Source: a virus. From it: 59,777 nucleotides of DNA. A model generated the notes under the pieces. The model made no database searches and was not told the DNA's origin. It saw nothing but the letters and a program-made list of their open reading frames with translations. Position numbers and translations under genes: made by a program. Positions 1 to 59,777 of the stretch are shown piece after piece; within the stretch, counting starts at the first letter, position 1, and every line of letters starts with the position of its first letter. Location of the stretch: positions 1 through 59,777 of IMG/VR virus record IMGVR_UViG_3300025141_017126, one strand, 5' to 3'.

Positions 1-903
1 TCATTTTGGTTCAATAATAATATTATCTGATAAAGCAATATTTTTACCAAAAGTTGCGTCAACAACAATAACAGCTTTACGGTCAAAATATCGTAATTCT
101 TCCAAAGTGATAGCACAACATATTACCAGATAATTAACAGAGCCATTAGCATCCGTAATTCTATCACGAATATGTTCTTTAATGTCTGGAATAGAGGGTC
201 CCGTCATGGCGTTGCCGAAATGATCGAGATAGGTGCCCTTTTGAATCCATTCGTCTATTTCTTTTAATGACTCATAGATTGATCTAGCATCCTTCCTTTC
301 GGACTCACTTAAACGTTCTAATCGCGAACTAGAAGCTAAACCATCTGATTCTCTCACGATTGGAGTCATTATCATTTTAATAGGAAAATTAAAATCGGTA
401 ATCATGAACTGAGCTTCCAAATTTTGAAAAATATCTTTTTGTCCCATCATAATTATATCAGGCATCATCATATTAAAATCTTTTATATTTGATTTACTAA
501 TACCAGGGTTTACGAAGTGGACACCGGGGTACTTTTTTCTTAACTTTTTAATATTAGAATGTATCTGATTAGTTTGTGAAATATATACCTTACGCATATC
601 AGGGTGAAAAAAAATGTCTACTCCATGCTTTTCACATAATTCTAAATCTTTATCAAGTTGTTCTGTTCGATATTTTTCCAAGTATTCATCATAGCTATAA
701 AGTTCTTGTTTAAATTGATGATAAGGATCAATGTGGTCAATATTTAATACTACCTCATCTGCATTTTCTTTAGCTACATCTACTAACTGCATATGACCTT
801 TATGTAAAAATCCAGTAGTACTAACATTAGCGAGTATCTTACCCTTACTTTTTAATTGTATTGAGTATTGTTGCATTTCTTCTATTGATTCTATAATTTT
901 CAT
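1..903 (-). CDS. panC: Pantothenate synthetase (pantoate--beta-alanine ligase)
   Basis: It would condense pantoate and beta-alanine with ATP to make pantothenate, the coenzyme A precursor, in the cytoplasm. The 300-residue protein has the nucleotidyltransferase HxGH-type signature (LHKGH, about residues 33-37), the GQKD motif near residue 155, the family's RESDGLASSSR block near 185, and a C-terminal end resembling the family's FGKxRLIDN. Length fits the bacterial enzyme (about 280-300). I chose the ATG at 903 because GAGGA lies just upstream; an in-frame GTG at 915 is possible. A consensus promoter and a terminator hairpin lie upstream. It is an auxiliary metabolic gene. Family assignment is firm; activity is inferred. 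Confidence 0.9.
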   Translation of the reverse strand: MKIIESIEEMQQYSIQLKSKGKILANVSTTGFLHKGHMQLVDVAKENADEVVLNIDHIDPYHQFKQELYSYDEYLEKYRTEQLDKDLELCEKHGVDIFFHPDMRKVYISQTNQIHSNIKKLRKKYPGVHFVNPGISKSNIKDFNMMMPDIIMMGQKDIFQNLEAQFMITDFNFPIKMIMTPIVRESDGLASSSRLERLSESERKDARSIYESLKEIDEWIQKGTYLDHFGNAMTGPSIPDIKEHIRDRITDANGSVNYLVICCAITLEELRYFDRKAVIVVDATFGKNIALSDNIIIEPK

Positions 904-915
904 TTTATTCCTCAC

Positions 916-947
916 AAAAAAAATCCTTATTCATTAGAATAAGGATT
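916..947 (-). terminator. Intrinsic terminator or attenuator before panC
   Basis: A perfect 11-bp stem (922-932 with 937-947, loop ATTA) is followed on the minus strand by eight T residues (923-916). It lies between the panC promoter and the panC start. It could end transcripts from upstream genes or attenuate panC. Confidence 0.8.
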
Positions 948-976
948 CATATAAATAAACTTATTCCTTATACTAA

Positions 977-1005
977 ATTATAGTACAAGGTTAAGCAAAT
1001 GTCAA
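977..1005 (-). promoter_or_regulatory. Consensus sigma70 promoter for panC
   Basis: On the minus strand, TTGACA (1005-1000), a 17-bp spacer and TATAAT (982-977) match the full consensus. The predicted start is near 970, giving a short leader that contains the terminator hairpin at 947-922. Confidence 0.8.
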
Positions 1006-1011
1006 GCAGAA

Positions 1012-1215
1012 TTATACATTAGCGTTTAGTAACGACCTACTAGAACTCACAGAATTTGCTAGCAAGATTTGAAATAAATTTTCATCAGCTGGATAAATAA
1101 TATCACAATTTTCACATAAAGTGGTATTGTGAGGTAAAAATTTACCTGCTTTAATCCAAGTATGCTGTGGTGTACCACATTTTGGGCATCTTACATAAGC
1201 AGTGTAAACACTCAT
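1012..1215 (-). CDS. Small zinc-ribbon protein, unknown function
   Basis: A 67-residue protein with two CxxC pairs (CPKC and CENC) spaced as in a zinc ribbon, so it probably binds one zinc ion. The ATG at 1215 overlaps the TGA of the preceding gene (ATGA), implying translational coupling; an upstream in-frame GTG is less likely. It is the last gene of the lysis-like operon before the terminator at 947-916. No specific function can be assigned. Confidence 0.6.
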   Translation of the reverse strand: MSVYTAYVRCPKCGTPQHTWIKAGKFLPHNTTLCENCDIIYPADENLFQILLANSVSSSRSLLNANV

Positions 1216-1691
1216 TCCCAAATTTCCCACCAATTGGAAGTAGAATTTGTATTCGAGTTTTCTATCTCTTTCTTTTTATCTTTATATTCTTCATGAGATT
1301 TATCAATATTATCATTTTGGTTAATGTAATATTGTTGATAAGCTATAATAATAGCTTTCTGCTGTTCAACTAATTGTTTAATTTTAGCTAAATTTAAACT
1401 AAGGGATTCATACCCTGCGTCAGATACTCCAAATACTACTGGGTCATATTTTTTCTTTTCTAATTCTTTAAAAACTTCCTCAATATTATTTTCGGTAACT
1501 AAAATCCACTCCACTGACTCCAAATTTACTTTTGTAACTGAAGGTAACTGAAGTGGGACTTTTTCTACAGGAGTAGTTAGAATATCTAATTTTTTAACAC
1601 TACTGCCACATGCTGAAATACTAATTCCCAATATAATTAGGATTAGCCACAGAGGGGCATGCTTTGTTAAGCTGGCTAGGTTTAGCAGCAT
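1212..1691 (-). CDS. Lipoprotein, candidate outer-membrane spanin (Rz1-like)
   Basis: A 159-residue protein with an N-terminal hydrophobic segment ending in a lipobox (ISAC, about residues 25-28), so it should be lipid-anchored. The rest is soluble, with a central glutamine-rich helical region and a charged C-terminus. The first 71 nt overlap the end of the next gene upstream in another frame; that gene encodes an N-terminally anchored coiled-coil protein. Overlapping Rz/Rz1-type pairs are the classic spanin arrangement, which fuses inner and outer membranes at the end of lysis. At 159 aa it is longer than typical Rz1, so the role is inferred from architecture. Confidence 0.5.
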   Translation of the reverse strand: MLLNLASLTKHAPLWLILIILGISISACGSSVKKLDILTTPVEKVPLQLPSVTKVNLESVEWILVTENNIEEVFKELEKKKYDPVVFGVSDAGYESLSLNLAKIKQLVEQQKAIIIAYQQYYINQNDNIDKSHEEYKDKKKEIENSNTNSTSNWWEIWE

Positions 1692-2100
1692 CTAATTCCT
1701 CTTTCGTGTGAGATGCTCCACTTAGTAACTCAAAACATCTAAAACTTTGGTCCGTTCCCTTATCAATAATTCTTTCTATTGATTTTGGTTTAGCAGCTGC
1801 GAGTTTTCCGATATCTCGCTGACCTAAAAGTTTACTTACTTTATTAAATTTCCCTCTTAAATCGTCTACTTCTTTTCGAGCTTCTACAAATTTTAAATTA
1901 GTTTCTGCAACTATGGTATGTGCTTTTTGAGCATCTTCTAAATGTTGTTCAATAGTTTCTTTTTGAGTTTGCACTGAAACTTCTAACTTAGCGTTATTTT
2001 CTTGTAAAACAGCTAATTTCTTTTGGCTGTCTTGATAATACCAGTAGAAACCACCCAAAACAACTGCCATAACTACAATCATTATCATAGCTATTTTCAT
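1621..2100 (-). CDS. Membrane-anchored coiled-coil protein, candidate inner-membrane spanin (Rz-like)
   Basis: 159 residues with one N-terminal transmembrane helix (residues 3-22), then a long coiled-coil stretch (about 28-95) and a C-terminal domain with two cysteines. Topology and length match i-spanins. Its 3' end overlaps the lipoprotein gene by 71 nt in another frame. Small hydrophobic proteins upstream on the same strand could be holins. No endolysin is adjacent; a candidate M15 endolysin lies at 55.3 kb. Sequence identity to a named spanin was not recognised. Confidence 0.5.
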   Translation of the reverse strand: MKIAMIMIVVMAVVLGGFYWYYQDSQKKLAVLQENNAKLEVSVQTQKETIEQHLEDAQKAHTIVAETNLKFVEARKEVDDLRGKFNKVSKLLGQRDIGKLAAAKPKSIERIIDKGTDQSFRCFELLSGASHTKEELDAAKPSQLNKACPSVANPNYIGN

Positions 2101-2101
2101 T

Positions 2102-2389
2102 TTATTTTCGCCTCTTTTTCATCTTTCTATAATATAAAGTTTTATGATTATCATACCAATATTTACTTGAGTTTCTTAAAGTATCATTAGCTGATCGTAT
2201 ATATTCGATTTCGTTTTTAATTAAGCTACCTAACTCGTCAGCTACAGATTTTTTTTCATCTATTACTAAGCTAGATAAATCATCAACAACTTCTAATATA
2301 CGATCAAGATAAGCACAAGTTTCTGGTGGAACTCCGGGACTATCTTTTTTAATTTTTGCGAATCTAGCATCTTGAGTTTTAGAAGCCAT
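2102..2389 (-). CDS. Hypothetical charged helical protein
   Basis: 95 residues, charged and predicted helical, with a strongly basic C-terminus (KMKKRRK). It ends 1 nt before the spanin-like gene, so it is in the same operon. No family was recognised. Confidence 0.55.
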   Translation of the reverse strand: MASKTQDARFAKIKKDSPGVPPETCAYLDRILEVVDDLSSLVIDEKKSVADELGSLIKNEIEYIRSANDTLRNSSKYWYDNHKTLYYRKMKKRRK

Positions 2390-2464
2390 ACATAACCTTC
2401 ATATAATATAAAAAATGACTTTAGCCACCATCTTAACCATTATTATGGCTGTACTAGTGAAAGG

Positions 2465-2644
2465 TTAGGATCTATCCTTCCACCAGAAGTGAATAACAGC
2501 CCAAACAATGGCTGCTATGGTAGCGGTTTTTATTAAACCAAAGCCGCCTATTAAACTGATTAAAGCGACAGCTGCTACAATTATTGCGTTCCAAGAACTT
2601 TTTTCTTGAAACCTTTCTTTAACCCAGTTAAAGATAGTTCTCAT
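2465..2644 (-). CDS. Small membrane protein, holin candidate
   Basis: A 59-residue open frame from ATG at 2644 to TAA at 2465. An amphipathic N-terminus (RTIFNWVKERFQEK) is followed by about 35 hydrophobic residues, either one long or two short membrane helices, and a basic end (WWKDRS). It sits in the gap between another small membrane protein and the spanin-like pair, so a holin or lysis-accessory role is possible. Evidence is size, hydrophobicity and position only. Confidence 0.5.
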   Translation of the reverse strand: MRTIFNWVKERFQEKSSWNAIIVAAVALISLIGGFGLIKTATIAAIVWAVIHFWWKDRS

Positions 2645-2661
2645 TTAAAAAGATTTTCCTT

Positions 2662-2907
2662 TTAATCGTTATTATGTCGGAACAGCCAAATTACAATACC
2701 TACAGTAATTAGGCCAACGAGACCAGCACTTCCTAAACCAGCAACGATATCAGTGATATTACCTACAATATCACCATTTTCGCCGCCAATAAAAGGAATA
2801 CTATTCCCAAACAAAACTTGCCACACGATTCCTAGTGTTACAAGTGTTAGACTGATGGCTGTGATCCCTTTGATCCAGCCGCCTACCTTGCTTGTCCAAT
2901 CTCCCAT
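2662..2907 (-). CDS. Small two-helix membrane protein, holin-like
   Basis: 81 residues with two hydrophobic helices (about 12-33 and 53-76) joined by a glycine-rich acidic loop and ending in RHNND. A good ribosome binding site (AAGGAGATATA) precedes the ATG. Size and topology fit a class II holin, and it begins a run of small membrane and spanin-like genes. Family identity is not certain. Confidence 0.55.
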   Translation of the reverse strand: MGDWTSKVGGWIKGITAISLTLVTLGIVWQVLFGNSIPFIGGENGDIVGNITDIVAGLGSAGLVGLITVGIVIWLFRHNND

Positions 2908-2978
2908 ATTATATCTCCTTTAATTAGTAAAATTTGGCAACTAAAGTCATTTATTTCTGTTTTTTTCTAATTCTTATA

Positions 2979-3296
2979 TTAAACATTAAAAGACTCTCCG
3001 CATCCACATGCAGATTTAATGTTAGGATTTTCAATTTTTAATGAACTACCGAAAAGATCGGTGTTATAATCAATGACAAGACCTGCTAAATAAAGCAAAC
3101 TCATACCATCTACAAATAAATTATTTTTATCATCCAGAGGAAATTTTTCATCATCCATTAATTCCTCATCAATTAACTGCCAATCATAAGTAAATCCAGA
3201 ACATCCTCCACCTTTTACTCCTAACTTGACTTTTTTCTCATTGGAAGTAATTATATTTACAAGATGTTTTTTAGCAGAATCAGTAATTTGAATCAT
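2979..3296 (-). CDS. A-type iron-sulfur cluster carrier (IscA/ErpA/HesB family)
   Basis: A 105-residue protein of normal family length that would accept and pass on Fe-S clusters to apo-enzymes. The three family cysteines are present: Cys32 in GGGCSGF and Cys97/Cys99 in SACGCGESF. It overlaps the 3' end of the preceding small gene by 17 nt. A second Fe-S assembly protein (Nfu type) occurs at 45.05 kb. Which member of the family it copies (IscA, ErpA or SufA) cannot be told. Confidence 0.9.
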   Translation of the reverse strand: MIQITDSAKKHLVNIITSNEKKVKLGVKGGGCSGFTYDWQLIDEELMDDEKFPLDDKNNLFVDGMSLLYLAGLVIDYNTDLFGSSLKIENPNIKSACGCGESFNV

Positions 3297-3489
3297 TATT
3301 CTCTTTATACTTATGATATATTTGCATTATGCGTTCCCATCTACGAGTGGTTAATTTCCCATATTTTTTTTGTGCTGATAAACAATCCCTAATAATTTTT
3401 CTTTCAATTGGAATTAAATCACAGAAAAGAAAAAAGTTTTCAAGACTTTTAGATATATAATTTTTATTATACTTAACCTCTCTCCTCAT
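3280..3489 (-). CDS. Hypothetical basic protein
   Basis: 69 residues, basic and aromatic-rich, between the PD-(D/E)XK nuclease gene (8 nt away) and the IscA gene (17-nt overlap). The tight packing supports it being real. No family was recognised. Confidence 0.5.
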   Translation of the reverse strand: MRREVKYNKNYISKSLENFFLFCDLIPIERKIIRDCLSAQKKYGKLTTRRWERIMQIYHKYKENNDSNY

Positions 3490-3497
3490 AGCAATAA

Positions 3498-4157
3498 TTA
3501 TTTTTCCAAATTCAACTTATAAAATTGTTTAATCCTGTATTTTAAATCAGGGACATGCACAACAGCATTTGTTTCAAAAATTTGGGGTTCATTATTTTCC
3601 ACTGTAATCGCAATAACAATTTTTTTGATATTAGTATTATACAATTCATTATGAGCGTAGGCGTAACCTGCACATTGTAAAAAATAGTCTTTAATTTGTT
3701 TAATATATTTCTTTTTTCGAGAAGTTTTAAAATCAATAATAGCAGGAATACCTTTCCACTCGCCTACCATATCTGTACGTCCTGCAAATTGTAAATCTTT
3801 ACTCCATAGTACTAACTCTTGACCCCAAATATTAGTAACTCCACTTTTAACTAATTTAATTAGGTCTTTAGTCATTTGGATTACGTCTGAAGATTCCTTA
3901 GCTAAATCCCCATAGATTTCTTCTTCATTAAAGAACTTTTCAGCGTATTCGTGAACTAAAGTTCCTCTATCTGTTGCTTCTTTTGATATACGAGCTGCTT
4001 CTTCTTCTCCAACTTTATCTTTCCAAGCCTGTAACCAAACTTGGTTGGAAGTTTTTCCTAAAATAGTAGTTATGGAAGGAAATTTACCATCAGGGGTAAA
4101 ATACGTCCTTCCAGAAGGTAAAGTTTCTGATTCTATATCATGTATGTAATTATGCAT
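3498..4157 (-). CDS. PD-(D/E)XK nuclease, RecB/Cas4-like exonuclease
   Basis: 219 residues. The core motif is visible as GRTDMVGEW followed by IIDFKTSRKKK and a QCAGYAYA helix: D (about residue 129), D-x-K (about 142-144) and the QxxxY motif that marks RecB-like exonucleases. An upstream His-containing helix (RGTLVHEYAE) fits the family. Such proteins degrade or process DNA ends. Its ATG overlaps the stop of a 14-codon ORF (TAATG). T4-like marine phages commonly carry a related exonuclease. Confidence 0.8.
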   Translation of the reverse strand: MHNYIHDIESETLPSGRTYFTPDGKFPSITTILGKTSNQVWLQAWKDKVGEEEAARISKEATDRGTLVHEYAEKFFNEEEIYGDLAKESSDVIQMTKDLIKLVKSGVTNIWGQELVLWSKDLQFAGRTDMVGEWKGIPAIIDFKTSRKKKYIKQIKDYFLQCAGYAYAHNELYNTNIKKIVIAITVENNEPQIFETNAVVHVPDLKYRIKQFYKLNLEK

Positions 4158-4201
4158 TAATTATTCATATCAATATTAAAAATCCAATTAAAATATTTCA
4201 T
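4157..4201 (-). CDS. Possible 14-codon leader ORF upstream of the nuclease
   Basis: ATG at 4201 is preceded by AGGAG (4215-4211) at ideal spacing and encodes MKYFNWIFNIDMNN. Its TAA overlaps the ATG of the nuclease gene (TAATG). The nuclease gene has no clear ribosome binding site of its own, so translational coupling through this ORF is plausible. Confidence 0.35.
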   Translation of the reverse strand: MKYFNWIFNIDMNN

Positions 4202-4227
4202 TGTTATATACTCCTGAACTTAGCTGT

Positions 4228-4256
4228 ATAGTAACACAGTAATCAGCATTTGGCAA
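4228..4256 (-). promoter_or_regulatory. Sigma70-like promoter for the nuclease operon
   Basis: On the minus strand TTGCCA (4256-4251), a 17-bp spacer and TACTAT (4233-4228). The predicted start near 4221 lies just upstream of the AGGAG of the 14-codon ORF. Confidence 0.5.
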
Positions 4257-4264
4257 GGAGTATT

Positions 4265-5179
4265 TCAACTTATCAGCTTTTTACGTAAATAACTAGGAAT
4301 AGCTGGTTTAAAGTAAGGAGTTAAACGATTTCGTAACTGAACACATTTCTTTTTATGGTAATCATTGAGTATCGCTAATCTTACTCCTCCGAGTGGGTTT
4401 TGATGAAATAATTCAGGATCATCTATTTGATAACTAGTTAAATTACTACAAATTTTATGTACAATATCCGTATTTACAGTATATTCTACATTATTCTTAC
4501 CCCAGATAGCAAATAAATAAAACTCATTTATTTCCTCTTTAAATTTCCACACTTTATCCTGATATAAACTTATAATATTTGATATTAAATTGTAATTGCC
4601 CAGCCTATCAACATCTCCCATCCTTAAATGAACCTCAATTATAGTCGTAGGTTCTTGTCCAATTGTTTCCAAACAAATGCATCCAGTATAATTTTTTAAA
4701 TGTTTTTTTATCCAATCATAAACATATAGAATAATTGAATTTTTAGGAATAGATACTTCCCAGTAGTCAAACATTCCATTTCCAATAGGGTAGCCTTTAA
4801 AAGTTATAGACCACAGGGGTACTCCATTTAAAACTATGATATCGTGACTTAAGTGTATACCTTCTATCCATTTCATCCATAAACATCCTGGATGACGACA
4901 CGTTTCCAACTCCTTAGAGCTATTAATTTTTCTAGCTTCAACTCCTCCACCAAACATATTATATATAGGTTTAACAACAACAGGGTATTTAGTAGGAGTG
5001 ACTCCTATAGGTCCACAATCTACGTTTTGTGATAATGCAATATTTAATTTGTTATAAACCCAATTTTCATTTTCATAGTATAACCACGCAGAATCATCTG
5101 TAGTAGGAATATCTACTACAGGGTCTTTTAATTCTTCATAACATCTTAGAACTTTTGGGTTATATCCTATAAATGGCAT
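4265..5179 (-). CDS. ATP-grasp-like protein
   Basis: About 304 residues. The segment YPVVVKPIYNMFGGGVEAR resembles the ATP-grasp lysine plus glycine-rich loop, and IIEVHLRMGD resembles the late metal/ATP-binding strand. ATP-grasp enzymes join a carboxylate to an amine or thiol; the substrate here is unknown. I chose the ATG at 5179 because an in-frame ATG at 5203 lies inside the stem of the Hsp20 terminator; neither has a clear ribosome binding site. It would be co-transcribed only if that terminator is read through. Confidence 0.6.
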   Translation of the reverse strand: MPFIGYNPKVLRCYEELKDPVVDIPTTDDSAWLYYENENWVYNKLNIALSQNVDCGPIGVTPTKYPVVVKPIYNMFGGGVEARKINSSKELETCRHPGCLWMKWIEGIHLSHDIIVLNGVPLWSITFKGYPIGNGMFDYWEVSIPKNSIILYVYDWIKKHLKNYTGCICLETIGQEPTTIIEVHLRMGDVDRLGNYNLISNIISLYQDKVWKFKEEINEFYLFAIWGKNNVEYTVNTDIVHKICSNLTSYQIDDPELFHQNPLGGVRLAILNDYHKKKCVQLRNRLTPYFKPAIPSYLRKKLIS

Positions 5180-5186
5180 AATAAAT

Positions 5187-5213
5187 AAAAAAAGGGGGCG
5201 CAAGCCCCCTTTT
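5187..5213 (-). terminator. Intrinsic terminator after hsp20
   Basis: A stem of GGGGGC/GCCCCC (5194-5199 with 5204-5209, extended by A-T pairs), loop GCAA, is followed on the minus strand by seven T residues (5193-5187). Confidence 0.85.
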
Positions 5214-5231
5214 AGATATGTGTTGTGGTTT

Positions 5232-5672
5232 TTAAGAAGCGAGTTTAATAATTCGTTCTTTTTTCTCTTCAGGAGTTATTTTTTCTAAAGAAATTGAAAG
5301 AATACCATCTTTCAATGATCCTCCTTTAATAATTACATCATCTGCAACATTAAAAGTTCTAGTAAAACTCCTATTAGCAATACCGTGATGTAAAAAAGAG
5401 TCAGTTTCTTTTTCTTCTTTGTTCCCCACAATCGAGAGAGTATTATTTGCATATTTAACCTCAACGTCCTTCTCAGTAAAACCTGCTACTGCAAGTTCAA
5501 TTGAATATTTACTTCCATCTTCAGATTTATAAATATTATAAGGTGGGTAATTTGGAAGTGCTGTATAAGAATCTTCTATAAATTTATCCATAAGCGTAAA
5601 TATATTATCAAATCCTACAGTTTGGCGTCTAAGAGGCGCCCAGTCAAAATGCGTAACTAATGTATCAACCAT
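5232..5672 (-). CDS. Small heat shock protein Hsp20 (alpha-crystallin family)
   Basis: 146 residues, an ATP-independent holdase chaperone. The N-terminal part resembles IbpA-type Hsp20 (FDNIFTLMDKF). The alpha-crystallin domain spans about residues 45-140, with the AVAGFTEKDVEV strand, a NRSFTRTFNV segment and the LKDGILSISLEK end of the domain. Phage Hsp20 genes are known in T4-like marine phages, where a role in virion assembly or stress is assumed. It has its own promoter, terminator and a leader resembling a ROSE RNA thermometer. Confidence 0.92.
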   Translation of the reverse strand: MVDTLVTHFDWAPLRRQTVGFDNIFTLMDKFIEDSYTALPNYPPYNIYKSEDGSKYSIELAVAGFTEKDVEVKYANNTLSIVGNKEEKETDSFLHHGIANRSFTRTFNVADDVIIKGGSLKDGILSISLEKITPEEKKERIIKLAS

Positions 5673-5742
5673 GTTTTTTCTCCTTTATAAGCAAGATTAA
5701 TATCGGGAATCCAATTTATGCAATTCCCTATGGGTTATTCCA
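5673..5742 (-). promoter_or_regulatory. Hsp20 leader with ROSE-like RNA thermometer hairpin
   Basis: The predicted leader is about 70 nt. Its 3' end has TTGCT (5694-5690) facing AGGA of the Shine-Dalgarno sequence (5684-5681) across loop TATAA, with one bulged G and an extra outer C-G pair. This is the UYGCU/AGGA pairing that defines ROSE elements. A second hairpin, GGGAAT/ATTCCC (5705-5710 with 5723-5728), lies upstream. Confidence 0.5.
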
Positions 5743-5748
5743 TATTTT

Positions 5749-5777
5749 ATATTACACTAATTTTAAATAATTAGCAA
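5749..5777 (-). promoter_or_regulatory. Promoter for hsp20
   Basis: Minus strand TTGCTA (5777-5772), 17-bp spacer, TAATAT (5754-5749). It resembles other TTGCT-type promoters in the window (12334, 32712, 35192). Confidence 0.6.
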
Positions 5778-5794
5778 GTTAAATATTACTTTAA

Positions 5795-6757
5795 TTAGAG
5801 TCCGTTAGGAACAATAACATAATGTATAATTAATACTATTCCTATAGATACTAAAAGTCCAACAAGCATTTTTATAAAATCTTTAGCAATAATAGGAAAG
5901 ACATATTTAAATTTATAATCTTGCATTATAGTAGAAATGGCTAACTCTCTACCACAAAGTAATCCAACAAATACCCACGTTGTACTCATAGGAATGTCAT
6001 TATATTGTTTAAAAAATAACAGGATAAAAGCATATACTAAGTCAATAATAGTAGCTGATCTCACATATCGAGTTCCTGTTTTTTCTAAAACAATTTTTTG
6101 AATTCTACCGCCTTTTTCATAGAACATATATCCTAGAAAAACGATAAAAATACCAGATGCAGCTAACATCCATTCTACTGGAACAGACCTTGGTAAAAAT
6201 ACTGCAATATTTGCTAAATCATGAGAAAGCCATGTATACCATAAAAAACCAGTAGTACACCATTGTCCTATTCGCCAGTACTTAATATTTTTTTCTTTAA
6301 CTTTGTCTGCTTTTTCATCTATTAAACGTTCAATACCAAACCAAAGAACATATGCAACTACAGCAGCAATCGCATACCCCATAATAGATTTAACTAACAT
6401 TTTTTCTAAAATAAAAGTGCTAGCAAAAGCCGAAAGAACTAAGAAAGTAGTAGAAACTGGGATTCCTACTCGGGTTAAGGCTAATAGGATAAGTGGAGCT
6501 AAAGCATGATACCATTGAGTCTCAATCCAGGGAATTTTATTTAATCTTCCAAAAGATATATCCCCATCATTTACTGACCATCCATACCATAACGTAAATA
6601 AAAGAACAGATGAAGCAGCAACCCATAACCAGTACCATTTAAATCTTTGGGAATTAGAAGCAATCCAAGTTCCCAAAGTTTGAACACTATCATTTGCGAC
6701 AACAGAATAGGCAGCAAATAAAAAACCAACTGTCATCCATAACATTGTTACATCCAT
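5795..6757 (-). CDS. PiT-family inorganic phosphate permease
   Basis: A 320-residue polytopic membrane protein. The two inverted PiT signature regions are visible: ANDSVQTLGT (about 22-31) with GIPVSTTF (about 98-105), and SHDLANIAVFLPR (about 178-190) with DIPMSTTWVFVG (about 254-265). PiT proteins import phosphate (as metal phosphate) using an ion gradient across the inner membrane. It is shorter than E. coli PitA (499 aa), lacking the long central loop, as in compact family members. A sulfate permease of the same family (CysP) cannot be excluded. A porin gene lies just upstream and a Pho-box-like repeat lies between them. Confidence 0.85.
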   Translation of the reverse strand: MDVTMLWMTVGFLFAAYSVVANDSVQTLGTWIASNSQRFKWYWLWVAASSVLLFTLWYGWSVNDGDISFGRLNKIPWIETQWYHALAPLILLALTRVGIPVSTTFLVLSAFASTFILEKMLVKSIMGYAIAAVVAYVLWFGIERLIDEKADKVKEKNIKYWRIGQWCTTGFLWYTWLSHDLANIAVFLPRSVPVEWMLAASGIFIVFLGYMFYEKGGRIQKIVLEKTGTRYVRSATIIDLVYAFILLFFKQYNDIPMSTTWVFVGLLCGRELAISTIMQDYKFKYVFPIIAKDFIKMLVGLLVSIGIVLIIHYVIVPNGL

Positions 6758-6791
6758 TATAACAATTTTCCCTCTCTTTTTAATAAATTAA

Positions 6792-6809
6792 TGTTACAAT
6801 TTTGTTACG
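6792..6809 (-). promoter_or_regulatory. Pho-box-like direct repeat upstream of the PiT gene
   Basis: On the minus strand CGTAACA, AAAT, TGTAACA: two 7-mers in an 11-bp phase with an AT-rich 4-bp gap, the geometry of PhoB half-sites. The repeat lies 35 bp upstream of the PiT start. The 7-mers only partly match the enteric CTGTCAT consensus. Confidence 0.3.
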
Positions 6810-6819
6810 ATTTAAAAAT

Positions 6820-6845
6820 AAAAAAGCCCCTTTCGGGGCTTTTTT
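6820..6845 (-). terminator. Intrinsic terminator after the porin gene
   Basis: Stem GCCCC/GGGGC (6826-6830 with 6835-6839), extended by A/T pairs, with a T tract on the minus strand (6825-6820) directly after the porin stop. The opposite strand also carries a T tract, so it may act in both directions. Confidence 0.85.
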
Positions 6846-6851
6846 AGGTTA

Positions 6852-7760
6852 TTAGAATGTTATGCCTAACCCAGCACTATAAACACTCTCTTCTGTATCA
6901 AGATCATAGTCTATTTCGGTAAATAAAACAGCGTCACTACCTAGTTTATAATGAACACCACCAGTAGTAAGACCATCATCACCAGTAGCATCAGTATCTC
7001 CATACCCTGCTAAAATAGTGATTGTTTCTTTAATAGTATAGCCTCCAACTACTTCATAACCCATAATATCTGTAGTGGTAGTATCTTGGACACTAAAACT
7101 ACCAGAAGCACTAATAGGGCCATAACTACGAGATGCACCAATACCATAATAACTTGTGTTATTGATAACATCATCAGCGTATGTTACGCCAATTCCTTCG
7201 TAAGTTGCTCCAATTTGCCATAGGTCAAAAGTTTCATCAGTTGCTCCATCAAGTATTTGAGATTGAGCACCAAAAGTTACACCTAGTGGAGTAGTTTTTT
7301 CATATTTAACACTATTGGTTAATTTATCTGAGGGTTGTTGAATACCTCCATTTCCACTAGCTTTAAATTGTGCTCCCTTATTTACATAATTTTCCATTAT
7401 GCTTTCTGTTTTACCGATACTAAGTGCACCTAGTGTGTCACTTTTTACACCAACATAACCGAATCTACTAGTAACGTCATCATTACCATCTCCATTAATA
7501 TCAACATCAACACTTAACTCTCCAAATACTGATGCAATGGGACTAAATTGATTACTAAATTTAACTCCAAGTTTACTGTCGGAGGTTTTTAATTCAGGAT
7601 CTTTTCCTGTTGCAGTTCCTCCCTCAACAAATGCTCGTGCTTCCCCAAATAGGGTTACTTGTGTATCTTGAACATCAACTACATTATCATCGTTAGCAAG
7701 CACTGGAGCACTTACAATAATTCCAGCTACTACTAAAGCACAGAAAATATTTTTATTCAT
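6852..7760 (-). CDS. Gram-negative-type outer membrane porin
   Basis: 302 residues. A classic Sec signal peptide (MNKN, hydrophobic core, cleavage near VLA/ND, residue 22) precedes alternating beta-strand sequence with glycine and aromatic residues, VTLFGEARAFVEGG near the mature N-terminus, and a terminal phenylalanine (GLGITF) as required for outer-membrane insertion. Length fits a 16-strand general porin. It should form a diffusion channel in the host outer membrane. It has its own promoter and terminator, and lies beside a phosphate permease, so a shared nutrient-uptake role is possible. A receptor-masking role is an alternative. Confidence 0.85.
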   Translation of the reverse strand: MNKNIFCALVVAGIIVSAPVLANDDNVVDVQDTQVTLFGEARAFVEGGTATGKDPELKTSDSKLGVKFSNQFSPIASVFGELSVDVDINGDGNDDVTSRFGYVGVKSDTLGALSIGKTESIMENYVNKGAQFKASGNGGIQQPSDKLTNSVKYEKTTPLGVTFGAQSQILDGATDETFDLWQIGATYEGIGVTYADDVINNTSYYGIGASRSYGPISASGSFSVQDTTTTDIMGYEVVGGYTIKETITILAGYGDTDATGDDGLTTGGVHYKLGSDAVLFTEIDYDLDTEESVYSAGLGITF

Positions 7761-7812
7761 ATTACCTCTCTTTTATTATATAAAATATAGACCTTTTCAG
7801 ATCTTCACAGGT

Positions 7813-7840
7813 ATTATAACATATATTACTTATTTGTCTA
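7813..7840 (-). promoter_or_regulatory. Promoter for the porin gene
   Basis: Minus strand TAGACA (7840-7835), 16-bp spacer, TATAAT (7818-7813). Predicted start near 7806; the leader of about 45 nt contains a small hairpin (AGATC/GGTCT). Confidence 0.6.
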
Positions 7841-7887
7841 CATAAAAATTAAATATTGCACTTATTAGAGCGCAAGGTGTTAAAAAT

Positions 7888-7913
7888 AAAAAAACCCTTT
7901 TTCGGGTTTTTTT
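7888..7913 (-). terminator. Intrinsic terminator after the DsbA-like gene
   Basis: Stem AAACCC/GGGTTT with loop GAAAAA on the minus strand followed by a T tract (7894-7888). It overlaps the stop codon of the gene ending at 7912. Confidence 0.75.
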
Positions 7914-8175
7914 ATCGGCAAAAGGTTAAAAGTTCTTCTACTTGTCCGTTTTTTTCTTCAATCTCCTCTTTATTACTTTTATAAATAATACTAGCAGTTG
8001 CTCTTACAACTGAAGGAGATAACCCGTAATCTTCTTTAATTTCTTTGATAATATCATTAACAACATTACGGGCACCTTCTTGTATAAGAAGTTGATCTAC
8101 AATTTTATTAACTTTATTACTAATATCAGTTTCATCTATAGCTTTATAAACTTTTTTTGTATCAGACTGAGACAT
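7912..8175 (-). CDS. DsbA-like phage dsDNA-binding protein (T4 DsbA type)
   Basis: 87 residues from the ATG at 8175, which has a good GAGAGGAAAC ribosome binding site. The second half (NDIIKEIKEDYGLSP, then IIYKSNKEEIEEKNGQVEEL) follows the pattern of T4 DsbA, a small dsDNA-binding protein that acts near late promoters: an alpha-helical repeat with a YKxxxxEEfE element. It overlaps the end of the preceding gene by 14 nt. Assignment is by pattern memory and is moderate. Confidence 0.55.
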   Translation of the reverse strand: MSQSDTKKVYKAIDETDISNKVNKIVDQLLIQEGARNVVNDIIKEIKEDYGLSPSVVRATASIIYKSNKEEIEEKNGQVEELLTFCR

Positions 8176-8620
8176 TTGATGTTTCCTCTCGTGTATTATC
8201 AACAACCAGTTTAATTGATTGTTCTCTTTTAATGTGTGGCATTACCCTAACTATTTTTTCTTCAATTAAGTCATCTAGAACATGAGAAGTAAATGACTTT
8301 ACGCACTCATCCATAGATACTATATTTGCAGTTTTCGGAAGTTTTTTAACTACAATAGGATTACTTGTACAGTATGTTTCAATTAGATTCTGAACATACA
8401 TTAAATTAGCTGAACCAATTTTTCTAGGATTTTCTTGTAATTCAGCTTTTAATGTTTCCGAAATAGATTCATCGTCTGTATCAATATTTCTAGGAGAAAC
8501 TAACTCCCACAATCCTCCTGTATATATAACTCCTTCATCTTCATCTACAATATCTTGAGGATTATCCTCTAAGATTTTTAGAATTTTTCGTAGTAATTTT
8601 TCATAACCGTTTTTCTTCAT
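8162..8620 (-). CDS. Hypothetical acidic protein
   Basis: 152 residues, acidic N-terminal half (ILEDNPQDIVDEDEGV), no membrane segment. Its ATG at 8620 overlaps the stop of the glycosylase gene (4 nt), and its 3' end overlaps the DsbA-like gene. It is clearly part of this operon; no family was recognised. Confidence 0.55.
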   Translation of the reverse strand: MKKNGYEKLLRKILKILEDNPQDIVDEDEGVIYTGGLWELVSPRNIDTDDESISETLKAELQENPRKIGSANLMYVQNLIETYCTSNPIVVKKLPKTANIVSMDECVKSFTSHVLDDLIEEKIVRVMPHIKREQSIKLVVDNTREETSNVSV

Positions 8621-9480
8621 TTTTGAACCTCTGGTGAATAATATGTTGTTCTTTGATCATCTAATTTAATTTTTTGAATAGGATTACCATAAGGATCTTC
8701 TTTTTGAGAATAAACCATAACACCTATTCGTGACTTCATCATTTCATCAGCTTTAGAAGGAAAAGCAACATACTGCCCTTGATTATTATATAAATCAGAA
8801 TAATTTCTGATAGTTGCTCCTCCTGTTTCGTAACTATTTTTTAAAACCGTTTTAACCGCCGTATAAAGCCGCGACAGTTCTTCCGAAGTACAGTCCCTAA
8901 CCTTGCGATAGGGAGCCAGACCAGCCAAAAATAGACTTTCGGATTTATAAATATTGCCAACACCGGATACATTTTTTTGCTCCATTAAAAATTTAACTAA
9001 AGATTGATTTTTACGTTTTTCACATATTTGAAGCCATGTTTTTTCATCACATGGCTCATTTAACATATCTGGACCAATTTCCGAAAGTTTTTTATTCAGT
9101 TCTTTCGATGACTCTGATCCAAAATAAAATTTAAGAGTTCCAAAATTTCTCATATCAGAATAATAAATTTCTGTATTATCATCAAAAGTCCACCGTACTC
9201 TTGCATATTTATTATCTTTGGTTTTATAAGTTCCTGTCATTCCTAATGTTGAAAATATAACTCCAGAACTTGTAATCCAATAAATAAACTTACCTTTATT
9301 ACTCACTCCTAGGACTTTTTGAGACTCATGATTAATTGCTCCATCTACAAAATCAGTAAAACCACTGGGTTCTTTTTTAGTATATCGTCCTGATAAAAGT
9401 TCAATATCTTTGATAACTTTATCTTGAACTATACTATTTAATTGCTTTGTAACAATTGTTACTTCTGGACCTTCCGGCAT
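8617..9480 (-). CDS. Fpg/Nei-family DNA glycosylase with degenerate zinc finger
   Basis: 287 residues, a base-excision repair glycosylase/AP lyase. The obligate N-terminus MPEGPE supplies the catalytic proline and glutamate (Pro2, Glu3). The family's lysine loop (NKGKF, near 62) and the helix-two-turn-helix GVGNIYKSE (near 178-186) are present. The C-terminal finger keeps the fold-like frame and the DNA-binding arginine (DQRTTYY), but all four zinc cysteines are lost: PCxxCG has become PYGNP and YCxxCQ has become YSPEVQ. It would thus be a zincless-finger enzyme like NEIL1. Start codon overlaps the previous stop (TAATG). Confidence 0.9.
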   Translation of the reverse strand: MPEGPEVTIVTKQLNSIVQDKVIKDIELLSGRYTKKEPSGFTDFVDGAINHESQKVLGVSNKGKFIYWITSSGVIFSTLGMTGTYKTKDNKYARVRWTFDDNTEIYYSDMRNFGTLKFYFGSESSKELNKKLSEIGPDMLNEPCDEKTWLQICEKRKNQSLVKFLMEQKNVSGVGNIYKSESLFLAGLAPYRKVRDCTSEELSRLYTAVKTVLKNSYETGGATIRNYSDLYNNQGQYVAFPSKADEMMKSRIGVMVYSQKEDPYGNPIQKIKLDDQRTTYYSPEVQK

Positions 9481-9722
9481 TAATGTATTGTCCTGTGGTC
9501 TGGGATAAGAGGTTTAATATCAGATACATTTTCTATAACATAGTGTAAAAGTTGTTCTACATTTTTCTCACTTAACATTGTTTGGTAGACTTGAATAGTA
9601 ATTTTTAAGGCCATTGATGCTACTTTTAGACGATCTTCCTCAGAATAAGAAGAAAAAAACTCTAACAACTTATGTTGTGCTTCTTGCATTACTTCTATAT
9701 CGTGTTCACTAGACATTTTCAT
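9480..9722 (-). CDS. Hypothetical helical protein
   Basis: 80 residues, all-helical pattern, with a good ribosome binding site (AGGAG, 9 nt before the ATG). The stop overlaps the glycosylase start and its 5' end overlaps the preceding gene. Function unknown. Confidence 0.55.
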   Translation of the reverse strand: MKMSSEHDIEVMQEAQHKLLEFFSSYSEEDRLKVASMALKITIQVYQTMLSEKNVEQLLHYVIENVSDIKPLIPDHRTIH

Positions 9723-9960
9723 AGTATTTTTCTCCTGTTATATGTTCAGTTAATAACATTTTTTCTAAAGATGCTAATCGATCTAATGATGACATCCCTT
9801 CTTTAGAAAATTTTCCATCTTTAATAATACCTTCTATAGCAGTTTTGTGTTCCTCAAACCAATGACCGAGATGTTCGTCAGAAGTATAATTTAAATTTTC
9901 TCTAATTAACTTACCAACTTGCTCTCTTTTACGCTGTTTGATCCACCTTTCACTGGGCAT
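9709..9960 (-). CDS. Hypothetical protein
   Basis: 83 residues beginning with a basic segment (RWIKQRKREQ). It overlaps both neighbours by 11-14 nt in a tight operon. No family recognised. Confidence 0.5.
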   Translation of the reverse strand: MPSERWIKQRKREQVGKLIRENLNYTSDEHLGHWFEEHKTAIEGIIKDGKFSKEGMSSLDRLASLEKMLLTEHITGEKYYENV

Positions 9961-10360
9961 ATTTTTGTTTCCTTACTGGTTTAGTAATTACCCAATCATG
10001 TACTCTAATAGAGTTTTCAAACCAGGCTAATTCTTTGGATATATTATGATATTTAGTTTTATTATCCATAAGCGTAGAAGTAAATATTTGAATAAAATTA
10101 ATTGCAAACATATGCCAAGGATTTTTCATATTAATCTTATTACTTACATAAGAATTCATCATTTTATATTTATACCACTTATTATTAAAAGATGGATGCG
10201 TATAGAACTTATAATTATTTAAATCATGTTTCAAAATATTAAAAATAACTTCGTATTCAGTTAATTTTTCATCTATATTTGTATTATCATCTTTATATAT
10301 ATTACTAATAGATTTAATTAAATTAAGATAAGGATTACGAGATTTTTTATAAATTCTCAT
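9950..10360 (-). CDS. Hypothetical basic, Asn/Lys/Tyr-rich protein
   Basis: 136 residues, AT-rich codon use, no membrane segment or known motif. Its start and stop overlap the neighbouring genes (1 and 11 nt), which supports it being translated. Confidence 0.5.
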   Translation of the reverse strand: MRIYKKSRNPYLNLIKSISNIYKDDNTNIDEKLTEYEVIFNILKHDLNNYKFYTHPSFNNKWYKYKMMNSYVSNKINMKNPWHMFAINFIQIFTSTLMDNKTKYHNISKELAWFENSIRVHDWVITKPVRKQKYAQ

Positions 10361-10653
10361 TAGAATATCTCAGGTACACGAGTAGGAACAAGAGCGCCCC
10401 ATACTGCTTTTTTATCATAGTATCTCATTGTTTCTAAATGATCCAAATACTTATTAATTTTAATAGCTGAATCATTATACGCTTTTTTCTCAGTTTCAGA
10501 AATAAGACGTCCTGCAATACCCTCCATCCATGAAATAGCTAAAGGGGCATCCCACTTAACAACATAAGTTGCGTCTCTAACTAAACCGTTCATATCGGCT
10601 ATCCCAAAAGCAAAGGGAGAAATAATAGGATTTGATTTTTTTCTTGGCATCAT
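10360..10653 (-). CDS. Hypothetical protein, first gene of the minus-strand operon
   Basis: About 97 residues. I chose the ATG at 10653, which has AAAAGG upstream; an in-frame TTG at 10665 overlaps the promoter. No recognised domain. It is the promoter-proximal gene of the leftward transcription unit, so it is probably expressed early. Confidence 0.5.
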   Translation of the reverse strand: MMPRKKSNPIISPFAFGIADMNGLVRDATYVVKWDAPLAISWMEGIAGRLISETEKKAYNDSAIKINKYLDHLETMRYYDKKAVWGALVPTRVPEIF

Positions 10654-10664
10654 TAACCTTTTCA

Positions 10665-10693
10665 ATATTAGTTTTTAGTTGACAGATTGTTAA
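10665..10693 (-). promoter_or_regulatory. Leftward promoter of a divergent pair
   Basis: Minus strand TTAACA (10693-10688), 17-bp spacer, TAATAT (10670-10665). Predicted start about 5 nt before the ATG at 10653. Its elements interleave with the rightward promoter. Confidence 0.55.
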
Positions 10694-10707
10694 AAATAGT
10701 TTATATT
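10679..10707 (+). promoter_or_regulatory. Rightward promoter of a divergent pair
   Basis: TTGACA (10679-10684), 17-bp spacer, TATATT (10702-10707). The predicted start is only about 4 nt before the ATG at 10718. Confidence 0.65.
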
Positions 10708-10717
10708 TAAAATTATC

Positions 10718-10897
10718 ATGTATATATCAAGACAAGAGTTAAAAATTGAGGTCAGAGATTTACACGGTCAAATCCGTGAAGTCATATCCGACTTTAACGG
10801 AGCAATCAAAAATCTTCATGAAGATATTGAAGAACTTAACGCTCGTATTGACAATCTTGAAACTATAATAACAAATTTAAGGGATTTTGGCAAATAA
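10718..10897 (+). CDS. Small coiled-coil protein
   Basis: 59 residues from ATG 10718 to TAA 10895-10897, nearly all amphipathic helix with heptad-like spacing (QIREVISDFNGAIKNL, then DIEELNARIDNLETI). It is the first gene of the rightward unit and sits directly behind a consensus promoter, so its mRNA would be almost leaderless. Function unknown. Confidence 0.55.
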   Translation: MYISRQELKIEVRDLHGQIREVISDFNGAIKNLHEDIEELNARIDNLETIITNLRDFGK

Positions 10898-10904
10898 AAA
10901 AACA

Positions 10905-11144
10905 ATGTTTAAACTAATTGGATTCTACATAAATGAAAATCAAAAAACCTATATAGATATGGTTTTAGCGAACTGTGATGGTATAAATCAAAAAGAATCG
11001 CAATCCGCTATTGATAACTCATTATGTGAAAAATATGGATATTCGACTTTTCCAGTTTTTGCTTTGTTTAAAAACAATGTGTTAACTAGAAATGTAGTGG
11101 GTAAATACCCAATTAACACTATTAAATCTAAATTATTAATATGA
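10905..11144 (+). CDS. Small protein, possibly thioredoxin-fold
   Basis: 79 residues. The C-terminal part (STFPVFALFKNN, then VVGKYPINTIKSKL) resembles the cis-proline strand and last helix of thioredoxins, but there is no CxxC pair, so redox activity is doubtful. Start taken at the first ATG; an in-frame TTG at 10887 lies inside the preceding gene. It overlaps the S21 gene by 4 nt (ATGA). Confidence 0.4.
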   Translation: MFKLIGFYINENQKTYIDMVLANCDGINQKESQSAIDNSLCEKYGYSTFPVFALFKNNVLTRNVVGKYPINTIKSKLLI

Positions 11145-11443
11145 AAATAACAGTATATAATAACGATGTAAGTAAAGCTTACCGCATCCTTCAAAAAAAA
11201 TTAAATAATGAAGGAACTTTAAGAGAATTAAAAGAGAGGGAATTTTTTAGAAGTAAAGGCGAAAAAAAACGTCTTGAACGCAAAAGAGGAAGAGTTCGTT
11301 ATAAAAAACAAGAGAAAAAAAGAATGATTGCTCTTGAAAAAGCAGAATTGCGTGCTTTTAAACAACGAAAACTTAATCAAAAAAACGCAAGGCAATCCTC
11401 CCCTCATAAAGCCAATAAAACCTGGAAAAATACTAAAAAATAA
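11141..11443 (+). CDS. rpsU: Ribosomal protein bS21
   Basis: 100 residues. Residues 1-60 match bS21 throughout (NNDVSKAYRILQKKL, LKEREFFRSKGEKKRLER), followed by a long Lys/Arg-rich tail beyond the usual length of about 70. bS21 sits on the 30S platform near the anti-Shine-Dalgarno region and affects initiation. Phage bS21 is known, including in pelagiphages, and is thought to replace the host copy and bias ribosomes to phage mRNA. It lies 0.5 kb upstream of a phage tmRNA. Family assignment is secure. Confidence 0.92.
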   Translation: MKITVYNNDVSKAYRILQKKLNNEGTLRELKEREFFRSKGEKKRLERKRGRVRYKKQEKKRMIALEKAELRAFKQRKLNQKNARQSSPHKANKTWKNTKK

Positions 11444-11475
11444 TATATTATGTAAATATCAAAGGAGATATTTAC

Positions 11476-11724
11476 ATGAAAGCATTTAAAGGAAGTTTTA
11501 AAAAGAAGTCGGGTGAAAACAGAGAGATGTTTTTTGCCAGAATTTCTGACTTACCAAGTCAATTTGTAGCCGCTAAGATCGTGGGTGCAGGTAATGAACA
11601 AAATTATCCAAAAGGTATGGAACTTGTTTGGGATTTAGAACAAGATGATTTTCGTATTTTTAATTGGAATACTACCAATTCATCTATTATGGAAACTGAA
11701 ATAGATGAAAACCTACTTAGTTAA
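11476..11724 (+). CDS. Small SH3-barrel-like protein (WYL_2-like), unknown function
   Basis: 82 residues with a strong ribosome binding site (AAAGGAGATATTTAC before ATG). The pattern FKKKSGENREMFFARI, then VWDLEQDDFRIFNW, resembles the short Sm/SH3-like barrel family found in many phages (WYL_2). The 3' end overlaps purS by 20 nt. Family call is tentative. Confidence 0.45.
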   Translation: MKAFKGSFKKKSGENREMFFARISDLPSQFVAAKIVGAGNEQNYPKGMELVWDLEQDDFRIFNWNTTNSSIMETEIDENLLS

Positions 11725-11986
11725 AATTACTCTGAGAAAAAATATTTTAGATAAAGCAGGAACAGCAGTTACTAAAGTCTTAATTAATATGGGATATAAA
11801 GTTAAAAATGTACGAATTGGTAGAATTATTTGTATAACTACAGATGAAGATATAGAACTAATTGCTAAGAGTATAACTAATGAAGTTATGGAAGATTTCG
11901 AAATTGAGTGTCTCGATGATAGGAGCAGAATAAGCATACAGGACATGGGGGCAGTACCCATCGCCTCCACCACGAATACATTGTAA
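11705..11986 (+). CDS. purS: PurS subunit of phosphoribosylformylglycinamidine synthase
   Basis: 93 residues. Residues 1-72 have the PurS pattern: KTYLVKITLRKNILDKAG, an AVTKVLINMGY helix, VKNVRIGRIICI, and a second helix ending EDFEIE. PurS is the small structural subunit linking PurL and PurQ in purine synthesis, and would act with host PurL/PurQ. purS occurs in cyanophages. The last 25 or so codons run through the acceptor half of the tmRNA gene, so the same bases serve as protein tail and structural RNA. Confidence 0.85.
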   Translation: MKTYLVKITLRKNILDKAGTAVTKVLINMGYKVKNVRIGRIICITTDEDIELIAKSITNEVMEDFEIECLDDRSRISIQDMGAVPIASTTNTL

Positions 11987-12240
11987 GGGTATTAATACCA
12001 TGCCTAAGGCCCCAACGGTTAACTCTTTCTCATCGGATAGGCAGGATGGGCAATGTATTCTTGATGGGGGCGAACTAGGATCGACTGGTGTAATAAAAGC
12101 AAATGGAGAGACAGGTGTGCAAACGACCTAAACCGTAAGAAAACAATAAATGCTAACGATAATGAAGCATTTGAGGATTATGCACTAGCTGCGTAGTTTA
12201 TTCGGGGTATAGGCTCCACCTGGCAACAGAACGGGCCTTT
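11909..12240 (+). ncRNA. ssrA: Circularly permuted two-piece tmRNA (alphaproteobacterial type)
   Basis: The acceptor piece comes first: TGTCTC (11909-11914, 5' end approximate), T-arm ATGGG/CCCAT (11945-11949 with 11957-11961), 3' acceptor strand CGCCTCC (11962-11968), then ACCA to 11972. An intervening segment (11973-12065) is closed by the inverted repeat GAATACATTG/CAATGTATTC. The coding piece starts at 12066 with GGGGGCG, which pairs with CGCCTCC, then a D-like loop and GAGACA (12108-12113), which pairs with TGTCTC as helix P2. The tag reads ANDNEAFEDYALAA and stops at TAG (12194-12196). The 3' end near 12240 is approximate. tmRNA rescues stalled ribosomes and tags nascent proteins for proteolysis. 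Confidence 0.92.
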
Positions 12241-12271
12241 CATATTTAAAGACAAAATAAAAGTTTCATAA

Positions 12272-12302
12272 GGAAGGTCCCTTGGGACCTCCCTTTTTTT
12301 TA
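12272..12302 (+). terminator. Intrinsic terminator after tmRNA
   Basis: Stem AGGTCC/GGACCT (loop CTTG), with flanking G/C pairs, followed by eight T residues. It ends the S21-purS-tmRNA unit. Confidence 0.85.
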
Positions 12303-12333
12303 ATTTCACTGGTGTCTGTATTTACACCCCCAC

Positions 12334-12362
12334 TTGCTATTTTTTAAAATTTATAGTATTAT
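12334..12362 (+). promoter_or_regulatory. Promoter for the sugar/glycan cluster
   Basis: TTGCTA (12334-12339), 17-bp spacer, TATTAT (12357-12362). The ATG at 12370 lies 7 nt after the -10 box, so the first mRNA would be leaderless. No other clear promoter was seen until about 32.7 kb, though I did not scan every coding frame. Confidence 0.65.
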
Positions 12363-12369
12363 ACAAATA

Positions 12370-13098
12370 ATGATATTACAAAAACAAACCAAAACCAAAT
12401 ACAAATCAGATGCGTTATCTCGAAAGCAGTTGTCTGATTTTTTTAATGACTATGAAAAAGAAGAAAAAGAATATGATACCCTCTGGGATAATTGGTTCCT
12501 AGCTGAATCAATACACTGTCATCAAGACTATGGAGGTGAATATGCTGGTTCAGGAACTTTAGACTATATTGAAGGACTTATCTTATATACCCTTATAAGA
12601 AAAAATAAACCAAAAACCGTATTTGAGATAGGTACGGCACAAGGTATGAGTGCTGCTCTAATGGCATCAGCTATCGAAGCTAATCAAAACAATGGAAAAA
12701 TTTTCTGTGTAGATAAAAAGTTACCTCATAGAATGAGTCCTACTTTTAGTAAGGCAATGGAAGCTGAGTTTATTGAATTTTATGAAGCAGATGTTTTTGA
12801 ATTTTTAGATGAGATAAAAGAAATTCCTGATCTAGTATTTGTAGATGCTGATCACAGAGAAGAATTTTGTATGAAAATTACTAAAATTTTAGCTGATTCT
12901 TTTCCTAACGCTATTTATGCTTATCATGAATGGTCTCTTTCTACTATATCTCAAAAACCAGAAATAGAGTATATTTCAAGATCAGAATGGTTGCATCAAT
13001 TTTATGAACGCCCTGCTTTTGAACTATACTTTAATAAACCAAAATATAAACACAATGGATTTGTAGGAAGTTGTGGATTAGGAGTAGTTACTCAATGA
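12370..13098 (+). CDS. Class I SAM-dependent methyltransferase-like protein
   Basis: About 242 residues. The SAM-binding motif I is TVFEIGTAQGMSAALMA, followed by an acidic strand end (IFCVDKK) and a motif III/IV-like LVFVDADHREEF, resembling the Methyltransf_24 group and cephalosporin-hydroxylase-like enzymes. Start set at ATG 12370 because the upstream in-frame codons lie in the promoter. It opens the glycan cluster and overlaps the next gene by 4 nt (ATGA). Substrate unknown, possibly a sugar or glycan. Confidence 0.65.
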   Translation: MILQKQTKTKYKSDALSRKQLSDFFNDYEKEEKEYDTLWDNWFLAESIHCHQDYGGEYAGSGTLDYIEGLILYTLIRKNKPKTVFEIGTAQGMSAALMASAIEANQNNGKIFCVDKKLPHRMSPTFSKAMEAEFIEFYEADVFEFLDEIKEIPDLVFVDADHREEFCMKITKILADSFPNAIYAYHEWSLSTISQKPEIEYISRSEWLHQFYERPAFELYFNKPKYKHNGFVGSCGLGVVTQ

Positions 13099-13796
13099 TT
13101 ATTTATTTTAGATGTACAAGTAAAGAAGAAACAGTTAGTGGGGTAGATCGGTGGATTGAATGCCCAAAAGATGAAATCGTTTTAAAATGTTGGATGAGTT
13201 TACAACTTGCAGCAAAACCAAAAAACGATAGGTTTATTATTCTTCACGATGAATTAAATTCTGGTGCTTTAGAGTTTATCAAAGAAACTCAGACTTGTAA
13301 TACAGAATTTATTGAAGTGGAACCCCACGATCTTCAAGATCGAGGACACACATTTAAATTATTAGAAGTCTTAAAAGAAAATCTTGAACAAGACGAAGTA
13401 AATGATATTCACTATATTGTAGAAGATGACTACTTACATACTCAAGATTCATTAGAAGTTTGTAATGAAATTCTAGGTTCAAATTTATGGGAACATTTTA
13501 TAGTTCCTTATGATTACCCCGATAGATATTCACTAGATACTCAACCTTGTGGGTTAATGGTAGGCCCCAGATGTCACTGGCGTACTAATCCAAGCTCAAC
13601 TTATACTTTAATGGCACAGGCTGAAACATGGAAAAAAGCAATGCCAATTATTGAAAAGCATGCACCTCATAATTTTACAGAAGAAGCGTTTCAATCATAT
13701 CCATGTTTAAGTCCAGTACCTGGAAAAGCATCTCATTTAACTAAATATCATATGACTCCCCTTATTGATTGGAGAGATATCTGGAATAAGCTATGA
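13095..13796 (+). CDS. Putative glycosyltransferase-like protein
   Basis: 233 residues. A central IHYIVEDDYLHTQDSL segment looks like the acidic metal-binding (DxD-like) strand of GT-A glycosyltransferases, followed by a GLMVGPRCHW region. Start at ATG 13095, coupled to the previous stop. The next gene starts within its stop codon region (4-nt overlap). Family not firmly recognised; the call rests on this motif and on the surrounding glycan genes. Confidence 0.45.
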   Translation: MIIYFRCTSKEETVSGVDRWIECPKDEIVLKCWMSLQLAAKPKNDRFIILHDELNSGALEFIKETQTCNTEFIEVEPHDLQDRGHTFKLLEVLKENLEQDEVNDIHYIVEDDYLHTQDSLEVCNEILGSNLWEHFIVPYDYPDRYSLDTQPCGLMVGPRCHWRTNPSSTYTLMAQAETWKKAMPIIEKHAPHNFTEEAFQSYPCLSPVPGKASHLTKYHMTPLIDWRDIWNKL

Positions 13797-14593
13797 CAAC
13801 CACCCAAGAATTTTTAAAAGAAATTAAAGAAAAAGATATACATACTCGTCAAGACCGAGAAAAATATCTCGGACAAGAATTAGATAAATTTATTGATTCT
13901 GGTGGTGAAATGCATGATTTTGGCGATAGTGATAGTACACCTCATTTAGACTTAGTTTATGATTTTGTAAGATGGTATCCCTCAGATATGTATGAACATC
14001 TTCCTACATTAAGAAAATATGCGGGAAAGTGTGATACAGTATGTGAGTTTGGTACTAATGACCTTACAAGTACTCTTGGCTTATTGAGTGGATTTCCTAA
14101 ACATTTAATAACCTTAGACCTTAATCACCCAGATATATTTGTATTAACTTTTGAACCCTTTAGTCCAAATCGTAAAGAAAATGAAGAACCTATGATAATT
14201 AAACTCAATCTTGAAACAGTCAATAAAATTGCTGCTGAAAATGAGATTGAGTTTAAATTTATACAAACTAACTCATTAGAATTTTCTTTTAATAGCGTAG
14301 ATTTATTGTTTATTGATAGTTTACATACTTATACTCAATTAACTAAAGAGTTAATGTTGCACTCTAAAAAAGTAAAAAAATATATTATCTTACATGATAC
14401 AGAATTTTATGGAGAAAAAGGACAAGATAATAAAGATGATGAAGGAAATTATTTATGCCCACACTGGGAAACTAAAGGTATAGGACATGCAATTGCGGAG
14501 TTTTTAGAAAATCCTTATAGCGGTTGGGTTATTGATAAACACTATACAAATTGTCATGGTCTAACTATCCTAAAAAGACCGTGGATAGCATAA
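13793..14593 (+). CDS. Class I methyltransferase-like protein
   Basis: 266 residues. Motif I is TVCEFGTNDLTSTLGLL, followed by HLITLDLNHPDIF and VDLLFIDSLHTYTQL, resembling the Methyltransf_24 type found in phage and bacterial glycan loci. The ending includes HYTNCHGLTILKRP. Overlaps the previous gene by 4 nt. A role in modifying a sugar is inferred from the neighbours. Confidence 0.6.
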   Translation: MTTTQEFLKEIKEKDIHTRQDREKYLGQELDKFIDSGGEMHDFGDSDSTPHLDLVYDFVRWYPSDMYEHLPTLRKYAGKCDTVCEFGTNDLTSTLGLLSGFPKHLITLDLNHPDIFVLTFEPFSPNRKENEEPMIIKLNLETVNKIAAENEIEFKFIQTNSLEFSFNSVDLLFIDSLHTYTQLTKELMLHSKKVKKYIILHDTEFYGEKGQDNKDDEGNYLCPHWETKGIGHAIAEFLENPYSGWVIDKHYTNCHGLTILKRPWIA

Positions 14594-14594
14594 A

Positions 14595-15524
14595 ATGGAT
14601 CAATCAGATCTCTTTTTAGATCAAGATTTCTTTGGCCAAAAACTTAAAGAGTCAGATCATTTATTAGCGGGACCGTGGATAGGAGAATTCGGTTGGGAGT
14701 TATTTTGCTTTCAGGGTTATTTGAGAAAGTTAAGGGATGATAACCCTCATATTAAATCATTTAACGTAATTAGCAGACCGGGAAGAAGTGTTATATACGA
14801 GGATTTCTGCGACGTATTTGTTGAATATGATTGTCCAGGGACAGAACTCACTGGAGCTTTATGTATGGGGTGGGATACAACTCCTGCTATTCAATTTGCA
14901 CATACTGTAACAAATAGCCTAAAATTAGAAAACTGTATATGGATACCTCCTCAAATATTTCCTATTAACTACCACGCTGATGGTCCCGAATACGAAAAGT
15001 ATTTAAAAATTTTTAATGAAAGCCAAAAGTTTATTCAATTTGGTAAATTTAATTCTGAAGTATCTTATGATATAGTTATACACGCAAGATCAACAGGTAA
15101 ATTTAATTCAAGCGATAGAAATTGGCCAGAAGCTAAATGGTACGAATTAATAGAGTTACTTAATAAAGATGGATTAAAAATAGCTTGTATCGGTTTAGAG
15201 GGTCAAGCTCTTGCCCTACCAAAAACCACTAATTTACTAAATATTCCGCTTGAAGAAACAGTAGATGTATTAGCTAGTTCTAAATGTATTGTAGGAACTT
15301 CTAGTGGTCCTATTCATTTAGCTTCTTTATGTGGATGTCCACAAGTATTAATTTCTGAATGTGTGGAAAGCGGAGGAAAAGATAATGAACGTAGATATAA
15401 ATACGACTGGAATCCTTTAAAAACGCCAGTTCATTTAGTTAAATACGAAAACTCAAAAAAAGATAATGGGTGGAATCCCCCGATAGATAAAGTAAAGAAA
15501 CTTATAGATGATATACTGTTTTGA
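14595..15524 (+). CDS. Glycosyltransferase family 9-like (heptosyltransferase fold)
   Basis: 309 residues with a GT-B pattern. The N-terminal half has GPWIGEFGWELFCFQGYLRKL, and the C-terminal half has the donor-site pattern of heptosyltransferases: LASSKCIVGTSSGPIHLASLCGCPQVLI. GT9 enzymes add ADP-heptose or related sugars to lipopolysaccharide-type acceptors. It directly precedes the heptose-type activation genes, which suggests that product as donor. Overlaps the HAD gene by 17 nt. Confidence 0.75.
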   Translation: MDQSDLFLDQDFFGQKLKESDHLLAGPWIGEFGWELFCFQGYLRKLRDDNPHIKSFNVISRPGRSVIYEDFCDVFVEYDCPGTELTGALCMGWDTTPAIQFAHTVTNSLKLENCIWIPPQIFPINYHADGPEYEKYLKIFNESQKFIQFGKFNSEVSYDIVIHARSTGKFNSSDRNWPEAKWYELIELLNKDGLKIACIGLEGQALALPKTTNLLNIPLEETVDVLASSKCIVGTSSGPIHLASLCGCPQVLISECVESGGKDNERRYKYDWNPLKTPVHLVKYENSKKDNGWNPPIDKVKKLIDDILF

Positions 15525-15831
15525 TTTAGATGGAACTTTAGTTACTAATACGGAAGATGAAAATGGTGAAATGCATTATACTGAAGCAAAACCTATACCA
15601 GAAGCTATTAATAGATTAAGAAAACTATATGAATCAGGTCATAAAATTATTATTCAAACTGCTCGTGGGTCAAAAACAAAAAAATTTGCTGAATATACTA
15701 AATTAACTGAAGATCATTTAGAAAAATTTGGTATTCCTTATCATCAACTTATTGTTGGGCATAAACCGTCTGCTGATCTTTATATAGATGATAAAGCTAT
15801 TAATGTTAAAGATTGGTTAAAAAGTGACTAA
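15508..15831 (+). CDS. HAD-family phosphatase (small, capsule/heptose type)
   Basis: 107 residues. Catalytic aspartates are in CFDLDGTLV (Asp6, Asp8); motif II is IIQTARGS, and motif III/IV is PSADLYIDDKAI. It is smaller than GmhB (about 190 aa) and lacks its zinc loop, but its place between a GT9 gene and the RpiB-HldE2 fusion suggests it removes the 7-phosphate from a sugar bisphosphate. Overlaps the following gene by 8 nt. Confidence 0.75.
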   Translation: MIYCFDLDGTLVTNTEDENGEMHYTEAKPIPEAINRLRKLYESGHKIIIQTARGSKTKKFAEYTKLTEDHLEKFGIPYHQLIVGHKPSADLYIDDKAINVKDWLKSD

Positions 15832-16669
15832 TATTGTATTAGGTGCTGATCATAATGGCATTGAATTAAAAAAATTAATTAAAGAAGATTTAATTTTTAA
15901 TTCAAGATTTAATCCAATAGATATCGGCCCTTTTAATACAGATAAAGTTGATTATCCTGATTATGCATCTCAAGCAGCTCAAATACTAGCTAATGGAGAT
16001 GCTCAATTTGGAATTTTAATTTGTGGAACCGGTATTGGCATGAGTATTGTAGCAAATAAAGTTGCAGGAATCAGGGCTGCGTTAGTTCATAATCTACAAA
16101 CCGCACCTCTTGCAAAAGAACATAATAATGCAAACATGTTATGTTTAGGGGCTTGGGTAGTTGATCATCCTACTAGTTTACAGATTGTACACAGCTGGTT
16201 AAATGCAAAATTTGGAGAATACCGCCATGTTAAAAGAGTAGCAAAAATAGATGTTAATCCTACCAATAAAATTGTGTTTACTAATGGAGTATTTGATTTA
16301 GTACATAGTGGACATGTCGAACTTCTTAATTTTGCTAAATTATTAGGAGATAAATTAATAGTAGGATTAAATTCTGATAGTTCAACACAATCTCTTAAAG
16401 GCGATAAAAGACCAATTAATAAAGAAGAAGATAGAAAAAATATTGTTCAGTCATTACGAGCTGTTGATGAAGTAATAGTATTTGATTCTACAAATACTAC
16501 AGATTTAATAAAAAGTCTCAAACCTAATATTGTTGTTAAAGGTGGAGAATGGACAGCAGAAGAAGTTAGAAAAAGAGACGAAATACCTAATGATATAGAA
16601 GTTTATGTATATCCCTTTAAAGAAGGTTATTCTTCAACAAATATTATTAATATGATTAAGGAAAAATAA
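15824..16669 (+). CDS. Fusion: RpiB/LacAB sugar-phosphate isomerase + HldE2/RfaE2 nucleotidyltransferase
   Basis: 281 residues, two complete domains. Residues 1-135 are RpiB-like: GADHNGIELKK with Asp9/His10, YPDYA, catalytic Cys67 in ICGTGIGMS, and HNNANMLCLG. Residues 148-281 are the adenylyl/cytidylyltransferase of the HldE C-terminal type: FTNGVFDLVHSGH (HSGH at 161-164), LIVGLNSDSS, KPNIVVKGGEW and a terminal GYSSTNII signature. Together they would interconvert a ketose and aldose phosphate and activate the sugar-1-phosphate with ATP or another NTP. Sedoheptulose-7-phosphate to ADP-heptose is the likely route, with the RpiB domain standing in for GmhA. The specificity is inferred. Confidence 0.88.
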   Translation: MTNIVLGADHNGIELKKLIKEDLIFNSRFNPIDIGPFNTDKVDYPDYASQAAQILANGDAQFGILICGTGIGMSIVANKVAGIRAALVHNLQTAPLAKEHNNANMLCLGAWVVDHPTSLQIVHSWLNAKFGEYRHVKRVAKIDVNPTNKIVFTNGVFDLVHSGHVELLNFAKLLGDKLIVGLNSDSSTQSLKGDKRPINKEEDRKNIVQSLRAVDEVIVFDSTNTTDLIKSLKPNIVVKGGEWTAEEVRKRDEIPNDIEVYVYPFKEGYSSTNIINMIKEK

Positions 16670-16670
16670 T

Positions 16671-17315
16671 ATGTCATCTCCTCGTGAATGTGAAGTATAT
16701 AATCGTTTATTATATGATCTTGGTTTAGTAAGTTGGACATCAGGAAATGTAAGTGTTTCCGATGGAGAAAATCTTTATATTAAACCTAGTGGAGTTCTTT
16801 TTGAGGATATTCATTCTAATAATGTAGCAAGTGTTAATATAGAAACTGGAAAACATTTTAGAGGACTAAAACCTTCTACAGATACCGAAAGTCATCGAAT
16901 TATATATAAAAATAAACCAGAAATAAAGGCGGTGGTTCATACTCATTCTACATTTGCAACAGCTTTTGCTGCTTGCGGAAAAAACATACCAGTATATTTA
17001 ACTGCAATGGCAGATGAATTTGGAGAAGAAATTCTCTGTTCTGGATATGCTGAAATTGGTGGAAAAGAAATTGGAGAAGAAGTATGTAAATATTCCGATC
17101 CAACTGGAATTGTATTATTACGTAATCACGGAGTTTTTACCGTTGGAACAAGTGCTAAATCAGCGTTAAAAAAAGCTGTAATGGTAGAAGATATCGCAAA
17201 AACCACATATTATGCTTTAAAATTAAGAAATCCAATTGAATTAACTGAAGAACAGATTAAAAATTGTTATGATAGATACCAAAATACCTATGGACAAAAT
17301 TTTACTAATCGGTGA
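16671..17315 (+). CDS. Class II aldolase/epimerase (AraD/FucA family)
   Basis: 214 residues. The zinc site of the family is visible: His90 and His92 in HTHST and His153 in LRNHGVF, with SWTSGNVS and IKPSG phosphate-binding segments. AraD converts L-ribulose-5-P to D-xylulose-5-P; FucA-type members split or join dihydroxyacetone-phosphate products. In this cluster it could feed pentose or heptulose phosphate intermediates. AraD and FucA cannot be separated here. Confidence 0.85.
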   Translation: MSSPRECEVYNRLLYDLGLVSWTSGNVSVSDGENLYIKPSGVLFEDIHSNNVASVNIETGKHFRGLKPSTDTESHRIIYKNKPEIKAVVHTHSTFATAFAACGKNIPVYLTAMADEFGEEILCSGYAEIGGKEIGEEVCKYSDPTGIVLLRNHGVFTVGTSAKSALKKAVMVEDIAKTTYYALKLRNPIELTEEQIKNCYDRYQNTYGQNFTNR

Positions 17316-18120
17316 TACGATTATTGATATTAATACTGAAGGGGTTTTATTAGGAACCTCTTCAGAAACTCCTACTTTAGTAATTACTAAAGATACTGAA
17401 ACAATTACTCATGGGGGTGCAGCATTAGTTCATCGTAATCTTACTAAATTAGAATGTAGTCATGAATTTGTTACAAATAATTCTCTAGTAACTTTAAATA
17501 AAAAGATTACAACTAAACACCGTTATTGGTGTAATAAACATAAACTTTTACAAGTAGATGATAGAGATAATACCCCTATTACAGATGAAGAATCAGAACT
17601 AATATTTGAATACATTCAAAGATCTGATGCTAATGTAATAGCAATAGCTGATTATCGACACGGTCTTTTATCTCCCAAATTAATAGAACTAATTAATACC
17701 TCTAATAAAATAATTATTTTAGATTCTCAGGTTTCACAAAGTCCTGCTAATCATCATATGTATAAACATATTTATTTAACTCTATTAAATGAACATGAAG
17801 CTGAACAATATGTATCAAATGTTAGTTGGGATAACCCTGAAGAATTAAAAGAAGGATTATATAAAGAAATAGACTCCCTTCATTTTATTGTTAAATTTGG
17901 AAAACTAGGTTGCATTTACTTTGATTCAAAAACCTCTATACAACATAGAACACATTCAGTTGAAAATCCTGTTGATGAATCAGGAGCTGGCGATGCGTTT
18001 ATGGCTGGGTTATTAGCTTGGATGCAGAAAGGTTCGTCTATAAATGAAGCATCTGGGTGGGCTAACGAATGGGCGCGTAGATCTGTGATGGTAAAAGGAG
18101 CTAATCCCCCTGATGACTAA
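17290..18120 (+). CDS. PfkB-type sugar kinase, HldE1/RfaE1-like
   Basis: About 276 residues. Ribokinase-fold motifs: ILLIGDTIIDINTEG at the N-terminus, THGGAALVHRNL, an IILDSQVSQSP strand, and the anion hole/catalytic base ESGAGDAFMAGLL. The arrangement is that of the HldE kinase domain, which phosphorylates heptose-7-phosphate at O1. In bacteria this domain is usually fused to the nucleotidyltransferase; here the two are in separate genes. Start taken at ATG 17290, just before the first strand; ATG 17269 is an alternative. It overlaps the aldolase gene and the following cupin gene. Confidence 0.82.
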   Translation: MDKILLIGDTIIDINTEGVLLGTSSETPTLVITKDTETITHGGAALVHRNLTKLECSHEFVTNNSLVTLNKKITTKHRYWCNKHKLLQVDDRDNTPITDEESELIFEYIQRSDANVIAIADYRHGLLSPKLIELINTSNKIIILDSQVSQSPANHHMYKHIYLTLLNEHEAEQYVSNVSWDNPEELKEGLYKEIDSLHFIVKFGKLGCIYFDSKTSIQHRTHSVENPVDESGAGDAFMAGLLAWMQKGSSINEASGWANEWARRSVMVKGANPPDD

Positions 18121-18517
18121 TAAATATGGTATTCAAAAAATACCAGAGATACATCAATGTACAGACTATAGAGATAAGTATTGGGGCTGGATAAAAACTT
18201 GTTCTGCTACTAATGATTTTACATTAAAACATATTTTTATGCATAAAGATAGCCAAAGTAGTTTGGAATATCATGTCAAAAAAGATGAAAATTACTATAT
18301 TCTATCAGGTAAATTAAAAGTCGGACTTCGAATTGGTAGAGCAGAAAATAAAGAAGTTATTTTAAATGAGGGAGATGTCTACCATATTTCTCCAGGATTA
18401 ATGCATATGAGATTTGCAATAGAAGATACTCACATCATTGAATGGTCTAATAAAGATGATGACAGTGATTCACACATAGTCGAAGATGGACTTTTATATC
18501 AACATGAGGTTAAATAA
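18113..18517 (+). CDS. Cupin protein (sugar-phosphate isomerase/epimerase type)
   Basis: 134 residues. Cupin motif 1 is SSLEYHVKKDENYYILSGKLKV and motif 2 is GDVYHISPGLMHMRFA, resembling the C-terminal cupin of type II mannose-6-phosphate isomerases. It overlaps the kinase gene by 8 nt and the transaldolase gene by 1 nt. It may isomerise or bind a sugar phosphate; substrate unknown. Confidence 0.75.
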   Translation: MTNKYGIQKIPEIHQCTDYRDKYWGWIKTCSATNDFTLKHIFMHKDSQSSLEYHVKKDENYYILSGKLKVGLRIGRAENKEVILNEGDVYHISPGLMHMRFAIEDTHIIEWSNKDDDSDSHIVEDGLLYQHEVK

Positions 18518-19188
18518 TGAAATTATTTTTAGATACAGCTAATTTAGCTGACATAGAAACTGCTCTTCAAAAAGGGTTTATTACCGGAATTACCACTAAT
18601 CCGTCCTTGATGGCTAAAGAACCTAAAGGAAACTATATTGATCACATGAAAAAAATTGTGGAACTTATAGATAAATATTCTAATCCTATCAGTTTGAGCG
18701 TAGAAGTATTTGCTCAAAATAAAGAAAAAATTATTATAGAAGCTGAAGAATTGGTAAGTGAAATTCAATACGAAAATTTAAGTATTAAAGTACCTATTGG
18801 ATGGGAGGAACTAGAAGCGATTTACCAATTATCAATTGAAGGAATCAGTGTAAACTGTACTTGTATATTTAGTGAAGCACAATGTATGCTCGCAACTAAT
18901 GCGGGAGCACGTTATATTTCAATTTTTGGAAATCGTGTTAAAGAGTTACGAGGTAGTTTTACACAAGCTGTAGGAGCTACACGTAAATGGTTAGATATGA
19001 ATGATATTACTAATACAGAAATTATAGTGGGTAGTATTCGTTCTGGGATTGATATTGTCGATGCACAGTTAGCAGGAGCACATATTGTTACAGCAGGACT
19101 TCCACATTATATTAAAATGAGTGAGCATCCCGGTACCACAGCTTCTGTAGATCAATTTATGACAGATTTTAAAGAGTGGTTAGCATGA
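18517..19188 (+). CDS. talC: Transaldolase / fructose-6-phosphate aldolase (TalC-like)
   Basis: 223 residues, the short TalC/FSA subfamily. MKLFLDTANL at the N-terminus, the GITTNPSLM motif, Schiff-base lysine in LSIKVP (Lys91), CTCIFSEAQ, ISIFGNRV and GSIRS are all as in the family. TalC transfers dihydroxyacetone units; transaldolase activity would make sedoheptulose-7-phosphate, the entry point of heptose synthesis. Cyanophages carry talC to redirect carbon into the pentose phosphate pathway. Here it sits inside a heptose-type sugar operon, giving it a more specific likely role. Confidence 0.9.
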   Translation: MKLFLDTANLADIETALQKGFITGITTNPSLMAKEPKGNYIDHMKKIVELIDKYSNPISLSVEVFAQNKEKIIIEAEELVSEIQYENLSIKVPIGWEELEAIYQLSIEGISVNCTCIFSEAQCMLATNAGARYISIFGNRVKELRGSFTQAVGATRKWLDMNDITNTEIIVGSIRSGIDIVDAQLAGAHIVTAGLPHYIKMSEHPGTTASVDQFMTDFKEWLA

Positions 19189-20045
19189 AAATAGTATATG
19201 CAGCGGTATTTACCGAAACATCAACTAACACTCCTCAAGCTAATGCATTTGAAAAATTAGGTCATGAAGTAATCCGTTATGATTTTAAAGAAAAACTTAA
19301 AGAATTTGGTGAACCTAATTTACGGGATAAGGATCTTATAAATACTTGTGTATCAGAAAATCCAGATCTACTTCTTTTTAGTAAAGGCGTGGGAATTGAC
19401 AGTAGTGTTATCCCCACCTGTCAAGATATATGTCACGTAGCTTTATGGTATATGGACCCTATGATAAATGTTGATCAGGAATTGCTAGAAAAAATTGATA
19501 AAGTTAATTCAGTTTTTTATACTGCCCCGACAGTATATAGTACTTTAAAAGACAAAAATATCAATAGCTATTTTATTCATGAGGGGTATGAACCAACCTT
19601 TCATAAATTCTATGACAAAATTGATAAAGTATATAATGTTAGTTTTATAGGAGCTTTAAAGGAGCATCGAAAGCAGTATTATGATTTCTATAACTTTAAT
19701 TGTTTCTCAGATAAATATAATAAAGATCATTGTAAAATAATTAATCAAACTAGAATAAATTTAAACTTTACTAATAATCGTGAAGGAACTTCGGATAGAG
19801 CTTATAAAATTATGGGAAGTGGTGGATTTTTACTAACAGAACCCTGGGATGGTTTAGAAAACGATTTTAAACCTAATGAAGACTTAGTTATTTTTAATAA
19901 TGAAAATGAATTTAAAGAAAAAATTGAAGAATATTTAAAGGATTGGCAAAAAAGAAAACAAATTGCCCGTAATGGTGTAAATACTGTACAAAAATACACT
20001 GTAGAAGAATGGGCTAAATTTATTATCGAGGAGACAATATTATGA
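19185..20045 (+). CDS. Glycosyltransferase (CgeB/GT4-like)
   Basis: 286 residues. VYNVSFIGALKEHRKQYYDF followed by RINLNFTNNREGTSDRAYKIMGSGGFLLTE is the C-terminal donor-binding half of CgeB-type glycosyltransferases; the ending (ARNGVNTVQKYTVEEWAKF) also fits. Start ATG 19185 overlaps the talC stop (ATGA). Donor and acceptor unknown. Confidence 0.75.
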   Translation: MKIVYAAVFTETSTNTPQANAFEKLGHEVIRYDFKEKLKEFGEPNLRDKDLINTCVSENPDLLLFSKGVGIDSSVIPTCQDICHVALWYMDPMINVDQELLEKIDKVNSVFYTAPTVYSTLKDKNINSYFIHEGYEPTFHKFYDKIDKVYNVSFIGALKEHRKQYYDFYNFNCFSDKYNKDHCKIINQTRINLNFTNNREGTSDRAYKIMGSGGFLLTEPWDGLENDFKPNEDLVIFNNENEFKEKIEEYLKDWQKRKQIARNGVNTVQKYTVEEWAKFIIEETIL

Positions 20046-20923
20046 GAGCAAACTTAATCGGAGTAGGATATTGGGGTTCTTTTATTTATAAAACACTCAG
20101 GGAAATAGGCTTTACTGATATTAATTTATGTGACCCCCAAGTTCCAGGAGCTTATAATAATTATAAAAAAATGGAAGATGCGCAGTATGTATTTATTGCG
20201 ACTCCTGTAAAATCTCACTTTGAAATGTGTAAATATTTTCTTTCTCAGGGTAAAAGAGTATTTTGTGAAAAACCGTTAGTATCTACGGAGGAAGAAGCAC
20301 AACAACTTTATGAAATTGCTGAAGAGAATAATACTTATTTATTTGTTGATTGGGTATTTACCTATAATTATGGGGTTTCATTAATAAAACAATATATTGA
20401 TGATAAAAGAAAAGAACTACATAGAAATCCTATTAATGATATTTATATTTGTAGAAAAAATACAGATATTGACCATATTACTGATATTAGTGCTAAAATA
20501 GATTTAGCTGGACATGATCTCTCAATAACTTTAACTCTTACTGACCAGATTCCGTTATCAGTTCATTGGCATGAGTATAAAAAGAATCCAAATTCTATTC
20601 AAAATGATAGTGCGCTAGGCTATTTAACTTTTGAAAAATTTAATACTACTATTGATGTAAGTTGGTATAATGCTTATAAAGATAGAGAATGTGTAATTAA
20701 ACTTGAAGGGAACGAATATATTTTATGGAATGATGTTGATCAAACAGTTACATTTCAAAAAAATCATAGAGATTTTCCACTTACTATCAATTATTCTAAA
20801 CATGCATCTCCTCTTGAACGATCTATTAAACAATTTATGATATTTAATAAGGAAGCGTATATTCAACAAAAAGAACTTACGATACAAATTTTAAGGATTT
20901 TAAATAATGATAGTAAAATTTAG
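20042..20923 (+). CDS. Gfo/Idh/MocA-family oxidoreductase
   Basis: 293 residues with the NAD-binding GVGYWGSF motif at the N-terminus, IATPVKSHFEM, and the family's CEKP catalytic loop (75-78). The set of this enzyme, a DegT aminotransferase and a hexapeptide acyltransferase matches WbpB-WbpE-WbpD/WlbABC-type loci, where the oxidoreductase makes a 3-keto NDP-sugar. Overlaps both neighbours (4 and 17 nt). Confidence 0.85.
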   Translation: MRANLIGVGYWGSFIYKTLREIGFTDINLCDPQVPGAYNNYKKMEDAQYVFIATPVKSHFEMCKYFLSQGKRVFCEKPLVSTEEEAQQLYEIAEENNTYLFVDWVFTYNYGVSLIKQYIDDKRKELHRNPINDIYICRKNTDIDHITDISAKIDLAGHDLSITLTLTDQIPLSVHWHEYKKNPNSIQNDSALGYLTFEKFNTTIDVSWYNAYKDRECVIKLEGNEYILWNDVDQTVTFQKNHRDFPLTINYSKHASPLERSIKQFMIFNKEAYIQQKELTIQILRILNNDSKI

Positions 20924-22040
20924 TGATATAGCAGCCCAATGGAAAGTAATTAAAAAAGACTGCTTACCTAAGATTGAAAATTTCTTAGAAAGTGGAAATT
21001 ATATTGGTAATTCGATAATTGATGAGTTTGAAAATAACTTTGCAAATTATATTGGGTGCGAATATGCTATAGGAGTATCCAATGGAACTAATGCATTAAA
21101 ATTAAGTATTCAATCTCTTAATCCTACAAATAAAGTTTGTGTTATTATTCCAGCTAACACTTTTATTTCAAATGCACTTGCAGTTTCGTATTTTAATTAC
21201 GATCTAAAATTAATTGATTGCGATGAATTTTATGGAATGAAAGTTGAAAATTTACATGCTTGGTTTGCAGGTAAAAGAGAAAATTATGATAGTGTAATAG
21301 TAGTACCTGTTCATTTATATGGTTATCCAGCTAATATTCAAAGAATAAGAGATTTATGTAATCTTTATGATGCCCGTATTATTGAAGATTGCTCTCAAGC
21401 ACACGGAGCTACAATTAGAATTGGAAAAGTAGGAAATTTTGGAGATTTAGGAGTATTTTCTTGTTACGCTAGTAAAAATTTAGGAGCTGCAGGTGAAGGA
21501 GCTATTATTACCACAAATAATAATCAACTCTATCAATCTTTAAAAGAATTACGTGATTTAGGATCATCTCAAAAATATCAAAATCGAATTTTAGGTTGGA
21601 ATGACCGACCCCACGCAATTCAATTTATTATTCTCAATGAAAAATTAAAATATCTCGATGAATGGAATAGTAATCGAGGTTATGCAGCTGAACAATATAA
21701 TAAACAACTTAAAGACTTACCTATTATTTTACCTGTAGAACCACAATGGTCAACAGTGTCGGTTCATCATTTATATGTTATTAGAACTGAACAAAGAGAT
21801 GAACTTCAACAATTTTTAAATAAAAAAGATATTCAAACAGGTATTCATTATCCTATTCCTATTGGGGAACAAGAGCTTTATAAAAACGATAATTTAACAA
21901 CTAAGGGGATTATTAATACTATGGATTGGAAAGATAAATTACTTAGTTTACCAATGCACCCATTTTTAACAGATGATGAAATAAATTATGTATGTAGCTC
22001 AATAAAAGAATTTTTTGATGCCAGTTCACACTCAATATAG
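20907..22040 (+). CDS. DegT/DnrJ/EryC1 PLP-dependent sugar aminotransferase
   Basis: 377 residues, full family length. GVSNGTNALKL, the PLP-binding aspartate in IIEDCSQAHGA (Asp161), the aldimine lysine in CYASKNLG (Lys190), GEGAIITT, and the C-terminal sugar-binding region (HHLYVIRT, IHYPIPIGEQ, LPMHPFL) are all present. It would transaminate the keto-sugar from the preceding enzyme. WbpE/QdtB-like function (3-amino sugar) is inferred from its neighbours. Confidence 0.9.
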   Translation: MIVKFSDIAAQWKVIKKDCLPKIENFLESGNYIGNSIIDEFENNFANYIGCEYAIGVSNGTNALKLSIQSLNPTNKVCVIIPANTFISNALAVSYFNYDLKLIDCDEFYGMKVENLHAWFAGKRENYDSVIVVPVHLYGYPANIQRIRDLCNLYDARIIEDCSQAHGATIRIGKVGNFGDLGVFSCYASKNLGAAGEGAIITTNNNQLYQSLKELRDLGSSQKYQNRILGWNDRPHAIQFIILNEKLKYLDEWNSNRGYAAEQYNKQLKDLPIILPVEPQWSTVSVHHLYVIRTEQRDELQQFLNKKDIQTGIHYPIPIGEQELYKNDNLTTKGIINTMDWKDKLLSLPMHPFLTDDEINYVCSSIKEFFDASSHSI

Positions 22041-22482
22041 ATCTCAAATTAGAGATTGTAAAATAGGTAAAAATGTTACTATTGTTGAACCTGTTAATTT
22101 ATATGAATGTACTATAGGAGATAATACTAAAATAGGACCGTTTGTAGAAATACAACAAGGTGTAATAATAGGAAATAATTGTAATATTCAATCACATTCT
22201 TTTATTTGTACTAAAGTATCTATAGGAAATAATTGTTTTATTGGACATGGTGTTATGTTTACTAATGATCTTTTTAAAAATGGGAAACCCGATCCTAATC
22301 CAAATAACTGGAAAGAAACTATAATTACAAATCATGTAACTATAGGATCAGGAGTAACTTTATTGCCTATAACTATTAGTGCAACAGATGTAATAATTGG
22401 AGCTGGGGCAGTAGTAACTAAGGATATTACCCAATCAGGAGTTTATTTTGGAAATCCTGCCAAAATAAACTCTATTTTATAG
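22018..22482 (+). CDS. Hexapeptide-repeat acyltransferase (left-handed beta-helix)
   Basis: 154 residues with many imperfect hexapeptide repeats (IGKNVTIVEPV, IGDNTKIGPFV, IGNNCNIQSHS, IGNNCFIGHGV, IGSGVTLLP, IGAGAVV) and the family ending GNPAKI. Probably an N-acetyltransferase of the WbpD/QdtC type acting on the amino sugar made upstream. Start at ATG 22018, overlapping the aminotransferase gene by 23 nt. Confidence 0.88.
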   Translation: MPVHTQYRSQIRDCKIGKNVTIVEPVNLYECTIGDNTKIGPFVEIQQGVIIGNNCNIQSHSFICTKVSIGNNCFIGHGVMFTNDLFKNGKPDPNPNNWKETIITNHVTIGSGVTLLPITISATDVIIGAGAVVTKDITQSGVYFGNPAKINSIL

Positions 22483-22491
22483 AGATTCTGC

Positions 22492-23277
22492 ATGAAAGTA
22501 TTAATTATTTTTCCCCACGCACTTGGAGATATGTTAATATTAACCCCAGCCTTAAAAGCCTGGTGTGAAAATAATGAACCCCCTTCGATAGTAGTGCAAC
22601 GTAGATTTAATAGCTCTCCTTTAGATAATTGTCCTTACATTGATAAAATTTATTATAGATTAAGTGACCCGTGGCAAGATTTTGGACATCACAATACTCA
22701 ATTTGGATTTCCGGCCACTCAATATGAAGGTCACGCACTAGCAGTTAAAGAAGGATTCACTCATATCTTATTTACTTATGAAGAAGGAAAAACTATAAAT
22801 TATACGCATATGTTTCAAGTAGATATAAAAAATTATACACCTGAAGTTTTTATATCTCATCAAAATAAAAAAGAAGCTGATGAAATAATTTATGAGTTAG
22901 TAGGAAATAAACCATATGGATTTGTTCAAACTCATAGTGGAGATCCTAATAGAAGTCTTCCCACGGATTACGGAAGAAAATGGATTCAAACACATAGTAA
23001 TTTATCCGATGTTATAGAAATCGATACTCTTACACATTTATCTATTAATACTGGATTTGAAATTTTAAAACAAGCAACTGTTGTTGTTGTACCAAACTCT
23101 ATTTATTGGCAAGCAGCAGGTGCAATGAATAAAAAAGTTGATCTTGCATACTTTTCTAGAGGTTTAGAAGATTTAAAAAAACGAAAATATGAAGTATGTT
23201 ACGGTAAAAAAGACCCTTTTTATAAAGAAGAATTTTATGAAAGTGTAGTATTTGAATTGGAGATGTTAAGTGAATGA
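22492..23277 (+). CDS. Glycosyltransferase family 9-like protein
   Basis: 261 residues. MKVLIIFPHALGDMLILTPAL is the N-terminal signature of heptosyltransferase-type GT9 proteins; the C-terminal VVVPNSIYWQAAGAMNK keeps the donor-site pattern. Its last 54 coding bases are duplicated at 24163-24216, beyond a two-gene insertion. Confidence 0.75.
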   Translation: MKVLIIFPHALGDMLILTPALKAWCENNEPPSIVVQRRFNSSPLDNCPYIDKIYYRLSDPWQDFGHHNTQFGFPATQYEGHALAVKEGFTHILFTYEEGKTINYTHMFQVDIKNYTPEVFISHQNKKEADEIIYELVGNKPYGFVQTHSGDPNRSLPTDYGRKWIQTHSNLSDVIEIDTLTHLSINTGFEILKQATVVVVPNSIYWQAAGAMNKKVDLAYFSRGLEDLKKRKYEVCYGKKDPFYKEEFYESVVFELEMLSE

Positions 23278-23280
23278 AAA
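23224..23280 (+). repeat. 57-bp direct repeat, copy 1 (3' end of GT9 gene)
   Basis: Differs from copy 2 (24163-24219) at only three or so positions. It contains the coding end, stop and following GTG of the glycosyltransferase junction. The two copies bracket the paralogous gene pair. Confidence 0.9.
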
Positions 23281-23281
23281 A

Positions 23282-23761
23282 ATGGCTTATGGATTTCCTT
23301 CAACGACATTAGATAAAATAGAACAAGTTTTGAAGGATGATGGTCTTGTTAATAATGAAACTTTAACGACACAAACAATAAATACCTATCTAGTTCAATA
23401 CAGTTCTAATACTGCACCTCTTTGTGCTTTTTCTTTTGGAGATAGAGGATATATTCCAGAAGCTACTTTAGAAAGGTTGCGACTTATATTAGTTGATGAT
23501 GGAATAATTTCATCTGCTACTACTACTGGGGTTTGTTCATTTTATTCTATTTGTTATAAAGCTAATAATAGTTTAGCTTATACAGTTTCCAGTGCCTTAA
23601 AGAAACCCTGGGCTATTAAGCAATTAAAAGAATTTGATTGTGATACTTATTTAGATGCTACCTCCGTGTTAAATGTTTGGAAAGATGAATACAATAAACA
23701 AAAAATCTCTGATAATGTTTCATATATTTTGGAGACGCATGAGTACAACAGCACATATTAG
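23282..23761 (+). CDS. Unknown protein with two copies of a DDG-repeat domain (copy A)
   Basis: 159 residues from ATG 23282. Two internal repeats are visible: FPSTTLDKIEQVLKDDGLV and IPEATLERLRLILVDDGII, each followed by about 25 residues with an aromatic strand (YLVQYSSN, then FYSICYKANN). A C-terminal extension (PWAIKQLKEFDCDTYLD onward) is absent from the paralogue downstream. GTG at 23270 is an alternative start, but the paralogue begins at the equivalent ATG. It lies inside a 57-bp direct repeat, within glycosyltransferase genes. No known family recognised. Confidence 0.65.
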   Translation: MAYGFPSTTLDKIEQVLKDDGLVNNETLTTQTINTYLVQYSSNTAPLCAFSFGDRGYIPEATLERLRLILVDDGIISSATTTGVCSFYSICYKANNSLAYTVSSALKKPWAIKQLKEFDCDTYLDATSVLNVWKDEYNKQKISDNVSYILETHEYNSTY

Positions 23762-23840
23762 ATAATGATGTTGATAAAGAAGACGGAACGGGTGTTAATA
23801 CTAATGATTATTAAATTTATTATATAAGAAGAATAAAAAA

Positions 23841-24164
23841 ATGACTTATGAACTTCCTTCAACGACATTAGCTAAAATAGAACAAGTTTTCAAGGATGAT
23901 GGTCTTGTTAATAATGAAATTTTAACAACACGAACATCAAATAACTTTGTAGTTCAATACAGTCCTAATACAACGCCTCTTTGTTCTTTTACTATTGAAT
24001 TGGGAAGAGATATTCCAGAAGCTACTTTAGAGAGGTTGCGACTTGTATTAGTTGATGATGGATTAATTTCACCTGCTACTACTACGGGGGTTAACCCATT
24101 TTATTTTATTTGTTATAAAGCTAATAATAGTTTTCTTTATACAGTTTCCAGTGGTTTAAAGTAA
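23841..24164 (+). CDS. Unknown protein with two DDG repeats, truncated paralogue (copy B)
   Basis: 107 residues, very similar in DNA and protein to the first 110 residues of copy A (for example LPSTTLAKIEQVFKDDGLV and IPEATLERLRLVLVDDGLI). It is cut short exactly where direct-repeat copy 2 begins, the junction itself forming the TAA stop, so it is a truncated recent duplicate. The 80 bases before it hold a decayed open stretch without a start codon. Function unknown. Confidence 0.6.
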   Translation: MTYELPSTTLAKIEQVFKDDGLVNNEILTTRTSNNFVVQYSPNTTPLCSFTIELGRDIPEATLERLRLVLVDDGLISPATTTGVNPFYFICYKANNSFLYTVSSGLK

Positions 24165-24219
24165 AGAAGAATTTTATAAAAGTGTAGTATTTGAATTGGA
24201 GATGTTAGGTGAATAAAAA
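24163..24219 (+). repeat. 57-bp direct repeat, copy 2 (vestigial GT9 end)
   Basis: Non-coding copy of the end of the gene at 22492-23277; the old frame is still readable (KEEFYKSVVFELEMLGE then stop). It carries the GGAG and GTG used to start the next glycosyltransferase. Confidence 0.9.
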
Positions 24220-25141
24220 TTTTAAAATCTGGGGAGTAAGTTTTAGTTTAATTGGGGATTTAATTGTAGGACTCCCTCAATTAACTTATTTCGAAAAGAA
24301 ATATCCAGGTAGTTATAAATACTGGGGAATTCATAAAAAAATGTCTCATGCAGCACCCTTATTTTATAACCATCCTCTTATAGACAGAATAAAAATTACT
24401 GATAAATGGGGTGAATTTGGAGAATATGACTACGAATTAGCATCTAAATGCGATATAAGTACTAGAGATTTAGATAATGATAGAAAAACATTACTAAATG
24501 CTAGACCCGAAGATTATTGGTATAATGACCACGATATTGTTGAACAAATGGCTCGAATGTCTGGTATTTATGATATTAAAGAAGTTCTTACTGAGGATGA
24601 ATTAAGACCACAGTTATATCAATGGTTTGATACTGATTTTGATGCTATTGAAAAGAATGAAGGTTATACAAAAGTACGAACTAATTCAGGATTAATTCCT
24701 GAAAAAAGTGTAGTTATTTGGCCCTTTAGTGGGTATGGTCACTGGCCAGCACGATCACCCTCTGCTAATTGGTGGAACACAGTAGTAAATACTTTAATTG
24801 ATAATAATTTTATAGTTTTTCACTGCGGATGGATAGAAGAACCACATTTATCAAATTTAGACGGATATGTGAGGTGTGTTAATCTATCATTCTTTGAACA
24901 AATAAAAGTTAGTTTAGCAACAAAGTTAGCAATAGGTGCAGATAGCGGGTCTATGTGGACATTAGGAGCATATTCATTTCCTGCTATTCATCTAATGACT
25001 AATTGGAGAGATGGTCATACACAAAATTTTAGTGCGATGAATCCAGTTAATATCAATGGAACTTCATTTTTTGCTCCTCCAATGACTGATGGGTGGTCTT
25101 TTGAAGAAGTATTAAATACAGTATGGGATAAAACCAAATGA
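24209..25141 (+). CDS. Glycosyltransferase family 9-like protein
   Basis: 310 residues starting at GTG 24209 with GGAG 7 nt upstream. The N-terminus (SLIGDLIVGLPQLTYFEKKYPG) and the C-terminal ATKLAIGADSGSMWTLGAYSFPAIHL match the GT9/ADP-heptosyltransferase GT-B fold. Before the cassette insertion it probably followed the GT9 gene at 22492 directly. Acceptor unknown. Confidence 0.72.
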   Translation: MNKNFKIWGVSFSLIGDLIVGLPQLTYFEKKYPGSYKYWGIHKKMSHAAPLFYNHPLIDRIKITDKWGEFGEYDYELASKCDISTRDLDNDRKTLLNARPEDYWYNDHDIVEQMARMSGIYDIKEVLTEDELRPQLYQWFDTDFDAIEKNEGYTKVRTNSGLIPEKSVVIWPFSGYGHWPARSPSANWWNTVVNTLIDNNFIVFHCGWIEEPHLSNLDGYVRCVNLSFFEQIKVSLATKLAIGADSGSMWTLGAYSFPAIHLMTNWRDGHTQNFSAMNPVNINGTSFFAPPMTDGWSFEEVLNTVWDKTK

Positions 25142-26337
25142 TTACAGCAAAGAAAATATCAAAATGTAGATTATGCGAATCTACAGATTTAACATCTTTT
25201 TTTAGTACTGGAAATATTTATATAAACGATTTTCCAACAACTCCCACAGGTCATAGAGGTAAAGCCGAAATGACTCTAGTAAGATGTAATGAATGCACAT
25301 TAATTCAACTTGATCAGACAGTAGATAGTGAAGTATATTTTGAATATTGGTATCAATCCAAATTAAATAAAAAGATTGTTAATAATTTACAAGACATTGT
25401 AAATGAAGTAAAGAAAGAAGTATCCTTAGAAGAAGGAGATTATGTACTTGATATTGGAGCAAATGATGGGACATTATTAAGTTTCTACGAAGATTTACCT
25501 ATTACTCGTATAGGATGCGATCCAGCTAAATCTATTCAAGATGATTTAAAAAAACACAGTGAGTATCAAATTAATGATTTATTCCATAAGTCAGCTTGGG
25601 ATAAAATAACAAAACAAAAAGCTAAAGTTATTACTGCAATTGCTATGTTTTATGATCTTGATAATCCACATGAATTTGTAAGAGGTATTCAGCAAATATT
25701 AGCACCTGATGGAGTATTCGTTGTACAACTTATGCCCGCTCGACCAATGTTAGATACCTATGATATTGGAAATGTCTGTCACGAACACTTACTTTACTAT
25801 ACTTATGAATCTTTAGTTACATTATTTGAAGAACATGGATTACAAATTTATAAACTTAAAGAAAATGATATTAATGGAGGATCGTATCAACTTTGGGTAA
25901 AACATAGTGATCCTTATGGTAAATCAATACACTACGAAGAAGATTGTTCTCTTGATAGATTACATGAATGGACTAATCAAATTAATAAAAATCGTATAGA
26001 AACGGTACGATTTATTAATAAAGAAGTACAAAAAGGTAAAAATATATATTTTTATGGAGCTTCTACTAAAGGTAATACGATTGCTCAATGGTATGGATTA
26101 AATCCAACTAATATTAAAGGAGCAGCAGAAATACATCCAGATAAAATAGGTAGATACATGGTAGGAAGCCAAATTCCTATTGTTCACGAAGACGAAGCAC
26201 GAAAAGATGCAGATTATTTTGTTATTATAGGATTCGGATTTCGAGATATTTTTATTGAAAAAGAAAAGAAATTTTTAAAAAATGGAGGAAAACTCATATT
26301 TTGTACTCCAAAATTTGAAATTGTAGAACATGATTAG
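25138..26337 (+). CDS. NDP-sugar C-methyltransferase-like protein
   Basis: 399 residues in three parts typical of TylCIII-type sugar C-methyltransferases: an N-terminal zinc site (CRLCES near 10 and CNEC near 51), a SAM domain (YVLDIGANDGTLLSFYE, then NVCHEHLLYYTYESL), and a C-terminal Rossmann-like domain (IYFYGASTKGNTIAQ). It would add a methyl group to a carbon of a keto NDP-sugar, leading to a branched sugar. Overlaps both neighbours by 4-8 nt. Confidence 0.85.
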   Translation: MITAKKISKCRLCESTDLTSFFSTGNIYINDFPTTPTGHRGKAEMTLVRCNECTLIQLDQTVDSEVYFEYWYQSKLNKKIVNNLQDIVNEVKKEVSLEEGDYVLDIGANDGTLLSFYEDLPITRIGCDPAKSIQDDLKKHSEYQINDLFHKSAWDKITKQKAKVITAIAMFYDLDNPHEFVRGIQQILAPDGVFVVQLMPARPMLDTYDIGNVCHEHLLYYTYESLVTLFEEHGLQIYKLKENDINGGSYQLWVKHSDPYGKSIHYEEDCSLDRLHEWTNQINKNRIETVRFINKEVQKGKNIYFYGASTKGNTIAQWYGLNPTNIKGAAEIHPDKIGRYMVGSQIPIVHEDEARKDADYFVIIGFGFRDIFIEKEKKFLKNGGKLIFCTPKFEIVEHD

Positions 26338-27364
26338 AAAAAAAGCCCTTATAACTGGAATTACTGGACAAGATGGTGCTTATTTAAGTAGATATCTCGT
26401 AAATAAAGGATATGAAGTTTATGGTGGAATAAGACGTGGAAGTACTGATAGTACTTGGAGGTTAGAAGAATTAGGAGTTCTAAATCAGATTAAACCTATT
26501 TTTTTAGAACTTTTAGAAGAGTCTAATATTAACTACATTGTTAAGACTTTAAAAGTGCAAGAAATTTATAATTTAGCAGCTATGAGTTTTGTGAGAACAA
26601 GTTTCGATTATCCAGTTTATACAGCAAATGTGGTAGGTTTAGGCGCTATGAGATTCTTAGAAGCTATCAGACAAGAAAGTCCTCATACTAAATTTTATCA
26701 AGCTTCTTCGTCTGAAATGTTTGGAAAAGTACTAGAAAGTCCTCAAAACGAAAATACATCTTTTTATCCTCGATCCCCCTATGCAATTGGAAAAGCTTTT
26801 GCACATTTTTCAGTACTTAACTATCGTGAAGCTTATGGAATACATGCTAGTTCTGGAATGTTATTCAACCATGAATCTCCTTTACGAGGACTTGAATTTG
26901 TTACTCGCAAAATAACTTCAACTTTAGCACGTATAGCCAATGGCGAAAATATTATATTAGAATTAGGTAATATGAACGCTCAAAGAGATTGGGGTTATGC
27001 AGGTGATTATGTTAAAGCTATGTATCTCATGTTACAACAAGATGAACCTGATGATTATGTAATTTCAACAGGCGAAACTCATAGTATTAGAGATTTTTTA
27101 GAAATTGCTGCTGATCATCTAGGTATGGAACTTACTTATTCAGGTTCAGGAGTAGATGAAAAAATTTATAATCAAGACGGTAAAATGATTGGGTGTATTA
27201 ATCCAATACATTTTAGACCGACAGAAGTAGATTTATTATTAGGAGACTCCACAAAAGCTAGAAAAGTTCTTAAATGGAAGCCTGACTTTAGTTTTAAAGC
27301 ATTAGTTAAGATGATGGTAGAATCAGATTTTGACAAAGTTAATAAAGGTATTAAATTACAATGA
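26330..27364 (+). CDS. gmd: GDP-mannose 4,6-dehydratase
   Basis: 344 residues, extended SDR. ITGITGQDGAYLSRYL (NADP site), EIYNLAAMSFV, YQASSSEMFGKV, PRSPYAIGK with catalytic Tyr151/Lys155, and MLFNHESPLRGLEFVTRKI are diagnostic of Gmd. It converts GDP-mannose to GDP-4-keto-6-deoxymannose, the precursor of GDP-fucose, GDP-rhamnose and branched sugars. With the preceding C-methyltransferase this could yield a methyl-branched deoxysugar. Confidence 0.92.
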   Translation: MIRKKALITGITGQDGAYLSRYLVNKGYEVYGGIRRGSTDSTWRLEELGVLNQIKPIFLELLEESNINYIVKTLKVQEIYNLAAMSFVRTSFDYPVYTANVVGLGAMRFLEAIRQESPHTKFYQASSSEMFGKVLESPQNENTSFYPRSPYAIGKAFAHFSVLNYREAYGIHASSGMLFNHESPLRGLEFVTRKITSTLARIANGENIILELGNMNAQRDWGYAGDYVKAMYLMLQQDEPDDYVISTGETHSIRDFLEIAADHLGMELTYSGSGVDEKIYNQDGKMIGCINPIHFRPTEVDLLLGDSTKARKVLKWKPDFSFKALVKMMVESDFDKVNKGIKLQ

Positions 27365-28368
27365 ACATTTATATTACTGGAATAGCAGGTTTAGTAGGAA
27401 GTAATTTAGCTCGATTACTATCACAAAGAAACCATGTAGTTAGAGGATGCGATAACTTAGTAGGAGGATATGAGGATAACATCCCAGAAGATATTAAATG
27501 GTCCTGTGTAGACATTTGTAATACTGAAAGTATGCAAGAGGAACTTAAAAATATTGATACTATTATTCATACAGCAGCATTACCTTATGAAGGACTCAGT
27601 GTTTTTAGTCCATCTTTAATCGTACAAAATATTGTTGGTGGAACCACTAGTATAGCCTCAGCTGCGATACAAAATAATGTAAAAAGATTCATATTTTGTA
27701 GCTCAATGGCACGGTATGGAGATCAAACCCCTCCATTTACAGAAAATTTAGATAAAAAACCAGTTGACCCATACGGAATGGCTAAAGCTCAAGCTGAAGA
27801 TATGTTATTTCTTTTAAGTGATATTCACGGATTAGAAGTAACAGTGGCAGTTCCCCATAATATTATTGGGGTAGGGCAAAGATACACAGATCCTTTCCGA
27901 AATGTAGCAGCTATTATGATTAATAGTACATATCAAAATCAAAAAATCTATATTTACGGAGATGGAAAACAAAAAAGAAGTTTTAGTGATATTAATGATT
28001 GTGTAATTGCCTTAGCTCATATGATTGAAAGTGATAGGAATCTCAATAAACAGGTTTATAATATAGGTCCAGATAATAATGAAATTACAATTAATCACTT
28101 AGCTGAATATATATCTATATTAACAGATGAATCACCAGAATTAATATTTATCCCAGATAGGCCCAGAGAAGTTAAAAATGCCTATTGTTCAAGTGATAAA
28201 ATTAAAAAAGAATTTAATTATAATGCAAACATTAATATTACTACTACTCTTTCAAACATGATAGAATGGATTAAAAAAAGAGGATCTAAAGACTTCGAAT
28301 ATCATTTACCTATCGAAATTACAAATAAAGAAGAACTCCCACAAACATGGAAAAATAGATTATTTTAA
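27361..28368 (+). CDS. NAD-dependent sugar epimerase/dehydratase (extended SDR)
   Basis: 335 residues. ITGIAGLVGSNLARLL is the nucleotide-binding loop, FCSSMARYG and YGMAK (Tyr138/Lys142) form the catalytic triad, and KRSFSDINDCV with YNIGPDN matches UDP-glucose 4-epimerase-like enzymes. Exact substrate not resolvable. Overlaps the dehydratase gene by 4 nt. Confidence 0.85.
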   Translation: MNIYITGIAGLVGSNLARLLSQRNHVVRGCDNLVGGYEDNIPEDIKWSCVDICNTESMQEELKNIDTIIHTAALPYEGLSVFSPSLIVQNIVGGTTSIASAAIQNNVKRFIFCSSMARYGDQTPPFTENLDKKPVDPYGMAKAQAEDMLFLLSDIHGLEVTVAVPHNIIGVGQRYTDPFRNVAAIMINSTYQNQKIYIYGDGKQKRSFSDINDCVIALAHMIESDRNLNKQVYNIGPDNNEITINHLAEYISILTDESPELIFIPDRPREVKNAYCSSDKIKKEFNYNANINITTTLSNMIEWIKKRGSKDFEYHLPIEITNKEELPQTWKNRLF

Positions 28369-28592
28369 TGTTAAAAAATATATTTAAAAACAGCGTTGTT
28401 ACCTATATTGTTCCTTCAGCAGATGCCTTATGCGAATATTCTACAGGAAAAATTGTAGCTATTCATAACAGATATACAATTAAAATAATTGATATGGAAG
28501 ACAACCATCCATATGACTTAAGAGCAATAGACATTATAAAATTTGATGAATATAATATAATTAAAAAGGAACTCTTAAAATTATTAAAATGA
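28368..28592 (+). CDS. Hypothetical small protein
   Basis: 74 residues; start overlaps the stop of the SDR gene by 1 nt and its end overlaps the next gene by 4 nt. Beta-rich middle (GKIVAIHNRYTIKIIDMED). No family recognised. Confidence 0.5.
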   Translation: MLKNIFKNSVVTYIVPSADALCEYSTGKIVAIHNRYTIKIIDMEDNHPYDLRAIDIIKFDEYNIIKKELLKLLK

Positions 28593-28987
28593 TTAAAATC
28601 CCAGTCTCTTTTGGAGAATTAGTCGATAAACTCACAATTTTAGAATTAAAAGTTCTTTATAGTAAAGATAATAGTAAATCTGCTCATATTGAGCATGAAT
28701 TAAAATTATTAAAAAAACTATATAAAGAGTCTTATGATAAAGGAGATTTACCTATTAAAAATCACATTCATAAGTTAAAAGGTAAATTATACAAAATTAA
28801 TTCCGATCTTTGGAAATTAGAAGATAATATAAGAAAGAAAGAAAAATTACAAGAATTTGACGGCCATTTTATTTTTTACGCTCGCAATATCTATAAAGTT
28901 AACGATAAAAGAGCCCATTTAAAAAGACAACTTAATAATTTAGTCAATTCTGAAATAATAGAAGAAAAATTTTATCAAAAGTATTAG
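28589..28987 (+). CDS. DUF6165-like protein
   Basis: 132 residues. IPVSFGELVDKLTILELK at the start and the helical lysine-rich remainder match a conserved proteobacterial family (DUF6165) often found beside polysaccharide and GT9 genes. Function unknown; location agrees with a glycan role. Confidence 0.6.
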   Translation: MIKIPVSFGELVDKLTILELKVLYSKDNSKSAHIEHELKLLKKLYKESYDKGDLPIKNHIHKLKGKLYKINSDLWKLEDNIRKKEKLQEFDGHFIFYARNIYKVNDKRAHLKRQLNNLVNSEIIEEKFYQKY

Positions 28988-28990
28988 ATA

Positions 28991-29146
28991 ATGACATTAG
29001 AAGAAATTAATAAACAGATTGAGGAATTACCCAGTGATGATCCAGAATTTATAATTAGATGGTTAATAGCTCAATTATTATATGTCACAACACAATTAGA
29101 AGAAGAAAAACTCATTCCCACAGAAGGTAAAAAGTATGATGCATGA
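28991..29146 (+). CDS. Hypothetical small acidic protein
   Basis: 51 residues from ATG 28991 to TGA 29144-29146 (MTLEEINKQIEELPSDDPEF at the start). Amphipathic helices only. Tight spacing (3 nt after the previous gene, 11-nt overlap with the next) supports it. Confidence 0.45.
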   Translation: MTLEEINKQIEELPSDDPEFIIRWLIAQLLYVTTQLEEEKLIPTEGKKYDA

Positions 29147-29306
29147 TAAACTTTATAATCAATATATGAGCGTAGTAGAAGAAAATAATATTCTGAAACG
29201 TAATGTTGCCGAAATGCAAGAAGAAATTCATAATCTTCAAGTCAGAGTTAAAGAACTAAGAGAAGAAGTAGATCATTATAAATTAGAATACGGAAAAAAT
29301 TATTAA
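29136..29306 (+). CDS. Small coiled-coil protein
   Basis: 56 residues from ATG 29136 to TAA 29304-29306; a nearly continuous coiled coil (VVEENNILKRNVAEMQEEI, then LQVRVKELREEV). Its stop overlaps the next start (TAATG). Function unknown. Confidence 0.5.
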   Translation: MMHDKLYNQYMSVVEENNILKRNVAEMQEEIHNLQVRVKELREEVDHYKLEYGKNY

Positions 29307-30031
29307 TGTTTACCGTAATAACTCCCTATGTCTTCGAGGAAGAAATTAAAGAACTCAAAAGCACTATTCCGTGGGAATTAGATTGGATATTAGAACAAGA
29401 TATTTCACGTATTGGTCCTGATATGATGTATCAAAGACTGTGGAATCAATGTGATACCGATATTTTTATTTTTCATGCTGATATGACTCCGATGGTAGGA
29501 AAAGAACGATGGTGGGAAGAAATTGAAAAATATATAACTCAGTTACCGGATGCAGGTATTATTGGTTGCAAACTTCTCTACCCGCTTCGAGATGAAAATG
29601 GAAAATATTATATTGAATGTGCAGGGGGAAAGTTTGAAAATGGAAAACCCGACCACTATGGATCAGGTCTTGAGATAGGAAGTCGAGTAGCCTTTAAAAC
29701 TCCTGAAGTTGATAATGGACAATATGATAAAGTTAGAGAAGTAGCCTGGTACACTTTTGGGGGAATCTTTATTAGAAGAGAGGTTTTAAATACAATAGGA
29801 GATTTTGATCCAACATATGAATGGAGTTATAATCGGGATGTAGATTATTGCTTACAAGTACGAGAAAAAGGATGGAAAATTTATCAAGTTCCCACTCCTT
29901 TAATGCATTATCAAAGCAAAGACGTTAAAAGAATTAGAACTCAAGAAAATATTGATGCAGAAACTAGAAATTTAGAAAGGTTACAACGAAAGTGGGAAAA
30001 TAACCCTCTTTACGCTACAATTGAATCATGA
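29306..30031 (+). CDS. Glycosyltransferase family 2 protein
   Basis: 241 residues. FIFHADMTPM supplies the DxD-like metal site, PDAGIIGCKLLYP and TFGGIFIRREVLNTIGDFDPTYEWS form the GT2 acceptor/catalytic region, then RDVDYCLQVREKGWKIYQVPT. It resembles rhamnosyltransferase-type GT2 enzymes. Confidence 0.82.
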   Translation: MFTVITPYVFEEEIKELKSTIPWELDWILEQDISRIGPDMMYQRLWNQCDTDIFIFHADMTPMVGKERWWEEIEKYITQLPDAGIIGCKLLYPLRDENGKYYIECAGGKFENGKPDHYGSGLEIGSRVAFKTPEVDNGQYDKVREVAWYTFGGIFIRREVLNTIGDFDPTYEWSYNRDVDYCLQVREKGWKIYQVPTPLMHYQSKDVKRIRTQENIDAETRNLERLQRKWENNPLYATIES

Positions 30032-30258
30032 TTGAATCATTAGAACCAGTAGAGAAAAAACAATTTTTAGATTTAGCAAACTACTTACAAAGATGGCTCA
30101 GTTCACATCCGCATGCAGAAGAGGATGATGACCCTCATCGACAAATGAGAATGTATGCCATGACATATTTACGATTATATGAAGAGTTTATTAAACTTTA
30201 TAAATATGTAGTTACTGCAGAATATATAGACAAAAAAACAACACCCCGTATACATTAA
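30028..30258 (+). CDS. Hypothetical protein
   Basis: 76 residues, helical, with an acidic His-rich patch (SSHPHAEEDDDPHRQ). Overlaps the GT2 stop by 4 nt. No family recognised. Confidence 0.5.
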   Translation: MIESLEPVEKKQFLDLANYLQRWLSSHPHAEEDDDPHRQMRMYAMTYLRLYEEFIKLYKYVVTAEYIDKKTTPRIH

Positions 30259-30270
30259 AAGGAAGATAAT

Positions 30271-30513
30271 ATGATTACAAATTACATTAATAAAGATGAA
30301 TTTCAACAGAAAATTCATGCAATGAGAGTAAAATTTCACATGGAAGAAAATAAAACCTTAACATGGGTTATTTATATCGCAGTATCGGTATTTGCTCTTT
30401 TGTTTGTTTCAGGAGCAGTTACTTTGATTTTAACTCTCTTAGCTTTATTTATAGTTGGATTACCCCTCGCCTTTATAGAGGGAGTTATTAAAGGATATAG
30501 AAAAAATGATTAA
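30271..30513 (+). CDS. Small membrane protein
   Basis: 80 residues; cytosolic-looking start, then two hydrophobic helices (about 29-51 and 53-70) and a basic tail (KGYRKND). Good ribosome binding site (AAAGGAAGATAAT before ATG). Could anchor a glycan complex; function unknown. Confidence 0.5.
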   Translation: MITNYINKDEFQQKIHAMRVKFHMEENKTLTWVIYIAVSVFALLFVSGAVTLILTLLALFIVGLPLAFIEGVIKGYRKND

Positions 30514-31348
30514 GAAATCAGTTATTAGTCTTATTAGTTATGATGCCGAGTATTTACCTGCGAGTATTAAAACTTACTATAACTATGTAGATGAAATTGT
30601 ACTAGGACTCGATGAAAATAGAACATCGTGGAGCGGTAACAAGTTTTCTTTTGACGAAGAAGCATTATTTAAAGAACTCGGTGCAATTGATGGGGATAAT
30701 AAAATAGAAATTGTGGAAGATAATTTCTATGTTAATCCTGATAATTACATTGAAAACGACAATTATGAAAGAAATTTATTAAAATCACACTGTACTCACG
30801 ATTGGATTATGAGTTTTGATGCAGATGAAGAGCTAATTAATGCTCCAGATTTTTTTAACCGATTTTGTCCAATTGCTGAAAAGTATTACACTTCTTATGA
30901 TTTTGCTTTTACTTGGTTTTTACCTTATAAAGAGTTTGAAGAAAATTATTTAGTTATTGCGAATGATGATGGTACTTTTATTAGAACAGAAAAACAAGGA
31001 TTTGCAACTCATAAAAATAACACCTACGTTTATGCTCGTTGGACAAATATAACTCAAAACCAACCAAATAAACTTATTTTAACTCCTTTAGGAATTAAAC
31101 ATTGGAGTTTATGTCGCCCCCAAGAAAAACTGCATCAAAAAATTAATAATATTGGTCACGCAGATTTAACGGAACAAGGTGATCCTTTCTATGAAATGTG
31201 GAAAAAAGTAACGATGGAGAATTATCACGAAATGAGAGATTTTAAAACTTCGGGTCTGGGTGAACCCTCTCAATGGCCTAATCTAGTGCAAGTTCCGAAA
31301 GTAGTTTTTGAACAAGCAATGCAACAAAATACAGGATGGATATACTAA
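30506..31348 (+). CDS. Glycosyltransferase family 2-like protein
   Basis: 280 residues. SVISLISYDAEYLPASI at the start and DWIMSFDADEELI (the DxD motif) are GT-A/GT2 hallmarks, followed by FAFTWFLPYKEFEENYL. It overlaps the membrane protein gene by 8 nt and the following GT4 gene by 1 nt. Confidence 0.75.
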   Translation: MIKKSVISLISYDAEYLPASIKTYYNYVDEIVLGLDENRTSWSGNKFSFDEEALFKELGAIDGDNKIEIVEDNFYVNPDNYIENDNYERNLLKSHCTHDWIMSFDADEELINAPDFFNRFCPIAEKYYTSYDFAFTWFLPYKEFEENYLVIANDDGTFIRTEKQGFATHKNNTYVYARWTNITQNQPNKLILTPLGIKHWSLCRPQEKLHQKINNIGHADLTEQGDPFYEMWKKVTMENYHEMRDFKTSGLGEPSQWPNLVQVPKVVFEQAMQQNTGWIY

Positions 31349-32562
31349 TGAGACAAGTAGAAATTATCGGTAAATTTTATGATAATCATAGTTTAGCTAT
31401 TATTAATCGAGAAATAGCAATAAGATTATCTGATAAAGAAAAATATCCTGATATTGAATTGGCTATTACGCCAATGGATCAACACGATTCTCAATATAAG
31501 ATAAAAAAAGACTCTTTAAAGATTCTAAAAGAACTAGAAGCCAAAGAAGTTGAGGCAGATATTCAAATTAGACATACTTATCCACCTATGTGGAGATGGC
31601 CTGCCCTCAATAAAACTAAAGTTGTTTATATCCAACCTTGGGAATATACCAAGATTCCTTTTGAATGGCAGTATAAATTTGAGCAATTTGCAGATTATTT
31701 AATAACTCCATCACAATGGTCAATGAATAATTTCCTAGATTCAGGGTTATCACCTTATAAAGCAGCTGTAGTAGCTAATGGGTATGATTCTAATATTTTT
31801 AATCTTTCTAACCGAACCCCACAACAATATAGTTCGGTTAATAAATTTACTTTTGTTTATGTCGGTAATGCTCAGTATCGAAAAGGACTAGATGTACTTT
31901 TAAATGCTTGGAAAGAATCGACTTCCCAACACGATAATGTGAAACTCATTATTAAAGATAGTCCTCAAGTTTATGGACAGACTGATTTGCTCTCTCGAGT
32001 AATTCAAATGGAATATAAAACACAATGTGCTGAAATTGAATATATTGATAGAATTATGTCTCAGGAAGAGATAGCAAAACTCTACACTGATCATGATATT
32101 CTAGTTCATCCATATCGAGGCGAAGGTTTTGGTATGCATGTTCAAGAAGCTATGGCCTGTGGATGTATCCCAATGGTTACAGCTGGAGGACCAACTGATG
32201 AATTTATTAGTGATTCTAACGCTATTCGAATTAGTTCAGCCTTAATGTTTAAAGACCTTACTTCTCCAGAAGTTTTTGCAATTAAACCTGGAGATGCCCT
32301 AACTATAATGGGAGGTCATGGGATTATTTTAGAACCTGATATTCAAGATTTAAAAAATAAAATAACTCAACTGATTCAACATCCTCAAAGAGAGGAAGTT
32401 ATAAACAAACTAAGAAACGCGGAGAAAAATCTATATCCGTGGGAAATAATAGCAACCAGCTACCATACGCTTATCAATAAAATTGATTTAGAATCTGTAC
32501 CAGTAAGATTTAAGAATGAGCGTTACCCCGAGACGTCAGCTACCGCTGACAAAGCGGCATAA
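31348..32562 (+). CDS. Glycosyltransferase family 4 (GT-B)
   Basis: 404 residues from ATG 31348. The C-terminal GT4 half is clear: TFVYVGNAQYRKGLDVLLNAW, then HPYRGEGFGMHVQEAMACG containing the ExxxxxxxE nucleotide-sugar motif. It is the last gene of the cluster. Its final 45 or so bases are unusually GC-rich and form RNA hairpins, so the coding end overlaps the structured region at 32521-32720. Confidence 0.85.
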   Translation: MRQVEIIGKFYDNHSLAIINREIAIRLSDKEKYPDIELAITPMDQHDSQYKIKKDSLKILKELEAKEVEADIQIRHTYPPMWRWPALNKTKVVYIQPWEYTKIPFEWQYKFEQFADYLITPSQWSMNNFLDSGLSPYKAAVVANGYDSNIFNLSNRTPQQYSSVNKFTFVYVGNAQYRKGLDVLLNAWKESTSQHDNVKLIIKDSPQVYGQTDLLSRVIQMEYKTQCAEIEYIDRIMSQEEIAKLYTDHDILVHPYRGEGFGMHVQEAMACGCIPMVTAGGPTDEFISDSNAIRISSALMFKDLTSPEVFAIKPGDALTIMGGHGIILEPDIQDLKNKITQLIQHPQREEVINKLRNAEKNLYPWEIIATSYHTLINKIDLESVPVRFKNERYPETSATADKAA

Positions 32563-32711
32563 AAAAGGCACAATACGCGCCACTGACGAAGAACAATTTC
32601 ATTGTTACGTGGTGCAACATTGTGCAAGCTGAATGGCCTTATGCCATAGCGATTGCATGAGAAGCAAAGGTGATTAATAAAATTAATGGATTTAAACTCC
32701 GTTTAATTCAC
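32521..32711 (+). ncRNA. Candidate structured RNA / switch region, class unknown
   Basis: Nested helices: GCACAAT/ATTGTGC (32568-32574 with 32619-32625), GCGCCAC/GTGGTGC (32577-32583 with 32609-32615), AACAAT/ATTGTT (32592-32597 with 32601-32606), and ATGGC/GCCAT (32633-32637 with 32643-32647). Upstream, CGTCAG (32534-32539) can pair either with CTGACG (32583-32588) or, shifted by one base, locally as GTCAGC/GCTGAC. CCGCT/AGCGG (32543-32547 with 32553-32557) competes with that hairpin. No known riboswitch class was recognised. Confidence 0.45.
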
Positions 32712-32740
32712 TTGCTTTTTATGCAAATATATAGTATCAT
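32712..32740 (+). promoter_or_regulatory. Promoter for the PC4-like gene
   Basis: TTGCTT (32712-32717), 17-bp spacer, TATCAT (32735-32740). Same TTGCT-type as at 12334 and 35192. Confidence 0.55.
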
Positions 32741-32769
32741 ATAAATTGGCAAAGGGCAATTACAAAAAT

Positions 32770-33042
32770 ATGGATATTGAAATTGGTGAAGCATATAGAA
32801 AACCTAATGGGAATATTGTTAAAGTAACTCTCAACGAATTTAGAGAAGTATTTTATCTTCACATTAGAGAATATGCCTTAGATGGTGATACGGGATACTG
32901 GTTCCCGACAAAAAGTGGGTATGCCTTACTAGCTGACGAAGTCAGCTCTATCATACCCCTTCTGATGGAGGCAGAATCTATAATAAGTAAAAAATACAAA
33001 CGTGACAATCAGTTATCGTTTGATTTTGGAGAAAGTGAATAA
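32770..33042 (+). CDS. PC4/Sub1-like ssDNA-binding protein
   Basis: 90 residues. NIVKVTLNEFREVFYLHIREY, then GYWFPTKSGYALLADEV, follows the PC4 (p15) beta-sheet pattern (fxgkxyvdIREyy, then kpgkkGIaLxxeq). PC4-fold proteins bind ssDNA as dimers in transcription, replication or repair. It starts the replication region. An in-frame TTG at 32746 lies at the predicted transcription start; ATG 32770 was preferred. Confidence 0.65.
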   Translation: MDIEIGEAYRKPNGNIVKVTLNEFREVFYLHIREYALDGDTGYWFPTKSGYALLADEVSSIIPLLMEAESIISKKYKRDNQLSFDFGESE

Positions 33043-33044
33043 AC

Positions 33045-33356
33045 ATGAGTGTAAAAGCATGGAACGATGAAGAAGAAGCTGAACTAATTAAGCTATATAA
33101 AGAACAAGATGAGAAAGATGTTAATATCTTAGCTACTCATTTCGGTAAAGGATATCGATCTGTTATTTCTAAATTAGTACAACTTAAGATTTATGAGAAA
33201 CCACGGAGTGATGAAAATCGACAAATAATGACGGTTAAAACAATGCTTCGTGACATCGAATCCCTTCTTGATATCCAAATTGAAGGTACAAACCTCAATA
33301 AAAAGAGCAACTTAGTTAATTTAGTTACTGCTTTAAAAGAAAGGCTTGAAAAATAA
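33045..33356 (+). CDS. Myb/SANT-like helix-turn-helix protein
   Basis: 103 residues. WNDEEEAELIKLYKEQDEKDVNILATHFGKGYRSVISKLVQL is a SANT/Myb-like three-helix DNA-binding domain, followed by a helical tail. Similar small proteins are common in marine myoviruses. It is 3 nt after the PC4-like gene. Regulator or DNA-binding accessory; target unknown. Confidence 0.65.
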   Translation: MSVKAWNDEEEAELIKLYKEQDEKDVNILATHFGKGYRSVISKLVQLKIYEKPRSDENRQIMTVKTMLRDIESLLDIQIEGTNLNKKSNLVNLVTALKERLEK

Positions 33357-33359
33357 AAG

Positions 33360-33389
33360 TTGATCAAAGCTAAATTTTTATGTTAAGAT
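33360..33389 (+). promoter_or_regulatory. Promoter for the ligase gene
   Basis: TTGATC (33360-33365), 18-bp spacer, TAAGAT (33384-33389); predicted start about 20 nt before the ATG, leaving room for the AGAGG ribosome binding site. Confidence 0.5.
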
Positions 33390-33414
33390 AAAAACATAAT
33401 AAAAAGAGGCACGA

Positions 33415-35163
33415 ATGAATTATCAGGAACTCAAAGAAACTGTAATTACACACAGTAAAGCATATTATAATCAACATCGTTCTGAAATTAGCGATGAGGA
33501 ATATGATATTCTATATGATAAATTACAATCGGTTGAGGAAGCCCAGGGATGGGCTGATCCTGATAGTCCAACTGTAGTAGTTGGATCTCATGCCGGAAAA
33601 ATTAAACATCCCTATCAATTATATTCCCTTAAAAAAGTCTATGAAAAATCAGAAATAGACGCGGAATTTAATGTTATTACTCCAAAACTTGATGGCACTA
33701 ATCTAACTCTTATTTATCAAGAGGGTAGATTCCAAAGAGCCATTACCAGAGGTAATGGAGAGTACGGAGATGATGTATCTCACCTAATGACTTATTGTAA
33801 AGGCGTCCTTGAGTATATTCAAGGACAATATAATAATGTTATTGTTACAGGTGAGTGCGTGACTGATAATGAAGTAGAAAACTTCAGAAACTATGTGAGC
33901 GGAGCATTAGGACTTAAAGAAGCAAAAGAATTTGAATCCAGAAATATCCGTTTTATCGTTCATGATTCATTAGGAACGGAATTAGATTATACCATTCGAA
34001 TGGGACTCATTGAAAAAATGGGCTTCCACACAATTTTCGATAAAAATTTATGTGGACAATACCCTCAAGATGGTGTAGTATATAGAATAGACAATTGGAA
34101 AAGATGTAATCAATTAGGATATACATCTAAATATCCACGATTCGCAGTAGCCTTAAAAGAAAGAGGTACTTTAACTGCGAAAACTGTTTTACAAGACGTG
34201 ATCTGGGTAACTGGGCGCACAGGAATGGTAAACCCGATAGGATTAGTCGATCCAGTAGTTATCGACGGTGCCATAATAGGACGCGTAACTCTTCACAATA
34301 TTGGATTTATACAAGACCACAAACTTGGGCTTGGGGACACCATAGAGATTGAACGCTCTGGTGGAGTAATTCCAAAGTTCAATAGAGTTCTAAACCATTT
34401 CAATACCAGTACCAGAATTGAACAAAGACATGCCGAAGAAGCTGTTGGTTATGCTCTTCGAAGGGTCGGCCCAAGGCTTTACTGTAGTGACGAAACGCAA
34501 CACAACTCAGTAAAAGGACTTGAACATTTTATTAAAACTCTTGAAATCAAGGGTTTAGGTCCCGCGTCAATAACCAAGTTACAGCTCAACCATCCTACGG
34601 ACCTTTATCGGTCGCAAGAATGGGGAACGCTCGGAGTAAACGGGGAAAAGATTCAAGCCGAAATAGAAAAATCTAAATCTAAACCATATTATTTGGTTTT
34701 AGGTGCTTTAGGGATTCCGGGGGTAGGACGAGGAACCGCGAGACAAATCGTTGCCCATATCCCACAGTTCAATCGGTTGCGTGAGATTGAATTAGCACAT
34801 ATAACAGGGATTGGTCCTAAGACTGTCGAATCCATTCTCGCGTGGTTAGATGTCAATGAAGAGTGGGTAACTACACTACCTCTTCAATTAACGCAGGATC
34901 AAAGCGTAGAGGCTGTTCTCCAACCCCATAGCCAGAAGAAAGTGTGCGTAACCGGAAAATTAGATATGACACGAAGTGAACTCTCTGATATATTAACTGA
35001 GTTCAATTTCCAAGTCACTAGCACAGTCACTAAAGACTGTTACGCTTTGATTACTGCTAATACTGGTACAAAAAGTTCCAAAATGTCAAAGGCCCAACAA
35101 TTAGGTATAAAAATTATAGATTATTGGGATAACCGAAGAGATATAGTGAACGGAAAGCTTTAA
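33415..35163 (+). CDS. ligA: NAD-dependent DNA ligase with degenerate zinc finger
   Basis: 582 residues (bacterial LigA is about 670). Domains in order: Ia (YYNQHRSEISDEEYD), adenylation (TPKLDGTNL, Lys91 the AMP-bound lysine; RGNGEYGDDV; GECV), OB fold (GDTIEIERSGGVIPK), zinc-finger position, helix-hairpin-helix repeats (GIPGVGRGTA, ITGIGPKTVES) and a C-terminal BRCT (KVCVTGKLDMTRSELSD). Three of the four zinc cysteines are replaced: CPxC became AEEA, and the last Cys is His (YCSDETQH). It seals replication nicks. The 3' half is markedly more GC-rich (50% at 34561-34620) than the start (30%). Confidence 0.93.
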   Translation: MNYQELKETVITHSKAYYNQHRSEISDEEYDILYDKLQSVEEAQGWADPDSPTVVVGSHAGKIKHPYQLYSLKKVYEKSEIDAEFNVITPKLDGTNLTLIYQEGRFQRAITRGNGEYGDDVSHLMTYCKGVLEYIQGQYNNVIVTGECVTDNEVENFRNYVSGALGLKEAKEFESRNIRFIVHDSLGTELDYTIRMGLIEKMGFHTIFDKNLCGQYPQDGVVYRIDNWKRCNQLGYTSKYPRFAVALKERGTLTAKTVLQDVIWVTGRTGMVNPIGLVDPVVIDGAIIGRVTLHNIGFIQDHKLGLGDTIEIERSGGVIPKFNRVLNHFNTSTRIEQRHAEEAVGYALRRVGPRLYCSDETQHNSVKGLEHFIKTLEIKGLGPASITKLQLNHPTDLYRSQEWGTLGVNGEKIQAEIEKSKSKPYYLVLGALGIPGVGRGTARQIVAHIPQFNRLREIELAHITGIGPKTVESILAWLDVNEEWVTTLPLQLTQDQSVEAVLQPHSQKKVCVTGKLDMTRSELSDILTEFNFQVTSTVTKDCYALITANTGTKSSKMSKAQQLGIKIIDYWDNRRDIVNGKL

Positions 35164-35191
35164 CGAGTACCACATTTATTTAACTTTTTTC

Positions 35192-35220
35192 TTGCTTTTT
35201 CTTGAATATAAAGTTATAAT
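35192..35220 (+). promoter_or_regulatory. Promoter for the four-HTH protein gene
   Basis: TTGCTT (35192-35197), 17-bp spacer, TATAAT (35215-35220). Predicted leader of about 54 nt with GAGGGGA before the ATG. Confidence 0.75.
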
Positions 35221-35280
35221 CATAAAAGAGTTGGAAAAAACCAACTATACACTACAAAACAGAGGGGAAAATACTTATAT

Positions 35281-35959
35281 GAGTAAGTTTGATTATACAG
35301 ACGAAATGGTTGCCCGTATGGAGTCAGCCGCTAGCTCTGAAGTCAATGAAGCATTGATTCAAGAGCTGTGTGATGAGTTTGAGTTTCCTCGTCGTTCAGT
35401 AACGGCGAAGTTGCGCAAGCTTGGATTTGAAGTCCCGAAGAAGCCTGGAGCAGCTCCAGTTTTCTCGGCAGAGGAAACTGAGGCACTCAGTTCATTTCTT
35501 TCGGATAATTCTGGCGTTCACACTGCCGAAGAGATTGCCGAAACTTTTGCAGACGGCCAATTCACCGCCCGCCAGATCAATGGTAAGGCTCTCTCACTAG
35601 AGATGACTCAGCACATTAAGCCTGCTGAGAAGAAGGTTACGCCTAAGACTTACACCGCCGACGAAGAGAGCATTATTAGTTCTATGGTCGAAAGTGAAAG
35701 CTATCTTGAGGAAATTGCAGAGGCTGTCGGTAAGACAGTAGCTTCCGTTCGCGGAAAGCTTCTCAGCATGGGTCTCAAGGCCCCGCAAAGGGACAAGAAG
35801 GCTTCTAAGAGCGATCCTTACGAGGGAATCGATGGCCTGACGGATCAAACCGTTGAGCAGCTTGCCGATCATTTCGGTAAGACTGTACGTGGAGTTAAGA
35901 CTGTGCTTACCCGCCGTGGCCTAAGTGCTGCGGATTACACGCCAAAATCGGCAGAGTAA
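35281..35959 (+). CDS. Protein with four tandem HTH/SANT-like repeats, GC-rich codon use
   Basis: About 225 residues. Four related three-helix units can be aligned: around LIQELCDEFEFPRRSVTAKL, TAEEIAETFADGQFTARQIN, YLEEIAEAVGKTVASVRGKL and TVEQLADHFGKTVRGVKTVL. It probably binds DNA at repeated sites or along it. Start ATG 35281; the upstream in-frame codons overlap the promoter. GC is about 55% (33 of 60 at 35401-35460) against about 30% next door, so it is either recently acquired or tuned for high expression. It has its own promoter and terminator. Confidence 0.7.
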
Positions 35960-35982
35960 TCTACTTAAAATCACAGAGAGAA

Positions 35983-36010
35983 GGCGGCGGTTAATACGCC
36001 GCTTTTTTTT
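35983..36010 (+). terminator. Intrinsic terminator after the four-HTH gene
   Basis: Stem GCGGCG/CGCCGC (35984-35989 with 35997-36002), loop GTTAATA, then eight T residues. Confidence 0.9.
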
Positions 36011-36034
36011 ACCTTCCCATTGGGAGCATACTTT

Positions 36035-36331
36035 ATGAATCTTTACGATATTAAGGAAAACACGATAGATTATATTTTATCACTTCCTGAAGCAGAAAGA
36101 ATAACCTATTATGGAACATTAATAGATAAATTCTATCCTTCTATAAATAAAGACGCTCCCGAATTTGAAAGATTATTAGTCGCTTACGAAACAAGTTTTG
36201 TGGTAGAGAAAATCTATAGAAACAACAAAATATTCAGAAGCGGATTTACTAATGTGTATACCCAAACAGGATTACTTAGAAATAGCGTTTCTGATCTTTA
36301 TTTTGCAGATGACGATTTAATAACTCATTAA
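36035..36331 (+). CDS. Hypothetical protein
   Basis: 98 residues, helical, from ATG 36035 with GGGAG upstream. No domain recognised. It lies between two terminators, so it may be expressed by read-through or from an unseen promoter. Confidence 0.5.
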   Translation: MNLYDIKENTIDYILSLPEAERITYYGTLIDKFYPSINKDAPEFERLLVAYETSFVVEKIYRNNKIFRSGFTNVYTQTGLLRNSVSDLYFADDDLITH

Positions 36332-36367
36332 TCTAATAGTTATATACAAATTAATGTTATTTCTCTA

Positions 36368-36396
36368 TTGACTAATAATCTTTTATAAGATAGAAT
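36368..36396 (+). promoter_or_regulatory. Promoter overlapping a terminator hairpin
   Basis: TTGACT (36368-36373), 17-bp spacer, TAGAAT (36391-36396). The predicted start (about 36403) falls in the 5' arm of the hairpin at 36399-36432. Confidence 0.65.
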
Positions 36397-36398
36397 AT

Positions 36399-36438
36399 AA
36401 ACTGATAGTTAAGAATTTTTAACTGTCAGTTTTTTTTT
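36399..36438 (+). terminator. Strong hairpin with T tract at a promoter start
   Basis: A 14-bp stem (36399-36412 with 36419-36432, one G-T pair), loop GAATTT, followed by a T run to 36438. It could end upstream transcription, or form a 5' stem-loop on mRNA from the overlapping promoter. Confidence 0.75.
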
Positions 36439-36461
36439 GATTAATCAAGAGGAGTAATTCT

Positions 36462-36623
36462 ATGCTAAGTAGTCATGAATATCTATTACTATCAGGGTTA
36501 AAATCAGAATTAGAATTTATACAAGTTATGGTAGAACAAAACCCAGAACAAAATCAATCACTTATAGTGGTAAAAAATTATTTAGAAAAAAGGGTAGCAG
36601 AACTACAACAAAATGATAACTAA
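36462..36623 (+). CDS. Hypothetical small helical protein
   Basis: 53 residues from ATG 36462 with an excellent ribosome binding site (AAGAGGAGTAATTCT). Amphipathic helices only (LLLSGLKSELEFIQVMVEQN). Follows the promoter/hairpin at 36.4 kb. Confidence 0.55.
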   Translation: MLSSHEYLLLSGLKSELEFIQVMVEQNPEQNQSLIVVKNYLEKRVAELQQNDN

Positions 36624-36636
36624 AAGTATATTTAAC

Positions 36637-36666
36637 TTGACTAATCCTCTCTTTATAAAGTATAAT
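36637..36666 (+). promoter_or_regulatory. Promoter giving a leaderless mRNA for the HTH/helicase operon
   Basis: TTGACT (36637-36642), 18-bp spacer, TATAAT (36661-36666). The ATG of the next gene is at 36674, about where transcription should start. Confidence 0.75.
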
Positions 36667-36673
36667 ATAAACT

Positions 36674-37450
36674 ATGGCTAAAACTATTGAAATACCAGAA
36701 GCTAAAATAAGACAAGCCATCTGGATGTTAAAAACAAATAAAACAAAAAAATCAATCTGTGAACATCTAGGGATTGCTTATAATACAAAAAGAATAGACA
36801 CAATTATAAGTGAATTTCGAGAAAAACAGGCGCGTACTCAAGAATTAAAAACAAAAGCACGACAAAAATCATTAACTCACAGTGAAGAATTAAGTATAAT
36901 TTCATCATATGAGGAAGGGGAAAGTATGTCTGCAATTGCAGAAAAACTTTATTTAACTCCTCAACGTATTAAAAAAGTACTTTTGACACACGGGGTTCCC
37001 TTAAGAGCACGAAAAAAGAAAGGGGCAGCGCAAGTTGACCATATTGTTCAAGATTTGGAAGTAAAATTTAATATTGGAGACAGAGTTTTTGTCTCTAGTA
37101 CTAGTGAATTTGCAACAATTCAAGATGTATTCGATGAAGAGTGGATTCAGTACCATAGTGAAAATTATCGTTCTCGGTATGTTGAATTATCACCACTTAA
37201 AGAAGCTCGGAAACAATTCGGAGAAGAATTTGAAGGTCGAGAAGATGTTCATTGGAATATCTATTGGGAATATGAAAATGGTAGATCGTGTAAATCTTTT
37301 GCTATGAAACATGAAATAGCAAGACATCAAGAAGATATTGCTCGTTATGGACGAGAAACTTATCTAATAGCAATTATGGGAGATCAAAGTCATTACAGAG
37401 AACTTCCTAGACATCAACTTTTTCCAATTAGGCATGAAAACGGTAATTAA
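36674..37450 (+). CDS. HTH DNA-binding protein, putative regulator
   Basis: 258 residues. Two helix-turn-helix-like segments (KKSICEHLGIAYNTKRIDTII near 25-46 and SMSAIAEKLYLTPQRIKKVL near 84-103) are followed by a KOW/SH3-like beta segment (FNIGDRVFVSSTSEFATIQDV). It is the first gene of the helicase operon and overlaps the helicase start by 1 nt. Its own gene would be translated from a leaderless mRNA. Role in replication or early transcription is inferred. Confidence 0.55.
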   Translation: MAKTIEIPEAKIRQAIWMLKTNKTKKSICEHLGIAYNTKRIDTIISEFREKQARTQELKTKARQKSLTHSEELSIISSYEEGESMSAIAEKLYLTPQRIKKVLLTHGVPLRARKKKGAAQVDHIVQDLEVKFNIGDRVFVSSTSEFATIQDVFDEEWIQYHSENYRSRYVELSPLKEARKQFGEEFEGREDVHWNIYWEYENGRSCKSFAMKHEIARHQEDIARYGRETYLIAIMGDQSHYRELPRHQLFPIRHENGN

Positions 37451-38838
37451 TGGCACTAGATTTACAAAAAGTCACTATCAGAAAACTTTTAGAAACTCAA
37501 AATCATGATTTCTTTACAAAATTAATTCCTCAATTTTTTACAGGAGCTAATACTGGCTTATATTCAAAGATAGAAAATTTTTATAAAGCACATCTAAAAC
37601 TACCATCGGTAGAAGAGATGGTGATGCTTAATAAAGATGAATCTATTCAAGAGTATCTTGAATCACAAATATTGGGTGAAGATAATAGTGTACCGAATAT
37701 AGAGAATGATTTTTTAGTTAGTCAATTACAGGATTTCTTCGTTAGAGAAGAAACTATTACATTTTTAGACAAATTTGTTGATGACTTAGAAGATTTAGAA
37801 AAAATTGAAATTATTGATAAATTTCAAGACCATCTCTTAAGCATGAATAATGCTATCCCAACTTCTGAAGAACTGTATGATGTTGCAGACTTGGAGTTTT
37901 TTCCTACATCAGAAGATTTTACCTTATTTCCTTCAGGATTAAGTGCAGAATATGATGCAGTAAACGGAGGATTTGCCACTCAAGAATTAGTATTATTAGG
38001 TGGAAGAAGAGGGTCTGGTAAATCTATTATTAGTTTAAATTGTGCTATTGAAAGATATATACAAGGTAGTACAGTAGCTTTTTTTACAATAGAAATGAGG
38101 TATAAAGAAGTTCAAGACAGAATTCTTAGTATTGTAAGTAATGTACCATTTCTTGATATTTATAAAAATAAACTAAGTGATAATCAAAAGATACAAATAG
38201 CAGAGAGTAAGTGTGCAACATTTTATAAAAAGACAGATTTTATTAATGAAAAATTATCTAAACTTAAAAATGATTATAATTTTGACAGCTTTGAAGAAGA
38301 GTTTAAAATACATAAGCCAGAAAAATTGGATCGACAATTCTTTATTATCGATGATGCCGCTATCTCCTTAAATAGAATTGACCATTATTGTAATATGTTT
38401 AATAGTAAACATAGTAATTTTACAATGGGAGTTGTAGATTACATTAATATTGTTAAGTATGATGATCAAAAAGACTGGAAATCACAAATAGCTATTGCAG
38501 AAGCATTAAAATTAATGAGTCGTAAATATGATATTACTATGTTTAGTCCTTATCAAATTGATGCAGGTGGAGAAGCAAGATTTTCTAAAGGAATTTTAGA
38601 TAGCGCAGATAGAGGTTTTAATTTCTTTCCTCCTAATGAAAATGACGATCCCAATAGAATTATAGTTCATACTACTAAAATTAGAAATGGAAAAGCTATG
38701 AATTTTGATATTGGAATGAATTGGGAATGTACTAAAGTAGTTTCTGCAGATAGCCAACTTATTAATGAAAAACCACTAGGAATTGCCAAATATGGATCAG
38801 ATAAAACGGAATCGGAAAATGACTTACGGAGTGCATAA
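37450..38838 (+). CDS. Replicative DNA helicase, DnaB/gp41-like
   Basis: 462 residues, RecA-fold hexameric helicase that unwinds the fork 5' to 3'. Walker A is GGRRGSGKS (about 184-192), preceded by the DnaB-type PSGLSAEYDAVNGGF; TIEMRYKEV follows; Walker B-like FFIIDDAAI and GVVDYINIV; then SPYQIDAGGEARFSKG (H4-like) and RIIVHTTKIRNG. It lies directly before a HIT-like gene and the primase. Confidence 0.9.
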   Translation: MALDLQKVTIRKLLETQNHDFFTKLIPQFFTGANTGLYSKIENFYKAHLKLPSVEEMVMLNKDESIQEYLESQILGEDNSVPNIENDFLVSQLQDFFVREETITFLDKFVDDLEDLEKIEIIDKFQDHLLSMNNAIPTSEELYDVADLEFFPTSEDFTLFPSGLSAEYDAVNGGFATQELVLLGGRRGSGKSIISLNCAIERYIQGSTVAFFTIEMRYKEVQDRILSIVSNVPFLDIYKNKLSDNQKIQIAESKCATFYKKTDFINEKLSKLKNDYNFDSFEEEFKIHKPEKLDRQFFIIDDAAISLNRIDHYCNMFNSKHSNFTMGVVDYINIVKYDDQKDWKSQIAIAEALKLMSRKYDITMFSPYQIDAGGEARFSKGILDSADRGFNFFPPNENDDPNRIIVHTTKIRNGKAMNFDIGMNWECTKVVSADSQLINEKPLGIAKYGSDKTESENDLRSA

Positions 38839-39232
38839 ATACACATCTTATAAAGAAACTCCTTTTATGAAAAATGAAAACTTAGTTTATAAAGAACATA
38901 AACATTGTATAGTTATTTGGGATAAATATCCTGTTTGTGACGGACATTTATTATTCGTTCCAAAACTTAATAAGCAATTTCATGTTACTATAGCATTTAA
39001 ATGTGCAATTGATGAAGGAAAATATCAAGTAAATAAAGGCTTAATTGATGGTTATCACGTTGGGGTAAATATGCATAGAGCAGGAGGACAAACAGTAGAA
39101 TGGCCTCACGTTCACTTTATACCTAGATTATTACATGATAGTGGAACTGAAGAAATTGGAAGTGTACGATTAGCTAGAGTAGGTGGAAAACTTGCTAATT
39201 CTTATAACCACCACCCAGAATTTATAAAATAA
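38819..39232 (+). CDS. HIT-like nucleotide hydrolase/transferase
   Basis: About 137 residues. The HIT motif appears as QTVEWPHVHFIPR: the last two histidines of the H-x-H-x-H triad are kept and the first is Trp. CDGHLLFVPK matches the family's substrate strand. HIT proteins act on nucleotide monophosphate esters such as dinucleoside polyphosphates or AMP-lysine. Start at ATG 38819 inside the helicase end; 38792 is an alternative. Sits between helicase and primase. Confidence 0.65.
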   Translation: MTYGVHKYTSYKETPFMKNENLVYKEHKHCIVIWDKYPVCDGHLLFVPKLNKQFHVTIAFKCAIDEGKYQVNKGLIDGYHVGVNMHRAGGQTVEWPHVHFIPRLLHDSGTEEIGSVRLARVGGKLANSYNHHPEFIK

Positions 39233-40102
39233 ATGGCAGAATTATTAGAAATACTCGATACCCATAAAGTAAGTTACAAAAAAACTAATAATCCAAGTGA
39301 AATCCTTATTAAATGTACTGGGGGTAATCATAATGATGAAAACCCAAGTTTAAGTTATAATTTGGATAATAATATTTTTCACTGTTGGAGTTGTGGATTT
39401 AGTGGAGGAAAAAATAAATTTCTAAAGAGTATCGGAGTTACTACTAATCTCACTCTTGATACAAAGCAACCTTATAGGATATTAAAAGTTAAACAAAAAC
39501 TTAAAAAGATAATAGAAAAAGGCAGTATTAACATGCCATCAATTAGACGACCAGCAAAAGGGGAATATAAAAATATTTCTACTCGCACAATGGTTGAATT
39601 TGATGCTTTTTTTACTGACCAATACGGATTAACTGACTATATCTGTATTCCAATTTATCAATTTAACAAACTAAGATTTATTGAAGGAAGATATAGATTC
39701 AATAATAAACAAGATAAACCGAAGTATATGCGTAGACCAGGAGGGGCTACAGTAAATAATATACTATTTCCAATTGATAAACTTAAAGCAGGGGTAGAAG
39801 TTATAATAGTTGAAGGATTATTTGATATGATGAATCTTTGGCAACATGGATACCATAATACTCTTTGTACTTTTGGAACACAAAATTTTGGAGATAAAAA
39901 GATAGAATTATTAGATAAACTAGGAATCACGTCAGTAAAAGTAATGATGGATGGAGATTCTGCTGGCCTTCTAGCAGCCAAAAAAATAAGTCATCTGTTG
40001 GAAAAGTTTGATTTTCAAACTTCAATAATTAAATTACCATCTCATAAAGACCCAGGAGCTTTAACCGCAGATGAGATTAAATACTACTTGTCAACTTCTT
40101 AA
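39233..40102 (+). CDS. DnaG-type DNA primase
   Basis: 289 residues. An N-terminal zinc-binding domain (IKCTGGNHNDENPS, then FHCWSCGFSGGK) and a Toprim domain with VEGLFDMMNL (about 193-202) and MMDGDSAGLLAAKK (about 241-254). It makes RNA primers for lagging-strand synthesis, partnered with the helicase two genes upstream. It is shorter than bacterial DnaG, lacking the helicase-binding C-terminus. Confidence 0.9.
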   Translation: MAELLEILDTHKVSYKKTNNPSEILIKCTGGNHNDENPSLSYNLDNNIFHCWSCGFSGGKNKFLKSIGVTTNLTLDTKQPYRILKVKQKLKKIIEKGSINMPSIRRPAKGEYKNISTRTMVEFDAFFTDQYGLTDYICIPIYQFNKLRFIEGRYRFNNKQDKPKYMRRPGGATVNNILFPIDKLKAGVEVIIVEGLFDMMNLWQHGYHNTLCTFGTQNFGDKKIELLDKLGITSVKVMMDGDSAGLLAAKKISHLLEKFDFQTSIIKLPSHKDPGALTADEIKYYLSTS

Positions 40103-40116
40103 TTTTAGGGTATAAT
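40088..40116 (+). promoter_or_regulatory. Promoter for the DNA polymerase gene (leaderless)
   Basis: TTGTCA (40088-40093), 17-bp spacer, TATAAT (40111-40116). The polymerase ATG at 40123 is 6 nt after the -10 box. Confidence 0.75.
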
Positions 40117-40122
40117 AAAAAC

Positions 40123-42366
40123 ATGACTAACACAATTGCATTTATATTTGCTTCGGCATCTGAAAAAAATCCCGCCAGAGTATTATCCGATTATGACAAA
40201 AAGATTGGATCATATGACACACTCTTCTTATGTTCAAAAGAAAAAGAAAAAATTCTTAAAAAAGATGTAGACTTAGATTTTAAAGAATTAGAAAAATACC
40301 AAATTGTATGTCCTGTTGGGGCAGAATCTCTTAAATATGTTTGTGGGTTAACTGGAATTACTAAATATAATGGAGTTTTTGTAGAAAAACGCTATGTTCC
40401 TGTTATTCATCCAAACTTAACAGTTTTTAAACCTCAATATCAGGATGATATTAAAAAAGCATTTTCTACTATAGAAAAAGTAATAAATGGAACTATTGAT
40501 TCCTCTAAATTTGACAAACATTATCAAGTAATAGATACTCAATCCGAGTTTATTCCTTATTTAGAAATATTACAAAAAAGTGATAGAATAGTAGTTGATA
40601 TTGAAACTACATCTCTTTCTCCCAGGAAAGGAGCTGTATTAGGTATAGCTCTGAGTACCAAAGAACATGAGGGAATATATGTAACTGCAGAAGTAGCCGA
40701 ATTATTCATTGATGAACTTGCAGAAGTTTTTCGAGAAAAAACTTGTATCTTTCATAATTCTAAATTTGATATGAGTTTTCTAAAATATGAATTCGGATTT
40801 GAATTTCCAAAATTTGAAGATACTATGCTTCTACATTATTGCTTAGAAGAGGCAGTTGGAACTCACGGTTTAAAACAATTAGCAATGAGATTTACTGATC
40901 TTGGAGATTATGAAAAAGAATTAGACGATTATAAAAAGACATTTGCTAGGAAAAACAAAATTAAACTGGAAGATTTTAATTATGGTATGCTTCCAGTTGA
41001 TATATTAGCTCCTTATGCTTGTAAAGATGCAGATGGAACTTTTCAGTTATTTAATAAATTTTATCCTTTAGTAACTGAGAATGACAAATTTGATAAACTT
41101 TATGAAGAAATTTTAAAACCCGCTACTCTTGCGTTATCACAGTTGGAAAATAACGGTGGTCCAATTAGTATAGAACATGCACAAGATTTACAAGACAATT
41201 ACGCAATAGATATAGAAGAATGTATTAATGAAATTTCTATGGATGAAAGCGTAAAAAGATTTGAAAGAATTCACGAAAAAACATTCAATCCGAATAGTAC
41301 ATTACAACTTAGAGAAGTATTTTTTAATATTTTAAAATTAAGATCAACTAAAAAGACTGCTACAGGTGCTCAATCTACGGATAAAGAAGTTTTAGCTGAA
41401 TTAGTTCATCCTTTATCAGATGCTATTCTCGATTTAAGAGAAAAAACTAAACTCAGTAATACTTATATTAGAAATATTCTAAATGGGTTAGATAAAGATT
41501 ATCGTCTTAGGTCATCTTTTAATGTACATGGAACAACTAGTGGAAGGCTTAGTAGTTCAGGAACTCTGAATTATCAAAATATTCCAAGAGATAACAAAGA
41601 TATTAAAAAGTTATTTAGAGCTAGAGAAGGATTCCAGATCGTTCAATGCGATTTAAAAACAGCTGAAGTTTATTATGCCGCTGCACTAAGTAAAGATTCT
41701 TTTCTTCAACGGGCTTTTATTGAAAATCTTGATTTTCATTCTTATGTTGCAAAACAAATATTTAATTTATCATGTAGGATTGATGAGGTTAAGACAGATT
41801 ATCCTGATCAACGACAATATGCAAAGGCAATCACTTTTGGTATAATGTATCAAGCAGGACCAGCAAAAGTAGCTGAAACTGCTAATATATCTTTTCCACA
41901 AGCCAAACAATTTATTTCTAAGTATTTTAATGAAGCATCTAGATTAAAAATATGGATTGACCAATCTAATATCTTTATTGAGAATAATGCTTATATTTAT
42001 AGTTATTTTGGAAGAAAAAGACGATTACCAGAAAGTAAAAGTCCAAACAAAGGAGTAGCAAAACACGCTGTCCGAAGTGGTGTAAATTTCTTAGTACAAA
42101 GTGTAGCAAGTGACATTAATGTACTTGGAGTAATTGATACAATTAATTGGATTAAAACAAATAAATATGATAAAGTTATGATTCCTTTTACAGTAGTTCA
42201 TGATTCTATCGTGGCTGAAGTACAAGATAATTATATAGATGAGTGGGTAACTAATGTACAAGGATTTTTACAAAAACCACGAGGAATAGAAATTCCAAAA
42301 TGCCCAATAGGAGTAGATTTTGAAGTCGGTCCTAGTTGGGGTGATCTAAATGACTACAAAGTTTGA
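40123..42366 (+). CDS. Family A DNA polymerase with 3'-5' exonuclease and UDG-like N-terminal region
   Basis: 747 residues. An N-terminal segment (about 60-100: CPVGAESLKYVCG, YVPVIHP) resembles the family 4 uracil-DNA glycosylase fold seen in some phage polymerases. The exonuclease has VDIETTSLSP (Asp159, Glu161) and HNSKFDMSF. Polymerase motif A is CDLKTAEVYY (Asp about 509, Glu kept), motif B RQYAKAITFGIMY (Arg, Lys, and Phe at the position of E. coli Phe762), motif C VVHDSIVAEV (catalytic Asp, but the usual following Glu is Ser). Phe at 762 has been linked to lytic phages. It replicates the phage genome. The ATG is 6 nt after a TATAAT box. Confidence 0.93.
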   Translation: MTNTIAFIFASASEKNPARVLSDYDKKIGSYDTLFLCSKEKEKILKKDVDLDFKELEKYQIVCPVGAESLKYVCGLTGITKYNGVFVEKRYVPVIHPNLTVFKPQYQDDIKKAFSTIEKVINGTIDSSKFDKHYQVIDTQSEFIPYLEILQKSDRIVVDIETTSLSPRKGAVLGIALSTKEHEGIYVTAEVAELFIDELAEVFREKTCIFHNSKFDMSFLKYEFGFEFPKFEDTMLLHYCLEEAVGTHGLKQLAMRFTDLGDYEKELDDYKKTFARKNKIKLEDFNYGMLPVDILAPYACKDADGTFQLFNKFYPLVTENDKFDKLYEEILKPATLALSQLENNGGPISIEHAQDLQDNYAIDIEECINEISMDESVKRFERIHEKTFNPNSTLQLREVFFNILKLRSTKKTATGAQSTDKEVLAELVHPLSDAILDLREKTKLSNTYIRNILNGLDKDYRLRSSFNVHGTTSGRLSSSGTLNYQNIPRDNKDIKKLFRAREGFQIVQCDLKTAEVYYAAALSKDSFLQRAFIENLDFHSYVAKQIFNLSCRIDEVKTDYPDQRQYAKAITFGIMYQAGPAKVAETANISFPQAKQFISKYFNEASRLKIWIDQSNIFIENNAYIYSYFGRKRRLPESKSPNKGVAKHAVRSGVNFLVQSVASDINVLGVIDTINWIKTNKYDKVMIPFTVVHDSIVAEVQDNYIDEWVTNVQGFLQKPRGIEIPKCPIGVDFEVGPSWGDLNDYKV

Positions 42367-42868
42367 TGGAATAAAATTTCCTTTATTTGGGCTAAAGAAT
42401 AAACCACATAAAATATCATTTTCTAATACCTCTATTATTTTAACTAAATTTAAATACGGTAAAACATATATCTTAGATGATATCTCTTTGGTAGGAAAAA
42501 AGTATGCAGAAAGATTATTAGAACTAGATGCTATACATCCTCAGACTAGAATAGTCTTTGACTCTACATTTACTTCCTTATCTCAACTTATTAAATCAAT
42601 TGATAAAATAAAATGGGGATTAGATTCAGACGGAAAAAGTTTTAATTTAGGTCGTAAACAAAAATTTAAAGCTCAAATAGCACAAGTTAAAAAGAAAAAC
42701 GATAATTTACTATGGATTGACGGAATTTCCTATCCTTTTGAAATTCCTTATATGATTGACGACTTTAAATCTCAAGATTTATATGCGTTATTAGTTAATA
42801 TAAATCATACATGGTATGTTAGAGAATTTACACACGAACATAAACATATAACGGAAATTAAAATATAA
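42350..42868 (+). CDS. Hypothetical protein
   Basis: 172 residues overlapping the polymerase gene by 17 nt. Mixed alpha/beta, several Lys-rich segments (KFKAQIAQVKKKN) and a His-rich end (HEHKHITE). No family recognised; position suggests a replication or nucleotide role. Confidence 0.5.
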   Translation: MTTKFDGIKFPLFGLKNKPHKISFSNTSIILTKFKYGKTYILDDISLVGKKYAERLLELDAIHPQTRIVFDSTFTSLSQLIKSIDKIKWGLDSDGKSFNLGRKQKFKAQIAQVKKKNDNLLWIDGISYPFEIPYMIDDFKSQDLYALLVNINHTWYVREFTHEHKHITEIKI

Positions 42869-42906
42869 TGCAAACATTTTTACCCTATGTCTGGCCTATA
42901 AAATGA
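42868..42906 (+). CDS. Possible 12-codon ORF coupled to pyrB
   Basis: ATG 42868 encodes MQTFLPYVWPIK; its TGA overlaps the pyrB ATG. The first seven residues resemble the start of phage/bacterial pyrimidine-dimer glycosylase-like proteins, so it may be a remnant; alternatively it is a coupling leader for pyrB, which lacks a clear ribosome binding site. Confidence 0.3.
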   Translation: MQTFLPYVWPIK

Positions 42907-43766
42907 ATCATTTGCTTTCTATAGATCAGTATAACTATGACATGTTACATTCTCTTTTTGAAAATGTAGCTAGAGAAGAATATGGATTTATAGAAACAAG
43001 TTATTATAAAAAAGGTCAAATTGCTACTTTATTTTATGAACCATCAACCAGAACAAGCGCTAGCTTTCATAGTGCAGCCACTCAATTAGGATATTCTGTT
43101 TTACCTATTAATGAAGTTACCTATTCAAGTGTAACTAAAGGGGAAACATTAGAAGACACTATTAGAACCATAGGTAGTTATGTTGATTTAATTGTTCTAC
43201 GTCATGGAAAAAAAGGAGCGTCAAAAAAAGCTGCCTCAGTATCCCAAGTTCCTATTATTAATGCAGGAGATGGAATAGGGGAACACCCTACCCAAACACT
43301 GTTAGATTTATATACTATTTGGAAAGAAAAACTTAATATTGATGGATTAACTATTACTTTAATGGGAGATTTAAAAAATGGACGTACTACCCATAGTTTA
43401 GTTAAAGTTTTAAGATTATTTAATGTTCAAATTAATTTAATTAGCCCTCCTAGTTTAAAATTACCTGATGAATACTTGAAACCTACAGATTGTGAAGCAA
43501 CTCAATTCGAACCTTATGCATCTACAACGGATGTTTTGTATGTGACAAGAGTTCAAGAAGAAAGAGGGTCAAAAGAAGAGTATAAACTTTCTTTATCAGA
43601 ATTAAATAAGCTACCTAATACAGCTCTTGTACTTCATCCTCTACCACGAAGAAAAGAATTACCTATTGCATTCGATAGTGACCCTCGTGCAAAATATTTC
43701 CAACAAATTAAAAATGGTTTATTAGTAAGAAAAGCCCTATTACGACAATTTTTAGAACATGATTGA
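42903..43766 (+). CDS. pyrB: Aspartate carbamoyltransferase catalytic chain
   Basis: 287 residues (bacterial PyrB about 300). Carbamoyl-phosphate loop FYEPSTRTSASF (about 44-55), the 80s-loop-like TKGETLEDT, GDGIGEHPTQTLLD (HPTQ near 128), GDLKNGRTTHSL, YVTRVQEER, and LHPLPRRKELP followed by YFQQ are all diagnostic. It catalyses the first committed step of pyrimidine synthesis in the cytoplasm. No regulatory chain (PyrI) is nearby. It lies between DNA polymerase and helicase genes, suggesting support of nucleotide supply for replication. Confidence 0.93.
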   Translation: MNHLLSIDQYNYDMLHSLFENVAREEYGFIETSYYKKGQIATLFYEPSTRTSASFHSAATQLGYSVLPINEVTYSSVTKGETLEDTIRTIGSYVDLIVLRHGKKGASKKAASVSQVPIINAGDGIGEHPTQTLLDLYTIWKEKLNIDGLTITLMGDLKNGRTTHSLVKVLRLFNVQINLISPPSLKLPDEYLKPTDCEATQFEPYASTTDVLYVTRVQEERGSKEEYKLSLSELNKLPNTALVLHPLPRRKELPIAFDSDPRAKYFQQIKNGLLVRKALLRQFLEHD

Positions 43767-45054
43767 TAAAATAAAAATTCAAAACGCAATTTTACAAGAT
43801 AAAATGTATATCTTTAAGAAAGATATAAGTGATCCTGCACGTTTTGAGTCTCAATTTAGAGAAATTATTGACAAAGACATATTTGAATGGTTTGATTATG
43901 ACAAAGAAAGTGAACTATACACTATCCCAAGTAACGCTTACCACAAATTAAATTTAATACAATATGATGACCAACGTAATTTTAAAGAATCGGAAACTGA
44001 ATTTAATTTTAAAGGTCAGCTTAGACCAGAGCAACAAAAAGTATCTGACGCATTTTTTAAACGAAAAGGACGAATAACAAGTGGACTCTTTCAAGCTCCT
44101 TGTGGATGGGGCAAAACATATGTAGGATGTAACATAATAGCTAGAGCTAATTTACCTACCTTAATCATGGTTCACACCAAACTCTTATTTAAACAATGGC
44201 AAGAAGAATTACAAAAACAATTACCTAATATTCCTATAGGAACAGTGGGTGATGGGGAGTTTAATCTTCAAGAGATTACAGTAGGAATTTATAAAAGCGT
44301 TTATAATAATTTAGCATTATTAAATAATAAATTTAGTATGATTATGGTTGATGAAGCTCACTTATGTCCTGCTGAATTATTTTCCACCGCTCTTAATAAT
44401 ATTAATTGTAAAATTAAAATAGCTATTACTGCTACACCCAAAAGAAAAGATGGAAAACATATTGTTTTAAAAGACTATTTTACTCCATTTATTATTTATG
44501 CTCAAGATTTAATTAAAAAAGATAATCCTTTAGTAGAATTAGTAAATACCGATATTCCTTTCAATGTTCTCGACCCGAAAAGAGATTGGAGTCGGCAACT
44601 AAATAAACTTACCGAAAGAAATGAATATGTAAATCTTATTAGTGAGGTTGCTACCCAAGATATTGCTAATGGAAGATGTCCGTTAATTTTATCAGAACGA
44701 GTAAATATGCTAAAAAATTTGCAAAAGCTAATTAAAGGAAGTGTTTTATTAATTGGGGAAACTAAAGAAGAAGATAGAAAAGATATTTTAAAAAATGCGG
44801 GAACTAAATATAAAGCTATTCTTTCAACTAAAATTTTTGATGAAGGAATAAGTTGTCACAGACTCGATACTTTATACTTAACTTGCCCAAGTAATAATCC
44901 TATTAAATTAGAACAACGTATAGGGCGTATTTTAAGAGAACATCCAGATAAAAAACATCCTCTAATAAGAGATTTTCAGTTACGAGGGGCAATTGTACAC
45001 AAACAACAACTTAATCGCTTAAACTGGTATCAAGAAAAAGGATTTATATTATGA
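43759..45054 (+). CDS. SF2 DNA helicase (UvsW / T5 D10-like)
   Basis: 431 residues. LRPEQQKVSDAF (Q-like motif), Walker A FQAPCGWGKTYVG (about 111-123), DEAH in VDEAHLCPAEL (about 197), ITATPKRKDGK (motif III), and the second RecA domain with STKIFDEGISCHRLD and EQRIGRILREH (motif VI). Such helicases act in recombination-dependent replication and branch migration. Overlaps pyrB by 8 nt and nfu by 4 nt. Confidence 0.9.
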   Translation: MIDKIKIQNAILQDKMYIFKKDISDPARFESQFREIIDKDIFEWFDYDKESELYTIPSNAYHKLNLIQYDDQRNFKESETEFNFKGQLRPEQQKVSDAFFKRKGRITSGLFQAPCGWGKTYVGCNIIARANLPTLIMVHTKLLFKQWQEELQKQLPNIPIGTVGDGEFNLQEITVGIYKSVYNNLALLNNKFSMIMVDEAHLCPAELFSTALNNINCKIKIAITATPKRKDGKHIVLKDYFTPFIIYAQDLIKKDNPLVELVNTDIPFNVLDPKRDWSRQLNKLTERNEYVNLISEVATQDIANGRCPLILSERVNMLKNLQKLIKGSVLLIGETKEEDRKDILKNAGTKYKAILSTKIFDEGISCHRLDTLYLTCPSNNPIKLEQRIGRILREHPDKKHPLIRDFQLRGAIVHKQQLNRLNWYQEKGFIL

Positions 45055-45344
45055 ATTTATTGAAAAAAAAAAAGAAATCTTCACTAGAAAAAGAAATAGA
45101 AATTTTACTTGAATCTAAGATTAATCCTCAAGTTGCTATGCATGGAGGGCGCATAGAATTTAGAGAATGGGATGCAGATAATGGAATTCTGTATTTATTC
45201 TTAAGAGGAGCTTGTAGTGGATGCTCTATGTCAAGTGCAACATTAAAAATGGGTGTAGAAAATATGGTTAAACATTATTTTCCAGAAGTAAAATTAGTAG
45301 AAGGAATAGATGACCCAGATTCGGAAGTTGATCCTTATTACTAA
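45051..45344 (+). CDS. Nfu-type iron-sulfur cluster scaffold/carrier
   Basis: 97 residues. The Nfu domain is complete: INPQVAMHGGRIEFREW, then CSGC within LRGACSGCSMSSATLKMG (about 54-57) and ENMVKHYFPEVKLVEGI. Nfu proteins carry a 4Fe-4S cluster between subunits through the CxxC. With the IscA-like protein at 3.0 kb, the phage has two late-acting Fe-S carriers, the two domain types that form E. coli NfuA. Confidence 0.9.
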   Translation: MNLLKKKKKSSLEKEIEILLESKINPQVAMHGGRIEFREWDADNGILYLFLRGACSGCSMSSATLKMGVENMVKHYFPEVKLVEGIDDPDSEVDPYY

Positions 45345-45347
45345 ATT

Positions 45348-45779
45348 ATGTATTATTTTAATTGGAAAGAATTATGGGTAGACAGTGAAGGGCAACCTGA
45401 ATCAATCTTGATATTGACACATGCTCTAACTATAGGTTATAATAATATTATTGCTAGTTCAAGTCAACAATTAATGAAGAAACTTTTTATTAATAAAATA
45501 GACTTTCAATTATTTAGAACTCGCAAATTAAAGGCATTAAAAAATAATTCTATTTTTAGTGCTTATAAATGTAAAGATAAACAAAGCTACTTTAAAGATA
45601 AGGAATTTTTATTTACTACAATAAACCCTAATAATAAAGTAGAATATCTTTATTTATTGAGTAAACGCTCAATAACCAACACAAACCATTACATTCCAAA
45701 GAATTATGTATCTTCCAAACATTGGAAAAATACATTCGTCAAAGAACGAACTGATAAATTGGAATTCATTTTAGAATAG
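45348..45779 (+). CDS. Hypothetical protein
   Basis: 143 residues, basic, Asn/Lys/Tyr-rich; starts 3 nt after the nfu stop. No recognised domain or membrane segment. Conservation would be the only guide to function. Confidence 0.5.
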   Translation: MYYFNWKELWVDSEGQPESILILTHALTIGYNNIIASSSQQLMKKLFINKIDFQLFRTRKLKALKNNSIFSAYKCKDKQSYFKDKEFLFTTINPNNKVEYLYLLSKRSITNTNHYIPKNYVSSKHWKNTFVKERTDKLEFILE

Positions 45780-45789
45780 GAGAAATACT

Positions 45790-46446
45790 ATGGTAGCTTG
45801 GGATAAAGCTAAAGCACCGTCACAAGGTGGCGGAGAACGACGAGAAATTCAACGATTAACTCTCCCCATTGGGGAAACTAAAGTTAGACTGGTAGGGGAA
45901 GTAATGCCTCGCTATGTTTACTGGATTACTACTACAGAAGGAAAAAGAATGCCTTTAGAGTGTCTACGATTTGTACGCGAAGAAGAAAAATTTGTAGACA
46001 CTAATGAAGATCCTTTTAAAGAATTAGGAGCGGATGTTTTTAGTGACAAACCGCAATTTGCATATATCTGTAACATAATTGATAGAAATGATGGTCAAAT
46101 TAAGATTTTTGACTTGAAAAGCACTATTTATCGTCAAATTGTAGATTTTGCGTCTAATCCAGAATATGGGAATCCCGCACACCCCGAAACTGGTTATGAC
46201 ATTACAATAAAGAAAGAAAAAACAGGTCCACTTCCTCAAAATGTTAAGTATACTTGTTTACCTGCAAGAGCAAGCACGGCTCTTACCGAAGAGGAACAAA
46301 AAGCCGAATTATTTGATCTTGGTCGTATTTATAAGCGACAAACTTATGAAGAGCAAAAAAAGTGGATGCTCGAAAATACTGCACTTTTTGCCTCCTCTAC
46401 AGGAGACGATTTTGTGCCAACTGAAACCGCAGAGGATCTAGATTAA
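45790..46446 (+). CDS. Single-stranded DNA-binding protein, T4 gp32-like
   Basis: 218 residues with a strong ribosome binding site (TAGGAGAAATACT). The core (RLTLPIGETKVRLVGEVMPRYVYWI, then DKPQFAYICNIIDRNDGQIKIFDL) resembles gp32-type OB folds of T4-like marine phages, and the C-terminus is acidic (DDFVPTETAEDLD), as needed for recruiting partners. The classical gp32 zinc site is not evident; only scattered cysteines (ECLRF, YICN) remain. It would coat ssDNA at the fork. Confidence 0.75.
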   Translation: MVAWDKAKAPSQGGGERREIQRLTLPIGETKVRLVGEVMPRYVYWITTTEGKRMPLECLRFVREEEKFVDTNEDPFKELGADVFSDKPQFAYICNIIDRNDGQIKIFDLKSTIYRQIVDFASNPEYGNPAHPETGYDITIKKEKTGPLPQNVKYTCLPARASTALTEEEQKAELFDLGRIYKRQTYEEQKKWMLENTALFASSTGDDFVPTETAEDLD

Positions 46447-47343
46447 ATGAAAAAATATAAGCTCAATGAGTTAGCACAAGCTACTGGGCAAGCACAAGAA
46501 ATTGGGGAGGCTACGACCTCCCCAACTGCTGCTATACCTACTGCTCCCGTAATTGAACAACCAGTAGGCGGAGCATTTAAAAAAATTGAAAATGGGCAAG
46601 TTGTTATTGATATGGATATTATTAGAAAAAATAATATCTTTTTTGCCACTCCCTGTTATGGAGGTCAAATTACCGACCAATACTTTTTAAGCATGTTTAG
46701 GCTAACTCAAGAGCTTATTAAGTATAATATTAATTTTCGAATTACAACTCTTAGAAACGAAAGTTTAGTTCCAAGAGCACGTAATATTCTAAATGCTATG
46801 TTTTTAGAAGCTAAAGAATGCACTCATTTAATGTTCATTGATGCTGATATTGAATTTGAACCAGAGTCAGTGATACGAATGTTAGCTATGGATAAAGAGT
46901 TAATTACAGGAGCCTATCCCAAGAAAACTTTACCAGTAGACTATGCTATTAATTTAAAATTTGCTGATAAAGAAAAAACTCAAGTAAAAGTTGATATGGG
47001 AGCAGTCGAAGTACTTGATGCTAGTACTGGATTCTGGTTAATGAAACGTGAAGTAGTAGATAAAATGATTGAAGGATACCCAGAATTATTTTATTTAAAT
47101 GATAGTAGTATTGACCCTAAATTTAATCAATATTGTTATTCATTTTTTGATACCATTCACGATCCTGATGATAATAGATATCTATCTGAAGATTATACAT
47201 TTTGTCGTCGATGGCAAAAAATAGGGGGTTCAATTTGGCTTGACCCCAATACAAAACTTAATCATGTAGGTAGTTATACTTTTGAAGGTGATGTTAATAA
47301 AATATTTAATTGGGGAGCCGTAAACGGTCCAAAACCACAATAA
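46447..47343 (+). CDS. Glycosyltransferase (Anp1-like, GT-A)
   Basis: 298 residues. After a low-complexity Ala/Pro/Thr N-terminus (about 1-45) comes a GT-A domain: FFATPCYGGQITDQY, RNESLVPRARNILNAMF, FIDADIEFEPESVIRM (DxD), ITGAYPKK, and DASTGFWLMKREV. Similar proteins occur in large phages and viruses. It is separated from the main sugar cluster by 14 kb and sits beside an FkbM-like methyltransferase between SSB and SbcD genes. Confidence 0.75.
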   Translation: MKKYKLNELAQATGQAQEIGEATTSPTAAIPTAPVIEQPVGGAFKKIENGQVVIDMDIIRKNNIFFATPCYGGQITDQYFLSMFRLTQELIKYNINFRITTLRNESLVPRARNILNAMFLEAKECTHLMFIDADIEFEPESVIRMLAMDKELITGAYPKKTLPVDYAINLKFADKEKTQVKVDMGAVEVLDASTGFWLMKREVVDKMIEGYPELFYLNDSSIDPKFNQYCYSFFDTIHDPDDNRYLSEDYTFCRRWQKIGGSIWLDPNTKLNHVGSYTFEGDVNKIFNWGAVNGPKPQ

Positions 47344-47344
47344 T

Positions 47345-48058
47345 ATGTTAGATAAATATGAAAATAAAGTATTCTCTCAATTTGGAGAAGATGGAATAAC
47401 AGATTATATTTTTACAAAAATAGGCACAAATAATGAATATTTTGTTGAAATTGGGACTCAAGATGGTAGTGAGTGCAATACACGATTTCTAAGAGAGCAA
47501 CGTGGATGGACAGGAATACAAATTGATGCCAAATATGAGAACCCACTAATCAATCTTCATAAGCATATGGTTAATAAAGAGAATATTATTTCAATTTTAC
47601 AATCTTATCAAGTACCTTATAAATTTGACTATTTTTCTCTTGATATTGATGGAATAGATTGGTATATACTTAATGAAATTTTAAACTATTATGAAGTTAG
47701 GGCTTTTGTCTGTGAGTATAATGCTTGTTTAGCTGTTAATGTTGACCAAGTTATTCAATACGATCCTAATTTTTGGGATGCTGGCCCTTATAACATTTAT
47801 CATGGGGCGAGTTTAAAAGCATTTTACAATCTTGCACGGTCAAAATCTTATTCTTTAGTTCATTCTAATGGAGTTAACGCTTTTTTTGTAAACGATAATT
47901 ATTGGACAGGTGACGAAGATTTTCCAAAAACAAATAACTTAGAAGCTCTTTGGAAAGATTACCCCGAATTTTTAGGATACCGTTTTGTACATGAGCATGA
48001 ATCCCACGAACATGCTAACTTTAATACATCAGAGTTGCTTCTAGAATTAGAATTATGA
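47345..48058 (+). CDS. FkbM-like methyltransferase family protein
   Basis: 237 residues. YFVEIGTQDGSECNTRFL is motif I, GIQIDAKYENP the second acidic strand, and FSLDIDGIDWYIL a motif III-like core, as in FkbM-type O-methyltransferases. Two nt after the Anp1-like gene and overlapping the SbcD gene by 4 nt. Likely methylates a sugar or peptide; substrate unknown. Confidence 0.6.
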   Translation: MLDKYENKVFSQFGEDGITDYIFTKIGTNNEYFVEIGTQDGSECNTRFLREQRGWTGIQIDAKYENPLINLHKHMVNKENIISILQSYQVPYKFDYFSLDIDGIDWYILNEILNYYEVRAFVCEYNACLAVNVDQVIQYDPNFWDAGPYNIYHGASLKAFYNLARSKSYSLVHSNGVNAFFVNDNYWTGDEDFPKTNNLEALWKDYPEFLGYRFVHEHESHEHANFNTSELLLELEL

Positions 48059-49014
48059 AAATTTTACTTTCCGCAGACTGGCATATTGCTCTTCATAAGA
48101 AAAAAATTCCAAGCGATTGGCAAGCTAATCGCTTTAGATTATTTTACAAAAAATTATATGAATTAGAACAAGATTGTGATATTCATATTATTGCAGGAGA
48201 CGTGTTTGATAAAAAACCCGAACCAGATGAAATATGTTTATTTTTAAGTTATATCAATTCAACCTCGATTCCCACATTTATCATACCAGGAAATCATGAA
48301 GCAACTAAAAAGGGTTATACTTTTTTATCGCATTTCCATGAAGATAATGCTATTAAAAATTCAAATGTGGAAATTATTACTCAAAATATCCGTAAAGACA
48401 TTCTCAGTCAAGGATTTCAATTCTTTCCTTATGGAGAAATGCAGACAAATAATTTGCCTAAGCCTATGCCAAATGATATCTTGGTTACGCATATTAGAGG
48501 AGAAGTACCTCCGCACATCACTCCTGAGTACGATTTTGAAAAGCTTCGTCCCTGGAAACTCATACTTTTGGGCGATTTACACTTTAATCATCGTTACTTG
48601 GATTATCCAGCTTACTATCCTGGTAGCCCTCTAAATGTGTCTTTTGACAGAGACGAAAAAAGACAATATGGAGTAGATATTATAAATTTTAATACAATTA
48701 ATGATTATTCTGTTGATTTTATTGATTTAAAATTACCTAAACTTCTTCGTAGAACTATTAAAGCAGATGAATCTATGCAAAAAGATGATTATCATCATGT
48801 TATCTATGAAATTACAGGAAGTATTGACGAATTATCAAAAATTTCTAATCATGATCAATTAGATAAAAAAATAGCTTTTAAACCAGAAGAATCCTCTAAA
48901 TTAGAATTAAAAGATTTATCTCTAATGGAAGAATTAAAAGCTTATTTAGAATATATTAAAGTAGATGATACCAATGCGGTAATAACAGAATTTCAAGAGT
49001 TAAACATTCAATGA
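48055..49014 (+). CDS. SbcD/Mre11-type nuclease subunit (T4 gp47-like)
   Basis: 319 residues. Metallophosphoesterase motifs: SADWHIALHKK, IIAGDVFDKK, IPGNHEATKKG, LVTHIRGE and LLGDLHFNHRY. With the SbcC-like protein it forms an ATP-dependent end-processing nuclease used in recombination and replication. Overlaps its partner gene by 4 nt. Confidence 0.92.
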   Translation: MKILLSADWHIALHKKKIPSDWQANRFRLFYKKLYELEQDCDIHIIAGDVFDKKPEPDEICLFLSYINSTSIPTFIIPGNHEATKKGYTFLSHFHEDNAIKNSNVEIITQNIRKDILSQGFQFFPYGEMQTNNLPKPMPNDILVTHIRGEVPPHITPEYDFEKLRPWKLILLGDLHFNHRYLDYPAYYPGSPLNVSFDRDEKRQYGVDIINFNTINDYSVDFIDLKLPKLLRRTIKADESMQKDDYHHVIYEITGSIDELSKISNHDQLDKKIAFKPEESSKLELKDLSLMEELKAYLEYIKVDDTNAVITEFQELNIQ

Positions 49015-50846
49015 TTACTTTAAATAAACTTTCTATCAATAATATGTTTAGTTATGGTCAAAATAATGAAATTGACCTAAGTTCTAATAAAATAACACAA
49101 TTAACTGCCCCAAATGGAAGTGGAAAATCTTCTATCGCTCTTGTCTTGCAAGAATTACTCTATAGTAAAAATATTAAAGGTATAAAAAAGGCAGATATTC
49201 TTAATCGATATGTAAAAGAAGATACTTGGTCAGGAAAACTAGACTTTACAGTTGAAAATAAAAATTATGTCGTTGAAGTTAAAAGAACTAAGAATCAAAG
49301 CAAAGTAAAACTGTTTGAACAAACCGATACAAAAACAATAGATTTAACTGAACATAAAATTCCAGATACTTATAAAAAAATACAAGAACTTATTGGTCTC
49401 GATTTTGAAATATTTTCACAACTTACCTATCAAAGTAGTACTGATTTATTAGACTTTCTTAAAGCTACCGATACCAATAGAAAAAAGTTTTTAATCAACT
49501 TATTTAACCTTGAAAAATATCCAAATATTGGGGAAGTAATCAAATTAAAACTTTCAGAATCGGAAAAAGAGTCTTTTAAATTAGATGGAGAATTAAAAAG
49601 TGTAAAAGATTTTTTAAATGATGTTCTCATAGAAGATAAAAAGTCTTTAATTGAAGTACCTATAGTTGATGAAGAAAAAAGAAATCAATTAGCTAGTGCA
49701 CAAAATAAAATTACTGAATATGAATCTTTATGTAAGAGAATTGATAAAAATAATTTATATATTGGAGAACGTAAAGAATTAAATTTTGATATTTCTTTAT
49801 CAGAACCGACTAAGATTAACCACATATATCAGCAACAGCAAGAAATAAATGAAGAAGTAAGGTCACTTTCTATACATCAAAAAAATATAAAAAAGTCATT
49901 ATCTAATTTAGATATAACAGACAAATGCTATACTTGTGGGCAATCAATCGATAATACACAATCAATTCATTTAAAAGATAACTTAGAAGAAGATTTATTT
50001 AAAAGTAAATCAAAAAAGTCTGATTTAACACTGAATTTACTTCAAATAGAGGGTAATATTAAAGAATACGAAAATAAGATCAAACACTGGGAAAACAATA
50101 AAAAGGCTATTGAAAAATTTGAACAACTTAGCCAGTTTATAGATATCACTATACCTACAGAATATCCTGATTTTAATACATTAAAAAATGAAGTACAAAT
50201 ATTACAAGATGAGTTAAAAATTCAAGAAACTCAAAGAAAAGAATCTATTGAATATAATGAAAAAATAAAAACTCACAATACTAAAGTAGACACCCTAATT
50301 GAACAAAAAAGATATTTTTTAGCTAGACAAGAGCTATTAAGTAATGATATAATTAATCTTAAATCAAAAATTAAAAATCTTAATATATTACGAAAAGCAT
50401 TTAGTACAACTGGAATTGTAGCATTTAAACTTGAGAACTTAACTAAAGAACTTGAAGCTGTTATCAACGATTATCTATCAGATTTATCAGATGGGCAGTT
50501 TCAAGTTATTTTTCGTTTAACTGGAGAAAAGTTAAATATTGTAGTCGTTAATAATGGTCAGGAATCACCAATAGAAACAGTTTCTGGAGGAGAATTTAGT
50601 AGAATTCAAACTGCTATTTTATTAGCAATTCGTAATGTTTTATCTAAAATTGGAGGAAATTATATAAATCTTCTATTCTTAGATGAAATTACAGGTGTTT
50701 TAGACGAGGCTGGAAAAGAAAAATTAATTGATATCTTACAAGAAGAAGATAATTTAAATATTTTTCTTATTTCCCATGATTTTACACACCCATTAATTGA
50801 TAAAATCACTATTATAAAAGATAACAACATTAGTTGTTTAGAGTAA
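49011..50846 (+). CDS. SbcC/Rad50-type ATPase subunit (T4 gp46-like)
   Basis: 611 residues. Walker A APNGSGKSSI (about 33-42), long coiled coils around a zinc hook (CYTCG, about 305-309), ABC signature VSGGEFSRIQTAILLA (about 523-538) and Walker B LLFLDEITGVLDEAG (about 553-567). It tethers DNA ends and controls the SbcD nuclease. Unlike the Fpg, ligase and SSB genes, its zinc cysteines are intact. Confidence 0.92.
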   Translation: MITLNKLSINNMFSYGQNNEIDLSSNKITQLTAPNGSGKSSIALVLQELLYSKNIKGIKKADILNRYVKEDTWSGKLDFTVENKNYVVEVKRTKNQSKVKLFEQTDTKTIDLTEHKIPDTYKKIQELIGLDFEIFSQLTYQSSTDLLDFLKATDTNRKKFLINLFNLEKYPNIGEVIKLKLSESEKESFKLDGELKSVKDFLNDVLIEDKKSLIEVPIVDEEKRNQLASAQNKITEYESLCKRIDKNNLYIGERKELNFDISLSEPTKINHIYQQQQEINEEVRSLSIHQKNIKKSLSNLDITDKCYTCGQSIDNTQSIHLKDNLEEDLFKSKSKKSDLTLNLLQIEGNIKEYENKIKHWENNKKAIEKFEQLSQFIDITIPTEYPDFNTLKNEVQILQDELKIQETQRKESIEYNEKIKTHNTKVDTLIEQKRYFLARQELLSNDIINLKSKIKNLNILRKAFSTTGIVAFKLENLTKELEAVINDYLSDLSDGQFQVIFRLTGEKLNIVVVNNGQESPIETVSGGEFSRIQTAILLAIRNVLSKIGGNYINLLFLDEITGVLDEAGKEKLIDILQEEDNLNIFLISHDFTHPLIDKITIIKDNNISCLE

Positions 50847-50855
50847 GGATTACAA

Positions 50856-53144
50856 ATGACAGAAAAAGCTATACACGTTATTAAAAGAAACGGTCACAAA
50901 GAATTAATTCATTTAGAAAAAATTCATGTGATGACTAGCGAAGCGTGTGAAGGTTTAAGTGGCGTCAGTGCGTCCCATGTAGAAATGAATAGTGATATTC
51001 AATTTTACGATGGAATTAAAACAAGCGATATTCAACAAATTCTTGTAAGAAGTGCAGCAGATTTAATTGATTTAGAAAATCTAAATTATCAATATGTTGC
51101 TGCGCGACTGCTTTTATTCGGTTTGCGAAAAGAAGTATTTGGACAATTTGAGTATATTCCCTTAAATGAGTTAATTGAGAAGAATATTACATTAGGAGTT
51201 TATGATAAAAATATAAGTCAATGGTATTCTGCAAAGGAATTAGAAAAAATTGATTCATATATTAAACACAAGAGAGATTTTGATTTTACTTATGCTGGTC
51301 TAAGACAAGTCATGGATAAATACCTAGTTCAAGATAGATCATCAGGACAAATTTATGAAACTCCTCAATATATGTATATGATGATTGCAGCAACTTTATT
51401 TTGCAATTATTCTAAAGAAACTAGATTAAATTTAGTAAAAAGATATTATGATGCTATTTCAACTTTTAAAATTAATATACCAACTCCAGTAATGTCGGGA
51501 GTTAGAACTCCAATTAAACAATATGCAAGTTGTGTATTAGTAGACGTTGATGATACTTTATCAAGTATATTTAGTAGTGATAGTGCTATTGGATATTACA
51601 CAGCTCAACGAGCAGGTATAGGAATTAACGCTGGCCGAATTCGAGCTATAAACTCTAAAATTAGAGATGGTGAAGTCCAGCATACTGGTGTTATTCCTTT
51701 TCTTAAAAAGTTTGAATCAACAGTTCGTTGTTGTACACAAAATGGAGTAAGAGGTGGTAATGCTACTGTTCATTTTCCTATTTGGCATAAAGAAATAGAA
51801 GATATTATTGTTCTAAAAAATAATAAAGGAACTGAAGATAATAGAGTAAGAAGAATGGATTATTCAATTCAACTTTCTAAATTATTTTATGAAAGATTTA
51901 TTGAAGATAAAGAAATAACACTTTTTAGTCCACATGATGTTCCAGAATTATATAAAACGTTTGGTTACAATGAAACATTTGATACTCTCTACAAAAAATA
52001 TGAAAAAGATAAAAGTATAGATAAAAAAACAATCTCTGCAAGAGAACTATTTATGACAATCCTTAAAGAGAGAGCCGAAACTGGGCGTATCTATATTATG
52101 AATATTGATCATGTAAATGAGCATAGTTCATTTACAGATAAGGTATATATGAGTAACTTATGTCAAGAAATTACTCTTCCAACAAAACCGATTCAACACA
52201 TTGATGATTCTAATGGAGAAATTGCTTTATGTATTTTATCAGCTATTAATATTGGTAAATTAAGTTCTTTAGAAGATTTAGAAGAACTTTGCGATTTAGC
52301 AGTTAGATCTTTAGAGGAAATTATTGATTATCAAGATTACCCAGTTAAAGCAGCAGAAGAATCAACAAAAGCTCGACGTAGTCTTGGAATTGGTTATATA
52401 GGACTAGCACATTATCTTGCTAAAAATAAAGTTAAATACGACGACCCACATGCATGGCAATTAGTAAATGAACTAACAGAAGCTTTTCAGTACAATCTAT
52501 TAAAAAGTAGTATGGAATTAGCCAAAGAAAAAGGACCATGTAAAGCCTTTAATCAAACAAAATACGCAAAAGGAATATTACCTATTGACACATATAAAAA
52601 AGAAATTGATGAATTTCTATCACCGGAGTTAAATTATGATTGGAATAGTTTACGCGAGAGCATTAGAAACCACGGACTACGGCACAGTACACTGTCCACA
52701 CAAATGCCATCGGAGAGCAGTTCGGTTGTGTCGAACGCCACAAACGGAATCGAACCACCACGGGGGTTCTTGTCAGTTAAGAAATCGAAAAAGGGGCCTC
52801 TTAAACAGATTGTTCCGGGCTATTATCACTTGAGAAGTTATTATACATTGTTATGGGATATGAAAACTAATGAAGGATATAATAAAATTGTAGCCGCAAT
52901 ACAAAAGTATTTTGATCAAGCTATTAGTGGTAACTGGAGTTATAATCCAGAACATTATGAAAATAATGAGATTCCGCTGAGTACAATGGCAACAGATTTA
53001 GTTAATACATATAAATATGGATGGAAAACTTCATATTATCAAAATACTTATGATTCTAAAAAAGATGAAGATGAAGACGAGGATGAATTTGACATGGAAA
53101 CAATAGTTGTACCTTCCGAAAATTGTGAAAGTTGCACGATATGA
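50856..53144 (+). CDS. nrdA: Class Ia ribonucleotide reductase large subunit
   Basis: 762 residues. ATP-cone-like N-terminus (VIKRNGHKELIHLEKI), active-site cysteines in YASCVLVDVDD, MSNLCQEITLPT and IALCILSAINIG, and a C-terminal redox pair (NCESC) for thiol exchange, probably with the glutaredoxin downstream. It reduces NDPs to dNDPs. Codons for RESIRNHGLRHSTLSTQMP and beyond (52681-52800) are 52% GC while flanking lines are 23-27%, so this piece has a different history. The nrdB start overlaps its stop (ATGA). Confidence 0.95.
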   Translation: MTEKAIHVIKRNGHKELIHLEKIHVMTSEACEGLSGVSASHVEMNSDIQFYDGIKTSDIQQILVRSAADLIDLENLNYQYVAARLLLFGLRKEVFGQFEYIPLNELIEKNITLGVYDKNISQWYSAKELEKIDSYIKHKRDFDFTYAGLRQVMDKYLVQDRSSGQIYETPQYMYMMIAATLFCNYSKETRLNLVKRYYDAISTFKINIPTPVMSGVRTPIKQYASCVLVDVDDTLSSIFSSDSAIGYYTAQRAGIGINAGRIRAINSKIRDGEVQHTGVIPFLKKFESTVRCCTQNGVRGGNATVHFPIWHKEIEDIIVLKNNKGTEDNRVRRMDYSIQLSKLFYERFIEDKEITLFSPHDVPELYKTFGYNETFDTLYKKYEKDKSIDKKTISARELFMTILKERAETGRIYIMNIDHVNEHSSFTDKVYMSNLCQEITLPTKPIQHIDDSNGEIALCILSAINIGKLSSLEDLEELCDLAVRSLEEIIDYQDYPVKAAEESTKARRSLGIGYIGLAHYLAKNKVKYDDPHAWQLVNELTEAFQYNLLKSSMELAKEKGPCKAFNQTKYAKGILPIDTYKKEIDEFLSPELNYDWNSLRESIRNHGLRHSTLSTQMPSESSSVVSNATNGIEPPRGFLSVKKSKKGPLKQIVPGYYHLRSYYTLLWDMKTNEGYNKIVAAIQKYFDQAISGNWSYNPEHYENNEIPLSTMATDLVNTYKYGWKTSYYQNTYDSKKDEDEDEDEFDMETIVVPSENCESCTI

Positions 53145-54241
53145 AAACTGTTTTTAATCCAAATCCTGTTGACTTTACAAAACAGCCAATGTTTTTCGGA
53201 GAACAATTAAATTCACAACGATATGATAATTTTAAATATCCAATTTTTGATAAACTCACTCAAAGTCAATTAAGTTATTTTTGGAGGCCAGAGGAAGTTT
53301 CTCTTCAAAAAGATAGAAACGATTTTAATGAGTTACAACCAGAACAAAAATTTATCTTTACATCAAATTTAAAATATCAAATACTTCTTGATTCAGTTCA
53401 AGGAAGAGGACCTGCTTTTGCATTTTTACCATATTGTTCACTACCAGAGTTGGAGGCTTGTATTGTTGTATGGGATTTCTTTGAAACACTACACTCACGT
53501 TCTTACACATATATGATAAAAAATCTTTATCCTGACCCCTCTGAAATATTTGATACTATTTTAGAAAATGAAATGATTTTAGAACGAGCAGCATCTGTTA
53601 CCACAGCATATGATGATTTCATTAACTTTGCACATAGGTATCAACTAGGACTAGAAACAGACACTAAAACTCTTAAACGAAAACTCTGGAGAGCGTTAAT
53701 TAATGTTAATATTTTAGAAGGAATTAGATTTTACGTATCATTTGCGTGTACATTTGCCTTTGGAGAATTACGATTAATGGAAGGATCTGCTAAAATTATA
53801 TCTTTTATAGCAAGAGATGAATCTCAACACTTATCTATTACACAACATATAATTAAAAACTATAGAACAAATGAAAATGATGAAGAAATGTTAGAAGTAA
53901 TCGAAGAAGAAAAAGACATGGTATATACTATGTACGATGATGCAGTAAAAGAAGAGAAAAGATGGATTGAATATCTTTTTAAAGATGGTTCAATGGTAGG
54001 GTTAAATGATAAACTTTTAAGTGATTATGTCGAATGGATAGCTAATAAAAGAATGAAAGCAATTAATTTAAAACCAATTTATAATATTTCAGTTAGAAAT
54101 GACCCTCTTCCATGGACTCAACATTGGTTGAATTCCCGAGAGTTACAAAATGCACCACAAGAAACAGAAATTGAATCTTACGTTATTGGCGGAATTAAAC
54201 AAGATATTACAAATGATACATTTAAAGGAATTAGTTTATAA
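53141..54241 (+). CDS. nrdB: Class Ia ribonucleotide reductase small subunit
   Basis: 366 residues. Diiron ligands and radical tyrosine are in place: LLDSVQGR (Asp), WDFFETLHSRSYTYM (Glu, His, Tyr), LENEMILE, LEGIRFYVSFACTF (Glu) and ARDESQH (Glu, His). It generates the tyrosyl radical for NrdA. Needs iron and oxygen. Start at ATG 53141, coupled to nrdA. Confidence 0.95.
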   Translation: MKTVFNPNPVDFTKQPMFFGEQLNSQRYDNFKYPIFDKLTQSQLSYFWRPEEVSLQKDRNDFNELQPEQKFIFTSNLKYQILLDSVQGRGPAFAFLPYCSLPELEACIVVWDFFETLHSRSYTYMIKNLYPDPSEIFDTILENEMILERAASVTTAYDDFINFAHRYQLGLETDTKTLKRKLWRALINVNILEGIRFYVSFACTFAFGELRLMEGSAKIISFIARDESQHLSITQHIIKNYRTNENDEEMLEVIEEEKDMVYTMYDDAVKEEKRWIEYLFKDGSMVGLNDKLLSDYVEWIANKRMKAINLKPIYNISVRNDPLPWTQHWLNSRELQNAPQETEIESYVIGGIKQDITNDTFKGISL

Positions 54242-54245
54242 AATA

Positions 54246-54593
54246 ATGTCATATTTTTATAATAACTGGAATATTAAAGGTGAATTAGCTAAGGAAGATG
54301 ATATATATGAAGTCTATGATAATACTAATTTACATCAACTAATTGTAAGTAAAACTATATTAAAACCTTATAAAAGTACTACAGGTCACAGACATAAAGG
54401 GCAAGAAGAAGTATATATATTTATTAAAGGAGATGCTCTTATGGAAATTGAACATGAAAACACTCAGACAATAAAAAAAGTTACTACTGGGTCAATAGTT
54501 CTAATTGAAGATAATGACTTTCACCGAGTTCATAATAAAACTGGAAAGCCGATAGAATTTATATGCGTTTTCAATGGGGAGAGGTCACATTAA
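54246..54593 (+). CDS. Cupin-domain protein
   Basis: 115 residues. The cupin metal motif GHRHKGQEEVYIFIKGDALMEI (H-x-H and E) and the second motif DNDFHRVHNKTGKP are clear. Likely a small metal-binding sugar or nucleotide-sugar epimerase/isomerase. Placed between nrdB and glutaredoxin; substrate unknown. Confidence 0.75.
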   Translation: MSYFYNNWNIKGELAKEDDIYEVYDNTNLHQLIVSKTILKPYKSTTGHRHKGQEEVYIFIKGDALMEIEHENTQTIKKVTTGSIVLIEDNDFHRVHNKTGKPIEFICVFNGERSH

Positions 54594-54594
54594 A

Positions 54595-54849
54595 ATGTCA
54601 GCAATTATCTATACGGCACCACTGTGTCCTTATTGTGAGTTAGCTAAACAAGTTTTAACTGAACGAAAAATTACTTTCCAAGAATTAGTTATAGGGGTGG
54701 AAATTACCAAAGGAGAAGCGGTTGAAGAATTAGGGGTTATATTTAAACAAGTTCCTCAAATAGTGCTTAACGGTATCCATATCGGAGGGTATACTGACTT
54801 AGTTAAGTTCTTTAAAAAGAAAGATCAAAATAATGGTGAACCGAAGTAA
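54595..54849 (+). CDS. Glutaredoxin
   Basis: 84 residues from ATG 54595. Active site APLCPYCELAKQ (CPYC), the cis-proline VPQIVLNG and GGYTDL glutathione-binding loop are present. It would reduce the NrdA C-terminal disulfide, which matches its position just after nrdAB. Confidence 0.92.
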   Translation: MSAIIYTAPLCPYCELAKQVLTERKITFQELVIGVEITKGEAVEELGVIFKQVPQIVLNGIHIGGYTDLVKFFKKKDQNNGEPK

Positions 54850-55273
54850 AATTAAAGGATCAGCATATGAAGCAAAAATACGTGATTTATTAACCGCAGA
54901 ATTAGATATTGAATTTAAACGGATGCCTTTAAGTGGGTCACTCGAGTATTTAAAAGGGGATTTATGGACTCCCTTTGATACTGCAGGGTGGCCCTATTGT
55001 ATTGAATGTAAACATTATAAAATGGTAAATTGGAATGGATTATTAACAGCAAAATCCTCTGATCTTTACGAATTCTGGGCACAATGTATTAGAGAAGCTG
55101 AAGTAATGAAAAAGAAACCATTATTGATCTATAGGTGGAATAGGTCAAAAGATTATGTTTGTTGGAGTGATGAACTAACTATTGAAAATCAAATAGAAAT
55201 TAAATGTTTTGAATTTTATTTCAAAATGGGGTTATTAAAAGACTGGATTATGGAATACAAGAAAGGAAATTAA
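54833..55273 (+). CDS. PD-(D/E)XK endonuclease, putative Holliday junction resolvase
   Basis: 146 residues. KGSAYEAKIRDLL (Glu), RMPLSGSLEYLKGDLWTP (Asp) and YCIECKHYK (ExK) make the archaeal Hjc-like nuclease core. It would cut branched recombination intermediates before packaging. Overlaps the glutaredoxin gene by 17 nt. Confidence 0.7.
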   Translation: MVNRSKIKGSAYEAKIRDLLTAELDIEFKRMPLSGSLEYLKGDLWTPFDTAGWPYCIECKHYKMVNWNGLLTAKSSDLYEFWAQCIREAEVMKKKPLLIYRWNRSKDYVCWSDELTIENQIEIKCFEFYFKMGLLKDWIMEYKKGN

Positions 55274-55274
55274 A

Positions 55275-55742
55275 ATGAAATTATCAGAAAATTTTTCATT
55301 AAATGAGTTAACTAAGAGTCAAACAGCTGCTAGGCAAGGAATATCCAATCAACCTACTGAGGAGCATTTAGAAAATCTAAAAGCCTTAGTAGAAAATGTT
55401 CTACAGCCTATTCGTGACTCTAAAGGTCAACCAATTCGAGTTACTTCTGGGTATCGAAGTGCAAAGTTAAATGCAGCTATTGGAGGTTCAAGTAAATCTC
55501 AACATTCTAAAGGAGAAGCCGCTGATTTTGAAATCACAGGGTTAGATAATTATGAATTAGCAGAATGGATACAAAGTTTTATTCCCGAATTCGATCAACT
55601 CATTTTAGAATTTTATACTTCAGGAGATCAAAACTCAGGATGGATTCATTGCTCCTATAGTAGAGAAAAAAATCGTAAACAAGTATTAACAGCTAATAAA
55701 GAAAATGGAAAAACTGTATATCATAATGGGTTAGTTACTTAA
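55275..55742 (+). CDS. M15-family peptidase, candidate endolysin
   Basis: 155 residues. Zinc-peptidase motifs of the D-Ala-D-Ala carboxypeptidase/L-Ala-D-Glu peptidase type: VTSGYRS, SQHSKGEAADFE (His, Asp) and GWIHCS (His). M15 enzymes serve as endolysins in several phages (for example T5). It is far from the spanin-like genes at 1.2-2.1 kb. No signal peptide, so it would need a holin. Confidence 0.85.
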   Translation: MKLSENFSLNELTKSQTAARQGISNQPTEEHLENLKALVENVLQPIRDSKGQPIRVTSGYRSAKLNAAIGGSSKSQHSKGEAADFEITGLDNYELAEWIQSFIPEFDQLILEFYTSGDQNSGWIHCSYSREKNRKQVLTANKENGKTVYHNGLVT

Positions 55743-55750
55743 CTTAAAGG

Positions 55751-55779
55751 TAGACTAATGCCATAACTCATGGTATAAT
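55751..55779 (+). promoter_or_regulatory. Promoter for the exonuclease and dut genes
   Basis: TAGACT (55751-55756), 17-bp spacer, TATAAT (55774-55779). The start codon is 22 nt further, with AAAGG between. Confidence 0.65.
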
Positions 55780-55801
55780 AATAAAAATGAAAGGTTAAAT
55801 A

Positions 55802-56662
55802 ATGACTGATGCTAAAGGCTGGAATGATCTAGCCGCTGTGCAAGATCAGTTAGGAGAAAAGAACAATCTTTTAATTATCGATGGAAATAATTTAGCATAT
55901 CGTTGGATACAGCGTAGAAATTATAACCACTTTGAAGAAGATTATGTTAGAACTATTGAAAGTTTAGGAAACAGCTATAAAGCTAGTAGAGTTATAGTAT
56001 GTTTTGATTTTGGTAAGAGTTATTACCGAATGAATATCTCTGACGATTATAAAAGCACACGAAAAAAACCCACAGATGAAGAAGAGATACAAAAATACCA
56101 CGAATTTTTTGATTGTCTTAATACTATTTACGATGAATTATCGTATGACAAACATAAATATCGTGGTATTGAAGCAGATGATTTAATGACTTTTTTAGCT
56201 CTTAAATTATCGGAATCGTATGAACATACGTGGATTATCTCCAGTGATAGAGATTTATATCAATTAGTAAACGAGAATGTTAGTATTTTTAATATTTTCT
56301 CTCGTAAAGAAATTGATTTAGAATACTTACAAGATAATTTTGAAATAACTCCTAATGAATATTTGTTATCTCGATATATTGAGGGAGACAAAAGTGATGC
56401 CATAATAGGAGTAGAAGGAATTGGTCCCAAAAGGGCACAAGGACTCGCTAAAAAATATCAAAATTTAACAGATTTAATTAAAGCATTACCAGTTAGAGGA
56501 AAAAGTAAATATATTCAAAATCTTAATCAAAGTAAAAAATTACTTGAACGTAATGAACAAATGATTAATTTAACAAAATATAATAGAAATGCAATTATGG
56601 CAGGAAAAGATGGTGAAAAAGTATGGAAAGGATTAAACAAATATGCCGAATTTAGAAGTTAA
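55802..56662 (+). CDS. 5'-3' exonuclease / flap endonuclease (T4 RNase H, T5 D15 type)
   Basis: 286 residues. LLIIDGNNLAYR, VCFDFGKSYYR, YRGIEADDLM, IISSDRDLYQL and GDKSDAIIGVEGIGPKRAQ supply the acidic metal ligands and the helix-hairpin-helix of the FEN family. It removes RNA primers and flaps before ligase acts. Overlaps dut by 20 nt. Confidence 0.93.
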   Translation: MTDAKGWNDLAAVQDQLGEKNNLLIIDGNNLAYRWIQRRNYNHFEEDYVRTIESLGNSYKASRVIVCFDFGKSYYRMNISDDYKSTRKKPTDEEEIQKYHEFFDCLNTIYDELSYDKHKYRGIEADDLMTFLALKLSESYEHTWIISSDRDLYQLVNENVSIFNIFSRKEIDLEYLQDNFEITPNEYLLSRYIEGDKSDAIIGVEGIGPKRAQGLAKKYQNLTDLIKALPVRGKSKYIQNLNQSKKLLERNEQMINLTKYNRNAIMAGKDGEKVWKGLNKYAEFRS

Positions 56663-57185
56663 AATTCAAAAAACAGAATTAGCTAAACAACTTGAGGAGT
56701 CATTAAAAATTAAATGGGAATTAAACCAACAATTTCCTTATGATGCAGGTTTTGATTTACGAGCTTGTATAGATAGAGCAATAACTTTATTACCCACTGG
56801 GCATACTACAATTCCAACAGGAATTCATGTAGAATTTAGTAAACCAAATTGGGAAATGCAGATTAGACCTCGTAGTGGGTTAGCAGCAGAACATGGGGTT
56901 ACAGTATTAAATACTCCTGGAACTGTGGATTTTGGTTATCGTAAAGAGATTCAAGTTATATTATATAATTGTGATGTTTACGACGGGTTTCATATTCAAC
57001 CAGGAGATAGAATTGCTCAAGCCTGTTTTAGGGAAATTCCACAAGTAAGTTTCACATATGTAGATGCAGTTTCAGAAACAATTACTATTCAAGACGATAC
57101 GGCTAAAGCTGCAAGCTTGGCAGATGAAATGAAAAGAAAACTCTCATTAAAAAGAGGGGGACTAGGAAGTACTGGTAATCAATGA
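56643..57185 (+). CDS. dut: Deoxyuridine triphosphatase (dUTPase)
   Basis: 180 residues, trimeric type. All five motifs are visible: DAGFDLRA, RPRSGLAAEHG, GTVDFGYRKEI, PGDRIAQACF and the C-terminal RGGLGSTG arm. It hydrolyses dUTP to dUMP, limiting uracil in DNA and feeding dTMP synthesis. Last gene of the rightward replication region. Confidence 0.95.
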   Translation: MPNLEVKIQKTELAKQLEESLKIKWELNQQFPYDAGFDLRACIDRAITLLPTGHTTIPTGIHVEFSKPNWEMQIRPRSGLAAEHGVTVLNTPGTVDFGYRKEIQVILYNCDVYDGFHIQPGDRIAQACFREIPQVSFTYVDAVSETITIQDDTAKAASLADEMKRKLSLKRGGLGSTGNQ

Positions 57186-57286
57186 AAAAAATAGAAGCAC
57201 CGCAATATGTCTTATTAATAGAGGTTATACCTTATTAGACCATGATTGGTGGATATGGGCCAACGAATCTAGGTATCATGCCCCAT

Positions 57287-57316
57287 AAAAAAAGCCCCTA
57301 TTTAGGGGCTTTTTTT
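57287..57316. terminator. Bidirectional terminator between convergent units
   Basis: AAGCCCC/GGGGCTT stem, loop TATTTA, with an A run before and a T run after, between dut (+) and the minus-strand genes. Confidence 0.85.
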
Positions 57317-57317
57317 A

Positions 57318-57608
57318 TTAATCCTTTTTTCTATGTCCCGATCCCACATATAACCCAAACCAAGCAGCTCCGGCTCCCACTAATGTAGAAACAAACCCTG
57401 CCTGTTCTAAGGTGGGGTTTTCTAATTCCATAAACCAATTCATTCCCCGATAAAAGGCTAATCCGTATAGTAACATTAAAACTCTGGGTACAACACGCCA
57501 TCTATCAATCCGTTCTGAAGATACTTTGTTATACCAACCTTGTTCTACTTTTTCTTCTTTATGCCCACTACTGTCTACATTAACAATAGTTACTTTTTCG
57601 TCACTCAT
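57318..57608 (-). CDS. Small membrane protein, holin-like
   Basis: 96 residues from ATG 57608 (an in-frame upstream codon lies in the preceding gene). Hydrophilic N-terminus, two hydrophobic stretches (about 42-60 and 70-90) and a basic end (GHRKKD). Start overlaps the preceding stop (TAATG). Holin or virion-membrane role is possible. Confidence 0.5.
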   Translation of the reverse strand: MSDEKVTIVNVDSSGHKEEKVEQGWYNKVSSERIDRWRVVPRVLMLLYGLAFYRGMNWFMELENPTLEQAGFVSTLVGAGAAWFGLYVGSGHRKKD

Positions 57609-57841
57609 TAAAATCTCCAATCAAAATCAACACGTCTATAAGTATGAAAAGTAGAAGTTGATAATATAACATCATTTATAACTGCATCTATATTATCTTT
57701 CCAATAATATAAAAAATTATGCACTTTAGGATAAGTAGGAGAAATATCTCCTGTTTGCCAAGTAAATTCTTGAATTATATTACTATAATCTGGCATCCAA
57801 TAAGAAATATTTACTAAAACAATAACCTGTTTAGAAAACAT
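57608..57841 (-). CDS. Hypothetical protein
   Basis: 77 residues with an aromatic-rich core (MPDYSNIIQEFTWQTGD, HNFLYYWKDNIDAVIND). Overlaps both neighbours by one base. It resembles small conserved proteins of marine myoviruses, but I cannot name a function. Confidence 0.5.
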   Translation of the reverse strand: MFSKQVIVLVNISYWMPDYSNIIQEFTWQTGDISPTYPKVHNFLYYWKDNIDAVINDVILSTSTFHTYRRVDFDWRF

Positions 57842-58275
57842 TATTTATCTTCCATACGATCTAATCTTTTTTTATTATCACTAATTTTTTCATTCTGTCC
57901 AGAATCAATTATGTTTTGAAGTTTTTTTGCTTTTTCACTCACACTATCCATATGTAATTCACTATTAATAATTTTCTCTAAACGTAAAAATGGAATTCGT
58001 TCATTAGGAACATATCTCCAAACATAACCTCTTCCATTCATTATTCCAAATACAGTAGTACTTAAACCAATTTTAACTATATTGGCATATTCTCCATCTA
58101 AATAAACATGATCTCCTTCTCGAAATGCAGGATTAATCCTGAATTTGAGACCTTGCATAAATTTAATAGAAAAATCTTTTAACCAAAGAGCTACTATTAA
58201 AGAAATTAAAATAGTAATCCAAGGCATTAAAAGTTCTGTTAATTTAAGTGTTTCTTGATTTAAAAGACTATTCAT
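57841..58275 (-). CDS. MscS-like mechanosensitive channel domain protein
   Basis: 144 residues. One transmembrane helix (about 17-37) is followed by LKDFSIKFMQGLKFRINPAFREGDHVYLDGEYANIVKIGLSTT-type sequence, matching the MscS pore-proximal helix and beta domain (GDxVxxxGxxGxVxxI...T), then YVPNERIP and a coiled-coil tail. Only one membrane helix remains, so it is a minimal form. Could respond to or modify membrane tension; channel activity unproven. Confidence 0.65.
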   Translation of the reverse strand: MNSLLNQETLKLTELLMPWITILISLIVALWLKDFSIKFMQGLKFRINPAFREGDHVYLDGEYANIVKIGLSTTVFGIMNGRGYVWRYVPNERIPFLRLEKIINSELHMDSVSEKAKKLQNIIDSGQNEKISDNKKRLDRMEDK

Positions 58276-58546
58276 TTTCTAATTTATTTATCCTTTTCTC
58301 AAGGTCATCTATTTTTCTTGCAATATTAGGATTTATTTTTTTCCACGCATCTGCGTCTTGATTAAACCATGTCCACCCATATCTATCACGAATATAATCT
58401 AAGAAAAAATCCCACTTACCATAAAGCCATAATCCGATTCTAGTGTCTCGCATATATTTTACGAACATAGCACCAAAGACACTACCTACAATCGCTGTCC
58501 AGATCCAAAGGGTGTCTCCGAACATTCTATCAAGCATATCCATCAT
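58268..58546 (-). CDS. Small membrane protein with C-terminal coiled coil
   Basis: 92 residues: one transmembrane helix (about 12-30), an aromatic middle (WLYGKWDFFLDYIRDRYGW), and a C-terminal coiled coil (RKIDDLEKRINKLENE). Overlaps the MscS-like gene by 8 nt. Shares its helix-plus-coil layout with the next two genes. Confidence 0.5.
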   Translation of the reverse strand: MMDMLDRMFGDTLWIWTAIVGSVFGAMFVKYMRDTRIGLWLYGKWDFFLDYIRDRYGWTWFNQDADAWKKINPNIARKIDDLEKRINKLENE

Positions 58547-58552
58547 TAGTTA

Positions 58553-58795
58553 TTATTTCTTTCTTGCTTTTTTTTGCAATTCTATTATTGTATTTATTTT
58601 CTGATCAAGTCTTATCATATCATTATCCAACATTCTAACTCTATCAATCAAGGCTATTAATGTAGTCTTTGCTTGATTTAGTTTAGGAAGTATTTCTGTT
58701 GTAACAAACTTCCATATAAAATAGATAAAGTAAGACATACCAACTGCAACCACAATAGGTACCCCATATTGATTAATCAATTCTGCCATATCCAT
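58553..58795 (-). CDS. Membrane/coiled-coil protein (BhlA-like layout), paralogue 1
   Basis: 80 residues from ATG 58795 (AGGAAA upstream). An N-terminal transmembrane helix (VPIVVAVGMSYFIYFIWKFV) is followed by a coiled coil (IALIDRVRMLDNDMIRLDQK). It aligns with its upstream neighbour, in particular DNDMIRLDxKI versus NNEIVRLDTLV. Layout is like BhlA/UviB holin-like proteins. Confidence 0.5.
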   Translation of the reverse strand: MDMAELINQYGVPIVVAVGMSYFIYFIWKFVTTEILPKLNQAKTTLIALIDRVRMLDNDMIRLDQKINTIIELQKKARKK

Positions 58796-58796
58796 A

Positions 58797-59075
58797 TCAA
58801 TCTTTCCTGGCGTCTTCTTTACCATCTGCAGCTGATATTCTTCTCACATCCGGTTTAATACCTAAAGCAGAACACACTAAAGTGTCAAGCCTTACTATTT
58901 CATTATTAATAGTTTTTACTCTATTATCAAGAGCTTTAATCATAATGTTTAAAGTTTGTACGCTACTAACAACAGAATTTAAAATGTATTTCAAAAGCAA
59001 AATGATAAAAAACCCACCGCCTATTACAGCTGCCACAGAAAAGCCAAGATCCGCAATTAATGTAAAAGCTTCCAT
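58797..59075 (-). CDS. Membrane/coiled-coil protein, paralogue 2
   Basis: 92 residues. Transmembrane helix (FSVAAVIGGGFFIILLLKYI) then coiled coil (MIKALDNRVKTINNEIVRLD) and a basic/acidic tail. Similar to the gene downstream, implying tandem duplication. Function unknown. Confidence 0.5.
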   Translation of the reverse strand: MEAFTLIADLGFSVAAVIGGGFFIILLLKYILNSVVSSVQTLNIMIKALDNRVKTINNEIVRLDTLVCSALGIKPDVRRISAADGKEDARKD

Positions 59076-59136
59076 AAGAGTAAATAATTACCGTTCCTTT
59101 ATATAAATTCCCTCACTTTCTTAATAACTATTTTAA

Positions 59137-59601
59137 TTAATCTGCATTTTTAGAGGCAGATTTGCCACCACAAAGACGAACTGAGTAATATGCAGCATAT
59201 TTTTTCCATTTAGGAACTGGAGGTTCCGCAGAATTCATTCCTAATAAAAAAACTTTATCGGATATTGCCCTTGCTTTTTTCCAAGTAGGTTTATGAAAAT
59301 TATTTCCGTGATAATATTTTCTTAAACTAGCATAAAGGTGATCGTGAATAACAGCACCACGAGCTACATCCCACGGAGCGATAAAAGCCCAACAGATACG
59401 GGGAACAGAAGCTAGGTCTGTTTTCATTCCTTTTTCACAGGTAATTTTACCTGTTAAATTATTTATATTTGCGCCTACCACCTCTAAACATCTAATTTGT
59501 TTACTAGTTAATTTGTTACTAATAAACGATAAACTTTTATTTAGCACCCACGTTTTAGGTGGTGTAAATTCAGCATTAATTTTTCCGTCAAATTGTCCCA
59601 C
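59137..59601 (-). CDS. DUF1353-family protein
   Basis: 154 residues. The family core MKTDLASVPRICWAFIAPWDVARGAVIHDHLY is present in pieces around residues 59-91 (TDLASVPR, then AAVIHDHLY-like HDHLY). DUF1353 proteins are common in phages and often near lysis or tail genes; function unknown. The first 61 nt overlap the preceding gene in another frame. Confidence 0.75.
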   Translation of the reverse strand: MGQFDGKINAEFTPPKTWVLNKSLSFISNKLTSKQIRCLEVVGANINNLTGKITCEKGMKTDLASVPRICWAFIAPWDVARGAVIHDHLYASLRKYYHGNNFHKPTWKKARAISDKVFLLGMNSAEPPVPKWKKYAAYYSVRLCGGKSASKNAD

Positions 59602-59777
59602 AATATTACTCCACTGATACTTCTAATCTTTTTATTACTTTTTTTCAAATATGTTGGAAATACGTCGAACATAACGAATACCATAACAATCAATAATAGA
59701 CTATCTCTCCAGGCAAAAATTAAATGTTCAATATAAGTTAAGTCAATATCTTTTGGATGCTTTTTATTAATAAACAC
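59541..59777 (-). CDS. Hypothetical membrane protein, possibly truncated by the window edge
   Basis: 78 residues visible, reading from GTG at the window edge, so the true start may lie outside. One hydrophobic helix (SLLLIVMVFVMFDVFPTYL) and a basic C-terminal part. Its last 61 nt overlap the DUF1353 gene. Confidence 0.4.
   Translation of the reverse strand: MFINKKHPKDIDLTYIEHLIFAWRDSLLLIVMVFVMFDVFPTYLKKSNKKIRSISGVILWDNLTEKLMLNLHHLKRGC

Follow-up and report, generated by a model that had tools for sequence, protein, structure and literature searches.

The circularly permuted tmRNA of the Caulobacter type was reportedly described by Keiler et al. in 2000, and the tmRNAs of mycobacteriophages Bxz1 and Wildcat and of Bacillus phage G are one-piece molecules. 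All three of these phages have been listed as encoding their own ssrA, in an account that leaves the two-piece form unmentioned (PMC4131195). By 2021, 53 two-piece tmRNAs had been counted in phage genomes, and a two-piece tmRNA of the alphaproteobacterial type was published in 2022 for the Melnitz phages (PMC9004378). In the tmRNA database, the cargo recorded within permuted intervening sequences consists of one intact tRNA-Ala and one repetitive element (PMC11915505). The window analysed here, a linear virus record taken at its full length of 59,777 bases (G000), carries a gene that joins these published phage two-piece tmRNAs and is not new as such; the initial annotation had noted that phage tmRNAs were known. 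What looks new is the presence of protein genes laid across or inside the permuted tmRNA gene.

Melnitz (a Methylophilales phage; MZ577095-8, PMC9004378) is the closest described system. Like the window, it has a phage-borne, permuted, alphaproteobacterial-type tmRNA without any phage SmpB having been found; the two RNAs are 75% identical over their matched parts, and the Melnitz tag, ANDNYVPVDYALAA, shares the YALAA end of the window tag. However, Melnitz is a myophage of the Kyanoviridae that infects OM43, and a glutamine riboswitch comes after its tmRNA; in window positions 9000-14000, none was found even at E 5. Furthermore, its 142-nt intervening segment holds an unannotated open reading frame (ORF; family B, below) that the window segment lacks. 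The Caulobacter type represented by RF01849 agrees with the window in gene order, the G-U at acceptor pair 3, the T-loop GGC[AG]GTA, the D-arm, P2 and the tag frame, but the host tags compared here end mostly in AVAA, VLAA, RLAA or RMAA, whereas the window tag ends in ALAA, like the majority of viral tags. The permuted forms of the tmRNA database are without a reported protein-coding gene in the intervening sequence, unlike the phage relatives described below (PMC11915505). Similarly to the window, Bxz1, Wildcat and phage G have a phage-encoded tmRNA (PMC4131195).

The initial annotation had proposed a permuted tmRNA with its acceptor half first and had named a covariance search as the check. 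That search (cmscan) gave two full-length Rfam matches on this phage record, one to RF01849 (alpha_tmRNA; 127.1 bits, E 2.4e-34, 11858-12240, model positions 1-355 of 355) and one to RF04321 (tmRNA_permuted; 124.1 bits, E 8e-24, 11910-12196, model positions 1-213 of 213), both far above the gathering scores of 50 and 47, respectively. This confirms, far beyond chance, that window positions 11909-12196 are an alphaproteobacterial-type circularly permuted tmRNA. The pairings, the positions and the TAG-ended tag that had been proposed all agree with the window sequence (Table 1). The permuted order, the 7-bp acceptor stem GGGGGCG/CGCCUCC, G3-U70, A73 and an encoded CCA are all present, and the bases at -5 and -4 of the resume codon are U and A. 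The tag codons, GCT AAC GAT AAT GAA GCA TTT GAG GAT TAT GCA CTA GCT GCG TAG, translate to ANDNEAFEDYALAA*. The acceptor-before-coding order, the G-U at pair 3, A73 and CCA recur in 96 of the 96 viral genes in which both pieces were available, a count obtained with a search pattern in which the acceptor 3' strand was fixed. ARAGORN called no tmRNA in the window, although it does call those of Melnitz and of three further records (L143, L146 and L014); surveys relying on ARAGORN alone will therefore undercount such genes.

Table 1. Features of the tmRNA locus and its upstream genes in the window (positions are those of the window).
Feature	Position	Strand	Basis or remark
Sigma-70-like promoter, TTGACA-17-TATATT (11/12), before the S21-purS-tmRNA unit	10679..10707	+	Consensus match only
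Phage ribosomal protein bS21	11141..11443	+	Pfam PF01165, E 1.8e-8
82-aa protein, family-less	11476..11724	+	Marker of S21-orf-tmRNA synteny in the clade
purS (FGAM synthase subunit)	11705..11986	+	Pfam PF02700, E 2.5e-12, residues 6-68
tmRNA acceptor (tRNA-like 3') piece	11909..11972	+	RF01849, RF04321; T-stem change in L112; T-stem covariation
P2 5' strand, TGTCTC	11909-11914	+	Pairs with GAGACA, 12108-12113
T-stem ATGGG/CCCAT with T-loop GGCAGTA	11945-11961	+	
Acceptor 3' strand CGCCTCC, then ACCA (A73 + encoded CCA)	11962-11968; 11969-11972	+	
Intervening segment, 93 nt, expected to be excised	11973..12065	+	Terminal helix; fold z -3.2
Candidate ORF, 43 aa, after AAGGG; intervening segment into coding piece	12000..12131	+	
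tmRNA coding (tRNA-like 5' + mRNA-like) piece	12066..12240	+	Rfam; 3' end approximate
Acceptor 5' strand GGGGGCG, and D-arm AACTAGGATCGAC, both in the coding piece	12066-12072 (acceptor strand)	+	
P2 3' strand GAGACA, followed by the tag and then the downstream conserved part, in the coding piece	12108-12113	+	
Tag frame ANDNEAFEDYALAA, resume codon GCT, stop TAG	12152..12196	+	
Terminator-like hairpin + T run, after the tmRNA	12275..12300	+	Consensus match; sequence also in L112 and L143

The T-loop GGCAGTA, about which the initial annotation had been doubtful, is a normal one. It closes the stem AUGGG/CCCAU where the Rfam consensus has GGCgGUA. The 111 distinct viral relatives share GGCAGTA, and the named alphaproteobacterial chromosomal tmRNAs have either GGCGGTA or GGCAGTA. 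At the outer two pairs of the T-stem, positions that were left free in the search pattern, AT, TA, GC and CG are all used across the 111 distinct viral genes with zero mismatches. Both mature pieces are also conserved between the window and L112, a close relative whose neighbouring proteins are mostly 73-99% identical. Of the 64 acceptor-piece positions, 4 differ, and a double compensatory change in the T-stem (U-A in the window, C-G in L112) accounts for two of these, whereas the coding pieces, counted to the tag stop, differ at 3 of 131; within the tag frame, the differences are a silent change in an Ala codon and TAG to TAA. The intervening segment of L112, in contrast, is entirely different (18 nt vs 93 nt in the window), and purS is missing at its tmRNA site.

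This pattern bears on whether the phage might simply hold a decaying, functionless remnant of a host ssrA, as imprecise excision can leave phages with ssrA fragments (PMC9004378) and as the entry of the purS frame into the tmRNA might suggest. We consider such a remnant very improbable, since both pieces are intact, the tag changes relative to L112 are coding-neutral and the stem change is compensatory. Furthermore, the position behind S21 and the 82-aa protein gene is kept in diverged relatives, and the acceptor motif occurs in at least 120 IMG/VR contigs, most of them with intact tags. All 39 phage records behind the fetched loci exceed the family cut-off, and the window tag or its F variant is present in 21 viral contigs. 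Judged from these comparisons, the two-piece, circularly permuted tmRNA of this marine, distantly T5-like phage is very probably functional.

The affiliation of this phage is drawn from its own proteins. The window encodes a DNA polymerase, a DnaB-type helicase, an NAD-dependent ligase, an SbcC-like nuclease subunit and a ribonucleotide reductase. The best isolate matches of the SbcC-like protein are D12-type nucleases of T5-like Vibrio phages (33% identity), and so, judged by this protein, the phage appears to be distantly T5-like and not a pelagimyophage. Several other genes in the window may be mentioned. A phage-encoded formamidopyrimidine-DNA glycosylase (Fpg; 8617-9480) is conserved across the clade, close to the S21-tmRNA unit. 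On the minus strand, a phosphate-transporter-like gene (5795-6757; PF01384, below cut-off) adjoins a gene that looks porin-like by eye and has no Pfam match (6852-7760). A run of sugar and surface genes (12334-20045) includes methyltransferases, a glycosyltransferase of family 9, a class II aldolase and a PfkB kinase, together with a transaldolase-like gene and a sugar-isomerase/cytidylyltransferase-like fusion (15824-16669), both recognized by eye. Around the tmRNA itself, the promoter and the hairpin listed in Table 1 would bound one unit.

The initial annotation had read the neighbouring phage S21 gene as a sign of a dedicated translation and ribosome-rescue module. The adjacency is real: in the window and in five contigs of its clade (L112, L133, L135, L146 and L014), and only in these, no more than about 1 kb separates S21 from the tmRNA. 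The clade order of S21, 82-aa protein and tmRNA persists as S21 identity drops to about 47%, and thus appears to be a stable local arrangement of one clade. The 82-aa protein was found in nine viral contigs and had no match in Pfam or PHROG. A general S21-tmRNA module was, however, rejected outside this clade, as S21 is detectable in 12 of the 39 tmRNA-bearing phage records and 27 are without a detected one; where it does occur elsewhere, it is 2 kb to more than 90 kb from the tmRNA.

Similarly, the suggestion that a permuted tmRNA gives a clue to the host carries little weight. The Melnitz tmRNA is of the alphaproteobacterial type, yet Melnitz infects OM43 (PMC9004378), and in a pattern-level search no genome of the GTDB collection carries the window tag, so that host assignment by an identical tag fails; the type of the RNA is thus a weak host clue, and SAR11 is no more than a possible host. 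The named host tmRNA genes available for comparison were few and mostly from Rhodospirillales, Emcibacter or SAR116.

The way in which the window gene would work can be proposed from established tmRNA biology, which processing, charging, rescue and tag degradation would be expected to follow. A single transcript probably carries S21, the small protein gene, purS and the tmRNA. In the precursor, the acceptor stem would be extended through the CCA into a hairpin in which the two ends of the intervening segment pair, and host RNase P and 3'-end enzymes would excise that segment, leaving the acceptor and coding pieces joined through the acceptor helix and P2. Host AlaRS would charge the RNA (G3-U70, A73), and host SmpB would bring it to stalled ribosomes, where the tag A-ANDNEAFEDYALAA would be added for proteolysis. 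SmpB was found neither in the window, which is a genome fragment, nor in 14 further records, among them Melnitz, whose genome is complete, and 139-173 kb contigs from IMG/VR; the phage RNA must therefore, as far as seen, use host SmpB. An RNA supplied without SmpB draws on the host pool, and this would also fit an anti-host RNA that competes for SmpB or AlaRS, or that tags host proteins for breakdown, instead of serving phage rescue. A tRNA-like-domain-only form in phage DS6A has been suggested to be a tmRNA inhibitor (PMC11915505, PMC4131195), and tagging of host proteins was suggested by Buchholz et al. Simple titration, however, would not need the complete tag frame with an ALAA end that is kept in many phages, and we regard an anti-host role as unlikely, if less so than a functionless remnant. 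A tmRNA that acts in rescue with host SmpB is the reading that we prefer.

The predicted extension of the acceptor stem is visible in the ends of the intervening segment. In the window, GAATACATTG (11974-11983) and CAATGTATTC (12051-12060) prolong the acceptor helix, as part of an 11-pair run in register +k/-(k+4). Of the 71 non-redundant viral genes whose intervening segment measures 40 nt or more, 69 show six or more consecutive pairs between the segment ends in this single register, compared with 3-9 genes in neighbouring registers and a mean of 2.7 (maximum 7) in shuffles. In the same register, a UGAU that precedes the coding piece in 82 of 106 viral genes and 12 of 36 host genes faces ACCA, and thus the precursor acceptor helix would continue through the CCA. 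The terminal helix is not special to phages, being found in 10 of 15 host genes as well. Segment length does differ, with a median of 97 nt in viral and 40.5 nt in host genes; segments of at least 100 nt make up 45% of the viral set vs 0% (0/30) of the host set, and the longest in the distinct set of named host (RF01849) genes is 73 nt. The long intervening segments of the host genomes L294 and L295 hold no gene-like frame.

In the window, the protein gene that meets the tmRNA is purS. Its PurS domain ends at approximately 11908, where the tmRNA starts, and the frame then crosses the whole acceptor piece and the encoded CCA to reach a stop codon at 11984-11986, within the intervening segment. 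As the frame crosses the acceptor piece, maturation should part purS from its stop codon, and we infer from this layout that tmRNA maturation would remove it. Among about 110 viral tmRNA loci, a main upstream gene runs through the entire acceptor piece only in the window and in L133, which is the same species, and a PurS search of IMG/VR found the purS-tmRNA arrangement in no species but that of the window; it was thus rejected as a general pattern. The overlap could be a recent rearrangement without purpose, or it could turn purS into a nonstop message once the tmRNA has matured. The former is the reading towards which we lean, the overlap being probably a by-product of recent rearrangement, with PurS made from unprocessed transcript and bearing a 25-residue tail. 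Its limitation to one species, the lack of purS at this site in L112, and the upstream genes of other phages, which often end a few bases into the acceptor piece, all point in this direction; nothing speaks directly against it, and equally nothing speaks directly for purS as a deliberate nonstop message. The 43-aa candidate ORF (Table 1) occurs only in the window and L133, with no diverged relative, and is no more than a candidate; the window is put forward here for its purS overlap alone.

In the relatives, by contrast with the segment of the window, the case for whole small protein genes within the intervening segment is well supported. In many viral segments, a Shine-Dalgarno sequence directly follows the CCA (...CCTCCACCA/AAAGGAGACTAGTATG...), and a Shine-Dalgarno sequence with a start codon was observed in 26 of 67 segments where 11.9 were expected. 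Related families enter this count repeatedly, so that more weight rests on the codon test. Family A (MKNPLVREVSKWMFKAYIVWSICADITLLAGIIYLVFF), a 38-aa protein with a hydrophobic C-terminal half, is found in 280 viral contigs by tblastn (contigs include L213-L292, L108, L102, L121 and L063). Its stop codon ends 1 nt before the coding piece in 80 of 80 fetched cases, and the acceptor end CTCCACCA lies within 260 bases upstream in 79 of the 85 examined; of the remaining six, one has CTTCACCA and the others are cut by the contig end, have a longer spacing or show no acceptor end in range. The in-frame pN/pS of 37 distinct 38-codon sequences is 0.128, while the two other frames give 0.96 and 2.30. 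In 385 alphaproteobacterial genomes, family A was absent but for one partial match inside a 776-aa frame, which we took as chance. A short acidic ORF (..GDSDEEPSS..) overlaps the start of family A in a different frame.

The ribosome-binding site of family A sits within the terminal helix. In 37 distinct arm pairs, the 12 positions of this helix are paired in 97% of cells, compared with 54-73% in slid registers, and one pair alternates between U-G, U-A and C-G with pairing retained. Covariation of the helix was dropped as proof, as shuffling arms between sequences gives approximately the same count.

Other families show a similar tendency. Families B (Melnitz and relatives), C and D tend the same way as family A in the codon test, in smaller sets and with the codons overlapping the coding piece trimmed. 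ORFs whose only match came from the conserved ..DGGELGST.. stretch of the coding piece (some of family 2, the window ORF among them) were left out of the evidence for coding. In L135, in families C and D and in some members of family B, the mature coding piece contains the stop codon. L087 and L103 have a gene for a DUF2061-like membrane protein in a segment of approximately 239 nt (PF09834, E 1.8e-4, just below cut-off), with 9.5 synonymous and 7.5 nonsynonymous changes (pN/pS 0.22). Closer to the window, L135 has a zinc-finger-like ORF in its segment (zf-CHCC, E 1.1e-5, just below cut-off), and L043, which has the same S21 and 82-aa neighbours, a 65-aa ORF behind AAGGAG. A zf-CHCC-like ORF is also seen in the segment of L143, another window relative, where it continues into the coding piece (4313-4454). 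The nested ORFs of L046, L059 and L224 differ but end alike in ..YEDLC(M/K), perhaps a common module. In Melnitz MZ577096 (L122, 8033-8174), a small ORF, MFKWLSKTRLVVITRDYFRERNRKADAKIPKYLSG.., lies in the segment, where SsrA is the sole annotated feature. In full-text searches that covered few subscription papers and no bioRxiv preprints, we met no description of a protein gene nested in a permuted tmRNA.

These arrangements raise the possibility that phage permuted tmRNA precursors double as messengers, such that translation of a nested or overlapping gene and maturation of the tmRNA are mutually exclusive. In family A, the helix by which the acceptor stem is prolonged would keep the ribosome-binding site shut away. 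For genes whose stop codon falls inside or past a mature piece (families C and D, some of family B, the zf-CHCC ORF of L135, and purS in the window), maturation would leave a nonstop message, and this message would be a substrate of the very tmRNA that its maturation yields. We put this forward tentatively, as a proposal that may well prove wrong.

In summary, the window tmRNA extends the known range of two-piece tmRNAs in phages to a distantly T5-like lineage, and protein genes appear to be interleaved with phage permuted tmRNAs, as seen from codon selection in the relatives and from purS in the window. A 38-residue protein hidden in an RNA gene, in hundreds of marine phage contigs, is one that annotation would miss; likewise, the SsrA feature is all that covers the family B ORF of the Melnitz isolates. 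Furthermore, interleaved protein genes offer a possible reason why phages retain the permuted form of tmRNA, in which the intervening segment may serve as free space for a message.
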